A stretch of DNA of 44,059 bases, taken from Desulfatitalea sp. BRH_c12 (lineage in GTDB: Bacteria; Desulfobacterota; Desulfobacteria; Desulfobacterales; Desulfosarcinaceae). The notes under the pieces are model-generated. The model was not told the DNA's origin and ran no database searches. It saw only the letters and a program-made list of their open reading frames with translations. The position numbers and the translations under genes are program-made. Below are positions 1 through 44,059 of this stretch, piece by piece; the first letter of the stretch is position 1; every line of letters begins with the position of its first letter. The DNA lies in the NCBI GenBank assembly GCA_000961655.1, contig LADR01000006.1, positions 1-44,059 of the forward strand, written 5' to 3'.

Positions 1-2
1 CA

Positions 3-1253
3 GCGGCCGTGCGGGACGCGGCCGGGTTCGGCGTGCAGGTCCCGGCCGGCGTGCACATCGATTTCGCGCAGGTCATGGAGCGCATGCGCCGGCTCAGAAC
101 GTCGATTGCCCCCAACGACTCGGCCCGGCGGTTCAGCGATCTGGGTATCGATGTGTTTATGGGCGCCGCTCGCTTTATCGACGGCCATACAGTAGAGGTC
201 GCGGGCGAGCGGCTGCACTTTAAAAAAGCCGTCATTGCCACCGGTGCGCGCGCGGCGGCGCCGCCCATTGAAGGTCTGAGCGATGTGGCCTACCTGACCA
301 ATGAAACCGTTTTTTCCCTCACCGAGCTGCCCCGGCGCCTGGCTATCATCGGCGCCGGTCCTATCGGCTGCGAGATGGCCCAGGCCTTTGCCCGGTTCGG
401 GTCCGAAGTTTTCGTGATCGAGAGCACGCACGGGATTCTGCCACGAGAGGATCGGGACGCTTCAGAGATGGTATTGGCGTCCATGCAAACGGACGGTGTA
501 AAACTGCTGTGCTGCGGTAAAGACTTAAAGCTGAGCAAGACCGATGGCGATAAAACCCGTTTCAGCGTCGACTCCCATGACACACACTACGAAGAAGTGG
601 TTGACCAACTGATGGTGGCCGTCGGGCGCGCGCCGAATGTCGAAGGCCTGGGCCTGGATGAGGCGGGCGTGGCGTTCACCCCAAAAGGCGTCCAGGTCAA
701 CGATCAGCTTCAAACGACCCAGCCGGACATTTACGCGGCTGGCGACATCTGCTCCCCTTATCAATTCACGCATGCGGCGGATTTCATGGCACGTATCGTC
801 ATCCGCAATGCCCTTTTCATGGGGCGGGCCAAAGCCAGTGCGCTGACCATTCCCTGGTGCACCTACACAGAACCGGAAATCGCTCATGTGGGCCTTTACG
901 AGAAACAGGCCCAGGACCAGGGGATGCAGGTGGAAACGTTTACCCGGGCCTTTAAGGAGGTCGACCGCGCCATTCTGGAAGGCCAAACCAATGGCTTTGC
1001 GCGGGTGCATGTGCGCAAAGGCAGCGATAAAATCATTGGGGCCACCATCGTCGCATCCCATGCCGGCGACCTGATTTCGGAAATAACGCTGGCCATGACC
1101 CACAACCTGGGGCTGAAACAGATCGCCGATACCATTCATCCCTATCCCACCCAGGCCGAGGCCATCCGCCAGGTGGCCGATGCTTTCAACCGGACCCGTC
1201 TGACGCCGCTGGTCAAATCCCTTTTTTCCCGATGGATGGCGTGGCGAAGATGA
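3..1253 (+). CDS. Mercuric-reductase-like FAD/NAD(P) disulfide oxidoreductase, 5' truncated by the window
   Basis: The reading frame is open from base 3, so the N-terminus (first FAD-binding GxGxxG and any CxxxxC redox pair) lies outside the window. What remains is a class I pyridine-nucleotide disulfide oxidoreductase. It has the central NAD(P)-binding fold with GAGPIGCE about residue 117, the second FAD motif ending in IYAAGDI about residue 243, and the C-terminal dimerisation domain with HPYPTQAEA, the segment that carries the catalytic His in this family. The HPYPT form is typical of mercuric-reductase-like and dihydrolipoamide-dehydrogenase-like enzymes. No C-terminal Cys pair is visible, which argues against genuine mercuric reductase. 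The stop overlaps the start of the next gene (ATGA). The substrate cannot be fixed without the N-terminus. Confidence 0.9.
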   Translation, partial: AAVRDAAGFGVQVPAGVHIDFAQVMERMRRLRTSIAPNDSARRFSDLGIDVFMGAARFIDGHTVEVAGERLHFKKAVIATGARAAAPPIEGLSDVAYLTNETVFSLTELPRRLAIIGAGPIGCEMAQAFARFGSEVFVIESTHGILPREDRDASEMVLASMQTDGVKLLCCGKDLKLSKTDGDKTRFSVDSHDTHYEEVVDQLMVAVGRAPNVEGLGLDEAGVAFTPKGVQVNDQLQTTQPDIYAAGDICSPYQFTHAADFMARIVIRNALFMGRAKASALTIPWCTYTEPEIAHVGLYEKQAQDQGMQVETFTRAFKEVDRAILEGQTNGFARVHVRKGSDKIIGATIVASHAGDLISEITLAMTHNLGLKQIADTIHPYPTQAEAIRQVADAFNRTRLTPLVKSLFSRWMAWRR

Positions 1254-2809
1254 ACGCTTCCTGGATCTCTTCCAGAACGACAGGAGGTCTTGCAAACTGC
1301 ACGGAGGCTGAATTGGAAAAGCAAAAAGCAAAACTTCATCTGTTCGGCAAGCATGTCAAAGAGCGTGGCATCCGTGAAATCCTGCTCAATGGCGTATTTT
1401 GGAGAATACTCGTTATCGAGATTATCCTGCTGATCGGGAGCGTCTTCTACAGGATGGTGTCACAGGATGTCGCGCCGATAGAACTGCTGTGGTATGCCCT
1501 TCGTATCATGGCCCTGGTGGCCATCATTATTGCTTTCATGATGATCACTCTGCGGCGCTTTCTTGAAATAAAAATCATCAAGCCCCTTGAGATCATTGCG
1601 GACGCCAATCTCCAGCTGGATGGGCAAAATCCCAAGGTGAACCACGTTCCCCTGGACGGCGAGGCGGCCACGGAGATCCGAAAAATCGTCGAAACCCGTT
1701 CCCAGATGCTGCAAACCCTTCTGAAGGTATCCGAGCAGCGCCTCCAGCTGGTTAGTTTCATCAAGGAGACATTCGGCCGTTATCTGTCGCGCCGCATCGT
1801 TGACGAAATCCTGGAATCTCCCGGCGGGCGGAAAATAGGTGGGCGACGGCAGACCGTGACGGTGGTGATGTCCGATCTGCGGGGGTTCTCGGATCTTTCC
1901 GATATCCGCGACCCCGAGGCGATGGTCCAAATTCTGAATCGCTATTTTGAGACCATGACGCAAGTCATTCATAGCTATGACGGTATCATTGACGAGTTCA
2001 TCGGAGATGCGATTCTCACGGTGTTCGGCGTACCGGAACCCAGGGCGGACGATCCGGTGCGGGCGGTGGCCTGTGCCCTGGACATGCAGCGAACCCTGGC
2101 CGCCTTGAACCGTGAGATGGCGCGCGAGGGGATGCCGACTTTGGAAATGGGCATCGGCATCAACACGGGACCGGTGGTGGTAGGAAATCTGGGGTCCGAG
2201 GCCAGGACAAAGTACGGCATTGTCGGTGCCGTGGTGAATGTCGCGTCACGCATCGAATCCAACACCGTCGGCGGACAAGTGTTGGTCGGAGAAAGCACCT
2301 ATACGCAGGTGCGGGATAAGGTGACCGCGCAGCCTCCGATAACGGTCATGATGAAAGGTATGAAGAAACCACTGGTGTGTTATCCGGTGACCGCCATAGG
2401 CGCGCCTTATGATATCGCCTTTAGCATTGCCCAAAGTGACCGACAGCTGAACATTCAACTGCCGGTCCGGTTGTGGCGGATGGAGGGCAAAAAGGTCATT
2501 TCAGCCCCTGTGTCCGGAGAAACCCGATTCATTGGCGATGGGCGTTTGGCTGTGAAAATTCCAGTTCACCTGGAACCGTGGACGAATGTCAAGTTGTTGT
2601 TCGAATTTTGTCAGGAAGCCCACTGTTTTTCAGATATTTATGCCAAGGTGTTGTCCGTGGAAAACAGCGCCGCGGGCTTGTTGCACCATCTTGGCATCAC
2701 TTACATGGATCCGAGGGACAAAACGCTGTTGAGTGGGTGGATTGAAACGACCGCCCCCGGATCAGATGCTTTCCTGAATGAAATCGGTTTGGCATCTGAA
2801 ATGAAATAA
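1250..2809 (+). CDS. Membrane class III adenylate/guanylate cyclase with C-terminal PilZ-like domain
   Basis: Two hydrophobic helices (about residues 50-68 and 78-100) are followed by a HAMP-like linker and a class III cyclase domain (about 200-385). Both metal-binding aspartates are present (D209 in SDLRGFS, D253 in FIGDAI), as is the VNVASRIE helix. The usual adenine-selecting Lys before the GD is Glu249 and the partner position is Gly323, so ATP specificity cannot be assumed. The last 110 residues resemble a PilZ fold but lack a clear RxxxR/DxSxxG c-di-GMP motif. I chose ATG 1250 because it overlaps the upstream stop as ATGA. ATG 1232 is in frame, and TTG 1313 behind a GGAGG-like site is a credible alternative. 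It probably makes a cyclic nucleotide at the inner membrane. Confidence 0.88.
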   Translation: MNASWISSRTTGGLANCTEAELEKQKAKLHLFGKHVKERGIREILLNGVFWRILVIEIILLIGSVFYRMVSQDVAPIELLWYALRIMALVAIIIAFMMITLRRFLEIKIIKPLEIIADANLQLDGQNPKVNHVPLDGEAATEIRKIVETRSQMLQTLLKVSEQRLQLVSFIKETFGRYLSRRIVDEILESPGGRKIGGRRQTVTVVMSDLRGFSDLSDIRDPEAMVQILNRYFETMTQVIHSYDGIIDEFIGDAILTVFGVPEPRADDPVRAVACALDMQRTLAALNREMAREGMPTLEMGIGINTGPVVVGNLGSEARTKYGIVGAVVNVASRIESNTVGGQVLVGESTYTQVRDKVTAQPPITVMMKGMKKPLVCYPVTAIGAPYDIAFSIAQSDRQLNIQLPVRLWRMEGKKVISAPVSGETRFIGDGRLAVKIPVHLEPWTNVKLLFEFCQEAHCFSDIYAKVLSVENSAAGLLHHLGITYMDPRDKTLLSGWIETTAPGSDAFLNEIGLASEMK

Positions 2810-2938
2810 CATATTCTTGGGAACCCCATTGGGATGCGTTACAATCATCAGCGGTTGCCAGCATGGGGAGTTGTTGTCAACAATACTTTCCCCTGCCGGG
2901 AAAGCCGAAGTGAAGGCGTTGAAGGTAAAAGTTAAAAG

Positions 2939-3511
2939 ATGAACGAAGCCACACGATTGCATCCTGAAGCCTGGGTGGCGCAATATGGCGATATGCTTTT
3001 CCGCTTTGCGCTTCAAAGGGTTAGTGATACGGCCATTGCGGAGGACCTTGTCCAGGAATCATTGCTGGCGGCCATGAAGTCCAAAGACCGTTTCCAAGGG
3101 CAATCCTCCGAAAGGACATGGCTGTTTGCTATTTTGAAGCACAAGATCATCGATCATTTTAGAAGTAAAAAGTATCGGCCCGCCGGTACTGAGGTCGAGG
3201 CATTCGCCGAAGCAAGCGACCATTTTAATGAGAACGGGACATGGCGTATCCAACCCAAGCGTTGGGATGCCAATCCTCATGATGCATACGAACAAAAAGA
3301 ATTCCTGGATGCATTTTATCTTTGCCTGTCCAAAATGCCCCAACGGCTTGCCGATACTTTTGTCTACAGAGAAATCGACGGGTTGGATACGGAAGAAATT
3401 TGTAAAATTCTGAACATCACCACGACCAATTGTGGGGTCATGTTATACCGTGCACGTATGTCGCTGCGCAGCTGTCTCGAAAAAATTACGCAACCCAATG
3501 AGGATAGATGA
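2939..3511 (+). CDS. ECF-type RNA polymerase sigma-70 family sigma factor
   Basis: This 190-residue protein has only sigma regions 2 and 4. Region 2 covers about residues 12-70, including AEDLVQESLLAAM and the FAILKHKIIDHFR promoter-melting helix. Region 4 covers about 125-185, with DTEEICKILNITTTN as the helix-turn-helix and LYRARMSLRSCLE as its recognition end. The linker of about 55 residues is longer than in a minimal ECF sigma. It is followed directly (stop/start TGAATG) by a small zinc-binding anti-sigma-like reading frame, the usual pairing for stress-responsive ECF factors. Target genes cannot be read from the window. The next three genes on the same strand are candidates by position only. 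Confidence 0.92.
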   Translation: MNEATRLHPEAWVAQYGDMLFRFALQRVSDTAIAEDLVQESLLAAMKSKDRFQGQSSERTWLFAILKHKIIDHFRSKKYRPAGTEVEAFAEASDHFNENGTWRIQPKRWDANPHDAYEQKEFLDAFYLCLSKMPQRLADTFVYREIDGLDTEEICKILNITTTNCGVMLYRARMSLRSCLEKITQPNEDR

Positions 3512-3765
3512 ATGAAACATTGGATGTTCAATTGTAAACAAGTCTCTGAAAAATATCCGAATCGTTGGACGGACCCCTGCCATTCCATCAGCGCATGATG
3601 ATCCGATTTCACGTGCTGATGTGTACCTACTGCGCCAATTTCCGGCGGCAACTCATGTTAATCAGTAAGGCGGGCCGATATGAAAATTCATCTGAAAAAA
3701 GTGAGTCCATGCTATCTGAGCAGGCACGTGAACGGATCTTGAAAGCCTTGAAAGACAAATCATGA
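3512..3765 (+). pseudogene. Zinc-binding anti-sigma factor (zf-HC2/ZAS type), interrupted by a 1-nt frameshift
   Basis: Translation from ATG 3512 begins MKHWMFNCKQVSEK, typical of small anti-sigma proteins, then runs into a stop at 3596. The rest of the protein continues in the +1 frame (MDGPLPFHQRMMIRFH...). Adding one A to the five-A run at 3549-3553 restores one 84-residue reading frame containing the ZAS zinc motif HVLMCTYC (H-x3-C-x2-C) plus the upstream Cys. Its position one base after the ECF sigma stop fits a sigma/anti-sigma pair. Either the gene is broken, which would free the sigma factor, or a base was lost in the homopolymer during sequencing. The sequence alone does not decide. 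Confidence 0.8.
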
Positions 3766-3830
3766 CTGCTTGAAAAATCGGTCAATGTAATTCAAGTATC
3801 TTTTAATCTTCAAGTCATCATGTTAGAAAA

Positions 3831-3854
3831 CGGCAGCCGCAAGCTGCCGGTTTT
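3831..3854 (+). terminator. Possible intrinsic terminator after the sigma/anti-sigma pair
   Basis: A 7-bp GC-rich stem (CGGCAGC 3831-3837, GCTGCCG 3843-3849) with a 5-nt loop is followed by GTTTT and preceded by AAAA. The T tract is short, so termination may be partial. It separates the anti-sigma gene from the HAMP protein gene at 3903. Confidence 0.5.
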
Positions 3855-3902
3855 GCGCCATAGGCTTGAACCAGGTATTTCAATTACATCGAGGCAACCG
3901 TC

Positions 3903-4523
3903 ATGCATGAAAAATCGCGATACACAATACAGCGCACCATGATTATATACTTTTTGTTGATCGGATTTGCCTCAATAATGGTGGGGGTCGAATTTCTGGT
4001 GGATTTTCATACCGGGTACAAGGAAGTGGCGTTCAGCGCAAGTGCCGACCATAAGGTGCAAGATCAGGATAAAGTTTCCGCATTCTTTGACCGGATGCGT
4101 AAAAAAGCTGTTGTTATGGTGGCCATCATCATGGTGGTGACGCTGATTGTGCTGACCATGTTCATCAAAAACATCTCCGAACCTTTACAGCACATGATCG
4201 ATAAATCCCGTAAGATCTTATCGGGCGACTTGAGCCGGACGATAAAAATCCAGTCGGACAATGAGTTGTCCGAGCTAGGCACGATCATCAATGAAATGTC
4301 CTGCAATCTTCAGGAGATTCTATTGCTGTCCCGGGGCCTGTGCACCGCCGGGCAAAGTTTGACCGATGAGATACAGCAACTGCAGAAAGGGCCGCTCGAT
4401 GCCCAGGATCAAACCCGCATCGCCGATATCGTTCAGCGCTTGAACAGCGAATTTGCTTCGATGAACCAGGTCATTGATTATTTCAACTTTTATGCCGGAG
4501 AATCCCAACATCATGCTGGATAG
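3903..4523 (+). CDS. HAMP-domain membrane protein without an output domain
   Basis: The 206-residue protein has one transmembrane helix near residues 12-34, a short extracytoplasmic segment of about 30 residues and a second helix near 66-88. A HAMP domain (about 88-140; NISEPLQHMIDKSRKILSGDLSRT) and a further helical stretch follow. There is no methyl-accepting signalling tip, kinase, GGDEF or cyclase domain, so it is a chemoreceptor-like stub. It could modulate a partner through coiled-coil contacts. Its 3' end overlaps the TauE/SafE exporter start, suggesting co-transcription and perhaps a shared job. No function is claimed beyond membrane signalling. Confidence 0.8.
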   Translation: MHEKSRYTIQRTMIIYFLLIGFASIMVGVEFLVDFHTGYKEVAFSASADHKVQDQDKVSAFFDRMRKKAVVMVAIIMVVTLIVLTMFIKNISEPLQHMIDKSRKILSGDLSRTIKIQSDNELSELGTIINEMSCNLQEILLLSRGLCTAGQSLTDEIQQLQKGPLDAQDQTRIADIVQRLNSEFASMNQVIDYFNFYAGESQHHAG

Positions 4524-5271
4524 TTGGTTGTCGCTGCCCGCGGGTCTGCTCATCGCCACAATGGTGTCTATCATCGGAATCGGTGGCGGTATCCTTTGGA
4601 TGCCCTTTTTCCTTATCGTTTTAAAATTGCGCCCCGATGTCGCCGTACTGACCAGTCTGCTGATTCAAATGGCCGGGATGGGGTCAGGCACGCTGACCTT
4701 TTCGCGAAAAAAACAAATCGATTATCGTCTGGTGGTTTTTCTGCTGGTCGTGACGGTTCCCGGCATCGCTTTCGGGGCTTATCTATCCCGCCTGCTCAAT
4801 CCGGATAAAATGGAATTCATACTCGGGATTTTGGCCATGGCCACTGCGGTGCTGTTTGTATCCGCAAGCCACAAATATGGCGATCTTGGCCAGGAGCGCT
4901 CCCAATTGAAAACGGCTCGCAAATATGCGGCGGTCACAAGCGCTTTGGCCGTTATCAGCGGCCTGCTCAGCGTCAGCATCGGCGAATGGCTGGTACCGCT
5001 CATGCGAAGCAAACTTTCGTTGCGCATGCGAGTGGCGGTGGCCACCAGTATTGCCACCATTTTTGGCAATTGCGTGATAGGCGTTCTCTTTCATCTCCTC
5101 TTGGGCGCGCGCGCAGACCTGACAGTCTTGTTATGGGCAGTTCCCGGCGTGCTTATCGGAGGTCAGATCGGACCACGCATAGCCATTCACGTCAACGACC
5201 GTTTTTTAAAAGAGATCTTTATTTTCTTTCTTACCCTTATAGGCATTCATTTGATCTATAATTCTTTTTGA
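4513..5271 (+). CDS. TauE/SafE family membrane exporter (sulfite/organosulfonate exporter family)
   Basis: The protein has about 252 residues and seven to eight hydrophobic segments. It carries the family hallmarks: a first helix with SIIGIGGGILWMPFFL and an internal repeat of the same fold in the second half (GLLSVSIGEWLVPLM). TauE/SafE proteins export sulfite, sulfoacetate or related anions, but many members are uncharacterised. ATG 4513 follows a GGAG at 4497-4500 and gives an 11-nt overlap with the upstream HAMP gene. An in-frame ATG at 4492 is the alternative start. In an organism with sulfur chemistry, export of a toxic sulfur anion is plausible, but the substrate is not shown. Confidence 0.87.
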   Translation: MLDSWLSLPAGLLIATMVSIIGIGGGILWMPFFLIVLKLRPDVAVLTSLLIQMAGMGSGTLTFSRKKQIDYRLVVFLLVVTVPGIAFGAYLSRLLNPDKMEFILGILAMATAVLFVSASHKYGDLGQERSQLKTARKYAAVTSALAVISGLLSVSIGEWLVPLMRSKLSLRMRVAVATSIATIFGNCVIGVLFHLLLGARADLTVLLWAVPGVLIGGQIGPRIAIHVNDRFLKEIFIFFLTLIGIHLIYNSF

Positions 5272-5398
5272 ATATTAGATTTGTCGCGAGTCGACACCCA
5301 CCCATTGCCATCTTTTTTATGATTATATAATGGATTGCCTTGGGACAGTGTCGGGCTGAAAACGATCGATGGTGGTGAAACATAAACAGGAGATGGCC

Positions 5399-5632
5399 AT
5401 GTCGACGCCAGAGCAAAATCGTATCCTGGCAATATTAGCTGAAGAATGGCACCTCAATGGACCGCCTGGCATTATGGATGTAAACGATATCGTCACCGCT
5501 GCGCGATTATCGCGGAAAGAGACGTTCGCAGCACTGAGCGAGTTGTTCGAGAAAGGCCTGGTCGATATGAATAAATTCAAAACCGCAGCTTTTCTTACAC
5601 CCGAGGGGTATTCTGTCGCAAATTCGGAATAG
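5399..5632 (+). CDS. Small winged-helix-like hypothetical protein
   Basis: This 77-residue protein starts at ATG 5399, six bases after AGGAG (5388-5392). The predicted pattern is helix-helix-helix then a hairpin. Its middle (DIVTAARLSRKETFAALSEL, then FEKGLVDM) resembles a winged helix of the MarR/ArsR class, and its end (TAAFLTPEGYSVA) resembles the wing. It may be a small DNA-binding protein. It ends immediately before the convergent transporter operon (TAG and the opposite-strand stop abut). I recognise no named family. Confidence 0.65.
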   Translation: MSTPEQNRILAILAEEWHLNGPPGIMDVNDIVTAARLSRKETFAALSELFEKGLVDMNKFKTAAFLTPEGYSVANSE

Positions 5633-6592
5633 TCACTCTCTCACATGGCAGGCGACCCACCTGTCGGATCGTACCCTTTTCATTTCCGGTTCCGTCTCAC
5701 TACAAATTCCTTGCTTCATATTACATCTTTGATGAAAACGACATCCCGGCGGGGAACCTGCTGGAAATGGACTATCCATGACGTCCGTCTGCGCGTCTGA
5801 TAAAGCACGTGGTTGTTCGATCCGTGCAACCGCATTCAGGAGGATTTCAGTGTACGGGTGCAAAGGAAAACGGTACAAATCGTCCGAGGAACCGATCTCG
5901 CAGAGTTTGCCCATGTACATGACCGCGACACGATCGCAAACATTTTTCACTACAGCCAGGTCATGTGAAATGAACAGCATTGTCAAACCGTACCGGCAAC
6001 GCAAGTCTTCAAGCAGGTTGATGATTTGGGCCTGGACCGAGACATCGAGGGAGGAAACTGGCTCATCGCAGATCAACAGGTGCGGATTTGTCATCAATGC
6101 CCGCGCAATCTGAACCCGTTGGCATTGGCCACCAGACAGTTCAAAGGGTCGCAGATTATAGTACTCAGGATCGATGCCCACCTGGGCCATCATCTTCTGC
6201 ACCATGAATTTTTGTTCGGACCGGCTGCCATTATTTGCGATATGCAGCGGCATTGCAATGGCTGCCCCAATTGTTTGTCGGGGGTTCAAGGCCGAAATAG
6301 AATCCTGAAAGACAATTTGAAACTTTGGCCGGAGTTGTCTGAGCTGTTTTTTGGATACCTCCGTCAGGTCGTCGCCTTCAAGAAGAACTCTGCCGGATGT
6401 GGGTGGTGGAAGCTGCATGATGGCCCGGGCTACTGAAGATTTTCCGCACCCGGATTCACCGACCAGTCCAAGGGTTTCTCCTTGCTTGATGTCAAAGCTG
6501 ACCCCTGAAACCGCACGTAGTGTTTTTCTCTTCTCGATACGGAATTCAACTCGGATATTCTGAACATCCAAAATCGTTCTTTGGTTAAACAT
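5633..6592 (-). CDS. Peptide/nickel-type ABC transporter ATP-binding protein (DppF/OppF)
   Basis: This is an ABC ATPase of about 319 residues. It has Walker A GESGCGKSS, Q-loop FQDSISALNP, signature LSGGQCQRVQ, Walker B LLICDEPVSSLD and switch HDLAVVKN. The C-terminal extension carries the cysteine cluster (GCRFHQRC...GIC) found in Opp/Dpp ATPases, which binds an Fe-S cluster in some relatives. I placed the start at ATG 6592 because GAGG sits six bases upstream. An upstream in-frame start would overlap the preceding gene. It is the last gene of the leftward operon and pairs with the DppD-like ATPase to power the two permeases. Confidence 0.93.
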   Translation of the reverse strand: MFNQRTILDVQNIRVEFRIEKRKTLRAVSGVSFDIKQGETLGLVGESGCGKSSVARAIMQLPPPTSGRVLLEGDDLTEVSKKQLRQLRPKFQIVFQDSISALNPRQTIGAAIAMPLHIANNGSRSEQKFMVQKMMAQVGIDPEYYNLRPFELSGGQCQRVQIARALMTNPHLLICDEPVSSLDVSVQAQIINLLEDLRCRYGLTMLFISHDLAVVKNVCDRVAVMYMGKLCEIGSSDDLYRFPLHPYTEILLNAVARIEQPRALSDAQTDVMDSPFPAGSPPGCRFHQRCNMKQGICSETEPEMKRVRSDRWVACHVRE

Positions 6593-6608
6593 TCCAAACC
6601 TCAAACCA

Positions 6609-7577
6609 TCACGTAAGAGGATGCCAACACGCCGTTCGATGCGCAAGCGGGTCCTCCGGCAAAAGGGGTGGCTCCTCGGCTTTACATTTCAGGGACGCAT
6701 ATAAACAGCGTGGTGAAAATCGGCAACCCTGGGGCGGATCGATCGGATTCGGCGGTTGCCCGACGATTGTTTTCAGAACGCGATGGGTGGGGTTGCCAAT
6801 CCGGGGAATGGCGTTAAACAGGGCACGGGTATACGGCATCCGCATGTTCGCAAAGAGTTCGCCAGTGGTTGCCGTTTCAACAATTTTGCCGGCATACATC
6901 ACGGCAATATTCTGAGTCCTTGCGGCCGCCATCCTAAGGTCATGCGTGATCAGGATCATGGCCATACGCTTTTCATTATGCAAAAAACTCAGCAAATCCA
7001 ATATATCCGCCTGAATCGTTGCGTCCAGCGCCGTTGTAGGCTCATCGGCGATCAGCAGTCTGGGCTCGCATGCGAGGGCCATGGCAATGGCGATCCTTTG
7101 CCTGAGTCCGCCGGACAATTGGTGCGGATACAGACGCGCCCGCTGCTCCGCATTGGGGATTCCAGTGGCCGCCATCAGTTGGGTCGCTTTTCGCTTTGCA
7201 TCCTTCGCGGTCATGCCCAAATGATGAACCAACGGCTCGCTGAGTTGCCGACCCACGGTCATGACCGGATTCAGGGCAGTCATGGGATCTTGAAATATCA
7301 TGGCAACCTCACGGCCCCTAATTTTGTTGAGCCCCCGTTCCGGCAACCGATTCAAAAGCTGTCCGTCAAAAATGATTTCTGCATCCTTTGACAGCATTGT
7401 GCCCTTGGGCAACAATCCTAATATGGCGCGGCAAAGAACTGTTTTGCCGCAGCCGGATTCTCCAACCAGCCCCAATGTTTTTCCTCTTTCGAGGGTAAAC
7501 GAAACACCGTCGACCGGGCACACCGGGCCGCGGTCGGTTGGTATTCGGACCCTTAAACGATTCACCATTAGAAGCAT
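6609..7577 (-). CDS. Peptide/nickel-type ABC transporter ATP-binding protein (DppD/OppD)
   Basis: This 322-residue ABC ATPase has Walker A GESGCGKTV, Q-loop FQDPMTALNP, signature LSGGLRQRIA, Walker B LLIADEPTTALD and switch HDLRMAAA. The C-terminal cysteine motif GCRFSPRC...KC marks it as an Opp/Dpp family member rather than a generic ABC protein. AAGGA precedes ATG 7577. It lies between the DppC-like permease and the DppF-like ATPase, in the order B-C-D-F normal for this family. Substrate specificity is set by the binding protein, not by this subunit. Confidence 0.93.
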   Translation of the reverse strand: MLLMVNRLRVRIPTDRGPVCPVDGVSFTLERGKTLGLVGESGCGKTVLCRAILGLLPKGTMLSKDAEIIFDGQLLNRLPERGLNKIRGREVAMIFQDPMTALNPVMTVGRQLSEPLVHHLGMTAKDAKRKATQLMAATGIPNAEQRARLYPHQLSGGLRQRIAIAMALACEPRLLIADEPTTALDATIQADILDLLSFLHNEKRMAMILITHDLRMAAARTQNIAVMYAGKIVETATTGELFANMRMPYTRALFNAIPRIGNPTHRVLKTIVGQPPNPIDPPQGCRFSPRCLYASLKCKAEEPPLLPEDPLAHRTACWHPLT

Positions 7578-7601
7578 TGGCCAATCCTTGCACCCTGCGA
7601 A

Positions 7602-8516
7602 TTAAAGCTGTCCTTCCCTGGCGTCGACCAGGGCTCTGACCGCATCGCCGATCAGGTTAAACGAAAGAACCGTCAAAAACATGACCAGCGCGGGAATCAG
7701 GCTGACATGGGCGGCTTCATCCAGCATTTCCTTGCCTCCGGCAATCATGCCGCCCCAGCTTGGTGTTGGAGGCGGAACGCCGAGCGCAAGAAAGCTCAGC
7801 GATCCTTCCGCCACAATCATGTACGATACGATCAAAAGGGCGTAAACGATCATGGGCATGACAATGTTGGGGAGTATCTCTCTTGCCAGAATATGGATGT
7901 CGCTTTGTCCGAGGGCGCGGGCGGCCGTTACGAAATCACGCTGCGAAAAATTCAGGGTGTTGGCCCTTGCCACCCTTGTAAATGCAGGAATCGTAAGAAA
8001 TCCGAGGGCGAATATCATTTTGTCGAGCCCTGGTCCAAGATAAAAATAGACGGCAAGCAGGAGCACAAGGCCCGGAAAGGCCAAAATGACATCCATGATC
8101 GCCATGACAATAGTCTCTGCGCGCCCTCTGTAAAACCCGGCCAGCATGCCTATGATGCCGCCGATCACCAATCCGATCATCGGTGCAATCAAGCCCACAG
8201 CCAGGGAAATGCGGGCGCCGTATATCAGGCGGGCCAGGATATCGCGGCCCATGGTGTCCGTGCCGAACACGTAAACAGTCGTGATTGCCGATTGTCCATG
8301 AGAATCGGATCGAATTGCGCGGAAACCCGGCGGCGACGCCTGATTTTTCCAATCCATAGCGTCGTATTCAGCAAGCGGAAGAAGATCAGCAAAAATCGCA
8401 CACGCGAAAACAAGAGCGATCCAGCCCACTGAAAGCCAGAAACCGATGCCGAGCTTTTCAGATAAGGGCATAGGCCCATGGCAGGCGGATTCTGTATTTT
8501 GGATGGGATGTGCCAT
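7602..8516 (-). CDS. Peptide/nickel-type ABC transporter permease (DppC/OppC)
   Basis: The protein has 304 residues, an N-terminal transmembrane helix and a BPD_transp_1 domain of five more helices. The cytoplasmic coupling motif is in the segment RDFVTAARALGQSDIHILAREILPN (EAA loop). The phrase FGTDTMGRDIL before the second helix is a strong DppC/OppC signature. It forms the membrane channel with the neighbouring DppB-like permease, 30 nt upstream in the transcript. Confidence 0.93.
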   Translation of the reverse strand: MAHPIQNTESACHGPMPLSEKLGIGFWLSVGWIALVFACAIFADLLPLAEYDAMDWKNQASPPGFRAIRSDSHGQSAITTVYVFGTDTMGRDILARLIYGARISLAVGLIAPMIGLVIGGIIGMLAGFYRGRAETIVMAIMDVILAFPGLVLLLAVYFYLGPGLDKMIFALGFLTIPAFTRVARANTLNFSQRDFVTAARALGQSDIHILAREILPNIVMPMIVYALLIVSYMIVAEGSLSFLALGVPPPTPSWGGMIAGGKEMLDEAAHVSLIPALVMFLTVLSFNLIGDAVRALVDAREGQL

Positions 8517-8546
8517 TGCGATTGCCTGTTATGCGGTTGCGATTGA

Positions 8547-9497
8547 TCAATCCGCTTGCGCTCTGACGCGAGGATCCAGAAACGAATAGAGCGCATCCAC
8601 CAAAAAATTCACCACAACATAGCCCAGTGTAATTAACAGAATGCAACCTTGGACCATGTTTAAATCCCTGCTGTAAATAGCGCCCACGAGAAGCCGCCCA
8701 ATGCCTGGCAAAGCAAAAATGCTTTCCACAATGACAGCGCCTCCGACCAGATGACCGATGTGGATCCCCAGGATGGTAATCAGGGTAAATGAGGACGGTT
8801 TCAGTGCATGATCGAATAAAATTTTACGAGCAGAAAGCCCCTTGGCTTTTGCCGATAAAATAAAGGTTTCCTGAAGGGTTGCAATCATGTCGCTTCGCAA
8901 TACCCGCATCAGGGGCGCCCATTCCAGCAAGGCCAGGCTTGCAGCCGGCAACATCAGCGACCGGATATTCGCCAAAAGACCTTCTGACAAGGGGGCAAAA
9001 CCGGTGGCTGGAAGCCATCTCAGCTTCAGGGCAAAAATGTAAATGAGCACCATGGCCATGACAAAAACAGGGGCCGACATGAAGGCGAATGCTGTTGCGC
9101 TAAAAGCTCTGTCCAGTCCGGACCGGGATCGGTAGGCGCTGATAATCCCAATCGGTATGGCCAGCACCAGGGCCAAAATCTGAGAGATCATCATCAATTC
9201 GAGGGTGACCGGCAGACACGCAAAAATTGCGTTGGCAACCGGTTCGTGCGTAAGGAGAGACCTGCCAAAATCACCCTGCACAACGCCAGCGAGCCAATCG
9301 CCGTAGCGGATAAAAATATGCCGGTCTAACCCCAGCGCCTCGCGGAGGGCTTTCACCCCCTCAACGGTGGCATCCGCGCCCGCAATCTCATAGGCCACAT
9401 CTCCGGGCAACACATCCATCATCAAAAATGTGAGCGCCGTGACCGCGACCAAAACCGATAGGAGGCGCAGGAACTTTTTGATTAGATGTCTGAACAT
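8547..9497 (-). CDS. Peptide/nickel-type ABC transporter permease (DppB/OppB)
   Basis: The protein has 316 residues. A single N-terminal helix is followed by a periplasmic part with YGDWLAGVVQGDFGRSL, diagnostic of DppB/OppB. A BPD_transp_1 domain follows, with its EAA-type loop near SAKAKGLSARKILFDHALKP. It follows the MFS gene in the operon, so the binding protein is separated from its permeases by the exporter gene. Confidence 0.93.
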   Translation of the reverse strand: MFRHLIKKFLRLLSVLVAVTALTFLMMDVLPGDVAYEIAGADATVEGVKALREALGLDRHIFIRYGDWLAGVVQGDFGRSLLTHEPVANAIFACLPVTLELMMISQILALVLAIPIGIISAYRSRSGLDRAFSATAFAFMSAPVFVMAMVLIYIFALKLRWLPATGFAPLSEGLLANIRSLMLPAASLALLEWAPLMRVLRSDMIATLQETFILSAKAKGLSARKILFDHALKPSSFTLITILGIHIGHLVGGAVIVESIFALPGIGRLLVGAIYSRDLNMVQGCILLITLGYVVVNFLVDALYSFLDPRVRAQAD

Positions 9498-9551
9498 AGC
9501 GATGTCCGGCGTCCGGTGTTGGATGAATGGATTTATGGCACATCGAACGAC

Positions 9552-10760
9552 CTATTTCATTACTTTTATTCTCCCAACTTGACATTCATCCCCGATTTCC
9601 GAATGCGACGCTTTTCTAAAGCATACCACGAGAAGAACTGTGACTGCCGTCATTAAAACCGAACCGCCACGGAAAGCTGCTTCTCTGGAAAGGGTATCCA
9701 TGGCCACACCGCCCAGAATCGGGCCGATCATCATCCCCAGGCTGTCCGCCGTTGCAATGAGAGACATTGCAGCCCCCATTGCCGATTTATCCAAACCGAT
9801 CAGTACCGTCGTCGCCATGACAGGCGGAAGCGCAATGCCTCCCCCTATGCCCAGCAGGATGCTGGCCATGTAAAAGTCGCGTACGTGGTCGACGTTCGAC
9901 AGCAGGAGCATTCCAATGGCGATCACGCAACCGCCGAGGCCGATTAAGAAGCCTTTACGCACCTTGTCCGCCAAGATACCCGAAACCGGCATCACCAAAC
10001 CGCCTGCGACCATGCCGGAAGTAATCATCATCCCGATGGTGAACCCCGACAACTTGAAAATGACATCCGCGATCAAGGGCGCAAATGACCAGACAATACC
10101 AATGCACATGCCATGGGTAAGCCGGAATATGAACATCGCGGCGATTTGCGGATTTTTGATCAGGCTGCCAAAGCGCTTCCGAGATCTTTTCGGGGATAAA
10201 TCGCGTTCCACGTCCACTTGCGGCAACAAGCCCCAGGACATTAAAAACCCCGCGAAGCAAACCAGCCCCATGCTCAAAAAGGCTGCCTCTATCGTCAGCC
10301 AATCCTTTATCCCGCCACCGATAATCGGTCCGCCGGCCAGACCGATCCACATCGAAAGATTCAAAACGCCCATGCGGGCGCCTTCTTTGCCTTTCGGTGT
10401 GATTTCCCCGGCATATGCCTGCGCAACCGGTATGACCATGGCGGATACCGCACCTTGGAAAAAACGAATCAGTATGAGTGCATAGGCATTTTTAGCGTAG
10501 ATATAGGCCAAAGAGGCGATAAAAGACCCGAAAAGACCCAGCGCGATAAAAGGCTTTCTGCCTATTGCATCCGACCAATTCCCGAAAACAGGCTGGAACA
10601 AGGTCCGCGACAACGAAAAGGCGCCGAAGATCACCCCGATAAGAAAGCCGGACGCCCCCAGGCTGAACGCATAACCCGGCAGCAGCGGCACGACAAGGCC
10701 CTGCCCGAGAGAGGCGCAGGCGAGCGCAAAGAAAAGGATAATGAAAATTCTACTTTTCAA
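9552..10760 (-). CDS. MFS transporter (12-TM drug/metabolite efflux type)
   Basis: This is a 402-residue major facilitator with twelve hydrophobic segments. Motif A is present between helices 2 and 3 (GNWSDAIGRKPFIALG) and a degenerate copy occurs in the second half (GILADKVRKGFLIGLGG). It resembles the TetA-like branch of drug:H+ antiporters. The best start is TTG 10760, inside the 3' end of the binding-protein gene (11-nt overlap, so translationally coupled), because no other Met occurs before the first helices. An exporter embedded within an importer operon suggests that the operon secretes and then recovers the same or a related molecule. That is inference. Confidence 0.88.
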   Translation of the reverse strand: MKSRIFIILFFALACASLGQGLVVPLLPGYAFSLGASGFLIGVIFGAFSLSRTLFQPVFGNWSDAIGRKPFIALGLFGSFIASLAYIYAKNAYALILIRFFQGAVSAMVIPVAQAYAGEITPKGKEGARMGVLNLSMWIGLAGGPIIGGGIKDWLTIEAAFLSMGLVCFAGFLMSWGLLPQVDVERDLSPKRSRKRFGSLIKNPQIAAMFIFRLTHGMCIGIVWSFAPLIADVIFKLSGFTIGMMITSGMVAGGLVMPVSGILADKVRKGFLIGLGGCVIAIGMLLLSNVDHVRDFYMASILLGIGGGIALPPVMATTVLIGLDKSAMGAAMSLIATADSLGMMIGPILGGVAMDTLSREAAFRGGSVLMTAVTVLLVVCFRKASHSEIGDECQVGRIKVMK

Positions 10761-12312
10761 GCCAGGCTTCCGTAAGCTGAATGACGCCGTTTTTGATTTC
10801 CGGGATTCCTTTCACTGCCGGGTCGGCAATCACATGAAATCGCCGGCCGCCTCGGTAGATAATGGGGATGTCCCGATTAATGATTCCGGCAATATCACAC
10901 AGCATCTGGCTCCGTTTTTGCGCATCCGTTTCCATGCGTTGGGCTACCAGCAGTTCATCCAGTGCAGGATTGCTGTAACCGGACACGTTACCTCGGCTTT
11001 GGGAGTGAAAATTTCCAAACAGTATTGGCCCCATGTCGGTTGCAGAAGGCATGCGCCATGTGGATATCTGATAATCTTTGGTGATGACTTTTTTGACCAC
11101 CGGTCCGAAACTCAATCCCACTGGTTTTACAACGACACCGATCTGCTTGCAAAAATGCTGCAACAGCTCTCCTTGTTCACTCCCCCGCTTGGTGTTGGAG
11201 TGCAGGCATTCGATCGCAACGGGTTTGCCATAGTCATTGAGGAGCTGTTTGGCCTTTTGCGGGTCGTAAGTGGGATACCCCGCTTCTTTGCAGTCGATAC
11301 CTTCCCCTAAAGGATGCATTGCTACCGGAATGGCATTTTTATAGCTCATGGTCACACAGGCTTCTTGATTCCAGGCATGTGCGATGGCGCGGCGCACACG
11401 CGGGTCATCAAAAGGGGGAATCGTCGTATTCAGGACAAAGATCTCCGCCCCATTGCCCTCGCCTTGGTGAAGCACCAGATTCGAATCTTTCTGCGCCTGC
11501 TCGATAATGGTGCCGCGATCCATCCAGATGGCATCCATTTGGCCCGATTTCAGGCTGACGAAGCGCGTCTGGTGATCCGGCATAATTTTGAAAACGATTT
11601 CATCGAGGTAGGGCCTGTCTTTTTGCCAGTAATCAGGGTTTTTCTTCACCACGAGTCGGTCGCCTGATATCCATTGCTTGAACACGAACGGACCAGTCCC
11701 CACTGGTGCGCGCAGTTGGGTTCCTTCCGCGACAGCTTTGGGTGAAGGGATAAACATGCTCAATCCCCTGGTTTCGGAAAGGATTTGGGGAAACGGCAGC
11801 CACGCATGGGCCAGTTGAAAGTGTACCGTAAAGTCATTGACTTTCGATACCGACTGAATCGGCTCAAAAAACGAACGTCCGCGAAAACGGTTTGCCGGAT
11901 CTATCATCCTGGACCAATGATGAACCACCGCATCGGCATTGAATGGCGTACCGTCGTGAAAGGTCACGCCTTGCCGCAACGTTATCTTCCACAATTTTCT
12001 ATCTTTTAACGGCTCCGCGGAAAGGGCAAGGGCCGGAATCAGGTTGCCCTTATCATCCGTATCGAACAGCGGCTCCAAGATCGTATTCAGTACAACCGCG
12101 TCGCAAATGGCAAATCCACTGGCTTTGATCACGTCAAATCCGGCGAACTCGTCTTCCGCACCGAATGAAAGCGTTCCACCGTGTTTGGGCTCGGCCGCCT
12201 GAACCGGTTCGCCCGCAAAGACAAACGTAACAATAACGGCCGTTATACCCGCAAAGAGATAATTTCTGCAGCGTGCCTCGAAAGATTTCTTTTGTTCCGG
12301 CCTTCTGTTCAT
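10750..12312 (-). CDS. Periplasmic solute-binding protein of a peptide/nickel ABC transporter (SBP_bac_5)
   Basis: This 520-residue secreted protein has a basic N-terminus, a hydrophobic core and a VQAAEP signal-peptidase region near residue 39. The mature part has the SBP_bac_5 hallmarks: GGTLSFG at the start, a WKITLRQGVTFHDGTPFNADAVVHH segment near residue 90, GTGPFVFKQW, and NPDYW. Family members bind oligopeptides, nickel complexes, opines or metallophores. ATG 12312 lies seven bases after AGGAGG. It is the binding component for the B-C-D-F subunits downstream. No metal-binding residues can be assigned by eye. Confidence 0.92.
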   Translation of the reverse strand: MNRRPEQKKSFEARCRNYLFAGITAVIVTFVFAGEPVQAAEPKHGGTLSFGAEDEFAGFDVIKASGFAICDAVVLNTILEPLFDTDDKGNLIPALALSAEPLKDRKLWKITLRQGVTFHDGTPFNADAVVHHWSRMIDPANRFRGRSFFEPIQSVSKVNDFTVHFQLAHAWLPFPQILSETRGLSMFIPSPKAVAEGTQLRAPVGTGPFVFKQWISGDRLVVKKNPDYWQKDRPYLDEIVFKIMPDHQTRFVSLKSGQMDAIWMDRGTIIEQAQKDSNLVLHQGEGNGAEIFVLNTTIPPFDDPRVRRAIAHAWNQEACVTMSYKNAIPVAMHPLGEGIDCKEAGYPTYDPQKAKQLLNDYGKPVAIECLHSNTKRGSEQGELLQHFCKQIGVVVKPVGLSFGPVVKKVITKDYQISTWRMPSATDMGPILFGNFHSQSRGNVSGYSNPALDELLVAQRMETDAQKRSQMLCDIAGIINRDIPIIYRGGRRFHVIADPAVKGIPEIKNGVIQLTEAWLEK

Positions 12313-12346
12313 ACGCAAACCTCCTTTCTGGATCGGTTCGCTTTGT

Positions 12347-13234
12347 TCAAGGTTTTGGTTTTACTATTGCATGGACAAACATGAAAATATCCGAGACGGA
12401 TCTTTTCTGCTGACTTCCATGCAGACACGTACGCCAAAATACATCGCCGGCAATGTTGTGCACCTGACAAAATCCTCTTGTATGAAGAAATTCATCAATC
12501 CGATCAGGATCGATCCCGAAAACGATGTCCTCATCGAAGCTTCGCAGATTTTCTTTAAGCGCTTTTGCTTCTGGCTTAAGGCATGTACCTTCGGCCACGG
12601 AACAGGGGAAATAATCGAAGACCACAGCGCTGCCGGCTTCTGAATTTCCAGAAATGAAAAAAAGTGTTTCGTCTATGGATGCTTGAGGGATGTAATAGGT
12701 GACGCCCTCCCATATGAACAACGTAAACAGATCTTTTCGGTATCCATTTGCAAACAGCTTCTCGTCCAGTCTCTCCATATCGAAGCAGATAGGCACATGA
12801 CTGACAGCGTTTGAAAAGGAAGCGGGCATGTTTTGGAGGCATCGGATTTTCTCTGCCTGCGTGGCGGGATGGTCCAACTCGAATACTTTAACCCTTTTTT
12901 TGAAGAGTCGTTCGAATCGAAGCGCCCGCGTATCGTATCCGGCGCCCAGGATGACCAATTGGGCAAGGCCGCTGTCAAGGCATTTTAGCAGAACCTCGTC
13001 GATGAACCTGAGACGGGCCAACACGGCGCCACATACCCCTGGAACGATGTTTTCCCAGTGTCGGATCAGATCTTCGCTTTGTGCCGCGTCGTGATAAAGC
13101 GCCTTGAATTGAGGGGAAAGGAATTGTTCCGCATAAAGATCGTTGCAAATTCTTTGGTTGGGCGGTTTACGTGACTCCACCGCCCTGAGAAATGCATTGT
13201 GTGCCGCTGTCCGGCTAGGATTTTTGCCTCTCAT
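12347..13234 (-). CDS. Class I SAM-dependent methyltransferase, LCMT/Tcmp (PPM1) family
   Basis: The protein has 295 residues. It has the family's N-terminal helices, the SAM-binding motif LVILGAGYDTRALRF near residue 92, the acidic strand end VFELDHPATQAEK, and the FIWEGVTYYI segment near residue 170 that is typical of this family. Characterised members carboxyl-methylate proteins or small-molecule acids. The start overlaps the end of the TetR gene and the stop is about 35 nt before the binding-protein gene, so it belongs to the transporter operon. It may modify the transported compound, but no substrate is shown. Confidence 0.87.
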   Translation of the reverse strand: MRGKNPSRTAAHNAFLRAVESRKPPNQRICNDLYAEQFLSPQFKALYHDAAQSEDLIRHWENIVPGVCGAVLARLRFIDEVLLKCLDSGLAQLVILGAGYDTRALRFERLFKKRVKVFELDHPATQAEKIRCLQNMPASFSNAVSHVPICFDMERLDEKLFANGYRKDLFTLFIWEGVTYYIPQASIDETLFFISGNSEAGSAVVFDYFPCSVAEGTCLKPEAKALKENLRSFDEDIVFGIDPDRIDEFLHTRGFCQVHNIAGDVFWRTCLHGSQQKRSVSDIFMFVHAIVKPKP

Positions 13235-13856
13235 AAGCTACGATCCCGAGTTTTTTCAAGGCCTTTTTATCTTTCAGGCCCTCGTAGATCACATGGTTGG
13301 CCATTTTCAGCACATCCGGCAATTTGACATTCATTTCCTTCAAAACAATTTCGGAGTCGATTTCCTGATGCGTAAACCACCCATTGTTGATCAGGGCTGC
13401 AATGCCATGGACAAAAAACCAGCGCATTACCCGGATCCGGTCCACGTCAGTCTGGGGCATATCCTGAAACGGCGGATAATCGGAAAGTTCCGCCCTTAAT
13501 ATCTCCCACATTTTACGGGTGTTTTTCCGCTGTAACGAGGCATGTTTTTCGTCATTAATGCATCGAAACAGCATTTTCTCCACGATAGCGAATTTGACAT
13601 ATCCGATCGCTTGATCGAGCCATTTGTCACCGGTGGTTTCAGACGTCAGGTAGGTATCGAACAGGTCCAACGCCTTTTTCACCACTTCTTCCTCGAGATT
13701 CTTCATAGATGCAAGATACGAGTAAATCGGCCGGGTAGATGAATTGAGCGCCTTTGCAATCGCCCGGGCGGAAAGTCCATCCCACCCTTCTCTGCGGACG
13801 ATGGCAAAGGCGGCATCAATGATATCCTCTGTTAGAAAGCGCTGTTTGGGAGGCAT
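13215..13856 (-). CDS. TetR family transcriptional regulator
   Basis: This 213-residue protein has an N-terminal TetR helix-turn-helix (about residues 8-52; IIDAAFAIVRREGWDGLSARAIAKAL, then SSTRPIYSYLASM as recognition helix) and a helical ligand-binding domain with an unknown ligand. It is the first gene of the leftward operon and overlaps the methyltransferase gene. Palindromic GTAAC/GTTAC repeats just upstream (13879-13906) are the likely autoregulatory operator. As a TetR-type repressor it would be relieved by a ligand, plausibly the compound handled by the downstream transporters. Confidence 0.9.
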   Translation of the reverse strand: MPPKQRFLTEDIIDAAFAIVRREGWDGLSARAIAKALNSSTRPIYSYLASMKNLEEEVVKKALDLFDTYLTSETTGDKWLDQAIGYVKFAIVEKMLFRCINDEKHASLQRKNTRKMWEILRAELSDYPPFQDMPQTDVDRIRVMRWFFVHGIAALINNGWFTHQEIDSEIVLKEMNVKLPDVLKMANHVIYEGLKDKKALKKLGIVAYERQKS

Positions 13857-13878
13857 AGAAAGTCTTGGCTCCTTATGG

Positions 13879-13906
13879 GTAACATACGTTACATTACATT
13901 TGTAAC
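13879..13906 (-). promoter_or_regulatory. Putative TetR operator upstream of the transporter operon
   Basis: Three alternating half-sites, GTAAC (13879-13883), GTTAC (13888-13892) and GTAAC (13902-13906), form two overlapping inverted repeats with 4-nt and 9-nt spacers. They lie 23-50 bases before the TetR start codon, where a TetR dimer would block the promoter. Assignment is by position and symmetry only. Confidence 0.6.
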
Positions 13907-14026
13907 TTAACCAATGGTTTTGTTCACGTCAAGCGAAAAATACATCGGGGCGGCCATAACCATGGCGTTCGCCCTACGCTCGCGAGGACACCGCGATGAA
14001 TGCGACCCTTTTGTCCACTCCTAAAG

Positions 14027-15064
14027 TCAAAGCGTATAGGCTTGCCAAAAATTGCGTGCACGCTCGGCCGTCAATTCTGGCGAAGAAAAAGTGGCCATGT
14101 CTCCCAACATTACTTCGAACCCGGTAAAATCGCTGCGTACCCAAGGTGCGTAATTTGCGCGAACAGTGAGGATCACCCGCAGTTCCAAATCGTTCGAACC
14201 GTCCTCTAAGAGAAGCAGGCCGAGATTGTAGCCATTGCGACCGAGGCTGCGGTAAAATTTTTGTACGTTCAAAACACCTTGGGCCAAGGCCTGCCATTGA
14301 TCTTCAATGACTGTATGCAGGGAGGTGACCCCTGGCAGAATACCCCAGATTTCATAAAAGCCTTCGGGGGCAAAAGCGGCCAACCATTGCCACGGCCCGG
14401 TGGCACCTATCCATCGCCGGGCAGCATGCTTTTCCAGGGTCAGATAATCGCTGAACATGCGCGTGCCGGATTGCAGCCGGTGTTCAGCAGCACGGAATTT
14501 TAAAAAGCGCTGGTAATTGGCCGGTATGCGGTCGGCTTGTACCTGTAGATGGGGATGGAGCAGCGATCCCCCGGCAGACGGCAGGTGGTTCTGGGTGATG
14601 GCCATGTAAACGGCCGCAGGGTCATGGACCAAAACCTGCAGCAGGTATGCCCGGCAGTTCATAAAACTGTCCGTGTAGGATTGCCGGTGGGCGGTGCCGA
14701 TTTCTACGAAGTGGTCATCGTCGAAAAGACTGACCCCTGAATACCGTCCATAGGGGAAAAGGTTTGGGAAAAGGGTCGAATTTCCTCGGGTCATGCGCCC
14801 CTGGGGCCACAATTCGGGTGCAAGCTGCGGGGTATGCGTCGCAAGCCGCGCTTGGCAGAAGGGACAGTTGGCGCGGTTTTCAGAAAAAGGCGGGGGTTCG
14901 GGCAGAGATTCCGTGCCGGGTTCATGCTCTTCACCGCGGCTGTGGGTGATTCTGCACGTTCGGCCGGTAATCGGGTTGGTGCGGACTTCGATGGGACGCT
15001 CAGCAGTCCGGCCGTCGGGCAGTACAATCCGGGAATGAAAAGTCTCTTGTTTAAATTGAAGCAT
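14027..15064 (-). CDS. Galactose-1-phosphate uridylyltransferase-like (GalT/HIT superfamily) protein
   Basis: This protein of about 345 residues has the zinc-ligand pair NCPFC (C67, C70) and the histidine-triad active site HPHLQ (H170-Q174, H172 the expected nucleophile), in GalT order. The GalT-typical ITQNHLPSAGGSLLHPH context supports a nucleotide-sugar or related nucleotidyl-transfer reaction. No galK, galE or other Leloir gene is nearby, so the sugar may differ. Start ATG 15064 gives a normal N-terminus; a longer in-frame start at 15109 is less likely. It stands alone, downstream of the TetR operon promoter on the same strand. Confidence 0.8.
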   Translation of the reverse strand: MLQFKQETFHSRIVLPDGRTAERPIEVRTNPITGRTCRITHSRGEEHEPGTESLPEPPPFSENRANCPFCQARLATHTPQLAPELWPQGRMTRGNSTLFPNLFPYGRYSGVSLFDDDHFVEIGTAHRQSYTDSFMNCRAYLLQVLVHDPAAVYMAITQNHLPSAGGSLLHPHLQVQADRIPANYQRFLKFRAAEHRLQSGTRMFSDYLTLEKHAARRWIGATGPWQWLAAFAPEGFYEIWGILPGVTSLHTVIEDQWQALAQGVLNVQKFYRSLGRNGYNLGLLLLEDGSNDLELRVILTVRANYAPWVRSDFTGFEVMLGDMATFSSPELTAERARNFWQAYTL

Positions 15065-15456
15065 GGGCGTCACCGCCTTCGGGCATACTTGATGAACCCC
15101 ACCGTACATTGCTGCCGGTAGGAGTCATCAGCCCAGCCCGGGCGGTTATACGGGGGGCTCCATCCCCGATCAACTTTTCAAAATTAATATGAATTTTTCG
15201 AAAAAAAGCAAGTTCGAAGCTGCTCTTGGTCTAACCCAAAAACATTTTTAGCAACACCATATCAGCGGAAATTCAGATCGACTACTTAAAATATCTTCCG
15301 GTCTACACACCCATTCAGAGCGCCTTTTCATGCACTTGCAGAATCTATACTCGAATCCTCTATGATCGTGTTGAATCCCTTCGATGGATGCTTACCCTCA
15401 CACTTTGTAAGGTTATGAACTCCTGAGCAGAGTACCCGGATGTAAGGAGGTCTAAT
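15065..15456. other. Intergenic region, 392 bp, no gene found
   Basis: The region lies between the divergent GalT-like and YHS genes and must hold both promoters. I see a strong ribosome-binding site (TAAGGAGG at 15443-15450) for the YHS gene but no convincing -35/-10 pair, operator or RNA structure. Small open frames here lack ribosome sites and family resemblance. Confidence 0.6.
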
Positions 15457-15939
15457 ATGTCAACGCCAAATTTTAAAAAAACTTTCATAATAGTTATCTT
15501 TACATTTCAGCTGGCGCTGGCGGCCATAACGATGAGTGTTGCGGGGAATACCGTTTCTCCGGTCAACAAAAACGATGACAGCATCGCTATCAAAGGCTAC
15601 GATCCCGTTGCCTACTTCACCCAAGGCCGGGCAGTCAAAGGAGATACCGCTTATACATTTGACTGGCAGAACGCCAAATGGCAATTTACCACGATCGAAC
15701 ATCGCGACATGTTCGCATCCAGCCCGGAGCTGTATGCGCCCCAATATGGCGGTTTTTGTTCGATGGCTATGGCAGCCGGTGAATTTTACAGTGTGGATCC
15801 GGAGGCATTCAAGATCGTCGCCGGAAAACTTTACCTCAACTATAACCATTTGACCCTGGTGGATTTCGAAAAAAGGGCCTCCGAAAACATTCAAAAAGCG
15901 GATTCGAACTGGCTCAAAAAAACCGCATCCAACAATTAG
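15457..15939 (+). CDS. Secreted YHS-domain protein
   Basis: The 160-residue protein has a signal peptide (about residues 1-29, hydrophobic core FIIVIFTFQLALAAITM). A YHS domain follows, with IKGYDPVAYFTQG at its start, the F-W-Q core and YGGFCSMAMAAG containing the Cys seen in this family. YHS domains are implicated in binding metals such as Cu, Hg or Fe in periplasmic proteins and in metal-ATPases. TAAGGAGG sits seven bases before ATG. It converges with the cyclase-TPR gene, leaving only six bases between stops. Its partner is not evident. Confidence 0.88.
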   Translation: MSTPNFKKTFIIVIFTFQLALAAITMSVAGNTVSPVNKNDDSIAIKGYDPVAYFTQGRAVKGDTAYTFDWQNAKWQFTTIEHRDMFASSPELYAPQYGGFCSMAMAAGEFYSVDPEAFKIVAGKLYLNYNHLTLVDFEKRASENIQKADSNWLKKTASNN

Positions 15940-15945
15940 AAAATT

Positions 15946-17832
15946 TTATTTTTCGGATGCCACCGCAAACGCCTTGCGCAGGCCATTTATGACTTTTTGC
16001 CGATCCACCGGATTTCTGAAGGCGCGACCGTAATCTTCCAAATCAAAGAACGGCTCCAGGCGCTGAGCCGTCTCCGCGGCTTGCGCTGCGGCACCCATAC
16101 GTCCGGTCTGGGCGTATGCTGCCGAAAGAATGATGTAGTAGCCTGAAAAGGCCGGCCACTGGTTCAGGCCGCGCTCCAGCATTTTTATGGCGTCGTCGTA
16201 TTGTTCCTTTAAATAGTATGCTGTGCCAAGATGCATCAGTGTGTCCCTGGGCTTGCTGCCGAGGCGCAGGGCAAATTTCAGGGAATCGATAGCCGCGTCT
16301 GTTTTGCCGGACCAGAGCATGATCCATCCGCGCGCCTCGTAGCTGTCGGCGTCGTTGGGGTTGAGTTCGATCGCTCGTTGTAATTCGCTTAATGCATTGT
16401 CATATTGCGCCTGGGCGGCAAAGATCCGAGCCAGCAGATGATGGCCCGCAGCATCGGCCTCGTCTATGGACAATGCCTTCCGTGCGAACTCTCGGGCGCG
16501 GACCAGAGTTTTCTCGGGGAATTCAGTCCAGCCGAAAATCACTTTTTCATATTCGACCTTGCCCATTCCGATGAATGCGGCGGCATAGCTGGGATCGAGC
16601 GAGACCGCCTTTTCAAACATTTCCTTTGCCTTGATGTTGGCCGCAAGCGTTCGCTCATGATGGAAGCTGTATCCTTTCAACAAATAATCATAGGCCTCGA
16701 GGTTGCCTGTCTTAGGCTTGACGCGGGACCGCTCGGCTGAAGAGAGTTTAACCGCCAGGTTCGATACGATCATCTGTACGATCTCGTTTTGCAGCTGGAA
16801 AATATTGCGCATATCCCGCACATACCGTTCGGTCCAGATGAGCTTTTGGCTGGCTGTATCGACGAGCCGAACATTGATGCGGACTTTCTCATCCACCTTC
16901 TGTATACTGCCTTCTATCACATAGCGGACATCCATCTCTTTGCCAATGCGTTCGATCCTGTCCGTCTTGCTCTTGTATTTGAAAACGGATTCGCTGGCGA
17001 TCACCAATAGTTCATGGAATTTTGAGAGATCGGTGATGATGTCATCGGTCAACCCATCACTGAAGTACTCTTGTTCCTTATCTCCGCTGAGGTTCTTGAA
17101 CGGCAGCACCGCAATCGAAGCTTTGCCGGACGCTTCCGGCGCCGAGGGACGGTCCTCTCCGAAGGGAAGGTTTGCTGCCTTTCGCGAGAGATCGAGCATC
17201 CAAAGCCCACCCGCTATGAGGCTCAAGATAAAGACCACGGCCACCGGTCCCATCCGTTTTGATGGGCGGCGCACCTGGGCCTTGCCCCTGCATCCCCGGT
17301 TGGAAGGGTCTTCCCAGATTTTGTATGCTCGGACAGGTGTGACGATGTTTTTTACCGTTTGTTCACCGAGATACTCGCAACCGAAAGCAAGCTTGTTTTC
17401 AATCTGATCGAATACACCCCCTGAAATGCAGACACCTCCGGCTGCGGCCAAGGACTCCATCCTGGCGGCAATGTTGACGCCATCGCCATAGATCCGGTCC
17501 CCCTGCTGAAGTACGTCGCCTAAATTGATGCCGATCCGAAATTGCATCCTGCGCTCATCGGGAAGCTTGGCGTTCTCAACAATTAAAGCTGATTGGATCG
17601 CAAGGCCGCACTCAACCGCATGAACCACGCTGACAAATTCGACCAAAAGATTATCGCCCGGAGAATCGACAATCCGACCCTTAAATTTGATTGCCAATTC
17701 TTCAATCACTGCTCGATAGGCGGTTAGCGTGCGGACAGTGGCTTCCTCATCGGTTCTCATCAGGCGACCGTAGCCTTCTACATCGGCACTCAAAATGGCG
17801 CTGAGCTTGCGATCGAATCCCTGGGGTGTCAT
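15946..17832 (-). CDS. Class III cyclase-domain protein with TolB-like and TPR domains
   Basis: The protein has about 628 residues. The N-terminal class III cyclase domain (about 8-170) keeps the metal aspartates D17 and D60 but has Asp56 where the adenine-selecting Lys normally lies (VDSPGD), a variant common in this subfamily. A transmembrane helix (about 196-215) follows, then a FlgO/TolB-N-like domain (SIAVLPFKNLSGD..., about 240-365) and at least four TPR repeats to the C-terminus. Start ATG 17832 has AGGAG nine bases upstream. The architecture resembles the abundant cyclase-TPR proteins of Alphaproteobacteria and Deltaproteobacteria. Whether it makes cAMP is doubtful given the residue change. 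Confidence 0.88.
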   Translation of the reverse strand: MTPQGFDRKLSAILSADVEGYGRLMRTDEEATVRTLTAYRAVIEELAIKFKGRIVDSPGDNLLVEFVSVVHAVECGLAIQSALIVENAKLPDERRMQFRIGINLGDVLQQGDRIYGDGVNIAARMESLAAAGGVCISGGVFDQIENKLAFGCEYLGEQTVKNIVTPVRAYKIWEDPSNRGCRGKAQVRRPSKRMGPVAVVFILSLIAGGLWMLDLSRKAANLPFGEDRPSAPEASGKASIAVLPFKNLSGDKEQEYFSDGLTDDIITDLSKFHELLVIASESVFKYKSKTDRIERIGKEMDVRYVIEGSIQKVDEKVRINVRLVDTASQKLIWTERYVRDMRNIFQLQNEIVQMIVSNLAVKLSSAERSRVKPKTGNLEAYDYLLKGYSFHHERTLAANIKAKEMFEKAVSLDPSYAAAFIGMGKVEYEKVIFGWTEFPEKTLVRAREFARKALSIDEADAAGHHLLARIFAAQAQYDNALSELQRAIELNPNDADSYEARGWIMLWSGKTDAAIDSLKFALRLGSKPRDTLMHLGTAYYLKEQYDDAIKMLERGLNQWPAFSGYYIILSAAYAQTGRMGAAAQAAETAQRLEPFFDLEDYGRAFRNPVDRQKVINGLRKAFAVASEK

Positions 17833-17970
17833 AAAGGAATACTCCTGAACGCGCATGGATCTTGGACTCGGACGAACAAGAGACAGCCCCTGAAAGCGCT
17901 CTTATTACGAGGATTGAACACAATCAATAGATGTCAATTTACCCGGATGACACAATGAAACCGGTTCGCG

Positions 17971-18372
17971 TCACAGAAAAATTGAAAGGATCGTATGCAC
18001 GCGACCATCCTCCTTGGGCAGTTGGATGCCGATGCGCTTGATTTTGCGATACAAGGTGCTTTTATGCATGTTGCGCATGCGCGCGGTAGCCAGGCGGTTG
18101 TAATCGTTGTGTTCGAGCGCTGCGAGAATCACCTGGTTTTCCGTGGTGCGCAAGGCCACATCCATACCGACCGGGAAAACGGTTGGAACCGCGCGGGCTT
18201 TCAGGTGTTCCGGCATGCAGCGCACTCCGATCTCGCCCTCCGGGCAGAGCACGAAAATGCGTTCAATAATATTTTCCAATTCCCGGATGTTGCCGGGGTA
18301 ATCGTGGAACATCAGCAAAGAGAGCGCCTCTTGGCTGATGCCTTTCACCAAACCGCCGCGCAAGCGTTTCAT
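17971..18372 (-). pseudogene. C-terminal remnant of a sigma-54 dependent activator (NtrC family)
   Basis: Only the end of an NtrC-type regulator remains: the AAA+ lid and sensor II region (LMFHDYPGNIRELENIIERIF) and a Fis-type helix-turn-helix (LATARMRNMHKSTLYRKIKRIGI). Walker A, GAFTGA and Walker B, needed for ATPase activity and sigma-54 contact, are absent. Upstream is the end of the acyl-CoA synthetase gene with about 80 bp of non-homologous sequence. A short stretch in another frame (LLVFRDQFV) just before it might be decayed AAA+ sequence. It cannot activate transcription by itself, though a DNA-binding fragment could be made from ATG 18372. Confidence 0.75.
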
Positions 18373-18454
18373 ACAAACTGATCGCGGAAGACAAGGAGCA
18401 CCCGCACCAGCGCCGACATAACCATCGCCGCTGACATGACGATGGATTTTGCAA

Positions 18455-21148
18455 TCACAACGTCAGAGAAACGATGATGACGTCGGGTTCCTCCCGGTCG
18501 CGTCTTTTTTTAAATCCAAAAGCCTCGCATAGCTTCAACATGGCTCTATTCTCGGCCAGCACATCCCCGTAGAGCTCACCGATACCCCGGTTTCTTGCGT
18601 AATCTATAATGCGGCGCATGAGCATCGGCCCCAACCCCATGCCGGTCATGTCGCGGCGAAGAAGGATAGCGAATTCCGCACGTTCGTTGTCCGGAACCGC
18701 CGCAAATCGGACAACGCCATATAACTCGGGTTCTTTGGGTGCGGTCGGATCGCAAAGAACCAACGCCATCTCCCGATCATAATCGATCTGGGTTAAACGT
18801 GCCGCCAGATCGTGGGACAAAATCTTCATCGCATGCAAAAAACGCAGGCGGACTTCATCCATGGAGAGTCTGGAAAAAAGCGCTTGCAGCGCCGGTTCGT
18901 CCTCAGGTCGTATCGGGCGAAGCAGCAGCCGTCGGCCGTCAGGGAGGCTGAGCGTCTCCTCGAGTTCCTTGGGATATGGCCGAATCGCCAACCGCTGTGC
19001 AGCAGGCAGATGCGATTGGACCACCTTGATGCGTGCGTCCAGTGCCACCACACCCTGGTCATCGGCAAGCAGCGGATTGATATCCAGTTCGGCGATATGT
19101 TCGATATCGCTGATCATTTGCGACACCTTGACCAGGGTCAGCGCAATGCTGTCCAGGTCCGCGGCCGGTTTGTCACGGTAGCCTTCAAGCAGGCGATAGA
19201 CGCGTGTGCGTGTCATTACTTCGCGGGCCAAATGCATGTTGAGCGGCGGCAGCGCGATGGCTTTATCCTGGATGACCTCCACAGCCGTACCGCCATGGCC
19301 GAACAGGATCACCGGACCGAACTGGACATCATCACTGACGCCGACAATCAGTTCGCGGGCGTCGGGCCGGTGCACCATGGGCTGTACCGTAAATCCGGAC
19401 AGAGTGGCGTCGGGCAGCCTTTCGCGGATTCGTTCCAGCATGATCCGCGCCGTATTTCGCACCGATTCTGCCGAGGAAAGATTCAGTGCCACGCCCCCCA
19501 CATCAGACTTATGGGTAATATCAGGCGATAGGATCTTTAAGGCCACCGGGCCACCCAACCGGACAGCGATCTGTGCAGCCTGTTCGGGTGTCGCCGCTTC
19601 GTAAGTCGGAACCACGGGGATTTGATAGGCGGTCAAGACGGCCTTGGCCTCCATCTCGGTCAGCCATGTGCGGTCTTGATACAACGCCTTGTCCACAATT
19701 CGGCGGGCCTTATCGGTTTCCGGTTCGAAAATTTCCGGGAGGTTGGGGGGTGTCTCCATCAGCATAGCCTGGCTGCGACGGTAGCGCACCATCTGCATAA
19801 ATCCGCGCACTGCTTCGGAGGGGGTTTCATAGGTCGGAATCTTGTTTTCGGCAAAGATGTTGCGAGCCTCGTCGGCGGAATCGATCCCCAGCCAACAGGT
19901 GAAAATGCCGCGGGAGACGGCCTTTGAACCGCTCGCTTTCAGAGTGTCGGCCACTGCCCGTGCGGCTGCGGTGCTCGAGGCCACGGCCGTAGGGCTGTTT
20001 AAAATAAGCATGGCATCGACACCCGGATCTTCAAGGAGCGCTTTTAACGCATCGACATAGCGATCCGGCGGGGCATCGCCGACGATGTCCACCGGGTTGT
20101 TGTGCGACCAAGTGCGCGGCAGGACACTGTTCAGCCGTGCTATGGTTTCAGGCGACAGTTCCGCCAGACGTCCCTTTTTATCGATCAACGTATCCGTGGC
20201 CAACACGCCCATGCCGCCGCCATTGGTCAAAATGGCCAGACGATCCCCGTGAAAAGGATGGGACATGGCCAAGGTTTCCACCGCATCGAAAAGCGCTTGC
20301 ATGTCCATGACCCGCAGCACCCCGGCGCGCTGAAAGGCGGCGCTGTAAACCTCATCGGCGCCGGCCAATGCCCCGGTATGCGAAGCGGCGGCGCGCGCGC
20401 CCTCGGCGTGCCGACCCGCCTTGACCACGACGACAGGCTTCATCCGGGCTGCCGCTCGGGCAGCTGACATGAACTTGCGGGCATGAGTGATGTTTTCGAT
20501 ATACAGCAATATCGCTTTGGCACTGAAATCGGCGGCCAGAAAATCAAGCATGTCGCCGAAATCGACATCCGACATGTTGCCCACGGATACAAAGTGTGAA
20601 AACCCGATGCCCTTCGAAGTGGCCCAGTCCAAAACGGACGTCTGAACCGCTCCCGACTGGGCGACAAAGGCGATATTGCCGCGCAGAGGTTGTACATGCC
20701 CGAAACTCGCATTCAGGTTCACCCCGGGCACCATTATCCCCAGGCAGTTGGGGCCCACGATGCGCAGCAGGTAAGGACGGGCCGCGTCGAGCATGTGAGC
20801 GCACAATTGTTGTCCCTTCTCGGTGCCGCCCTCGCGGAATCCGGCCGTTATCACAACCGCTGACCGGGTACCGCGCCTGCCGAGTTTTTCGATCAGTTGC
20901 GGAACCGTGTCTGGCGGGGTGGCGATCACGGCAAGGTCCGGCGCTTTTGGCAAACTGTCCACATCCGGATAGGCCGTAAGCCCTTCTATGGTCTTGTACT
21001 TTGAATTAACGGGGAAAATCTCCCCTTTAAAGCCGGTACTCACCAGATTACGCGCAATGACAGCGCCGATGGCGCCGGGTTTTTGGCTCGCGCCCACCAG
21101 GGCGACCGCCGATGGGTTGAACATGAATTCAAGATTACGGATTGTCAT
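18455..21148 (-). CDS. ADP-forming acetyl/acyl-CoA synthetase fused to a GNAT acetyltransferase (Pat/YfiQ-like)
   Basis: Domain order in 897 residues: CoA-binding Rossmann domain (about 8-135; VALVGASQKPGAIG), succinyl-CoA-ligase-like domains (about 150-460), ATP-grasp domain (about 480-700), GNAT domain (about 732-897) with acetyl-CoA loop MTGMGLG. His257 in SHTGALAG aligns with the phospho-histidine segment of ADP-forming acetyl-CoA synthetases, so the synthetase part may be active (acetyl-CoA + ADP + Pi to acetate + ATP, or the reverse). The GNAT part keeps a Glu (about 825, AEFAILL) matching the catalytic Glu of Salmonella Pat, which acetylates Acs. GGAG lies seven bases before ATG. An AMP-forming Acs-like enzyme is encoded 3.5 kb away. 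Confidence 0.92.
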   Translation of the reverse strand: MTIRNLEFMFNPSAVALVGASQKPGAIGAVIARNLVSTGFKGEIFPVNSKYKTIEGLTAYPDVDSLPKAPDLAVIATPPDTVPQLIEKLGRRGTRSAVVITAGFREGGTEKGQQLCAHMLDAARPYLLRIVGPNCLGIMVPGVNLNASFGHVQPLRGNIAFVAQSGAVQTSVLDWATSKGIGFSHFVSVGNMSDVDFGDMLDFLAADFSAKAILLYIENITHARKFMSAARAAARMKPVVVVKAGRHAEGARAAASHTGALAGADEVYSAAFQRAGVLRVMDMQALFDAVETLAMSHPFHGDRLAILTNGGGMGVLATDTLIDKKGRLAELSPETIARLNSVLPRTWSHNNPVDIVGDAPPDRYVDALKALLEDPGVDAMLILNSPTAVASSTAAARAVADTLKASGSKAVSRGIFTCWLGIDSADEARNIFAENKIPTYETPSEAVRGFMQMVRYRRSQAMLMETPPNLPEIFEPETDKARRIVDKALYQDRTWLTEMEAKAVLTAYQIPVVPTYEAATPEQAAQIAVRLGGPVALKILSPDITHKSDVGGVALNLSSAESVRNTARIMLERIRERLPDATLSGFTVQPMVHRPDARELIVGVSDDVQFGPVILFGHGGTAVEVIQDKAIALPPLNMHLAREVMTRTRVYRLLEGYRDKPAADLDSIALTLVKVSQMISDIEHIAELDINPLLADDQGVVALDARIKVVQSHLPAAQRLAIRPYPKELEETLSLPDGRRLLLRPIRPEDEPALQALFSRLSMDEVRLRFLHAMKILSHDLAARLTQIDYDREMALVLCDPTAPKEPELYGVVRFAAVPDNERAEFAILLRRDMTGMGLGPMLMRRIIDYARNRGIGELYGDVLAENRAMLKLCEAFGFKKRRDREEPDVIIVSLTL

Positions 21149-21411
21149 CGCATCACTCCGTTCTTTGAATCAGTTGGCAAGGAGCATGCATTAAGATATT
21201 GCCGCAGGTCTACCTTATGCGACTATCGAAGCATATCCAGCATGCTGTATATGTTCCAACATTGTAAAGCATTTAGTGCGCCAGGAAAAAAGAATAGTGC
21301 ACCTTCTGAATAAAGGATTGAGAAAACGCAGGTAAGACGAGTGCAACCATACCGCAAAGCGGCCAAAAAGATGGCGTGTCCATCGAAGCATTACAGAGCG
21401 GGTTGAGAACA

Positions 21412-22260
21412 ATGACGCATGACAGCGGCAAAAAGGAAGTACGCATTCTTATCCTGGTAGACAACCAGGTCACCAACGGATTGTTGGCCGAACACGGCTT
21501 TGCCCTGTGGATCGATACGGGCACCGAGCTGATCGTTTTCGACACCGGACAGGGCCATGCCCTGCCTCAAAACGCCCGGCAATTGGGTATCGATTGGTCG
21601 CAGGCCGATCACCTCGTGCTCAGTCATGGGCATTTCGATCACACCGGCGGTCTTCGCCACATCCTGACCGAGGCGCATGGCATCCATGTCCATTGCCATC
21701 CGGGCGTTGTGCAGCCGCGCTACAGCATCCGCCTGGGCAAATCGCGGCCGATTCAAATGCCCAGCCACGCCCGCACGGCGCTCGACCATGTGCCCGAACA
21801 GTGCCTGCACTGGGTGCTGCAACCCACCATGCTGAGCGAACGGGTCGGGCTGAGCGGCCCGATCCCGCGTGCAGCCGCTTTCGAGGATACAGGGGGACCG
21901 TTTTACCTCGATCCGGCCGGACGCCGCCCCGATCCGATCGATGACGACCTGGCCTTATGGATCCGCACCGACCAGGGGCTGGTGGTCTGTGTCGGCTGCT
22001 GCCATGCCGGCCTGATTAACACTTTGCAGCATATATTGCACCTGAACCCGGGCGAAAAGATCCGTGCCATCATCGGCGGATTCCATTTGCTCAATGCCAG
22101 CGGCAACCGCCTGCGCCATACAATCGCCGCACTGCGCTCGCTTGCGCCCGGTTGGGTCATTCCCTGCCACTGCACCGGCGAATACGCGGTGGCAGCCCTC
22201 CACGACAGCCTGGGACAGCGGGTTTGCCCAGGAGCCGCCGGAAAGGAGTATCGGATATGA
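21412..22260 (+). CDS. MBL-fold metallo-hydrolase
   Basis: The 282-residue protein has the metallo-beta-lactamase metal motif HGHFDH (H72-H77), an FDTGQG strand before it, and later metal-ligand candidates in CVGCCHAG, IGGFHL and IPCHCTG. It resembles the subfamily often annotated as 7,8-dihydropterin-6-methyl-4-(beta-D-ribofuranosyl)aminobenzene-5'-phosphate synthase, a label that rarely reflects tested function. I preferred ATG 21412 to the in-frame start at 21376, which lacks a ribosome site. It stands between the ADP-forming synthetase (divergent) and the hybrid kinase. Substrate unknown. Confidence 0.83.
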   Translation: MTHDSGKKEVRILILVDNQVTNGLLAEHGFALWIDTGTELIVFDTGQGHALPQNARQLGIDWSQADHLVLSHGHFDHTGGLRHILTEAHGIHVHCHPGVVQPRYSIRLGKSRPIQMPSHARTALDHVPEQCLHWVLQPTMLSERVGLSGPIPRAAAFEDTGGPFYLDPAGRRPDPIDDDLALWIRTDQGLVVCVGCCHAGLINTLQHILHLNPGEKIRAIIGGFHLLNASGNRLRHTIAALRSLAPGWVIPCHCTGEYAVAALHDSLGQRVCPGAAGKEYRI

Positions 22261-22430
22261 CTCGTGACAACTTTTGCATATGCCCCGAAAGTTGAGGTTG
22301 TAATTCCCCGACACTTTTGCTTATGCTTCATAGGGGAAATGAAAAACCGCCTGTCCTCACTTCACGATGTGTCCTTCACCTTGAGTGCTGCACCCCGCCC
22401 CTGAATACAACGCAACGGCCAAGGTGCATT

Positions 22431-24566
22431 ATGTCTATAAATAAACAGCTCTATCCCGATGAGGACCCGAAAAAAGAAAAATCAATCCTTAGCGCGGAGG
22501 CGGTGCGGCCGCCGTCCAATAAACCAACCCAGGCAGCGCTCTCTAACCAGAACAAGCAAGCCGATAAAACATTATTGCTGAGCGAGAACACCGCCAGCGT
22601 GATTCATACGGCCATCGAACAAATATACCACAACGCGCCCGTTGGATTATGCGTGTTGGACACGGAACTGCGCTACGTTCGCATCAATGAGCGATTGGCT
22701 GAAATGAACGGCCGCCCGGTGGAAAGGCATATCGGTCGGCCTATCAGGGAGATTGTTCCTGCGCTTGCCGAGCAAGCCGAGCTGAAGATGCACAAAGCCA
22801 TCCAAACCGGTAACCCGGTACTGGGCATCGAAATGTCCGGGGAAACCGCGGGCATGCCGGGGATCACCCGCACCTGGGTTTCGAACTGGGAGCCCTTGAA
22901 AAGAGCCGATGGGACTGTGATCGGTCTCAATGTCGTCACGCATGAGATCACAAGGCAAAAGCAAGCCGAAGCGGCACTGCGGGAAAGCGAACAAAAATTC
23001 CGAGTGCTCTTCGAAAACAGCACACATGCTATCTTGCTGACGGTCCCGGACGGCAAGATTACTGCCGCCAACCCGGCGGCCTGCGACATGTTTGGTTGTT
23101 CTGAAAAGGAAATTTGCGATCTGGGTCGTTCCGGAATCCTGGATACGGATGACCCAAGATTAAGCATTGAGTTGGAAGAGCGCGAACGCACGGGATACGT
23201 CAGGTCGCGGGAACTTACGGCTGTCCGCAAGAGCGGAGAAAAGTTTCCTGTAGAGGTCGATTCGGTCATTATTTCTGACAATCCTGTCAAGTCATTCGTG
23301 ATCATGCGCGACATCACCGAGCGCAAGCACTGGGAACAGGCGCTGCATCATTTAAATTCAACACTGGAGCAGCAAGTAGCCGAACGCGCCGCCCTGGCTG
23401 AACGGCGCGCCCAACAGCTTCACACCTTGGCCGTAGAACTGATTGAAGCCAAAGAGCAAGAAAGGCAACGCATCGCCCAGCTGTTGCATGATGATATGCA
23501 GCAGATCCTGGCGGCGGCAAGACTGCAGCTTCAGATGGCCATTGAGAACCTTTCAACAGAACCCAAGTTGGAAAAGGTGGATCAGCTGCTGAAGGAATCC
23601 ATCAGCAAAGCACGCCGGTTGTCGCACGAATTAAGCCCTCCGGTGCTGCATCACTCCGGATTGACTGCGGCACTGCAGTGGCTCGTGCGGCAGGTAAAAA
23701 CCCAGTTCGGATTGACTGTGGCATTGGAAACGGCCGAAACGCACATCGCAAGCGCCTCTTTGAAATTGTTTGTTTTTCGCGCCGTAAAAGAACTTTTGTT
23801 CAATATCACCAAGCACGCTGGGGTTAAAAACGCACGCGTTGTCCTCTCCTGCTCCGACAGAGACCTGGTCGTCGCAGTCAGTGATCAGGGCAAGGGATTT
23901 GACACCAATGTTCTCGAATCTTCCGCAGCAGTATTTGGTCTCGGTCTGCTGAGCATCCAGGAACTGGCGCGTTATATCGGAGGCAACCTGAAAATCGAAA
24001 GTTCCCGTGAAAAAGGCAGCCGTTTTATCCTGAGGGTGCCCCTCAGCATGGCGAACACCACCCGGACGGTGCCTATTGAGCCCGACACCCGAAAAAGCCC
24101 GAGCCCTGTTTCCAAAGAAACGGGAATTCGCGTGCTGTTCGCTGACGATCACAAAGTGATACGGCAAGGATTGATCCAGCTCATCGCCAAACAACCGGAC
24201 ATTGCCGTGGTGGGCGAGGCGGCAAACGGACGGGAAGCACTCGAATTGGCGAGGCAGCTGCGGCCGGATGTGATCGTGATGGACATTGCCATGCCGGAGA
24301 TGGACGGCATCGAAGCAACCCGACGGATCAAGACCGAGCGGCCCGACGTGCGTGTGATCGGTCTTTCGATGCACGACGATGAGCAAATCGCCCAGACGAT
24401 TCGCCATGCGGGTGCGGATGCATTCGTGAGCAAAACGTCCTCCTCGTCGGAACTGTTGAAAGAGATCTATAGGATCGCCCGCCAGGAGCGGGAAGCCATC
24501 CCTTCCGCCTTAATAGGAAAAAAAGCCGAAAGGCCAACGCAATTACTGTTCCCCTGGCGTCTTTGA
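22431..24566 (+). CDS. PAS-PAS hybrid histidine kinase with C-terminal receiver domain
   Basis: The soluble 711-residue protein has PAS domains near residues 60-180 and 185-300 and a short coiled coil. A HisKA_3 (NarL-type) dimerisation domain follows with H353 in LLHDDMQQ, then an HATPase_c domain (about 440-540; DQGKGFD, GLGLLSI). The receiver domain (about 565-690) has phospho-acceptor Asp618 in VIVMDIAMPEMDG and looks like the receiver of a NarL/LuxR regulator whose DNA-binding part is missing. Start ATG 22431 has AAGGTG five bases upstream. No transmembrane helix is seen, so a cytoplasmic signal is likely. It precedes the AMP-forming acetyl-CoA synthetase gene by 45 nt and is probably co-transcribed with it. 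Confidence 0.9.
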   Translation: MSINKQLYPDEDPKKEKSILSAEAVRPPSNKPTQAALSNQNKQADKTLLLSENTASVIHTAIEQIYHNAPVGLCVLDTELRYVRINERLAEMNGRPVERHIGRPIREIVPALAEQAELKMHKAIQTGNPVLGIEMSGETAGMPGITRTWVSNWEPLKRADGTVIGLNVVTHEITRQKQAEAALRESEQKFRVLFENSTHAILLTVPDGKITAANPAACDMFGCSEKEICDLGRSGILDTDDPRLSIELEERERTGYVRSRELTAVRKSGEKFPVEVDSVIISDNPVKSFVIMRDITERKHWEQALHHLNSTLEQQVAERAALAERRAQQLHTLAVELIEAKEQERQRIAQLLHDDMQQILAAARLQLQMAIENLSTEPKLEKVDQLLKESISKARRLSHELSPPVLHHSGLTAALQWLVRQVKTQFGLTVALETAETHIASASLKLFVFRAVKELLFNITKHAGVKNARVVLSCSDRDLVVAVSDQGKGFDTNVLESSAAVFGLGLLSIQELARYIGGNLKIESSREKGSRFILRVPLSMANTTRTVPIEPDTRKSPSPVSKETGIRVLFADDHKVIRQGLIQLIAKQPDIAVVGEAANGREALELARQLRPDVIVMDIAMPEMDGIEATRRIKTERPDVRVIGLSMHDDEQIAQTIRHAGADAFVSKTSSSSELLKEIYRIARQEREAIPSALIGKKAERPTQLLFPWRL

Positions 24567-24611
24567 CCTGGCAACCTTGTTCAGACGCCATCGTGGGAGG
24601 GTGAATGTGCT

Positions 24612-26366
24612 ATGGGAATCCAAAAGAAGCATCCGGCATCCTGGAAGACAGTTCCGAATCTTCTGAATTATGCTGACGTCGTGGCGAATTTTTCCTGGAA
24701 TACGATCCGAAATGAATTGCAGGGGCTTCCTGAGGGCAGAGGGATCAACATCGCTCATGAAGCTGTCGATCGTCATGCCGGCGGACCGCTCCGCGACCAC
24801 GTGGCCCTGCAATGGCTCGGCAGCGACGGCGCGGAGCGTGCGTTCACCTACGACGACCTCAAAAGGTTGAGCAACCGCTTCGCCAACATTCTCAAAGAAC
24901 TCGGCCTGGGAAAAGCAGATACTGTTTGCGCTTTGGCCGGCCGAATACCCGAGCTGTATATCGCTGCATTGGGAGTCTTTAAAAACACGAGCGTCTTTTG
25001 TCCCCTTTTTTCGGCTTTCGGTCCGGAGCCCATCTTTCAACGGCTGAGCCGAGGGGATGCGAAACTCCTGCTGACCACCGAACGTTACTACCGGCAGAAG
25101 GTGAGCCAGCTGATGGGCGACCTGCCCTTGCTCAAGCATGTCCTCTTAGTCGATGCCCCGGACCATTTGGGCGACGACCTTCTGTCGCTGCCCAGGCTGA
25201 TGGCCGCCTCTTCCGACACCTACCTCATCCCACCGACCGGTGCGGAAGATATCGCGGCCCTGCACTTTACCAGCGGCACCACCGGAATACCCAAAGGCGC
25301 GCTGCATGTGCACAGCGCCGCTCTCACCCACTACATGACCGGCAAATATGTCATGGATTTTCACCCGGAAGATGTCTTCTGGTGCACGGCCGACCCCGGA
25401 TGGGTCACGGGAACCTCGTATGGCATCATCTCGCCTCTCCTGCACGGGATCACCAACGTGGTCGATGAAGCCGATTTCGACGCCGTACGCTGGTGCCGGA
25501 TCCTGGCATCCCGTAAGGTGAGCGTCTGGTACACGGCGCCCACCGCCATCCGCAGATTCATGCGCATGGGACTCGAGCCGGTCAGGGAGTACGATTTGAG
25601 TCAGCTGCGCCTTATTCACAGCGTCGGCGAACCGCTTAATCCCGAAGCCGTGCTCTGGGGTCTGAAGGCCATGGGACTGCCGATCCATGACAACTGGTGG
25701 CAAACGGAAACCGGCGGCATCATGATCGCCAATTTTCCCGCCATAGAGATCCGACCGGGCTCCATGGGGCGTCCGCTTCCCGGTATCGAGGCGGCCATCG
25801 TCAAGCGCAGCGGCAAGGATAGCGTCACAGTCATCGAAGCGGACGGCGTTCAGGGAGAACTGGCGCTGCGGCCGGGTTGGCCTTCCATGTTTCGGGGCTA
25901 CCTGCACGACGCGGCGCGCTATCGCAAGTGCTTCCTCGGCGGCTGGTATCTGACCGGCGACCTGGCCAAACGCGACGCGGACGGATACTTCTGGTTCGTG
26001 GGGCGCGCCGATGACATCATCAAAACATCCGGCCACATGGTGGGCCCCTTCGAAGTCGAAAGCGTACTCATGGCGCACCCCGCCGTGGCCGAAGCGGGGG
26101 TCATTGGAAAGCCGGATCCGCTCATCGGAGAAATGGTGAAAGCCTTTGTGGCCCTCAAGCCGGGCTTCACGCCCAGCGATGCGCTGCGTCTGGAGCTGAT
26201 CGGCTTCGCCCGCAAAAAGCTCGGTTCGGCCGTGGCTCCCAAAGAGATCGATTTCACGCCGGACCTTCCCAAAAACAAGGCCGGCAAGATCATGCGGCGG
26301 CTGCTCAAAGCGCGTGAGTTGGGTCTGCCCGAAGGCGACCTGTCGACACTGGAGGAATCAGAATGA
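24612..26366 (+). CDS. AMP-forming acetyl/acyl-CoA synthetase (Acs-like)
   Basis: This 584-residue member of the adenylate-forming family has the P-loop [10 protein letters not shown] near residue 220, the [12 protein letters not shown] segment and [10 protein letters not shown] (the Trp of the acetate pocket in Acs). It also has TGD and [22 protein letters not shown], and the C-terminal [11 protein letters not shown] with catalytic Lys559. The Trp-rich pocket argues for acetate or another short acid. It is shorter than E. coli Acs (652) and of the AcsA-like form. Lys559 is the site acetylated by Pat in other bacteria, and a Pat-like fusion protein is encoded nearby. It activates acetate to acetyl-CoA with ATP giving AMP and PPi. 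Confidence 0.92.
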
Positions 26367-26390
26367 AAACCCAAGCGCTCCGCCGCCACC

Positions 26391-26867
26391 TCATATCTCT
26401 TTCAACCACCCGCCCTTCGTCAGCGCGGCGCCGATAGCCGCGGCAATGAACAGCATCATAAAGGCCAGGTGGGCGATATCGATGGTCATGGTGAATCCCG
26501 GCGAAAAGAGGACGTCCGGAAGATTTTTCAGCACGCGCAGCACACCGGTGGCCACAATGCCGGCCAGCAGGATGACGCGCACATGCGCCCAGAGCGTCAA
26601 GCGATATTTGCGGCGCAGCAGCGCCAGGTAAACGGTGCTGCAGTAAGCCATCAGAAAGAGCAGCGCTATGGCGCCCAGATAGTGGATGACATGCGTGACG
26701 TAGTATTCGGCCAACCAGCCCAGCCCTGGGATGTCGGCGATATAGTACCGTTTGAAAATCGGCATCTGGGAAAATCCGGTGAGCCCCATCATAAAAAGCA
26801 ACAGCAGGTAAGCCGGCTTGATGAAGCGCCGTTCAAAATCAGTTACGATCGCGATGCTGCGGCTCAT
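26391..26867 (-). CDS. Cytochrome b-like integral membrane subunit
   Basis: The 158-residue protein has four hydrophobic helices (about 18-34, 57-80, 95-112, 125-148). Histidines sit in or near helices (H59, H62 in YYVTHVIHYLG; H95; H133 in DIAHLAF), suitable for b-haem ligation as in cytochrome b561/formate dehydrogenase gamma-type anchors. Its start overlaps the Fe-S protein stop by ATGA, so the two products are likely one membrane complex passing electrons between quinone and the periplasmic Fe-S protein. No catalytic molybdenum or hydrogenase subunit is encoded nearby. Haem binding is inferred. Confidence 0.78.
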   Translation of the reverse strand: MSRSIAIVTDFERRFIKPAYLLLLFMMGLTGFSQMPIFKRYYIADIPGLGWLAEYYVTHVIHYLGAIALLFLMAYCSTVYLALLRRKYRLTLWAHVRVILLAGIVATGVLRVLKNLPDVLFSPGFTMTIDIAHLAFMMLFIAAAIGAALTKGGWLKEI

Positions 26868-27844
26868 GAGCGTTCCTCCCCTTCTCCGGCGCTGTTTTTT
26901 ACCACCTTGTAGATCCTCGCGACCGCCGCCGCCAGGCCGGCGATCGGCGCGATCAACATGGCTTTGGCCAGGCGATCGCCATGGGCCATCTGATCTTCGA
27001 CGGCAGCCAGGTGCGGTTTCCCTTTACCTGCGGCGATGGCCTGGTTCAATTCATCGAAGGGTACGGGCGACAAGTACAGCGTATTGGTGCCGCCGTTTTC
27101 GTTTTCGCCGTAAATGAACAATCCTTCTTCGGCTGCCCGTCGGTGCGCCTCGCGCACTATTTCTTCACGTGGGCCGATGGTCTGGACATTTTCGGGACAC
27201 TCTTCGATACAGGCCGGCAGCTCACCTGCGGCGATCCGGTCATAACATCGGTCGCATTTGTACATCACCCCATTGCCGGCAAAGGCGGGCATCAGATCCA
27301 AGTAGAGGCCCACGCCCGTCTGACGCTGCGGAATGGCCCAGGGGCAGACATCCTGGCATTTATTGCCGCCCAGGCAGACATCGGCATCGATACGCGTAAT
27401 GCCGTTCTTGAGCTTGCGCGCCGCACCCCAGGGGCACAGATCGGCGCACGGCGGATTCTGGCAGTGCATACAGCGCCGGGGAATCGTCAAGGTGGTTTCT
27501 TCACCGTCGATCCGGACGGTGGCCTCCTGGATGAACAGCCAATTGTAAGGCGTCAGGCGATCGCGCACCGCTTGCCGCTCCGGCTCCGACCAGTCCTCCG
27601 CTTTGACCCTGGCTGGATACATGCGGGGAAAGGGTTTTTCAGGCTCCGGGTATTTGGGCGCATTGGCATCACGGCAGGCTTCAACGCACGCTTCGCACCC
27701 AATGCATTTGCGGATGTCAATCAATGTGGCCAGCTCCCGGTTGTTCTTCGGCTGGGCCGAAACGGGCAGCGGCACCTGCGCGGCGCAAGCGGCACAGGCG
27801 GCCGCTGCGCCAGTTTTCAAAAAAGTTCTGCGCGATACGGACAT
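26864..27844 (-). CDS. Tat-exported, membrane-anchored multi-cluster ferredoxin subunit (FdnH/HybA/PsrB-like)
   Basis: This 326-residue protein has a twin-arginine signal (SRRTFLKTGAAAA at the N-terminus), four Fe-S cluster segments and a C-terminal helix (about 293-311) that would anchor it. The segments are CIGCEACVEAC, CMHCQNPPCADLC, CLGGNKCQDVC and CDRC...CIEEC. In the third, the expected second Cys is Gly, so that cluster may be [3Fe-4S] or altered. I chose ATG 27844 because it begins the Tat signal and follows AGGAG; an upstream in-frame start would overlap the small Cys-rich gene. Relatives serve as electron-transfer subunits of formate dehydrogenase, hydrogenase 2 and polysulfide reductase. 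It acts on the periplasmic side. Confidence 0.9.
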   Translation of the reverse strand: MSVSRRTFLKTGAAAACAACAAQVPLPVSAQPKNNRELATLIDIRKCIGCEACVEACRDANAPKYPEPEKPFPRMYPARVKAEDWSEPERQAVRDRLTPYNWLFIQEATVRIDGEETTLTIPRRCMHCQNPPCADLCPWGAARKLKNGITRIDADVCLGGNKCQDVCPWAIPQRQTGVGLYLDLMPAFAGNGVMYKCDRCYDRIAAGELPACIEECPENVQTIGPREEIVREAHRRAAEEGLFIYGENENGGTNTLYLSPVPFDELNQAIAAGKGKPHLAAVEDQMAHGDRLAKAMLIAPIAGLAAAVARIYKVVKNSAGEGEERS

Positions 27845-27846
27845 AA

Positions 27847-28029
27847 CTATTTTCTCTCCTGTTCCCTGCGTTTCTGACGCTTGGTCATGAACCAGATCAG
27901 GCACGAGGGGCGGTATTTGCAGTAAAGTTCCGGATCCCGGCACGTCAAACACTCCTCACACAGATACGTGTTGTATTTCATGCAGATATACTGCGTTTCG
28001 ATCTCCGGATGGCAGGAACATTGACCCAT
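27847..28029 (-). CDS. Small cysteine-rich (putative metal-binding) protein
   Basis: The 60-residue protein has eight Cys (4, 6, 16, 24, 27, 30, 37, 43) and His7 in its first 43 residues, in a CxC...CxxCxxC pattern resembling a B-box or treble-clef zinc site or a small Fe-S protein. A basic tail ends in KRQKRREQERK. ATG 28029 lies six bases after GGGGG; an upstream in-frame ATG at 28047 is less likely. It is the first gene of the leftward operon, two bases before the Tat Fe-S gene, behind a sigma-54-type promoter. It may help cluster assembly or act as a redox carrier. I recognise no named family. Confidence 0.75.
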   Translation of the reverse strand: MGQCSCHPEIETQYICMKYNTYLCEECLTCRDPELYCKYRPSCLIWFMTKRQKRREQERK

Positions 28030-28063
28030 CGTGAGCCCCCTTTTCATGTCTGTTTATCGCGGT

Positions 28064-28079
28064 AGCATGAGCCATGCCA
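28064..28079 (-). promoter_or_regulatory. Putative sigma-54 (-24/-12) promoter of the Cys-rich/Fe-S/cytochrome b operon
   Basis: Read on the minus strand the site is TGGCATGGCTCATGCT: GG, ten bases, GC, the invariant sigma-54 spacing, with near-consensus TGGCA and TGC boxes. Transcription would start near 28053, about 24 bases before ATG 28029. The gene for a sigma-54 activator lies immediately upstream, and two palindromic repeats lie about 62-102 bp upstream of the -24 box. Confidence 0.72.
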
Positions 28080-28140
28080 CCCCTACGATTCCGCCGTGGA
28101 AAGCAAGCGTGGTTGGCTGAGTGCGTCACGATGGCGAAAT

Positions 28141-28181
28141 TGTTTACTTTATAAACCCCCACACTGTTCAACCATTTAACA
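28141..28181 (-). promoter_or_regulatory. Paired palindromic upstream activator sites (leftward operon)
   Basis: Site 28165-28181 is TGTTCA-N5-TTAACA. Site 28141-28157 is a weaker copy (TGTTTA-N5-TAAACC). Their centres are 24 bp apart, placing both dimer sites on nearly the same face of the helix. They lie at a normal enhancer distance from the sigma-54 promoter at 28064-28079. The same motif pair, with the same spacing, occurs upstream of the activator gene at 29774-29814. Confidence 0.68.
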
Positions 28182-28269
28182 CTTTAGTTGTTATCTTACT
28201 CGCGTACAGCCCGGGACACTCGCCCGCGGTCGCTGGAAATTGGCATCCCGGAGGTCACGTCGGATCGAT

Positions 28270-28310
28270 AAAAAAACCGGCGCCTGAAGGGAACACCCCT
28301 TCAGGCGCGG
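28270..28310 (-). terminator. Intrinsic terminator of the sigma-54 activator gene
   Basis: A perfect 12-bp stem (28280-28291 with 28297-28308) with a 5-nt loop is followed on the minus strand by a run of seven T (28270-28276). It lies about 65 bp beyond the activator stop and insulates the leftward operon. Confidence 0.88.
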
Positions 28311-28373
28311 TGCATGGAGGAAAAAGTGCTGAAGACGCCAAGTCTGGTTGTTCCAATGCAGTACTCATGCCAA

Positions 28374-29759
28374 TCAAGACGTTTTATACGCCTCCGGACG
28401 GAGGCCGAAGCGCTTCATCTGCTGCCACACACTGGTGCGCGAGATGCCCAGTATCTGGGCCGTTTCGGATTGATTGCCCTTGGCGGAGCGCAGCGCTTCG
28501 ATCAAACGCTGCTTTTTGATTTCCCCCAATGTCTGCAAGGTCGGCGCGATGGCCGGGCAGCTGTTTCTCTCCTCGTTCTGAAGATGCGCCGGGAAGTGTT
28601 CGGGAGCGATGATCTCCTCCTGGCATGAAACAAAGGCGAATTCGAAGGCGCTTTTCAGTTCCCGGACATTGCCGGGCCAATGATAGCGCATCAAGGCGTC
28701 CAAAGCATCTTTGGAGACCCCTTCGATCCGCTTGCCGCTTTTAAGCTTCATGCGGTTGAAAAAAGAGTGCGCCAGCAGCGGGATATCCTCTCTGCGGTCG
28801 CGCAAGGCCGGGACATTGATGGGAATCACATTGATGCGGTAGAAAAAATCCTCGCGAAAACGCCCCTGCTCGATCAAAGCCGCCAAATCCCTGTTGGTGG
28901 CCGAAATGATGCGCACATCCACCGTAATCGGATGGTGGTCCCCCACCCTTTCCACCACTTTTTCTTCCAAAACGCGCAGCAGCTTGACTTGGGTGGACAG
29001 TGGCAAATCGCCGATTTCATCCAGAAAGATACTGCCTTTAGAGGCCGCTTCGAAGCGCCCTTCGCGGCTGCGGTGCGCACCCGTGAAAGCGCCCTTGACG
29101 TGACCGAACATCTCGCTTTCCAGCAACGATTCATTCAAAGCGGCACAATTGACTTTGATATAAGGGCCCTTGCCACGATGACCGCCCTCGTGAATGGCTT
29201 TGGCAACCAACTCCTTGCCGGTGCCGCTTTCACCGAAGATGATCACCGGCGCATCCGAATGGGCTGCATCGGATATCAATTCGAACACTTTCTGCATGGC
29301 TCCGGAAACGCCGATCATGCCATGAAAACGGTCCTCGCCATCCAGTTCGCGCCGAAAGGTCTCAATCTGGGTCTCCTTGTCCATCAAATCGGTCACGTCG
29401 GTAAGCGTTTCGACCGCGCCGGTCACGTTGCCATCCTCATCCTTAAGGACCGAGGCATTTTTGACCACATGCACGGGACGACCATCTTTACGGATGATCA
29501 CGCATTTTTGCTTTTTCAAATCGCCTTTTTTGAACATGACACACCAATTGCACCCATCCGCCCGGCGCGCCGTCTCGCAGGCGGCACAATTCAAGATGGC
29601 GCACGATTGACCAAGGGCCTCATCCCTGCTGAAACCGGTGATTTCCTCGAAGCCGCGATTGACGGAGATGATAATTCCTTGCGGACTGACGATCATCACG
29701 CCGTCCTGAATCGTATCCACGACGGTTTTCCAATAATGATTCAGATTTTCGCGTGCCAT
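28374..29759 (-). CDS. Sigma-54 dependent activator with cysteine-rich PAS sensor domain (PAS-AAA+-Fis)
   Basis: The 461-residue protein begins with a PAS domain (about 8-125) with six clustered Cys (53, 58, 61, 70, 73, 86). An AAA+ domain follows with Walker A GESGTGKE (176-183), GAFTGA (223-228) and FLDEIGDLP, so it is a complete sigma-54 activator. It ends with a Fis-type helix-turn-helix (SETAQILGISRTSVWQQMKRFGL). The Cys cluster suggests a metal, Fe-S or thiol/persulfide sensor. The flanking operons both have sigma-54-type promoters, and shared palindromes lie before this gene and the leftward operon. It likely activates both operons and may control itself. Confidence 0.93.
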   Translation of the reverse strand: MARENLNHYWKTVVDTIQDGVMIVSPQGIIISVNRGFEEITGFSRDEALGQSCAILNCAACETARRADGCNWCVMFKKGDLKKQKCVIIRKDGRPVHVVKNASVLKDEDGNVTGAVETLTDVTDLMDKETQIETFRRELDGEDRFHGMIGVSGAMQKVFELISDAAHSDAPVIIFGESGTGKELVAKAIHEGGHRGKGPYIKVNCAALNESLLESEMFGHVKGAFTGAHRSREGRFEAASKGSIFLDEIGDLPLSTQVKLLRVLEEKVVERVGDHHPITVDVRIISATNRDLAALIEQGRFREDFFYRINVIPINVPALRDRREDIPLLAHSFFNRMKLKSGKRIEGVSKDALDALMRYHWPGNVRELKSAFEFAFVSCQEEIIAPEHFPAHLQNEERNSCPAIAPTLQTLGEIKKQRLIEALRSAKGNQSETAQILGISRTSVWQQMKRFGLRPEAYKTS

Positions 29760-29773
29760 TGGCCCTCACAGTG

Positions 29774-29814
29774 TGTTCATAATTTTAACAACATCAATGT
29801 TCACCAACTTAACA
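29774..29814. promoter_or_regulatory. Paired palindromic upstream activator sites (between activator and rightward operon)
   Basis: Two exact TGTTCA-N5-TTAACA sites (29774-29790 and 29798-29814) have centres 24 bp apart. They lie 15-55 bp before the activator start and about 150-190 bp upstream of the rightward sigma-54 promoter. They could serve both as the enhancer for the rightward operon and as an autoregulatory site. The match to 28141-28181 supports recognition by the activator encoded between them. Confidence 0.72.
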
Positions 29815-29965
29815 CATGAACACCCTGGATGCAATCTCCCTTCTTCGCCGCCGTGCAATCGCCGGTGACCTTTTTAATCCTCTAAGCAGGTACGGTGTGC
29901 AAAGTTGGGATCCGCCCGGCCACGCGTTGGGCTGCTGATTTTGCGTGGCGCCTGCATAAAATTCA

Positions 29966-29981
29966 TGGCACAGCCTATGCA
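29966..29981 (+). promoter_or_regulatory. Putative sigma-54 (-24/-12) promoter of the TusA-like/DsrE-like/CoADR operon
   Basis: The site TGGCACAGCCTATGCA fits the TGGCAC-N5-TTGCA consensus at all but one box position, with GG-N10-GC spacing. The predicted start is near 29992, about 40 bases before ATG 30031. Confidence 0.8.
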
Positions 29982-30030
29982 AAAACTTGGCTGCAACAGT
30001 CACGCACCAAACCGGTAGGGTTAAACACGC

Positions 30031-30285
30031 ATGGAAATATTTGATTTACGCGAAGCCATCATCCCCTTTTCCCTGCTTCAAATCACCAATTACTTTCATC
30101 GAATGCTTCCAGGGGAAACAATCCAGATCGTGGGCCACGATGCGAGCATCACCGAGGATCTCAAGCGCATTCTGCCCGCAGCGACTTATGAAATGAAGCC
30201 GTGCGCCGATCGGCCCCAGAGCGGCCCGGATTTTCATATCCTCATAAAAAAAACTTTTCCGATGATTAAAGGAGCCAACACATGA
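30031..30285 (+). CDS. TusA/SirA-fold protein lacking the catalytic cysteine
   Basis: The 84-residue protein has the TusA pattern: a short strand, helix, an MLPGETIQIVGHD strand and turn, and a second helix (SITEDLKRIL). The sulfur-carrying Cys of the CPxP motif is replaced (LREAIIPFSLLQ) and the only Cys is C58, near the end of the fold. A persulfide-carrier role like that of TusA is therefore doubtful; it may be a structural or regulatory partner. Its stop overlaps the DsrE-like start by ATGA, pointing to a stoichiometric pair. It is the first gene after the rightward sigma-54 promoter. Confidence 0.75.
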   Translation: MEIFDLREAIIPFSLLQITNYFHRMLPGETIQIVGHDASITEDLKRILPAATYEMKPCADRPQSGPDFHILIKKTFPMIKGANT

Positions 30286-30641
30286 ACAACAAAGTATTGA
30301 TGATCCTATCTTGCGGCACCAACAACACCAATCGCTCGACCCGCGCCTTTCACCTGGCGACGGTTGCCCACAAGGAAGGCAAGGAGGTGAATGTGTTTTT
30401 GCTGGATGAAGCGGTGTACCTGGCGCGTGAGGGCATTATCCAACACGTGCGGGCCGCCACCGGAGATGTTGCCGACGACCTGCTGACCTATCTGCAAGCC
30501 AACGAAATTCCCATCCTGGTTTGCACGCCTTGCGCCAAGGCCCGCAAAATCGAGGCCGGCGACCTGATCGAAGGCGCCCGCCTGGCCCCGGCCTCGGAGA
30601 TGATCCATCTGGCCTGTGAAAGCACCGTCATCAGCCTGTAA
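30282..30641 (+). CDS. DsrE/DsrF-like family protein
   Basis: This 119-residue Rossmann-like protein starts MNNKVLMILSCGTNN and has an alpha/beta layout with a central FLLDEAVYLA segment. A Cys-containing loop VCTPCAKAR (C81, C84) lies near the position of the DsrE active Cys. DsrE proteins accept and pass sulfane sulfur together with TusA-type partners. AAAGGAG lies just before ATG 30282. It sits between a TusA-like gene and a CoA-disulfide-reductase/rhodanese gene, which favours sulfur relay over other roles of this fold. Confidence 0.85.
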   Translation: MNNKVLMILSCGTNNTNRSTRAFHLATVAHKEGKEVNVFLLDEAVYLAREGIIQHVRAATGDVADDLLTYLQANEIPILVCTPCAKARKIEAGDLIEGARLAPASEMIHLACESTVISL

Positions 30642-30765
30642 ACGACCGCCGGGTTTGCCGGTGATGAAAGTGAGACCCGGCAACCTGTCACAATGACAGC
30701 ATGCTTTTTCGCGTGCGTTTTCGCTAAAAGCTCAAAAATATTTTCAGCGCAGAAAAGGACAGACG

Positions 30766-32468
30766 ATGAAACTGAATGTACTGATCATTGGGGCTGTGGC
30801 CCTTGGCCCCAAAGTGGCCTGCCGCATCAAGCGACTGGTGCCAGAGGCCGAAATCACCGTTATCGAAAAAGAAAATCAGTTTTCCTATGGCGGGTGCGGC
30901 ATTCCCTACTACGTAGGCGGCGATGTCGCCAATATTGAGGGTTTGTGTTCGACCAGCGCACATGCCATTCGCGACGGGCTTTTCTTCAAAAATGTCAAAG
31001 GCGTGACCGTGCGGTCCGCCCACGAGGCGCTCAGCATCGACCGCCAACGCAAGCACGTCAGAGTCAGAGATCTGGCCGCGGGCAGTACGGCCCTGTTACC
31101 CTATGACAAGCTGGTCATTGCCACCGGCGCCACCCCCGCAGTGCCGCCCATCGAGGGCATCGATCTTCCCGGCGTCAGCGTGGTTGCCAATCTGACCCAT
31201 GCGGTGCGGATCAAAGAACAGATTGCCCGGGGCGGTGTACAAAAAGCGGTCGTCATCGGCGCCGGCGCCATGGGCCTGGAGATGGCCGAAGCGCTGGCCG
31301 ACATGTGGGAAGTCGATACAACCCTGGTGGAAATGGCAGACCAACTGCTGCCCCAAGCCATTGGCCCGGACATGAGCCTGTTGCTCCAAAAACATATGGA
31401 AGCCAAAGGGGTTAAATGCTTGCTGGCCGACAGCGTCATGCGCATCGTGGGTAGCCAGGAAACCGGCGTCACAGCAATCGAAACCAGAAACACCCGCATC
31501 CCCTGCGAACTGGTCATTCTGGCCGCGGGCGTCAGGCCCAACAGCAAGCTGGCCGCGGATGCCGGACTGGCCATCGGCATGCATGGCGGCATTATCGTCG
31601 ATGACCGCCTGCGCACCACCGATCCGGACATTTACGCCGGAGGCGACTGCATCGAAATGCTGCATCTGGTCAGCGGCCAGCGCGTGCCGATGCCGCTCGG
31701 CTCGCTGGCCAACCGCCAGGGACGCATCATCGGAACCAATATCGCCGGCGGCAGTGTGCGCTTCAAAGGCACGGTCGGAACATTCTGTCTCAAAATCTTC
31801 GACCTGGCCGTCGCCAAAGCCGGATTGACCGAGAAACAAGCCGTCGCGGCGGGCTTCACGCCAGTCCACTCGGTGGTCTCGCAGCCGGACCGCGCGCATT
31901 TTTATCCGACGCACGGCATCATGCACCTTAAATTGATCGCCGATCGCAAAAGCCGGCAAATCCTGGGCATCGAAGCGGTCGGACCCAACGGCGACGCGTC
32001 AAGTCCCGCGTCGATGCAGTGGCGGCCCTGCTGCCCCATGCAGTCGATGTCGATGAGATCGCCAATCTGGAAGTTGCTTACGCCCCGCCATATGCATCGG
32101 CCATGGACATCATCAACAACGCGGCCAACACCCTCGACAATATCATCATGGGATACAACGATCCCATCGATGTGATGACTTTTCTCGACCATTTCGACCA
32201 GCACAAAGCCACGGTTCTGGATGTGCGGGGGCAAGCTGAATCGCAGCCTTTTCTGGAAAAATACGGCGAACGCTGGATCAACATTCCCCAACCCGAACTG
32301 GCCAAGCGCTTCACGGAACTGGCCAAAGTGGAAAACATGTGCCTGATATGCGACACCGGCCCGCGCTCGTACGAAGCTCAGCTGTTTTTAAAAGCACACG
32401 GCATTGCCAACACCCGCAACATCCAGGGCGGATACGGCATGCTCAGAAAAAGCAATCCCGACTTCTGA
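30766..32468 (+). CDS. CoA-disulfide/persulfide reductase-rhodanese fusion, interrupted by an apparent 1-nt frameshift
   Basis: The first frame (30766-32175) has an FAD/NAD(P)H disulfide reductase of the CoA-disulfide-reductase/NADH-persulfide-reductase type. It has redox Cys44 in YGGCGIPYY, an NAD motif GAGAMGLEMAE and an FAD motif IYAGGDCIE. Near 31998 the protein loses homology, while another frame to 32468 encodes the rest of the dimerisation domain and a C-terminal rhodanese domain with Cys loop ICDTGPRSY. Restoring one G (GACGCG-GTCAAG) joins them into a protein of about 567 residues. Relatives reduce CoA-persulfide or polysulfide. The frameshift may be an assembly error or a real lesion that removes the rhodanese. 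It is the last gene of the sigma-54 operon. Confidence 0.85.
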
Positions 32469-32470
32469 CA

Positions 32471-32545
32471 CGCACCTGCCCAAGCACCGCGAAGCGCATG
32501 AGAAAAGGACTTCTTTTCTTCGTGCGCTTCTCGGTGTCAGGTGCG
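32471..32545. terminator. Large nested stem-loop between convergent genes (likely bidirectional terminator)
   Basis: The outer arms CGCACCTG (32471-32478) and CAGGTGCG (32538-32545) enclose CACCG/CGGTG and a long GAAGCGC...GCGCTTC stem ending in an AGAAAAG/CTTTTCT top. The hairpin lies between the convergent reductase-rhodanese gene and the hybrid kinase gene and would be stable in both directions. There is no long T tract, so it may act as a barrier or a processing site. Confidence 0.6.
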
Positions 32546-32591
32546 ACCCGGATTTGGGCAGCTGAGCATATCAAATCGACAGAATGCCTCC

Positions 32592-32619
32592 CTTTACCCT
32601 TTACACTTTACACTTTACA
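32592..32619 (+). repeat. Four tandem copies of a heptamer CTTTACM
   Basis: One CTTTACC and three CTTTACA units run head to tail, just before the end of the hybrid kinase gene on the other strand. It is a short microsatellite of no evident function that could vary in copy number between strains. Confidence 0.85.
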
Positions 32620-32628
32620 CGCTGGGCC

Positions 32629-34896
32629 CTAAGTACTTGAGCGCCCCCCTCTCCTTTCGGCAGTGATAATCTCCATCATCGTTTTCGACAGATCGGTGAT
32701 ATTGTATGGCTTTTGAATCAGGCCCACACAGCCGCTTGCGATCAGTTCTTCTGCCTGGCCGTCCGGACCATATCCGGTGCAAATCATCACCTTGAGCCGA
32801 GGGTCTATCTCCCGAAAGGCGTGGTAGAGATCGGCGCCATTCACATCGGGCAGGATCAAATCCAACAAGACCAGATCGATCTTGTCCCAATTCTCCTGAA
32901 ACAGTTCCCTGGCCTTCGGCCCGTTGTCGGCCGCCAATACGGTGAAACCCAAATGCGCCAACAGCGATGCACTGGCTTCGAGCACATGGGGTTCATCGTC
33001 GATCAGCAGAATGGTTCCGTGGCATGGAATGCAACACGGTTCATCGGCCGCTGGCGGTTGCAAGGCTTCCTCCGGGCCGGCCGGCAGATAAACAAAGAAG
33101 GTGCTGCCCGTGCCGACCTCGGATTCCACCCAGATGTCGCCGCCGTGATTCTTGACGATGCCGTAGGTCGTGGAGAGCCCGAGGCCGGTGCCCCGGCCGA
33201 GCCCTTTGGTGGTAAAGAAGGGCTCGAAAATGCGGTCGAGCACCGCTTTGGGCATGCCGGCGCCCTGGTCGGACACCTTCAGCATGACATAGTCCTCGTG
33301 GCTGGCCAGGGCCATCTGGCCTCCGGCATGGACACCTTTCAGGCGGGCGGTTTCGATGAACACGCCGCCTCCGCCCGGCATGGCATCGGCGGCGTTGAGC
33401 AGCAGGTTCAGCAGGACCTGCTCGAGCTGGCCCTGATTGCCTCTAATACAGGCGGCCTCCGCGGAGAGTCTGAATTGCACCCGGATTTGCCGTTTGGTGG
33501 CGGTCAGGGTTTCGGCCGCGTCTTTGACCAGTTGGTTGAGATTCACCGGTTCCATTTCCGCAGTTCCGGTGCGGGCATACTGGAGAAGCTGACGGGTGAG
33601 TTTCGATCCGCTCTTCACCAGTTCGACGATTCTGGCCAAATGGGTGTATTCGGGATTCGAAGGGGCCATCCTGGCCAAGGAGAGACAAGCATAGCCATTG
33701 ATGCCCATGAGCAGGTTGTTGAAATTGTGGGCCACGCCACCGGAAAGGGTTCCCAGGGCTTCCATTTTCTGGGAGTTGCGCAACCGGCGCTCCATCTTGT
33801 TCTGAACGGTGATGTCCCGTAAAAAATTGAGTATCGCCGGCCGACCTTCCCACTCGATCAAAACCGCGTTGAGCTCCACCTCCCGGATGTCGCCCATCCG
33901 GTTGACGATGCGGAATTCGACGTTGTCCGGGAAATCCTCGCCGGCCAGGCGTCGGTTGAAGCGATCCATGATTATCTCACGATCTTCCGGATGAACGAAC
34001 TCCCCAAAGGGGCGGTCTACGATGCCTTCGCAAGTATACCCCAGGATCCCCGAGGCGCTGGGGTTCATGAATTGAATCCGCTGGTCCTGGGTGACGAAGA
34101 TAGCATCCCTGGAGTTTTGAACCACATTGCGGTATTTCTCTTCCGAGTGCCGCAGCGCCGCTTCGACTTCCTTGAGGTCTGTGACGTCCACCAGCGCGCC
34201 CTGCATGCCGACCACCTCGCCATTTCGGAAGACAGGGCGCGCATTGGTCCGGGCCCATTTGATCTCACCCGTCTTTTTGATCATCCGGTACTCGGTGGCT
34301 TGGTCCTCTCCGCTCAGGATCTTGAGAAACATCTCGATGCGGCCTTCGAGGTCTTCGGGATGAACGAATTCGGTGAAGCTTCTCCCGATAACCTCATGCG
34401 CTTCATAGCCGGAAAGGCGGTAGATGTTCGGGCTGACATAGGCGACATTCGCATTTCGGTCATTGACGTAGATGGCCTCGTTCAGGTTTTCGAGCAGTGA
34501 GCGGTAGTGGCCGGTAATGCCCTGGTGAGGCTGCGGGTCCTGCCAGGTGTCGGCGGCCGGCACGATCATGCGGCACTCCGTTTCACCGAGCCGGAGAGCT
34601 CGAACGTCGGCGTCGACCAGCGCCCGGACACCGCTCGGCGATATGAAGTGGGCGAGGTTTTCGTTGACGAGGTGCAGGCGGAAAAGGAGCTGTTCGTCCG
34701 TCGGGGCACCGGAGCCGTCTTTAACGATTTGCGCGCGCTCCGCTTCAGGCAATTCCATTGCCTTGCAAAACAGCGCGTTGGCCGTCAGCAGACCGCCATC
34801 CGCAGCGGTGAATATGGCAATCGGGCAGGCCAGTGAGTGCAACAGACCGAGCAGGTCTTTTGATGGAATGTCGGGGGGCAGCATGGAAACGGGCAT
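32629..34896 (-). CDS. PAS hybrid histidine kinase with C-terminal receiver
   Basis: The soluble 755-residue protein begins with a PAS-like region (about 15-115), followed by two clear PAS/PAC domains (about 130-245 and 250-365). A HisKA domain has His390 in GGVAHNFNNLL, then an HATPase_c domain (about 475-605; GLGLSTTYGIVKNHGG) and a receiver domain (about 625-745) with Asp679 in LVLLDLILPD. The absence of membrane helices suggests sensing of a cytoplasmic redox or small-molecule signal. AAGG lies eight bases before ATG 34896. It diverges from the glycyl-radical enzyme operon across a 622-bp region, so it may control that operon, though no cognate DNA-binding regulator is seen. Confidence 0.92.
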   Translation of the reverse strand: MPVSMLPPDIPSKDLLGLLHSLACPIAIFTAADGGLLTANALFCKAMELPEAERAQIVKDGSGAPTDEQLLFRLHLVNENLAHFISPSGVRALVDADVRALRLGETECRMIVPAADTWQDPQPHQGITGHYRSLLENLNEAIYVNDRNANVAYVSPNIYRLSGYEAHEVIGRSFTEFVHPEDLEGRIEMFLKILSGEDQATEYRMIKKTGEIKWARTNARPVFRNGEVVGMQGALVDVTDLKEVEAALRHSEEKYRNVVQNSRDAIFVTQDQRIQFMNPSASGILGYTCEGIVDRPFGEFVHPEDREIIMDRFNRRLAGEDFPDNVEFRIVNRMGDIREVELNAVLIEWEGRPAILNFLRDITVQNKMERRLRNSQKMEALGTLSGGVAHNFNNLLMGINGYACLSLARMAPSNPEYTHLARIVELVKSGSKLTRQLLQYARTGTAEMEPVNLNQLVKDAAETLTATKRQIRVQFRLSAEAACIRGNQGQLEQVLLNLLLNAADAMPGGGGVFIETARLKGVHAGGQMALASHEDYVMLKVSDQGAGMPKAVLDRIFEPFFTTKGLGRGTGLGLSTTYGIVKNHGGDIWVESEVGTGSTFFVYLPAGPEEALQPPAADEPCCIPCHGTILLIDDEPHVLEASASLLAHLGFTVLAADNGPKARELFQENWDKIDLVLLDLILPDVNGADLYHAFREIDPRLKVMICTGYGPDGQAEELIASGCVGLIQKPYNITDLSKTMMEIITAERRGGRSST

Positions 34897-35518
34897 ATCG
34901 GCAACCTTGGCATTTTCAAGAATACAGGAACGTAAAGGAGCTATCGAATGCCAGCCTACCCCGTTTTGTATGCGAAAATAGGCGCTTTCGATAAGATAGC
35001 GTTAAAAATTCTATTTGTTTCGCAAATCGCGCAACTTATTCTGAACTGCAAGGCCAATCCACCAGTAGTTTCATCACAGTGTTCGGTAGATAGGGCAATG
35101 AGAAAGTGGATTCATCTGATAGAATCCTGCACGGTTATAATCATTCGCAGCGCCAGCAGTCAACTCCGATTCTAACCTTCTCGCAAGACCCATATTACTA
35201 TCACATTACTATTGACATTATTCAGCTGTTGGCCTCATCTACTGTTTATTCATAAATGGGCAATACCTGTTTATCCCTAAATAGACAAATTTGATCAAGA
35301 TCGGCGCGCGGATTTAAACCGCAGGCATATGGTCGATATTCCGAGGATTAAATTTTCAGCGCAACAAAGATATCAGTCAAAGCTGCCATCGGCTTGACCA
35401 TTTTTTTGGATGGGCACTCTTTATAATCATTGGCGTTTTGGAGTAACTGCATCCTCTATCCAACAATCTATACACTGAAATAATGGCAGGCCTCTTATGA
35501 ACTAAAAGGAGCAAACCC
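34897..35518. other. Divergent intergenic region, 622 bp, with no gene found
   Basis: It separates the hybrid kinase gene from the glycyl-radical operon. It is more A+T-rich than the genes around it. A TTGACA at 35213-35218 could be a -35 box but has no good -10 at normal spacing, and TATAAT at 35422-35427 is 22 bp from a TTGACC. A pair of TTTA-N4-TAAA repeats is listed separately. I found no GG-N10-GC sigma-54 site. AAAGGAG lies before the start at 35519. Confidence 0.6.
35244..35282. promoter_or_regulatory. Pair of TTTA-N4-TAAA palindromic repeats upstream of the glycyl-radical operon
   Basis: GTTTATTCATAAAT (35244-35257) and GTTTATCCCTAAAT (35269-35282) share 12 of 14 bases and start 25 bp apart. 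Each is an imperfect palindrome. Two similar sites in phase suggest a dimeric regulator. They lie 236-275 bp before the glycyl-radical enzyme start. Confidence 0.45.
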
Positions 35519-37999
35519 ATGGGCACCGTTTCCTTAGACGATATCCGACTGCGCCGGCACACGTTGGAGAGCCTGCCGCGGCTCAAAACGCTGCGCGGCA
35601 ATCTTTTGGCCACGCCACCGGCCGTGTGCATCGAGCGGGCCCTGCACGTCACCCGATACCTGCGGGACAACTCGCCCGACACCGAGCCCATGATCACCCG
35701 CTACGCATCTGCCGTGGCCCACTTTTTGAGAAACAAACAGCCGCTTTTCTTCGACGACAACCTGCTGGCCGGCACCACCTGCGCCAAACCCTTCGGCGCG
35801 CCGATCTATCCCGAGTGGACCGGCATGACCATCTGGCCAGAGTTGGACGTGATCGGCTCGCGGGAGAAAAACCCGCAGCAATTAAGCCGCGCGGAGGCCG
35901 ATACGCTCAATTTCGAGATCTACCCCTACTGGATGGAGCGCTCCGTGCTGGAGGTGACCCGCAAGCGGCACGGCAATCCGGACTGCATGCGCCTTTTCGA
36001 GCGCATCGTCTTTTTCATCGCCGGCAAGGCCGGCACCATCTCCCACACCGTGCCGTGCTACACACTGGCCCTGGAAAAAGGGCTCGATCACATCATCGAT
36101 GCGGCGGCCCAAAAAGAAGCGTTGCTGAAACAGGCGGGATCTTTGGACGAAACGCAGCAGCGCAGCCTGCTTTTCTACCGGGCCGTACAAATCGCGCTGG
36201 ACGGGGTGAGGGGCTATGCCCACAACCTGAGTGTGGAGGCTGCCCGCCTGGCCAAACTGGAACCGGACCCCTGGCGCAAGGCCAATTTAGAAGCCATGGC
36301 CCGGGTGTGCGCCCGGGTGCCGGCCAAACCGGCCCGCACCTTCCGCGAAGCCGTCAATGCCCTCTGGATCGTCCAGGTGGCCATCCACGCCGAAAATATC
36401 AACATGGCCATGAGCCCTGGGCGGTTGGATCAGGTGCTCTATCCCTACTACACGGCGGATCGGGCTGAGGGCAGTTTGACCGAAGAACAGGCCTTGGCCT
36501 TGATCGGCTGCCTGTGGCTCAAACTCAACGACAACACCAACCTGGTGCCCGAAACGGCCGAAGAGCTGTTCGGCGGCGCCGGCACCGTGCCGGCGGTGAC
36601 CGTGGGCGGCGTGGATGCCGACGGCAACGACGCGGTCAACGACCTGACCTACATGATGCTGCGGGTGACCGAACTGCTCAAAACCCGCGACCCGAGCCTC
36701 AATGCCCGCTACCACCAGGCGGTCAACAGCACGGCATACCGCAATCGGGTGGCCGAGGTCATCGCCACCACCCGATCAGTGCCGGCCGTGCACAACGACA
36801 AGGTGGACATCCGGACGCTCGTCAACCAGGGCGTGCCGGTCGCCGACGCCCGCGATTATGCCGTGATCGGCTGCGTGGAGTTGGCCGTGGCCGGGCGCAG
36901 CTACGACGCCTCCAGCGCGATCATGCTCAACCTGGTATCGGTGCTCGAACTGGCGCTGTATAACGGCAAGCGTCCGGTCACCGGCGACGAACAGATCGGA
37001 CCGGCCACCGGCGAGGCTATGGCCTTTACCGATTTCGAGCAGTTCTGGAACGCCTTTGCCGAGCAGTTCCGATGGTTGGCCGGTCAGGCCGTGACGCTCA
37101 ACGAGATGTTCGGCCGGGTGTATCAGGACATCCTGCCGTCGCCGCTGCTGTCGGCTTTTTTCGACGGTCCCATGGACAAGGGGCAGGATCTGATCTTCGG
37201 CGGCGCCCGCTACAATGCATCGGGGGCCACCCACATCGGTTTCGCCGACACGATCGATTCCCTCAGCGCCATCGAAAAGGCCGTTTTCACCGATCGGCGG
37301 TGCACCTTCGACGAACTGCTCGCCGCTTTGCAGGGCGATTTCAAGGGGCACGAACGGCTGCACGCCTACCTGGTCAACCGCACTCCCAAATACGGCAGCG
37401 GCGATCCCGATGCCCAGCGCAATGCCCACCGATTGGTGCGGCTGCTTTATGATTTTTACCAGTCCAAGACCAATTATCGCGGCGGCAAGTATCGGCCGGC
37501 CTTCTGGACCATGACCAACCATGCCGGCCAGGGCAAGCTATCCGGTGCACTGCCCAACGGCCGCAAGGCGCACAAGGTCTTCGCCAGCGGCATCACACCG
37601 GTTTCCCAGGCGGCCGGCAACCTGGCGGCCTGTCTCCAGTCGGTGGGCGGTCTGGACGGCGACTGCATTCCCGGCGGCGAAGCCTTCAACCTGAAGTATC
37701 CGGCCATCGGCGGCCAGGAAGATATTGAAAGGTTCGGCGCCGGCATCGAGACTTATTTCGACTGCGGCGGTTTGCACATCCAGTGCAACATCATGTCTTA
37801 TGAAATGCTGCTGGACGCCAAGGCGCATCCGGAAAAGTATCCCGAATTGCTGGTGCGTGTCTCGGGTTACAGCGCCTATTTCAAAGATTTGAACGATGCC
37901 ATGAAAGAGGAGATCATCGTCCGGACCGCCTATGATCTTCGTTCCGGAGAAGCGGTGCCGTTTCCTGGGGCTCATGAAGATATGCTGGGGACGAAGTAG
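35519..37999 (+). CDS. Glycyl-radical enzyme of the PFL-like (PflD) superfamily, substrate unassigned
   Basis: The 826-residue protein has the PFL-like domain over most of its length. Thiyl-radical Cys452 lies in GCVEL (Cys-x-Glu454) and the C-terminal glycyl radical loop RVSGYSAYF has Gly783. A single Cys rather than the Cys-Cys of pyruvate formate-lyase rules out classic PFL. Cys-x-Glu is shared with dehydratases and C-N/C-S lyases such as glycerol dehydratase and CutC, so an eliminase is possible. It also resembles uncharacterised PflD-like enzymes of Archaeoglobus and sulfate reducers. The enzyme must be anaerobic and needs the activase at 38475. An SCP2-like gene lies between them, hinting at a hydrophobic substrate. 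AAAGGAG precedes ATG 35519. Confidence 0.93.
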   Translation: MGTVSLDDIRLRRHTLESLPRLKTLRGNLLATPPAVCIERALHVTRYLRDNSPDTEPMITRYASAVAHFLRNKQPLFFDDNLLAGTTCAKPFGAPIYPEWTGMTIWPELDVIGSREKNPQQLSRAEADTLNFEIYPYWMERSVLEVTRKRHGNPDCMRLFERIVFFIAGKAGTISHTVPCYTLALEKGLDHIIDAAAQKEALLKQAGSLDETQQRSLLFYRAVQIALDGVRGYAHNLSVEAARLAKLEPDPWRKANLEAMARVCARVPAKPARTFREAVNALWIVQVAIHAENINMAMSPGRLDQVLYPYYTADRAEGSLTEEQALALIGCLWLKLNDNTNLVPETAEELFGGAGTVPAVTVGGVDADGNDAVNDLTYMMLRVTELLKTRDPSLNARYHQAVNSTAYRNRVAEVIATTRSVPAVHNDKVDIRTLVNQGVPVADARDYAVIGCVELAVAGRSYDASSAIMLNLVSVLELALYNGKRPVTGDEQIGPATGEAMAFTDFEQFWNAFAEQFRWLAGQAVTLNEMFGRVYQDILPSPLLSAFFDGPMDKGQDLIFGGARYNASGATHIGFADTIDSLSAIEKAVFTDRRCTFDELLAALQGDFKGHERLHAYLVNRTPKYGSGDPDAQRNAHRLVRLLYDFYQSKTNYRGGKYRPAFWTMTNHAGQGKLSGALPNGRKAHKVFASGITPVSQAAGNLAACLQSVGGLDGDCIPGGEAFNLKYPAIGGQEDIERFGAGIETYFDCGGLHIQCNIMSYEMLLDAKAHPEKYPELLVRVSGYSAYFKDLNDAMKEEIIVRTAYDLRSGEAVPFPGAHEDMLGTK

Positions 38000-38016
38000 A
38001 AACAAGGAGTCGCGCC

Positions 38017-38478
38017 ATGTGGAATCACATCCTGAACATCATCCTGATGCGCGCAACCCGGTTCAAGCGCGCGGCAGAGCGATACCTGGAGGCAATCAAG
38101 TCGGAGGGGGCCGAAGAGTTCCTCGAAATACTGCTCAAAGCCATGAAACTGGTTTTTTTCCTCGACAAGGATTTCCGCCGCAACATCGAGAGCTTCAACG
38201 GCCGCTACCTCTTCTGCAGCAAGGACCGCACCATCACCGTGTCGGCGGTGTTTGCCAACGGCAAGCTCACGGTGAGCGAGCAGGCCATCGACAACACCGA
38301 CATGACCGTCACTTTTAAAAACGCAAAGGCGCTCATGGGCTTTTTGCTAAGCCCCAAGCCCGACATTCTCGGGTCCATGCTGCGCCAGGATGTGGCCGTG
38401 AACGGCAATCTGAACTATTTGTACAAATTCGCTTTCATGGCCAAACGGCTGCAGCTGATGGCCACCGGCGGTCTATGA
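38017..38478 (+). CDS. SCP2-like (sterol-carrier/lipid-binding fold) small protein
   Basis: The 153-residue protein has an N-terminal helical part (about 1-50) followed by an SCP2-type alpha/beta fold. Motifs are FNGRYLFCSKDRTITVSAVF, a DMTVTFKNAKALMGFLLS helix and VNGNLNYLYKF at the end, comparable to the VxGD...L close of SCP2 domains. SCP2 domains bind lipids and fatty-acyl chains in a hydrophobic tunnel. AAGGAG precedes ATG 38017, 17 bases after the glycyl-radical enzyme stop, and its stop overlaps the activase start (ATGA). Tight linkage suggests it serves that enzyme as substrate carrier, chaperone or accessory subunit. No role is proven. Confidence 0.82.
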   Translation: MWNHILNIILMRATRFKRAAERYLEAIKSEGAEEFLEILLKAMKLVFFLDKDFRRNIESFNGRYLFCSKDRTITVSAVFANGKLTVSEQAIDNTDMTVTFKNAKALMGFLLSPKPDILGSMLRQDVAVNGNLNYLYKFAFMAKRLQLMATGGL

Positions 38479-39407
38479 GGTCAGAGCCGCTCCAGCCCCT
38501 GATCTTCGACATTCACCGCTACGCCCTCGACGACGGGCCGGGTATCCGGACCACCGTCTTCTTCAAGGGATGCCCGCTGGCCTGTGTCTGGTGCCACAAT
38601 CCCGAAGGCGTCAGCGCCACACCCGAGTTGTACTACCACCTCCAGAAATGCATCGGCTGCGGTGATTGTGCCGCCGTGTGCAAACGCAACGCCATTACGT
38701 CAGAAGCGGGGCAGGTAGTGATCGATCGCCGCCGATGCAACGACTGCGGCGACTGTACCGGTGTGTGCCCGGCCACAGCCCTCGTCATCAAAGGACGCTA
38801 CTACCCAGTGGACGAACTGGTGCCCACCCTCTGTCAGGACAAGCGTTTTTTCGATCACAGCGGCGGCGGGGTGACCTTTTCCGGAGGAGAGCCAACGCTG
38901 CATCCGGACTACCTCGAACAGGTGCTGGTCCAACTGAAAGCACTTGGTATTCACGTGGTATTGCAGACCTGCGGCCATTTCGACTGGCCCCGCTTTCACC
39001 ACCAATTGCTGCCCTATGTCGATCTGATCTACTTCGATATCAAAGCCATCGATGTGCATCGGCACCACCAGTGGACCGGACGATCCAATGCAACCATATT
39101 GACGAACCTGGCCCGTCTGGCCGCATCAGCACCCGAAAAACTGGTGTGCAGCGTGCCACTGGTGGACTGGTTTACGGCGCGGGAGGACAATGTCCGGGCC
39201 ATAGCCGGCCACATCGGCGCGATGGTCGGTGTGCCCTATCGCCTGAATGCCTATCACCCCGGCGCCATCATCAAAAATGCGGCCCTCGGCAAGACGCCCC
39301 CCGCGGCCCTGCACCAGCAGATCTTGAGCCCGGCGGACTATCGCCGCATCGTGAAGACTTTTGACGCCATCGTGTCCCATTCCCGCCAAAAGAGAGACCA
39401 AAGCTAA
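38475..39407 (+). CDS. Glycyl-radical enzyme activating enzyme (radical SAM)
   Basis: The 310-residue protein has the radical SAM motif CPLACVWC (C33, C37, C40) after GPGIRTTVFFKG. Two ferredoxin-like [4Fe-4S] sites follow (C59/62/65/69 and C88/91/94/98), an insert found in activases of non-PFL glycyl-radical enzymes. The SAM-binding FSGGEPTLHP lies near residue 136. It uses SAM and an electron to install the radical on Gly783 of the enzyme encoded at 35519. It overlaps the SCP2-like gene by four bases and ends the operon. Confidence 0.95.
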   Translation: MRSEPLQPLIFDIHRYALDDGPGIRTTVFFKGCPLACVWCHNPEGVSATPELYYHLQKCIGCGDCAAVCKRNAITSEAGQVVIDRRRCNDCGDCTGVCPATALVIKGRYYPVDELVPTLCQDKRFFDHSGGGVTFSGGEPTLHPDYLEQVLVQLKALGIHVVLQTCGHFDWPRFHHQLLPYVDLIYFDIKAIDVHRHHQWTGRSNATILTNLARLAASAPEKLVCSVPLVDWFTAREDNVRAIAGHIGAMVGVPYRLNAYHPGAIIKNAALGKTPPAALHQQILSPADYRRIVKTFDAIVSHSRQKRDQS

Positions 39408-39676
39408 ATTGAAGTTCTACAGTGGGCTTTCTCTCACCCGCCACAGCTCAGGTCAATCAGACACAGATATAAGGGATTGACAGTATAGCTATTTCTCATC
39501 TAATTTGCCTGCAGATCCAATCTCAAATTAAACACGGCTCCAAAGGTGAGGATGCATGGTCCCCCTCCCCTCGCTATTTTCTCAATCATACTCGAAAATC
39601 ATGCGTCGGAAACGACCATGCGGAGCTATACCGAGACCTTCCCAAATCAGCGCAATCCAAGGCCGTTCACTCAAAG

Positions 39677-40921
39677 TCACTCGGTTTTATCCAATGGACT
39701 GCGCACACCCAGAGCATTCTTTTGGGCCACATGGGTGTAAATCATCGTTGTCTGTAAATCGGAATGCCCCAGCAGCATCTGGATCGTTCGAATATCATAG
39801 CCATCTTCCAAAAGATGGGTCGCAAAGCTGTGCCGCAGCGTATGGGTCGAAACACGTTTGGGAATCCGGGCTGCCTCGGCAGCTTTTTTAATCGTGCGCT
39901 GAATCAAATCGGGTGAGACATGATGTCTGCGGATCAAATTTGTCCGTGGATCGACGGAGAACCGGTCGGAAGGAAACACCCAAAACCATATCCACTGTTT
40001 GGATGCATTCGTATATTTCTTATCCAACGCCCCGGGCAAATGCACCCCGACAACGTTGGCCTCGCGGTCAGCTTCATAAATAAGGCGCACTTGTTCCAGA
40101 TGGCTTTTCAGTTCCTTTGCCACATTATTCGGCAGCAGCGTCTGCCGATCCTTGTCGCCCTTACCTGCGCGCACCGTGACCGTGCTTCGTTCGAAATCCA
40201 GATCCTTGATCCTCAGTCTGGTGCATTCGTTCAGCCGAAGTCCACCGCCGTAAATTATCTTTACCATTAATGCGGAGGTGCCCTGAATAAAGCTGATAAG
40301 CCGCTTCACCTCACCCTGTGTAAGAACGGTCGGCAGCCGTTGCCCGCGCTTGGCCCTTACCACACTTTGAATCGAGCCGACTTCCTTCTCGAGCACATGC
40401 CGAAAGAAAAACAAGATCGCGTTAAACGCCTGGTTCTGGGTAGCTTTTGCCACATTAAGATCGGCCGCCAGATGAGAAAGAAAATTCTTAATGTGAAAAT
40501 CAGACAACTCACCCGGTGATGCAGGTTTGACATAAACATAAAAAGAGCGAAGCCATTTCATATAAGTTTGTTCGGTACGGTAGGATCGCTGTTTCAGCCT
40601 CAACATCCGAGTCATCATGTCGCCGGCCGACTTCCAGTCATCAATGGTGACAATTCCTTTAATTCCAGGATCTGAATTGTTTTGACTGAGATAATAGGAA
40701 TAAAGATTAAGCGCTTCTCTCGCCTGATCGACCTGCCATTGTTCATGGCGTCTTCCCACTTTGGTTAAAAATGGATCGATCCGCTTTTCATCTATGATCC
40801 CATTTTCTTGCAGTTTGCAAAACCGGATGAATTCCCGAACCCAGTGCATGTAGAAAGGCAAATGTTTAATATTCACATTTTTGCGGGATTTCAGATAGAT
40901 ATGGAATAGCTCGGCAGACAT
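39677..40921 (-). CDS. intI: Integron integrase (IntI-type tyrosine recombinase)
   Basis: This 414-residue tyrosine recombinase has catalytic residues R229, H360, R363, H386 and Y395. The segment at about 299-345 (ALDKKYTNASKQW..., WFWVFPSDRFSVDPR, RRHHVSP) is the extra domain unique to integron integrases and absent from XerC/D. It is longer than IntI1 (337) by an N-terminal extension of about 75 residues, as in some environmental integrases. The gene faces away from a cassette with a valid attC, confirming an integron. AAGGA precedes the start. A palindrome at 40940-40960 lies in its promoter. It excises and inserts cassettes at attI/attC. Confidence 0.94.
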   Translation of the reverse strand: MSAELFHIYLKSRKNVNIKHLPFYMHWVREFIRFCKLQENGIIDEKRIDPFLTKVGRRHEQWQVDQAREALNLYSYYLSQNNSDPGIKGIVTIDDWKSAGDMMTRMLRLKQRSYRTEQTYMKWLRSFYVYVKPASPGELSDFHIKNFLSHLAADLNVAKATQNQAFNAILFFFRHVLEKEVGSIQSVVRAKRGQRLPTVLTQGEVKRLISFIQGTSALMVKIIYGGGLRLNECTRLRIKDLDFERSTVTVRAGKGDKDRQTLLPNNVAKELKSHLEQVRLIYEADREANVVGVHLPGALDKKYTNASKQWIWFWVFPSDRFSVDPRTNLIRRHHVSPDLIQRTIKKAAEAARIPKRVSTHTLRHSFATHLLEDGYDIRTIQMLLGHSDLQTTMIYTHVAQKNALGVRSPLDKTE

Positions 40922-40939
40922 CGCATAATTCCTTCCCGA

Positions 40940-40960
40940 ATTATACCGCAGCGGTATAAT
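40940..40960. promoter_or_regulatory. Perfect 21-nt palindrome in the intI promoter region
   Basis: ATTATACCGC-A-GCGGTATAAT reads the same on both strands about its central base and lies 19-39 bases before the integrase start. Each arm contains a TATAAT-like sequence, so it could be both a -10 region and an operator. A related sequence occurs at 41245-41270 beside the first cassette junction. It does not match the enterobacterial LexA box. Confidence 0.6.
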
Positions 40961-41244
40961 ATTTATAATTAACGCAAATCACCGCTAACCATATGATAAA
41001 GTATGAGGGGCCAACGACTGAATTCGACAAGGGTGGGCAGCGTGAAAAAGTTTGATTTAAAATGAAAAAGTGGTGTAGGGATTCAGCGAACCTGCCGATT
41101 ATGTGCTCCATAACAAAAACGATTGCCGATTGTCCATAGGCAATTTTATATTCGGTACCTTGACTGAAGATATGAACTTTATTACGGGGACTTATAGGCT
41201 TAATAAGCCGCTGCGAGATATTTCACAAGAAACCAGGTGGCCGA

Positions 41245-41278
41245 GAATTACCGCAGCGGCATAATATTAATGTTATGT
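41245..41278 (+). other. attI-side junction of the first cassette (R' core GTTATGT) with a repeat of the intI palindrome
   Basis: GTTATGT at 41272-41278 is the recombination core; its reverse complement ACATAAC at 42050-42056 is the R'' box of the cassette's own attC, as expected for a cassette inserted here. The preceding bases 41245-41270 repeat the intI-promoter palindrome imperfectly (CCGCAGCGG flanked by ATTA and CATAAT). The 350 bp between intI and this core contain no gene and presumably hold attI and a cassette promoter. Confidence 0.65.
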
Positions 41279-42091
41279 CACAGGAGTGTAAATGAGAGTT
41301 GTAAGCATGGCACTAATCGATATGAGCTATTTTTTAGTGTCTGCGGCTTGCATAGGCATTGCTTTCTTAACTCAGTACTGGATTGGCTTTGGATATATAA
41401 ACTCAGCATTACTGCTCTTCTTGCTTTATTTAGCGATAGTACGTATTCCACTTGTACTTAATTGGTCGAGCAACCTTTATGGCTCCGTCTTTCTAAGAGT
41501 TTTTTTCTTTCAAGTATTTTCTATAGCGGTATATGCAATTTCTTACAATCAGTCGTACGCATTGGGAGATAAATTCGAATCGTATTGGGATGCCCTTTAT
41601 TTTAGCGCAACTACATGGACTACTTTAGGCTACGGAGATATTAGCCCTACCGGAAGCATACGATTGCTCACGTCAATTCAAGCGTTAACTGGCCTATCAA
41701 CGTTGCCTGTGCTTGCGTCTGTAATTTGGCTTTATTGCGAAAGACGGTTGTGGAGCAAAAGCCAAGAAGAGCAAGGAAAAGAGGATTATCAGTTAACGAC
41801 AGATAGTGCCCTGGGCTTTTTCGTGGAAGTTGAAAGCGAAAAAACTATAAAAGAGCAAAAGCAGCGAGATAAAATAAAACTTAAACCATGCTCTTGTTCA
41901 GGATCTGATCCGTTTATCGAGAAGTATTACGATATTATCGGCGTGCTAACACCGCTGGCAAAATTTATAGTTATTTGTAGAAGTTGCGGTGAGTTTTCCA
42001 AGCCAAGGAGAAATGCATATTTGGCTGCTTGGACATGGAATTTTAAAAGACATAACAAGGCATTCCAGCGGACAAGCCGCTGAATGCGGCG
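41273..42091 (+). mobile_element. Integron gene cassette 1 (819 bp)
   Basis: The cassette runs from the T after G41272 to the G of the next core (GTTAAGT, 42091-42097). It holds a single gene in the orientation usual for cassettes and ends in an attC. It is visibly richer in A+T than the chromosomal genes upstream, consistent with a foreign origin. Confidence 0.82.
41292..42083 (+). CDS. Cassette-encoded K+-channel-like membrane protein (TxGYGD pore)
   Basis: The 263-residue protein has hydrophobic helices near 13-33, 38-55 and 66-85, a pore helix with selectivity filter TLGYGD (111-116) and a final helix near 124-150. This matches the pore module of ion_trans_2 potassium channels. The cytoplasmic C-terminus has CSC (about 200) and CRSC (about 232), a possible zinc site. 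The last residues (AFQRTSR) are encoded by the attC, as in many cassette proteins. AGGAG lies six bases before ATG. It is the only complete cassette gene in the window; a role in ion homeostasis is inferred from the filter. Confidence 0.85.
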   Translation: MRVVSMALIDMSYFLVSAACIGIAFLTQYWIGFGYINSALLLFLLYLAIVRIPLVLNWSSNLYGSVFLRVFFFQVFSIAVYAISYNQSYALGDKFESYWDALYFSATTWTTLGYGDISPTGSIRLLTSIQALTGLSTLPVLASVIWLYCERRLWSKSQEEQGKEDYQLTTDSALGFFVEVESEKTIKEQKQRDKIKLKPCSCSGSDPFIEKYYDIIGVLTPLAKFIVICRSCGEFSKPRRNAYLAAWTWNFKRHNKAFQRTSR

Positions 42092-42097
42092 TTAAGT
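42050..42097 (+). other. attC recombination site of cassette 1
   Basis: R'' is ACATAAC (42050-42056) and R' is GTTAAGT (42091-42097). Between them GCATTCCAGCGG pairs with CCGCTGAATGC around a small loop, leaving one extra C on the left arm, which is the extrahelical base expected of attC. The spacers next to the cores are mismatched, as in real attC sites. It is short but complete. Confidence 0.88.
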
Positions 42098-42106
42098 GTG
42101 TGAACT

Positions 42107-42280
42107 ATGAATTCAGAATATACAGAATGGGAAATATTGGCTGGGAGATTAATTGTTTCCTTCGGCGGTATTGAATTGCTAACATACAAACTCTTTTCCT
42201 ATTGGCTCCCGAAGGAATCTGCTGGAAGACTAAAATTAGGTGCCAGACTTACAAGGTTAATACTTGAATTTTGCACCTGA
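42107..42280 (+). pseudogene. Truncated hypothetical gene of integron cassette 2
   Basis: A reading frame of 57 codons starts at ATG 42107, 15 bases after the recombination point, in cassette orientation. It begins MNSEYTEWEILAG and contains an amphipathic helix-rich segment. The last seven residues are encoded by the terminal repeat of the insertion sequence that starts at 42257, so the original gene was longer and has lost its 3' part and its attC, or these lie beyond the window. Family unknown. Confidence 0.65.
42257..42276 (+). repeat. Left terminal inverted repeat of the IS
   Basis: This 20-nt repeat matches the reverse complement of 44040-44059 at 19 of 20 positions. It interrupts the cassette 2 reading frame. 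Confidence 0.85.
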
Positions 42281-42366
42281 AATCTGACAGAAGGTGGAAA
42301 CCACCTGGGAACCTTTGCTATGATGGGGGTTACGAAGCCAACCCATTATAAGCAGGAGGTACCCAG

Positions 42367-43863
42367 ATGGTAAAATCCACAAAATCAAATTTTCGGCAAA
42401 ACCGCAATACCAAAGGACCTATTGAAAATCGTGCCAGAGCCAGTAAAATCAATGCTTCAACCCTATACGAGACGTGCAGCGAACAATTGAGCCCATTTGG
42501 CGGACTCTTGGCGATGATCAAATTTTTAGATCTGCTCGATTTTGCACAAATTTTTAACTCCGCTTATCAGGCCCCAGCTCGCCATCCCAAGCTGGGTCAC
42601 TATAAAATGGTTATTGGGATTTTGATGCTACTGTTTATAGGCTTTAACCGGATATGGCATTTTACTTATATCCGACTGGACGCCATGCTGTGCGGTTTTT
42701 TTCGGCTTGCACGGCTTCCGGTTGCCAGCACCTTCTGGCGTTACGTTGACCACATGGGCATCAATCAAGGCCTGTCGTTGATTAAGGTCATGAGCGCCCT
42801 GCGCGAAAGGGTCTGGAAACAGCTCGGGCTGAACTACTACCGGATCCATATCGATATCGATACGACCGTTGAAACCCTCTATGGGAACCAACAAGGCGGT
42901 CGCAAGGGGCACAATACCAAACATCGCGGCAAAAAAGGTTATCGGCCGGTCCTTTGCTTTATCGCCCAAACCCGCGAGTACATGCTCGGCAAGCTGCGCA
43001 AGGGCGAAACGATCTCCGGCAAACAAACAGCTGACTTTATCCTTAAAATCAAGGCCAACCTGCCTGGGTGTGTCAGACAGGTGCTGCTCAGGGCCGATGG
43101 AGAATTTTTCAGTTGGGAAAGCATTGCGGCCGCGCGTGCCTGCGGATTTGATTTTATCATCGCCAATAAAAGAGGCAACCCGCCTTTTGATCCCGCTGCC
43201 TGGTATCGTGGCCGGCAGCGCCAAGATATTGAGTTCAACAGCTGCGTTTATCAGCCGTTGGGCTGGGAGACGCCGTGCCGGTTTGTGGTCATGCGCATAC
43301 CAAAAGAAACCGAAACTTCCGGTGCGAACCAGCCGATTCAGTGTGCGCTTTTTGAAGACGACCGCTACACCTATCGGATATTTTGCACCAGCCTTAACGG
43401 CAGCGCTCACGAAATTATTGCCCAGTATGATAAGCGCGCCGATGTGGAGAACCTCGTCGGTGAAGCCAAGCGAGAAGGACTGGAGGCTGTTCCATCGGCC
43501 AAGTTCAAGAACAATTATGCCTTCTTTCAACTGGTGATGCTGGCTTACAACATCTGGCGCTACATGAAACTTTACGCCGCTTCAAGTACGCTGAGCAAAA
43601 AGTCCGGCCGCGATGAGCAGGGGACGGGGCCAGGTCTGAAGGGCATAGCAGCCAATACCATCCGTATTGCAAGGCTGCGACTGCTGTTCATTGCAGCAAA
43701 AGTTGTCAAAGATCAGAACCGGGACAAGATCAAGTACTCTATCCATGATGCGCGCACACCGGCGATGGTAGGCTTATTAAAGCTGCTTGATGCCGCGCGC
43801 TCAAAGCCGCGACCTTGGGCTCAAAATGAGGGCTGGCCGCAACGCTTTGCTTTGGCTGGTTGA
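42367..43863 (+). CDS. IS1380 family transposase
   Basis: This 498-residue DDE transposase has acidic residues in IDIDTTVETLYG (first Asp), LLRADGEFFS (second Asp) and YDKRADVENLVGEAKREG (Glu, in the Y-x-R-x-x-x-E-x-x-x-x-E/K arrangement). It is intact from ATG, with AGGAGGT upstream at the usual spacing, to its stop, so the element may still be active. It is flanked by terminal inverted repeats and lies in the cassette array. Confidence 0.95.
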   Translation: MVKSTKSNFRQNRNTKGPIENRARASKINASTLYETCSEQLSPFGGLLAMIKFLDLLDFAQIFNSAYQAPARHPKLGHYKMVIGILMLLFIGFNRIWHFTYIRLDAMLCGFFRLARLPVASTFWRYVDHMGINQGLSLIKVMSALRERVWKQLGLNYYRIHIDIDTTVETLYGNQQGGRKGHNTKHRGKKGYRPVLCFIAQTREYMLGKLRKGETISGKQTADFILKIKANLPGCVRQVLLRADGEFFSWESIAAARACGFDFIIANKRGNPPFDPAAWYRGRQRQDIEFNSCVYQPLGWETPCRFVVMRIPKETETSGANQPIQCALFEDDRYTYRIFCTSLNGSAHEIIAQYDKRADVENLVGEAKREGLEAVPSAKFKNNYAFFQLVMLAYNIWRYMKLYAASSTLSKKSGRDEQGTGPGLKGIAANTIRIARLRLLFIAAKVVKDQNRDKIKYSIHDARTPAMVGLLKLLDAARSKPRPWAQNEGWPQRFALAG

Positions 43864-44039
43864 ATGCAAAATTTTTCTTGCACGGATTTGACTTATGAAA
43901 ATAGACGGTTGCCAAACTATGAAACCTTGCTAATGCATACGGCACGGGCATAAACGGTAGCGGCCTAGAGCCCAGGTAGAAAACCGTATTCGATCATGGA
44001 AGGATTTGATGGGCAGATTGTCAGCTCCTGACCGTTTGC

Positions 44040-44059
44040 GTGCAAAATTCAGGTATTAA
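44040..44059 (-). repeat. Right terminal inverted repeat of the IS, at the window edge
   Basis: Reverse complement TTAATACCTGAATTTTGCAC, one mismatch to the left repeat. The window ends on its last base, so this may be a contig edge caused by a multicopy IS. Confidence 0.82.

Follow-up and report, generated by a model that had tools for sequence, protein, structure and literature searches.

Organization of the locus and features of the glycyl-radical enzyme

The window, a 44,059-nucleotide stretch of Desulfatitalea sp. BRH_c12 (contig LADR01000006.1), carries three consecutive genes on its forward strand, on which all features given below are located. They encode a glycyl-radical enzyme (GRE) of 826 amino acids (P0001; 35519..37999), a partner of 153 amino acids (P0002; 38017..38478) and a radical-SAM glycyl-radical activase of 310 amino acids (P0003; 38475..39407). 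A tight coupling of three genes in this order had been noted, and the exact coordinates confirm it: 17 nt separate the GRE gene from the small gene, which overlaps the activase gene by 4 nt (ATGA). The sequence AAGGAG was read as the ribosome-binding site of both the GRE gene (35506..35511) and the small gene (38004..38009). A search of the genome with PF01228 revealed one GRE.

P0001 scored above the cut-offs of PF02901 (7e-169) and PF01228 (1e-18), and its structure model matches GRE structures. The AlphaFold2 model (pLDDT 93) was closest to propanediol dehydratase, glycerol dehydratase and CutC, with a TM of 0.91 to the propanediol and glycerol dehydratases at 30–31% identity. The catalytic residues named in the original prediction are all present. 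Cys452-Val453-Glu454 (36872..36880) provides the thiyl cysteine and the CxE glutamate, and Gly783 within RVSGYSA (37865..37867) is the radical glycine; Cys452, Glu454 and Gly783 are each identical in all 46 aligned sequences, including that of the window. His176, whose codon was placed at 36044..36046 from the reading frame, aligns with His164 of glycerol dehydratase and the corresponding His of HypD. Gly783 is located 43 residues from the C-terminus, close to the 40 expected. A long C-terminal tail (YDLRSGEAVPFP...; 37931..37996) marks the lineage: in the tree alignment it comprises 32–46 residues in 27 unfused orthologues (window included) and 22–28 residues in 49 other GREs, and the extension is absent from these GREs and from three relatives with an N-terminal fusion (N-fused relatives).

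P0003 matched TIGR02494 with 272 bits (cut-off 174.35; NCBIfam) as well as PF04055 and Fer4 families (Pfam), which identifies it as an activase that carries additional 4Fe-4S motifs. Glycerol and propanediol dehydratases likewise depend on a radical-SAM activase, and P0003, encoded next but one after the GRE, is predicted to be the dedicated activase of P0001.

Placement of the enzyme and its predicted active site

In a quick tree, which was supported by SH-aLRT only and did not include IslA, HPAD and the X-succinate synthases, the clade of P0001 was fully supported and had a long stem. HypD, CutC, HpsG, YbiW, PflD and PflB were all placed outside this clade, although the long branches of PflB, CutC, PflD, YbiW, L104, L134 and L142 are of unsure place and the GDH/PDH-like rows owe their identity to microcompartment neighbours only. 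Among the labelled references of this tree, none with known chemistry shared the clade of P0001, in line with the earlier statement that the enzyme could not be matched to a characterized substrate class.

The displayed NCBIfam equivalog scores of P0001 were all far below their cut-offs. CutC, HypD and HpsG share the GRE fold and the Cys-x-Glu motif with P0001, but they form separate branches, and P0001 reached 429 bits with the CutC model (cut-off 1050), 444 bits with HypD (cut-off 1100) and 447 bits with HpsG (cut-off 1000). For pyruvate formate-lyase (TIGR01255) the score was 123.8 bits compared with a cut-off of 994.2, and PflB had the longest branch of the tree. Scores and tree thus rule out a known equivalog, including pyruvate formate-lyase, as had been anticipated for the latter. 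In direct sequence comparisons P0001 scored higher with a CutC (419 bits), an archaeal PFL2 (417 bits) and diol dehydratases (379–393 bits) than with two hydroxyphenylacetate decarboxylases (295 and 151 bits), MasD (222 bits) and TutD (206 bits). PDB entry 8iof (357 bits) is named benzylsuccinate synthase in one listing and titled N-methyl-hydroxyproline dehydratase elsewhere.

The CxE motif is described as a hallmark of GRE eliminases in PMC7077986 and PMC8473560. Besides this motif, P0001 shares the barrel fold, the radical glycine and the active-site histidine with the B12-independent glycerol/1,2-propanediol dehydratases. CxE is, however, not exclusive to eliminases and no proof of elimination, because it is present in 4-hydroxyphenylacetate decarboxylase too. 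Numbering glycerol dehydratase from C433, we take its polar contacts to be N156, H164, H281, S282, Y339, E435 and D447. An active-site comparison had been suggested and was run against glycerol dehydratase. The cysteine, the CxE glutamate and the histidine of the eliminases are kept, but only two of the seven contacts of the glycerol/propanediol dehydratases are found in P0001 (H176 for H164, E454 for E435), the other five being replaced (N156 by A168, H281 by M296, S282 by A297, Y339 by V357 and D447 by S466). From these exchanges, the active site is predicted to be less polar than that of glycerol dehydratase. Absence of an aromatic residue at position 357 extends beyond the clade, to L104, L105, L106, L108, L140 and PflD (L137), and several pocket positions differ between the N-fused relatives and the orthologues.

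A less polar pocket, together with the occurrence of CxE in a decarboxylase, would also suit a hydrophobic substrate that undergoes other GRE chemistry such as fumarate addition, decarboxylation or C-C bond formation. We regard this as quite unlikely, given that CutC, PFL2 and the diol dehydratases outscore the hydroxyphenylacetate decarboxylases, MasD and TutD, and that no gene for a small Fe-S subunit was seen beside the GRE among open reading frames and Pfam matches. Chemistry of the eliminase type is reasonably likely.

The SCP2-fold partner and its linkage to the enzyme

The prediction that P0002 is SCP2-like holds for its fold, but not for its sequence, which matched no curated family. 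Foldseek with the AlphaFold2 model (mean pLDDT 82) returned UbiJ-SCP2, the C-domains of alkylsulfatases and SCP2 proteins as top hits (best E 2e-5, probability 1.00), and the target-normalised TM of the predicted model to SCP2-fold entries reached 0.68. The model thus appears to have the alpha/beta topology of SCP2, at an identity of only 12–18% to the alkylsulfatase and UbiJ structures. P0002 gave no match in Pfam or NCBIfam at 0.01, curated SCP2 profiles included, and none by sequence in the PDB; a 45-row P0002 profile retrieved unrelated PDB entries only (E 0.15–0.68). Since no curated SCP2 sequence family was matched, the cavity need not bind lipid.

Conservation of the small gene beside close orthologues of the GRE had been proposed as a check. 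The SCP2-like gene was found downstream of the GRE, or fused to its C-terminus (five loci), in all 55 orthologous loci with room for it, which rules out a chance neighbour; the activase was seen in 49 of them and at the other six not within the examined stretch. The two results that would have spoken against the original reading, a place among enzymes of known chemistry and loss of the small gene next to close orthologues, were thus not observed in this tree and at these loci. The lineage occurs in bins from many anaerobic phyla, and in a sister clade the SCP2-like domain is an N-terminal fusion on the GRE. In a class-wide survey, scoring up to three GRE candidates per genome, an SCP2-like domain accompanied 85 of the 91 GREs with at least 800 bits (N side, 61; C side, 24), but none of the 35 GREs with 600–681 bits.

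These counts comprise 104 of 137 SCP2 rows. The 33 excluded rows scored weakly (at most 33.7 bits) and came from open frames no longer than 384 amino acids, and by contig names none was near any counted GRE. A small number of rows just as weak, but from long frames, was retained, of which one (G229:C31) was counted on the N side. Two partial pieces were excluded from 93 GRE rows with at least 800 bits and three from 38 rows with 600–681 bits, one of the latter (G170) having an SCP2 match just upstream, while five partial rows with 714–793 bits were assigned to neither of the two groups. In one case counted on the C side (G197:C76), the domain more likely belongs to the following gene as its N-domain. 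As to the six GREs of at least 800 bits in which no domain was detected, one sits at the edge of its contig, an SCP2 gene being located at the edge of another, one is a 900-amino-acid frame near a contig end, and four are frames of 992–1008 amino acids whose domain may have diverged too far.

The pairing of a GRE with a lipid-carrier fold had been called unusual, and we found no report of a GRE with an SCP2-like or sterol carrier protein in the open-licence literature. Natural fusions in both orders turn the unusual neighbour into a dedicated module, and the two opposite orders argue for a working GRE–SCP2 contact. Almost certainly, the SCP2-like protein is a dedicated partner of the GRE. This strict linkage and the fusions also make it very improbable that P0001 is an ordinary small-diol dehydratase adjoining an SCP2-fold gene by coincidence. 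Its TM and identity to the propanediol and glycerol dehydratases would fit such an enzyme, but five glycerol-contact residues are lost, the clade contains no labelled references, and the displayed equivalog scores are far below cut-off. The lineage of the window also differs from these dehydratases in its long tail and its SCP2-like partner.

A dedicated partner might instead be a structural or regulatory subunit without any lipid role, acting in activation, in docking of the radical domain or in protection from oxygen, in a position comparable to that of the small subunits of benzylsuccinate synthase and 4-hydroxyphenylacetate decarboxylase. P0002 is small and coupled to the GRE in 55 of 55 loci, with the activase seen in 49 of these, the lineage-specific tail, which the three N-fused relatives lack, could serve for docking, and other GREs are known to have small subunits of different folds. 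However, the fold of P0002 is known for hydrophobic ligands, and its single cysteine makes it unlike the small subunits of the two enzymes named, which are Fe-S proteins; we therefore consider a structural or regulatory role without lipids unlikely. The benzylsuccinate and (1-methylalkyl)succinate synthases are likewise GREs with small partner proteins and act on hydrophobic substrates. Their small subunits are Fe-S proteins, in contrast to the SCP2-fold P0002, and P0001 reached only 206–222 bits with X-succinate synthases.

Proposed function and its significance

UbiJ is an example of a protein in which an SCP2-fold domain aids the handling of hydrophobic molecules. The same is described for the alkylsulfatases SdsA1 and Pisa1 in PMC6107682, where the SCP-2-like domain is said to recruit long aliphatic substrates; a homologue without this domain had no activity towards SDS, the authors mentioning expression problems. 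Alkylsulfatases and UbiJ are the nearest structures to P0002 in Foldseek, but have no tie to GRE chemistry or to its catalytic fold. By this analogy, the SCP2-like module quite probably delivers a hydrophobic substrate to the GRE.

DUF6765 and a large protein, C4, are neighbours at the loci of relatives, the former conserved, but the genome of the window has neither, so that gene context gives no pathway here. In the cultured Desulforhopalus sp. IMCC35007 (L048), the genes for C4, the GRE, the SCP2-like protein, the activase and DUF6765 are found together. For DUF6765, assignment as a zinc phospholipase C was unsupported: hhalign, run with a profile of 19 family members, returned a probability of 3.4% and aligned one metal-like motif only (two unrelated pairs gave 0.2%), one of two scanned proteins matched PF00882 below the cut-off (E 0.016; 15.6 versus 26.8 bits), and a profile search of the PDB yielded nothing useful. 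C4 has two internal repeats by eye; its L048 member had no Pfam or NCBIfam match, its L029 member had two N-terminal Pfam matches, both below cut-off, and a C4 profile found no relative in the PDB. Of 13 N-fused loci, 5 have SDR genes at a distance of up to 6 kb. The extended SDRs scanned scored best with the OleD or HpnA models (NCBIfam), and for one classical SDR 3-ketodihydrosphingosine reductase ranked fifth in the PDB list. All displayed NCBIfam scores stayed under the curated cut-offs, and SDRs are a generic family, which makes them weak context.

A hydrophobic or acyl-linked substrate had been suggested originally. The hydrophobic part is supported indirectly by the alkylsulfatase and UbiJ analogy, the less polar pocket and, weakly, the SDRs, whereas nothing supports an acyl linkage. 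On balance, we slightly favour P0001 as a member of an uncharacterized GRE lineage of the eliminase type, in which an SCP2-like module captures a substrate with a hydrophobic tail; substrate and reaction are what we infer. The SCP2-like protein would hold this tail and present the polar end at the barrel of the GRE. A radical generated on Gly783 by the activase would be transferred to Cys452, and the resulting thiyl would take a hydrogen from the carbon carrying the OH (or N). With Glu454, tuned by His176, accepting the proton, a 1,2-elimination would eject the neighbouring leaving group and leave an aldehyde or ketone.

More speculatively, and in our view doubtful, the lineage could be a widespread anaerobic class with lipids themselves as the substrates of radical elimination, which would remove or cleave a polar head such as a glycerol-ether, 1,2-diol or sphingoid-like amino-alcohol, while the fused or companion SCP2 domain holds the long chain. 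If true, this would provide a route for the anaerobic breakdown or remodelling of lipids and ether lipids.

The characterized GRE eliminases named in PMC7077986 and PMC8473560 act on small polar substrates, namely glycerol, propanediol, choline, hydroxyproline and isethionate. The fused GRE–SCP2 versions are single proteins and hence directly purifiable and testable. By its tie to a lipid-carrier fold, this GRE lineage would widen the range of radical enzymes and would point to an unrecognized anaerobic pathway for hydrophobic molecules.

Operon anatomy and fold of the partner protein

The GRE P0001 (826 aa; PF02901 and PF01228) is encoded at 35519-37999 on the forward strand and is followed after 17 nt by the gene for the 153-aa partner P0002 (38017-38478, +), each gene having an AAGGAG ribosome-binding site. 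The radical-SAM activase gene, P0003 (38475-39407, +), overlaps that of P0002 by 4 nt. These coordinates agree exactly with the layout in the original prediction, and P0001 carries the Cys452-x-Glu454 motif (x being Val) and the Gly783 that had been read from the sequence. P0001 was the sole Gly_radical family match found in the window genome (6.0 Mb, 98% complete). It was claimed by no NCBIfam equivalog and scored 563 bits against the general PFL2-3 subfamily model of NCBIfam (cut-off 678).

P0002 had been described as SCP2-like. Sequence families did not bear this out: P0002 had no match in Pfam and NCBIfam at 0.01 or among PDB sequences, against which a 45-row P0002 profile gave unrelated matches only (E 0.15 or worse). 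At the fold level the description was borne out, as the AlphaFold2 model (mean pLDDT 82; N-terminal helix at residues 2-28) resembles UbiJ-SCP2, SCP2 proteins from bacteria, archaea and animals, and alkylsulfatase C-terminal domains, with 32 structure matches at E ≤ 0.001 (best 2e-5). The SCP2 assignment therefore stands, by fold.

Linkage of the SCP2-like module to the GRE

Scanning peptide patterns from P0001 over 84,980 species genomes gave 62 loci, of which 55 were counted, the contig running 500 bases beyond the GRE or the SCP2-like gene being visible; at the other seven the contig stops at most 228 bases from the GRE. The pairing held at every locus with room for it: the SCP2-like gene was present at 55/55, and the activase was also visible at 49. 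In five loci the SCP2-like domain is joined to the GRE C-terminus, with linkers that differ in length and sequence among the four compared. These fusions lie at three separate places in the tree (L044 with L046; L051; L058); L059, which equals L058 in length, is not among the rows of the tree. The carriers include bins whose record titles give Deltaproteobacteria and Desulfobacterota groups, Nitrospirae, Acidobacteria, Bacteroidetes, Fibrobacteres, Victivallales, Clostridia, Atribacteria and Aminicenantes, with one ANME-2 bin, and this patchy distribution suggests that the locus spread by horizontal transfer.

In a sister clade the domain sits at the N-terminus of the GRE. A search with P0002 of 146 relatives found 26 places in 20 genomes: 11 stand-alone beside a GRE, 13 in-frame with a GRE in proteins of about 1000 aa, one inside a molybdenum enzyme (L018) and one without a GRE in its frame (L026). 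SCP2 and GRE matches were also cross-matched across 291 genomes of the class, leaving out partial GRE pieces (91 of 93 rows of at least 800 bits and 35 of 38 rows of 600-681 bits were used) and taking 104 of 137 SCP2 rows; the other 33 scored 33.7 bits or less, in open frames no longer than 384 aa. Among the 91 higher-scoring GREs the domain was on the N side in 61 (open frames of 988-1074 aa), on the C side in 24 and not detected in six; none of the 35 lower-scoring GREs had it. Fusion in opposite orders around the same enzyme is the strongest evidence here that the SCP2-like module would work with the GRE.

N-fused paralogues also occur in tandem, three at L200 (7573-17541) and two at L201 (4357-11224), and at both loci the group is accompanied by a single activase and by a TetR-type regulator. 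In one genome the separate-gene and N-fused types lie about 7 kb apart (L192 and L193; G258:C1:2566557-2579591). A 1001-aa protein (L152, 7157-10162, +) has a P0002-related domain (residues 15-121; E 1.9e-8) fused to a molybdopterin oxidoreductase, and thus the module may serve other anaerobic enzymes too.

Neighbouring genes

Neighbours were clustered at 70 loci, many with short flanks. Two families recurred at orthologous loci: DUF6765, found at 39 of the 70, and C4, an unannotated repeat protein, at 29. Neither was found in the window genome by a search that gave matches in positive-control genomes, so the core is the GRE, SCP2-like and activase genes. DUF6765 (e.g. L048, 11848-12873) is His/Asp-rich, with H144-x3-D148-x3-H152 invariant in 20/20; a phospholipase identity was not supported by profile comparison (hhalign probability 3.4%). 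C4 (e.g. L048, 5452-7932) contains two repeats, and a W-x-G-K motif is present in both. Of 13 N-fused loci, five have the TetR-type regulator family, six the activase family and six SDR dehydrogenases; the same regulator and activase are present at further loci. Neither the orthologous nor the N-fused gene context points to a substrate.

Upstream of the window operon lies a divergent hybrid PAS histidine kinase with a receiver domain (32629-34896, -). An integron integrase (39677-40921, -; TIGR02249, 419.9 bits, cut-off 265) lies 269 bp downstream of the activase, and its cassette side should point away from the GRE operon. The ion-channel-domain gene at 41292-42083 (+; PF07885) is perhaps a cassette gene; it is followed by an IS1380 transposase (42367-43863, +). 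A possible attC-like stretch was seen by eye near 42060-42100.

Family position, active site and proposed mechanism

An 80-row tree groups the 31 orthologues and three N-fused enzymes in a single clade (SH-aLRT 100), whose stem measures 1.21 changes per column. Outside it fall all the labelled references, namely HypD, CutC, four HpsG, YbiW, PflD and PflB. In structure, P0001 comes closest to propanediol and glycerol dehydratases and to CutC (TM 0.90-0.91, 30-31% identity). X-succinate synthases are farther away in sequence: they score 206-222 bits, and the best PDB matches 417-419. Among the papers listed by a literature search, no account of a GRE with an SCP2 partner was seen; a limonene GRE paper deals with an enzyme that adds fumarate.

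Glycerol dehydratase residues were mapped to P0001 through a profile alignment. C433, E435 and H164 have their counterparts in C452, E454 and H176, identical in 46/46 sequences. The remaining positions N156, H281, S282, Y339 and D447, which we take to be substrate-contact residues, are replaced by A168, M296, A297, V357 and S466, conserved in 34, 42, 43, 36 and 40 of 43 sequences, respectively (three N-fused set aside). In the alignment, the Phe of the HypD Asp-Phe motif falls at position 357. We equate this Phe with Phe340 of the structurally solved enzyme and with the site that PMC8473560 describes as typically aromatic in eliminases; the aromatic is also missing in some GREs outside the clade. 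HypD activity is abolished by changes of His160 and Glu436, according to PMC7077986. Lys170 is found in 45/46 sequences and is absent at this position from the 24 outside-clade GREs listed; as a guess, it might bind an anionic group. The C-terminal tail of the orthologues exceeds that of other GREs, and since the three N-fused enzymes have no tail, a role in docking the downstream SCP2 module would fit.

Anatomy, conservation, fusions and predicted fold are established here. For the mechanism, we infer that the SCP2 module would keep the hydrophobic part of the substrate close to the GRE barrel, while its polar end would undergo hydrogen abstraction by the thiyl radical and Glu454-assisted 1,2-elimination. 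The closest working analogy for such a pair is the alkylsulfatases, whose long aliphatic substrates are described in PMC6107682 as recruited by an SCP-2-like domain.
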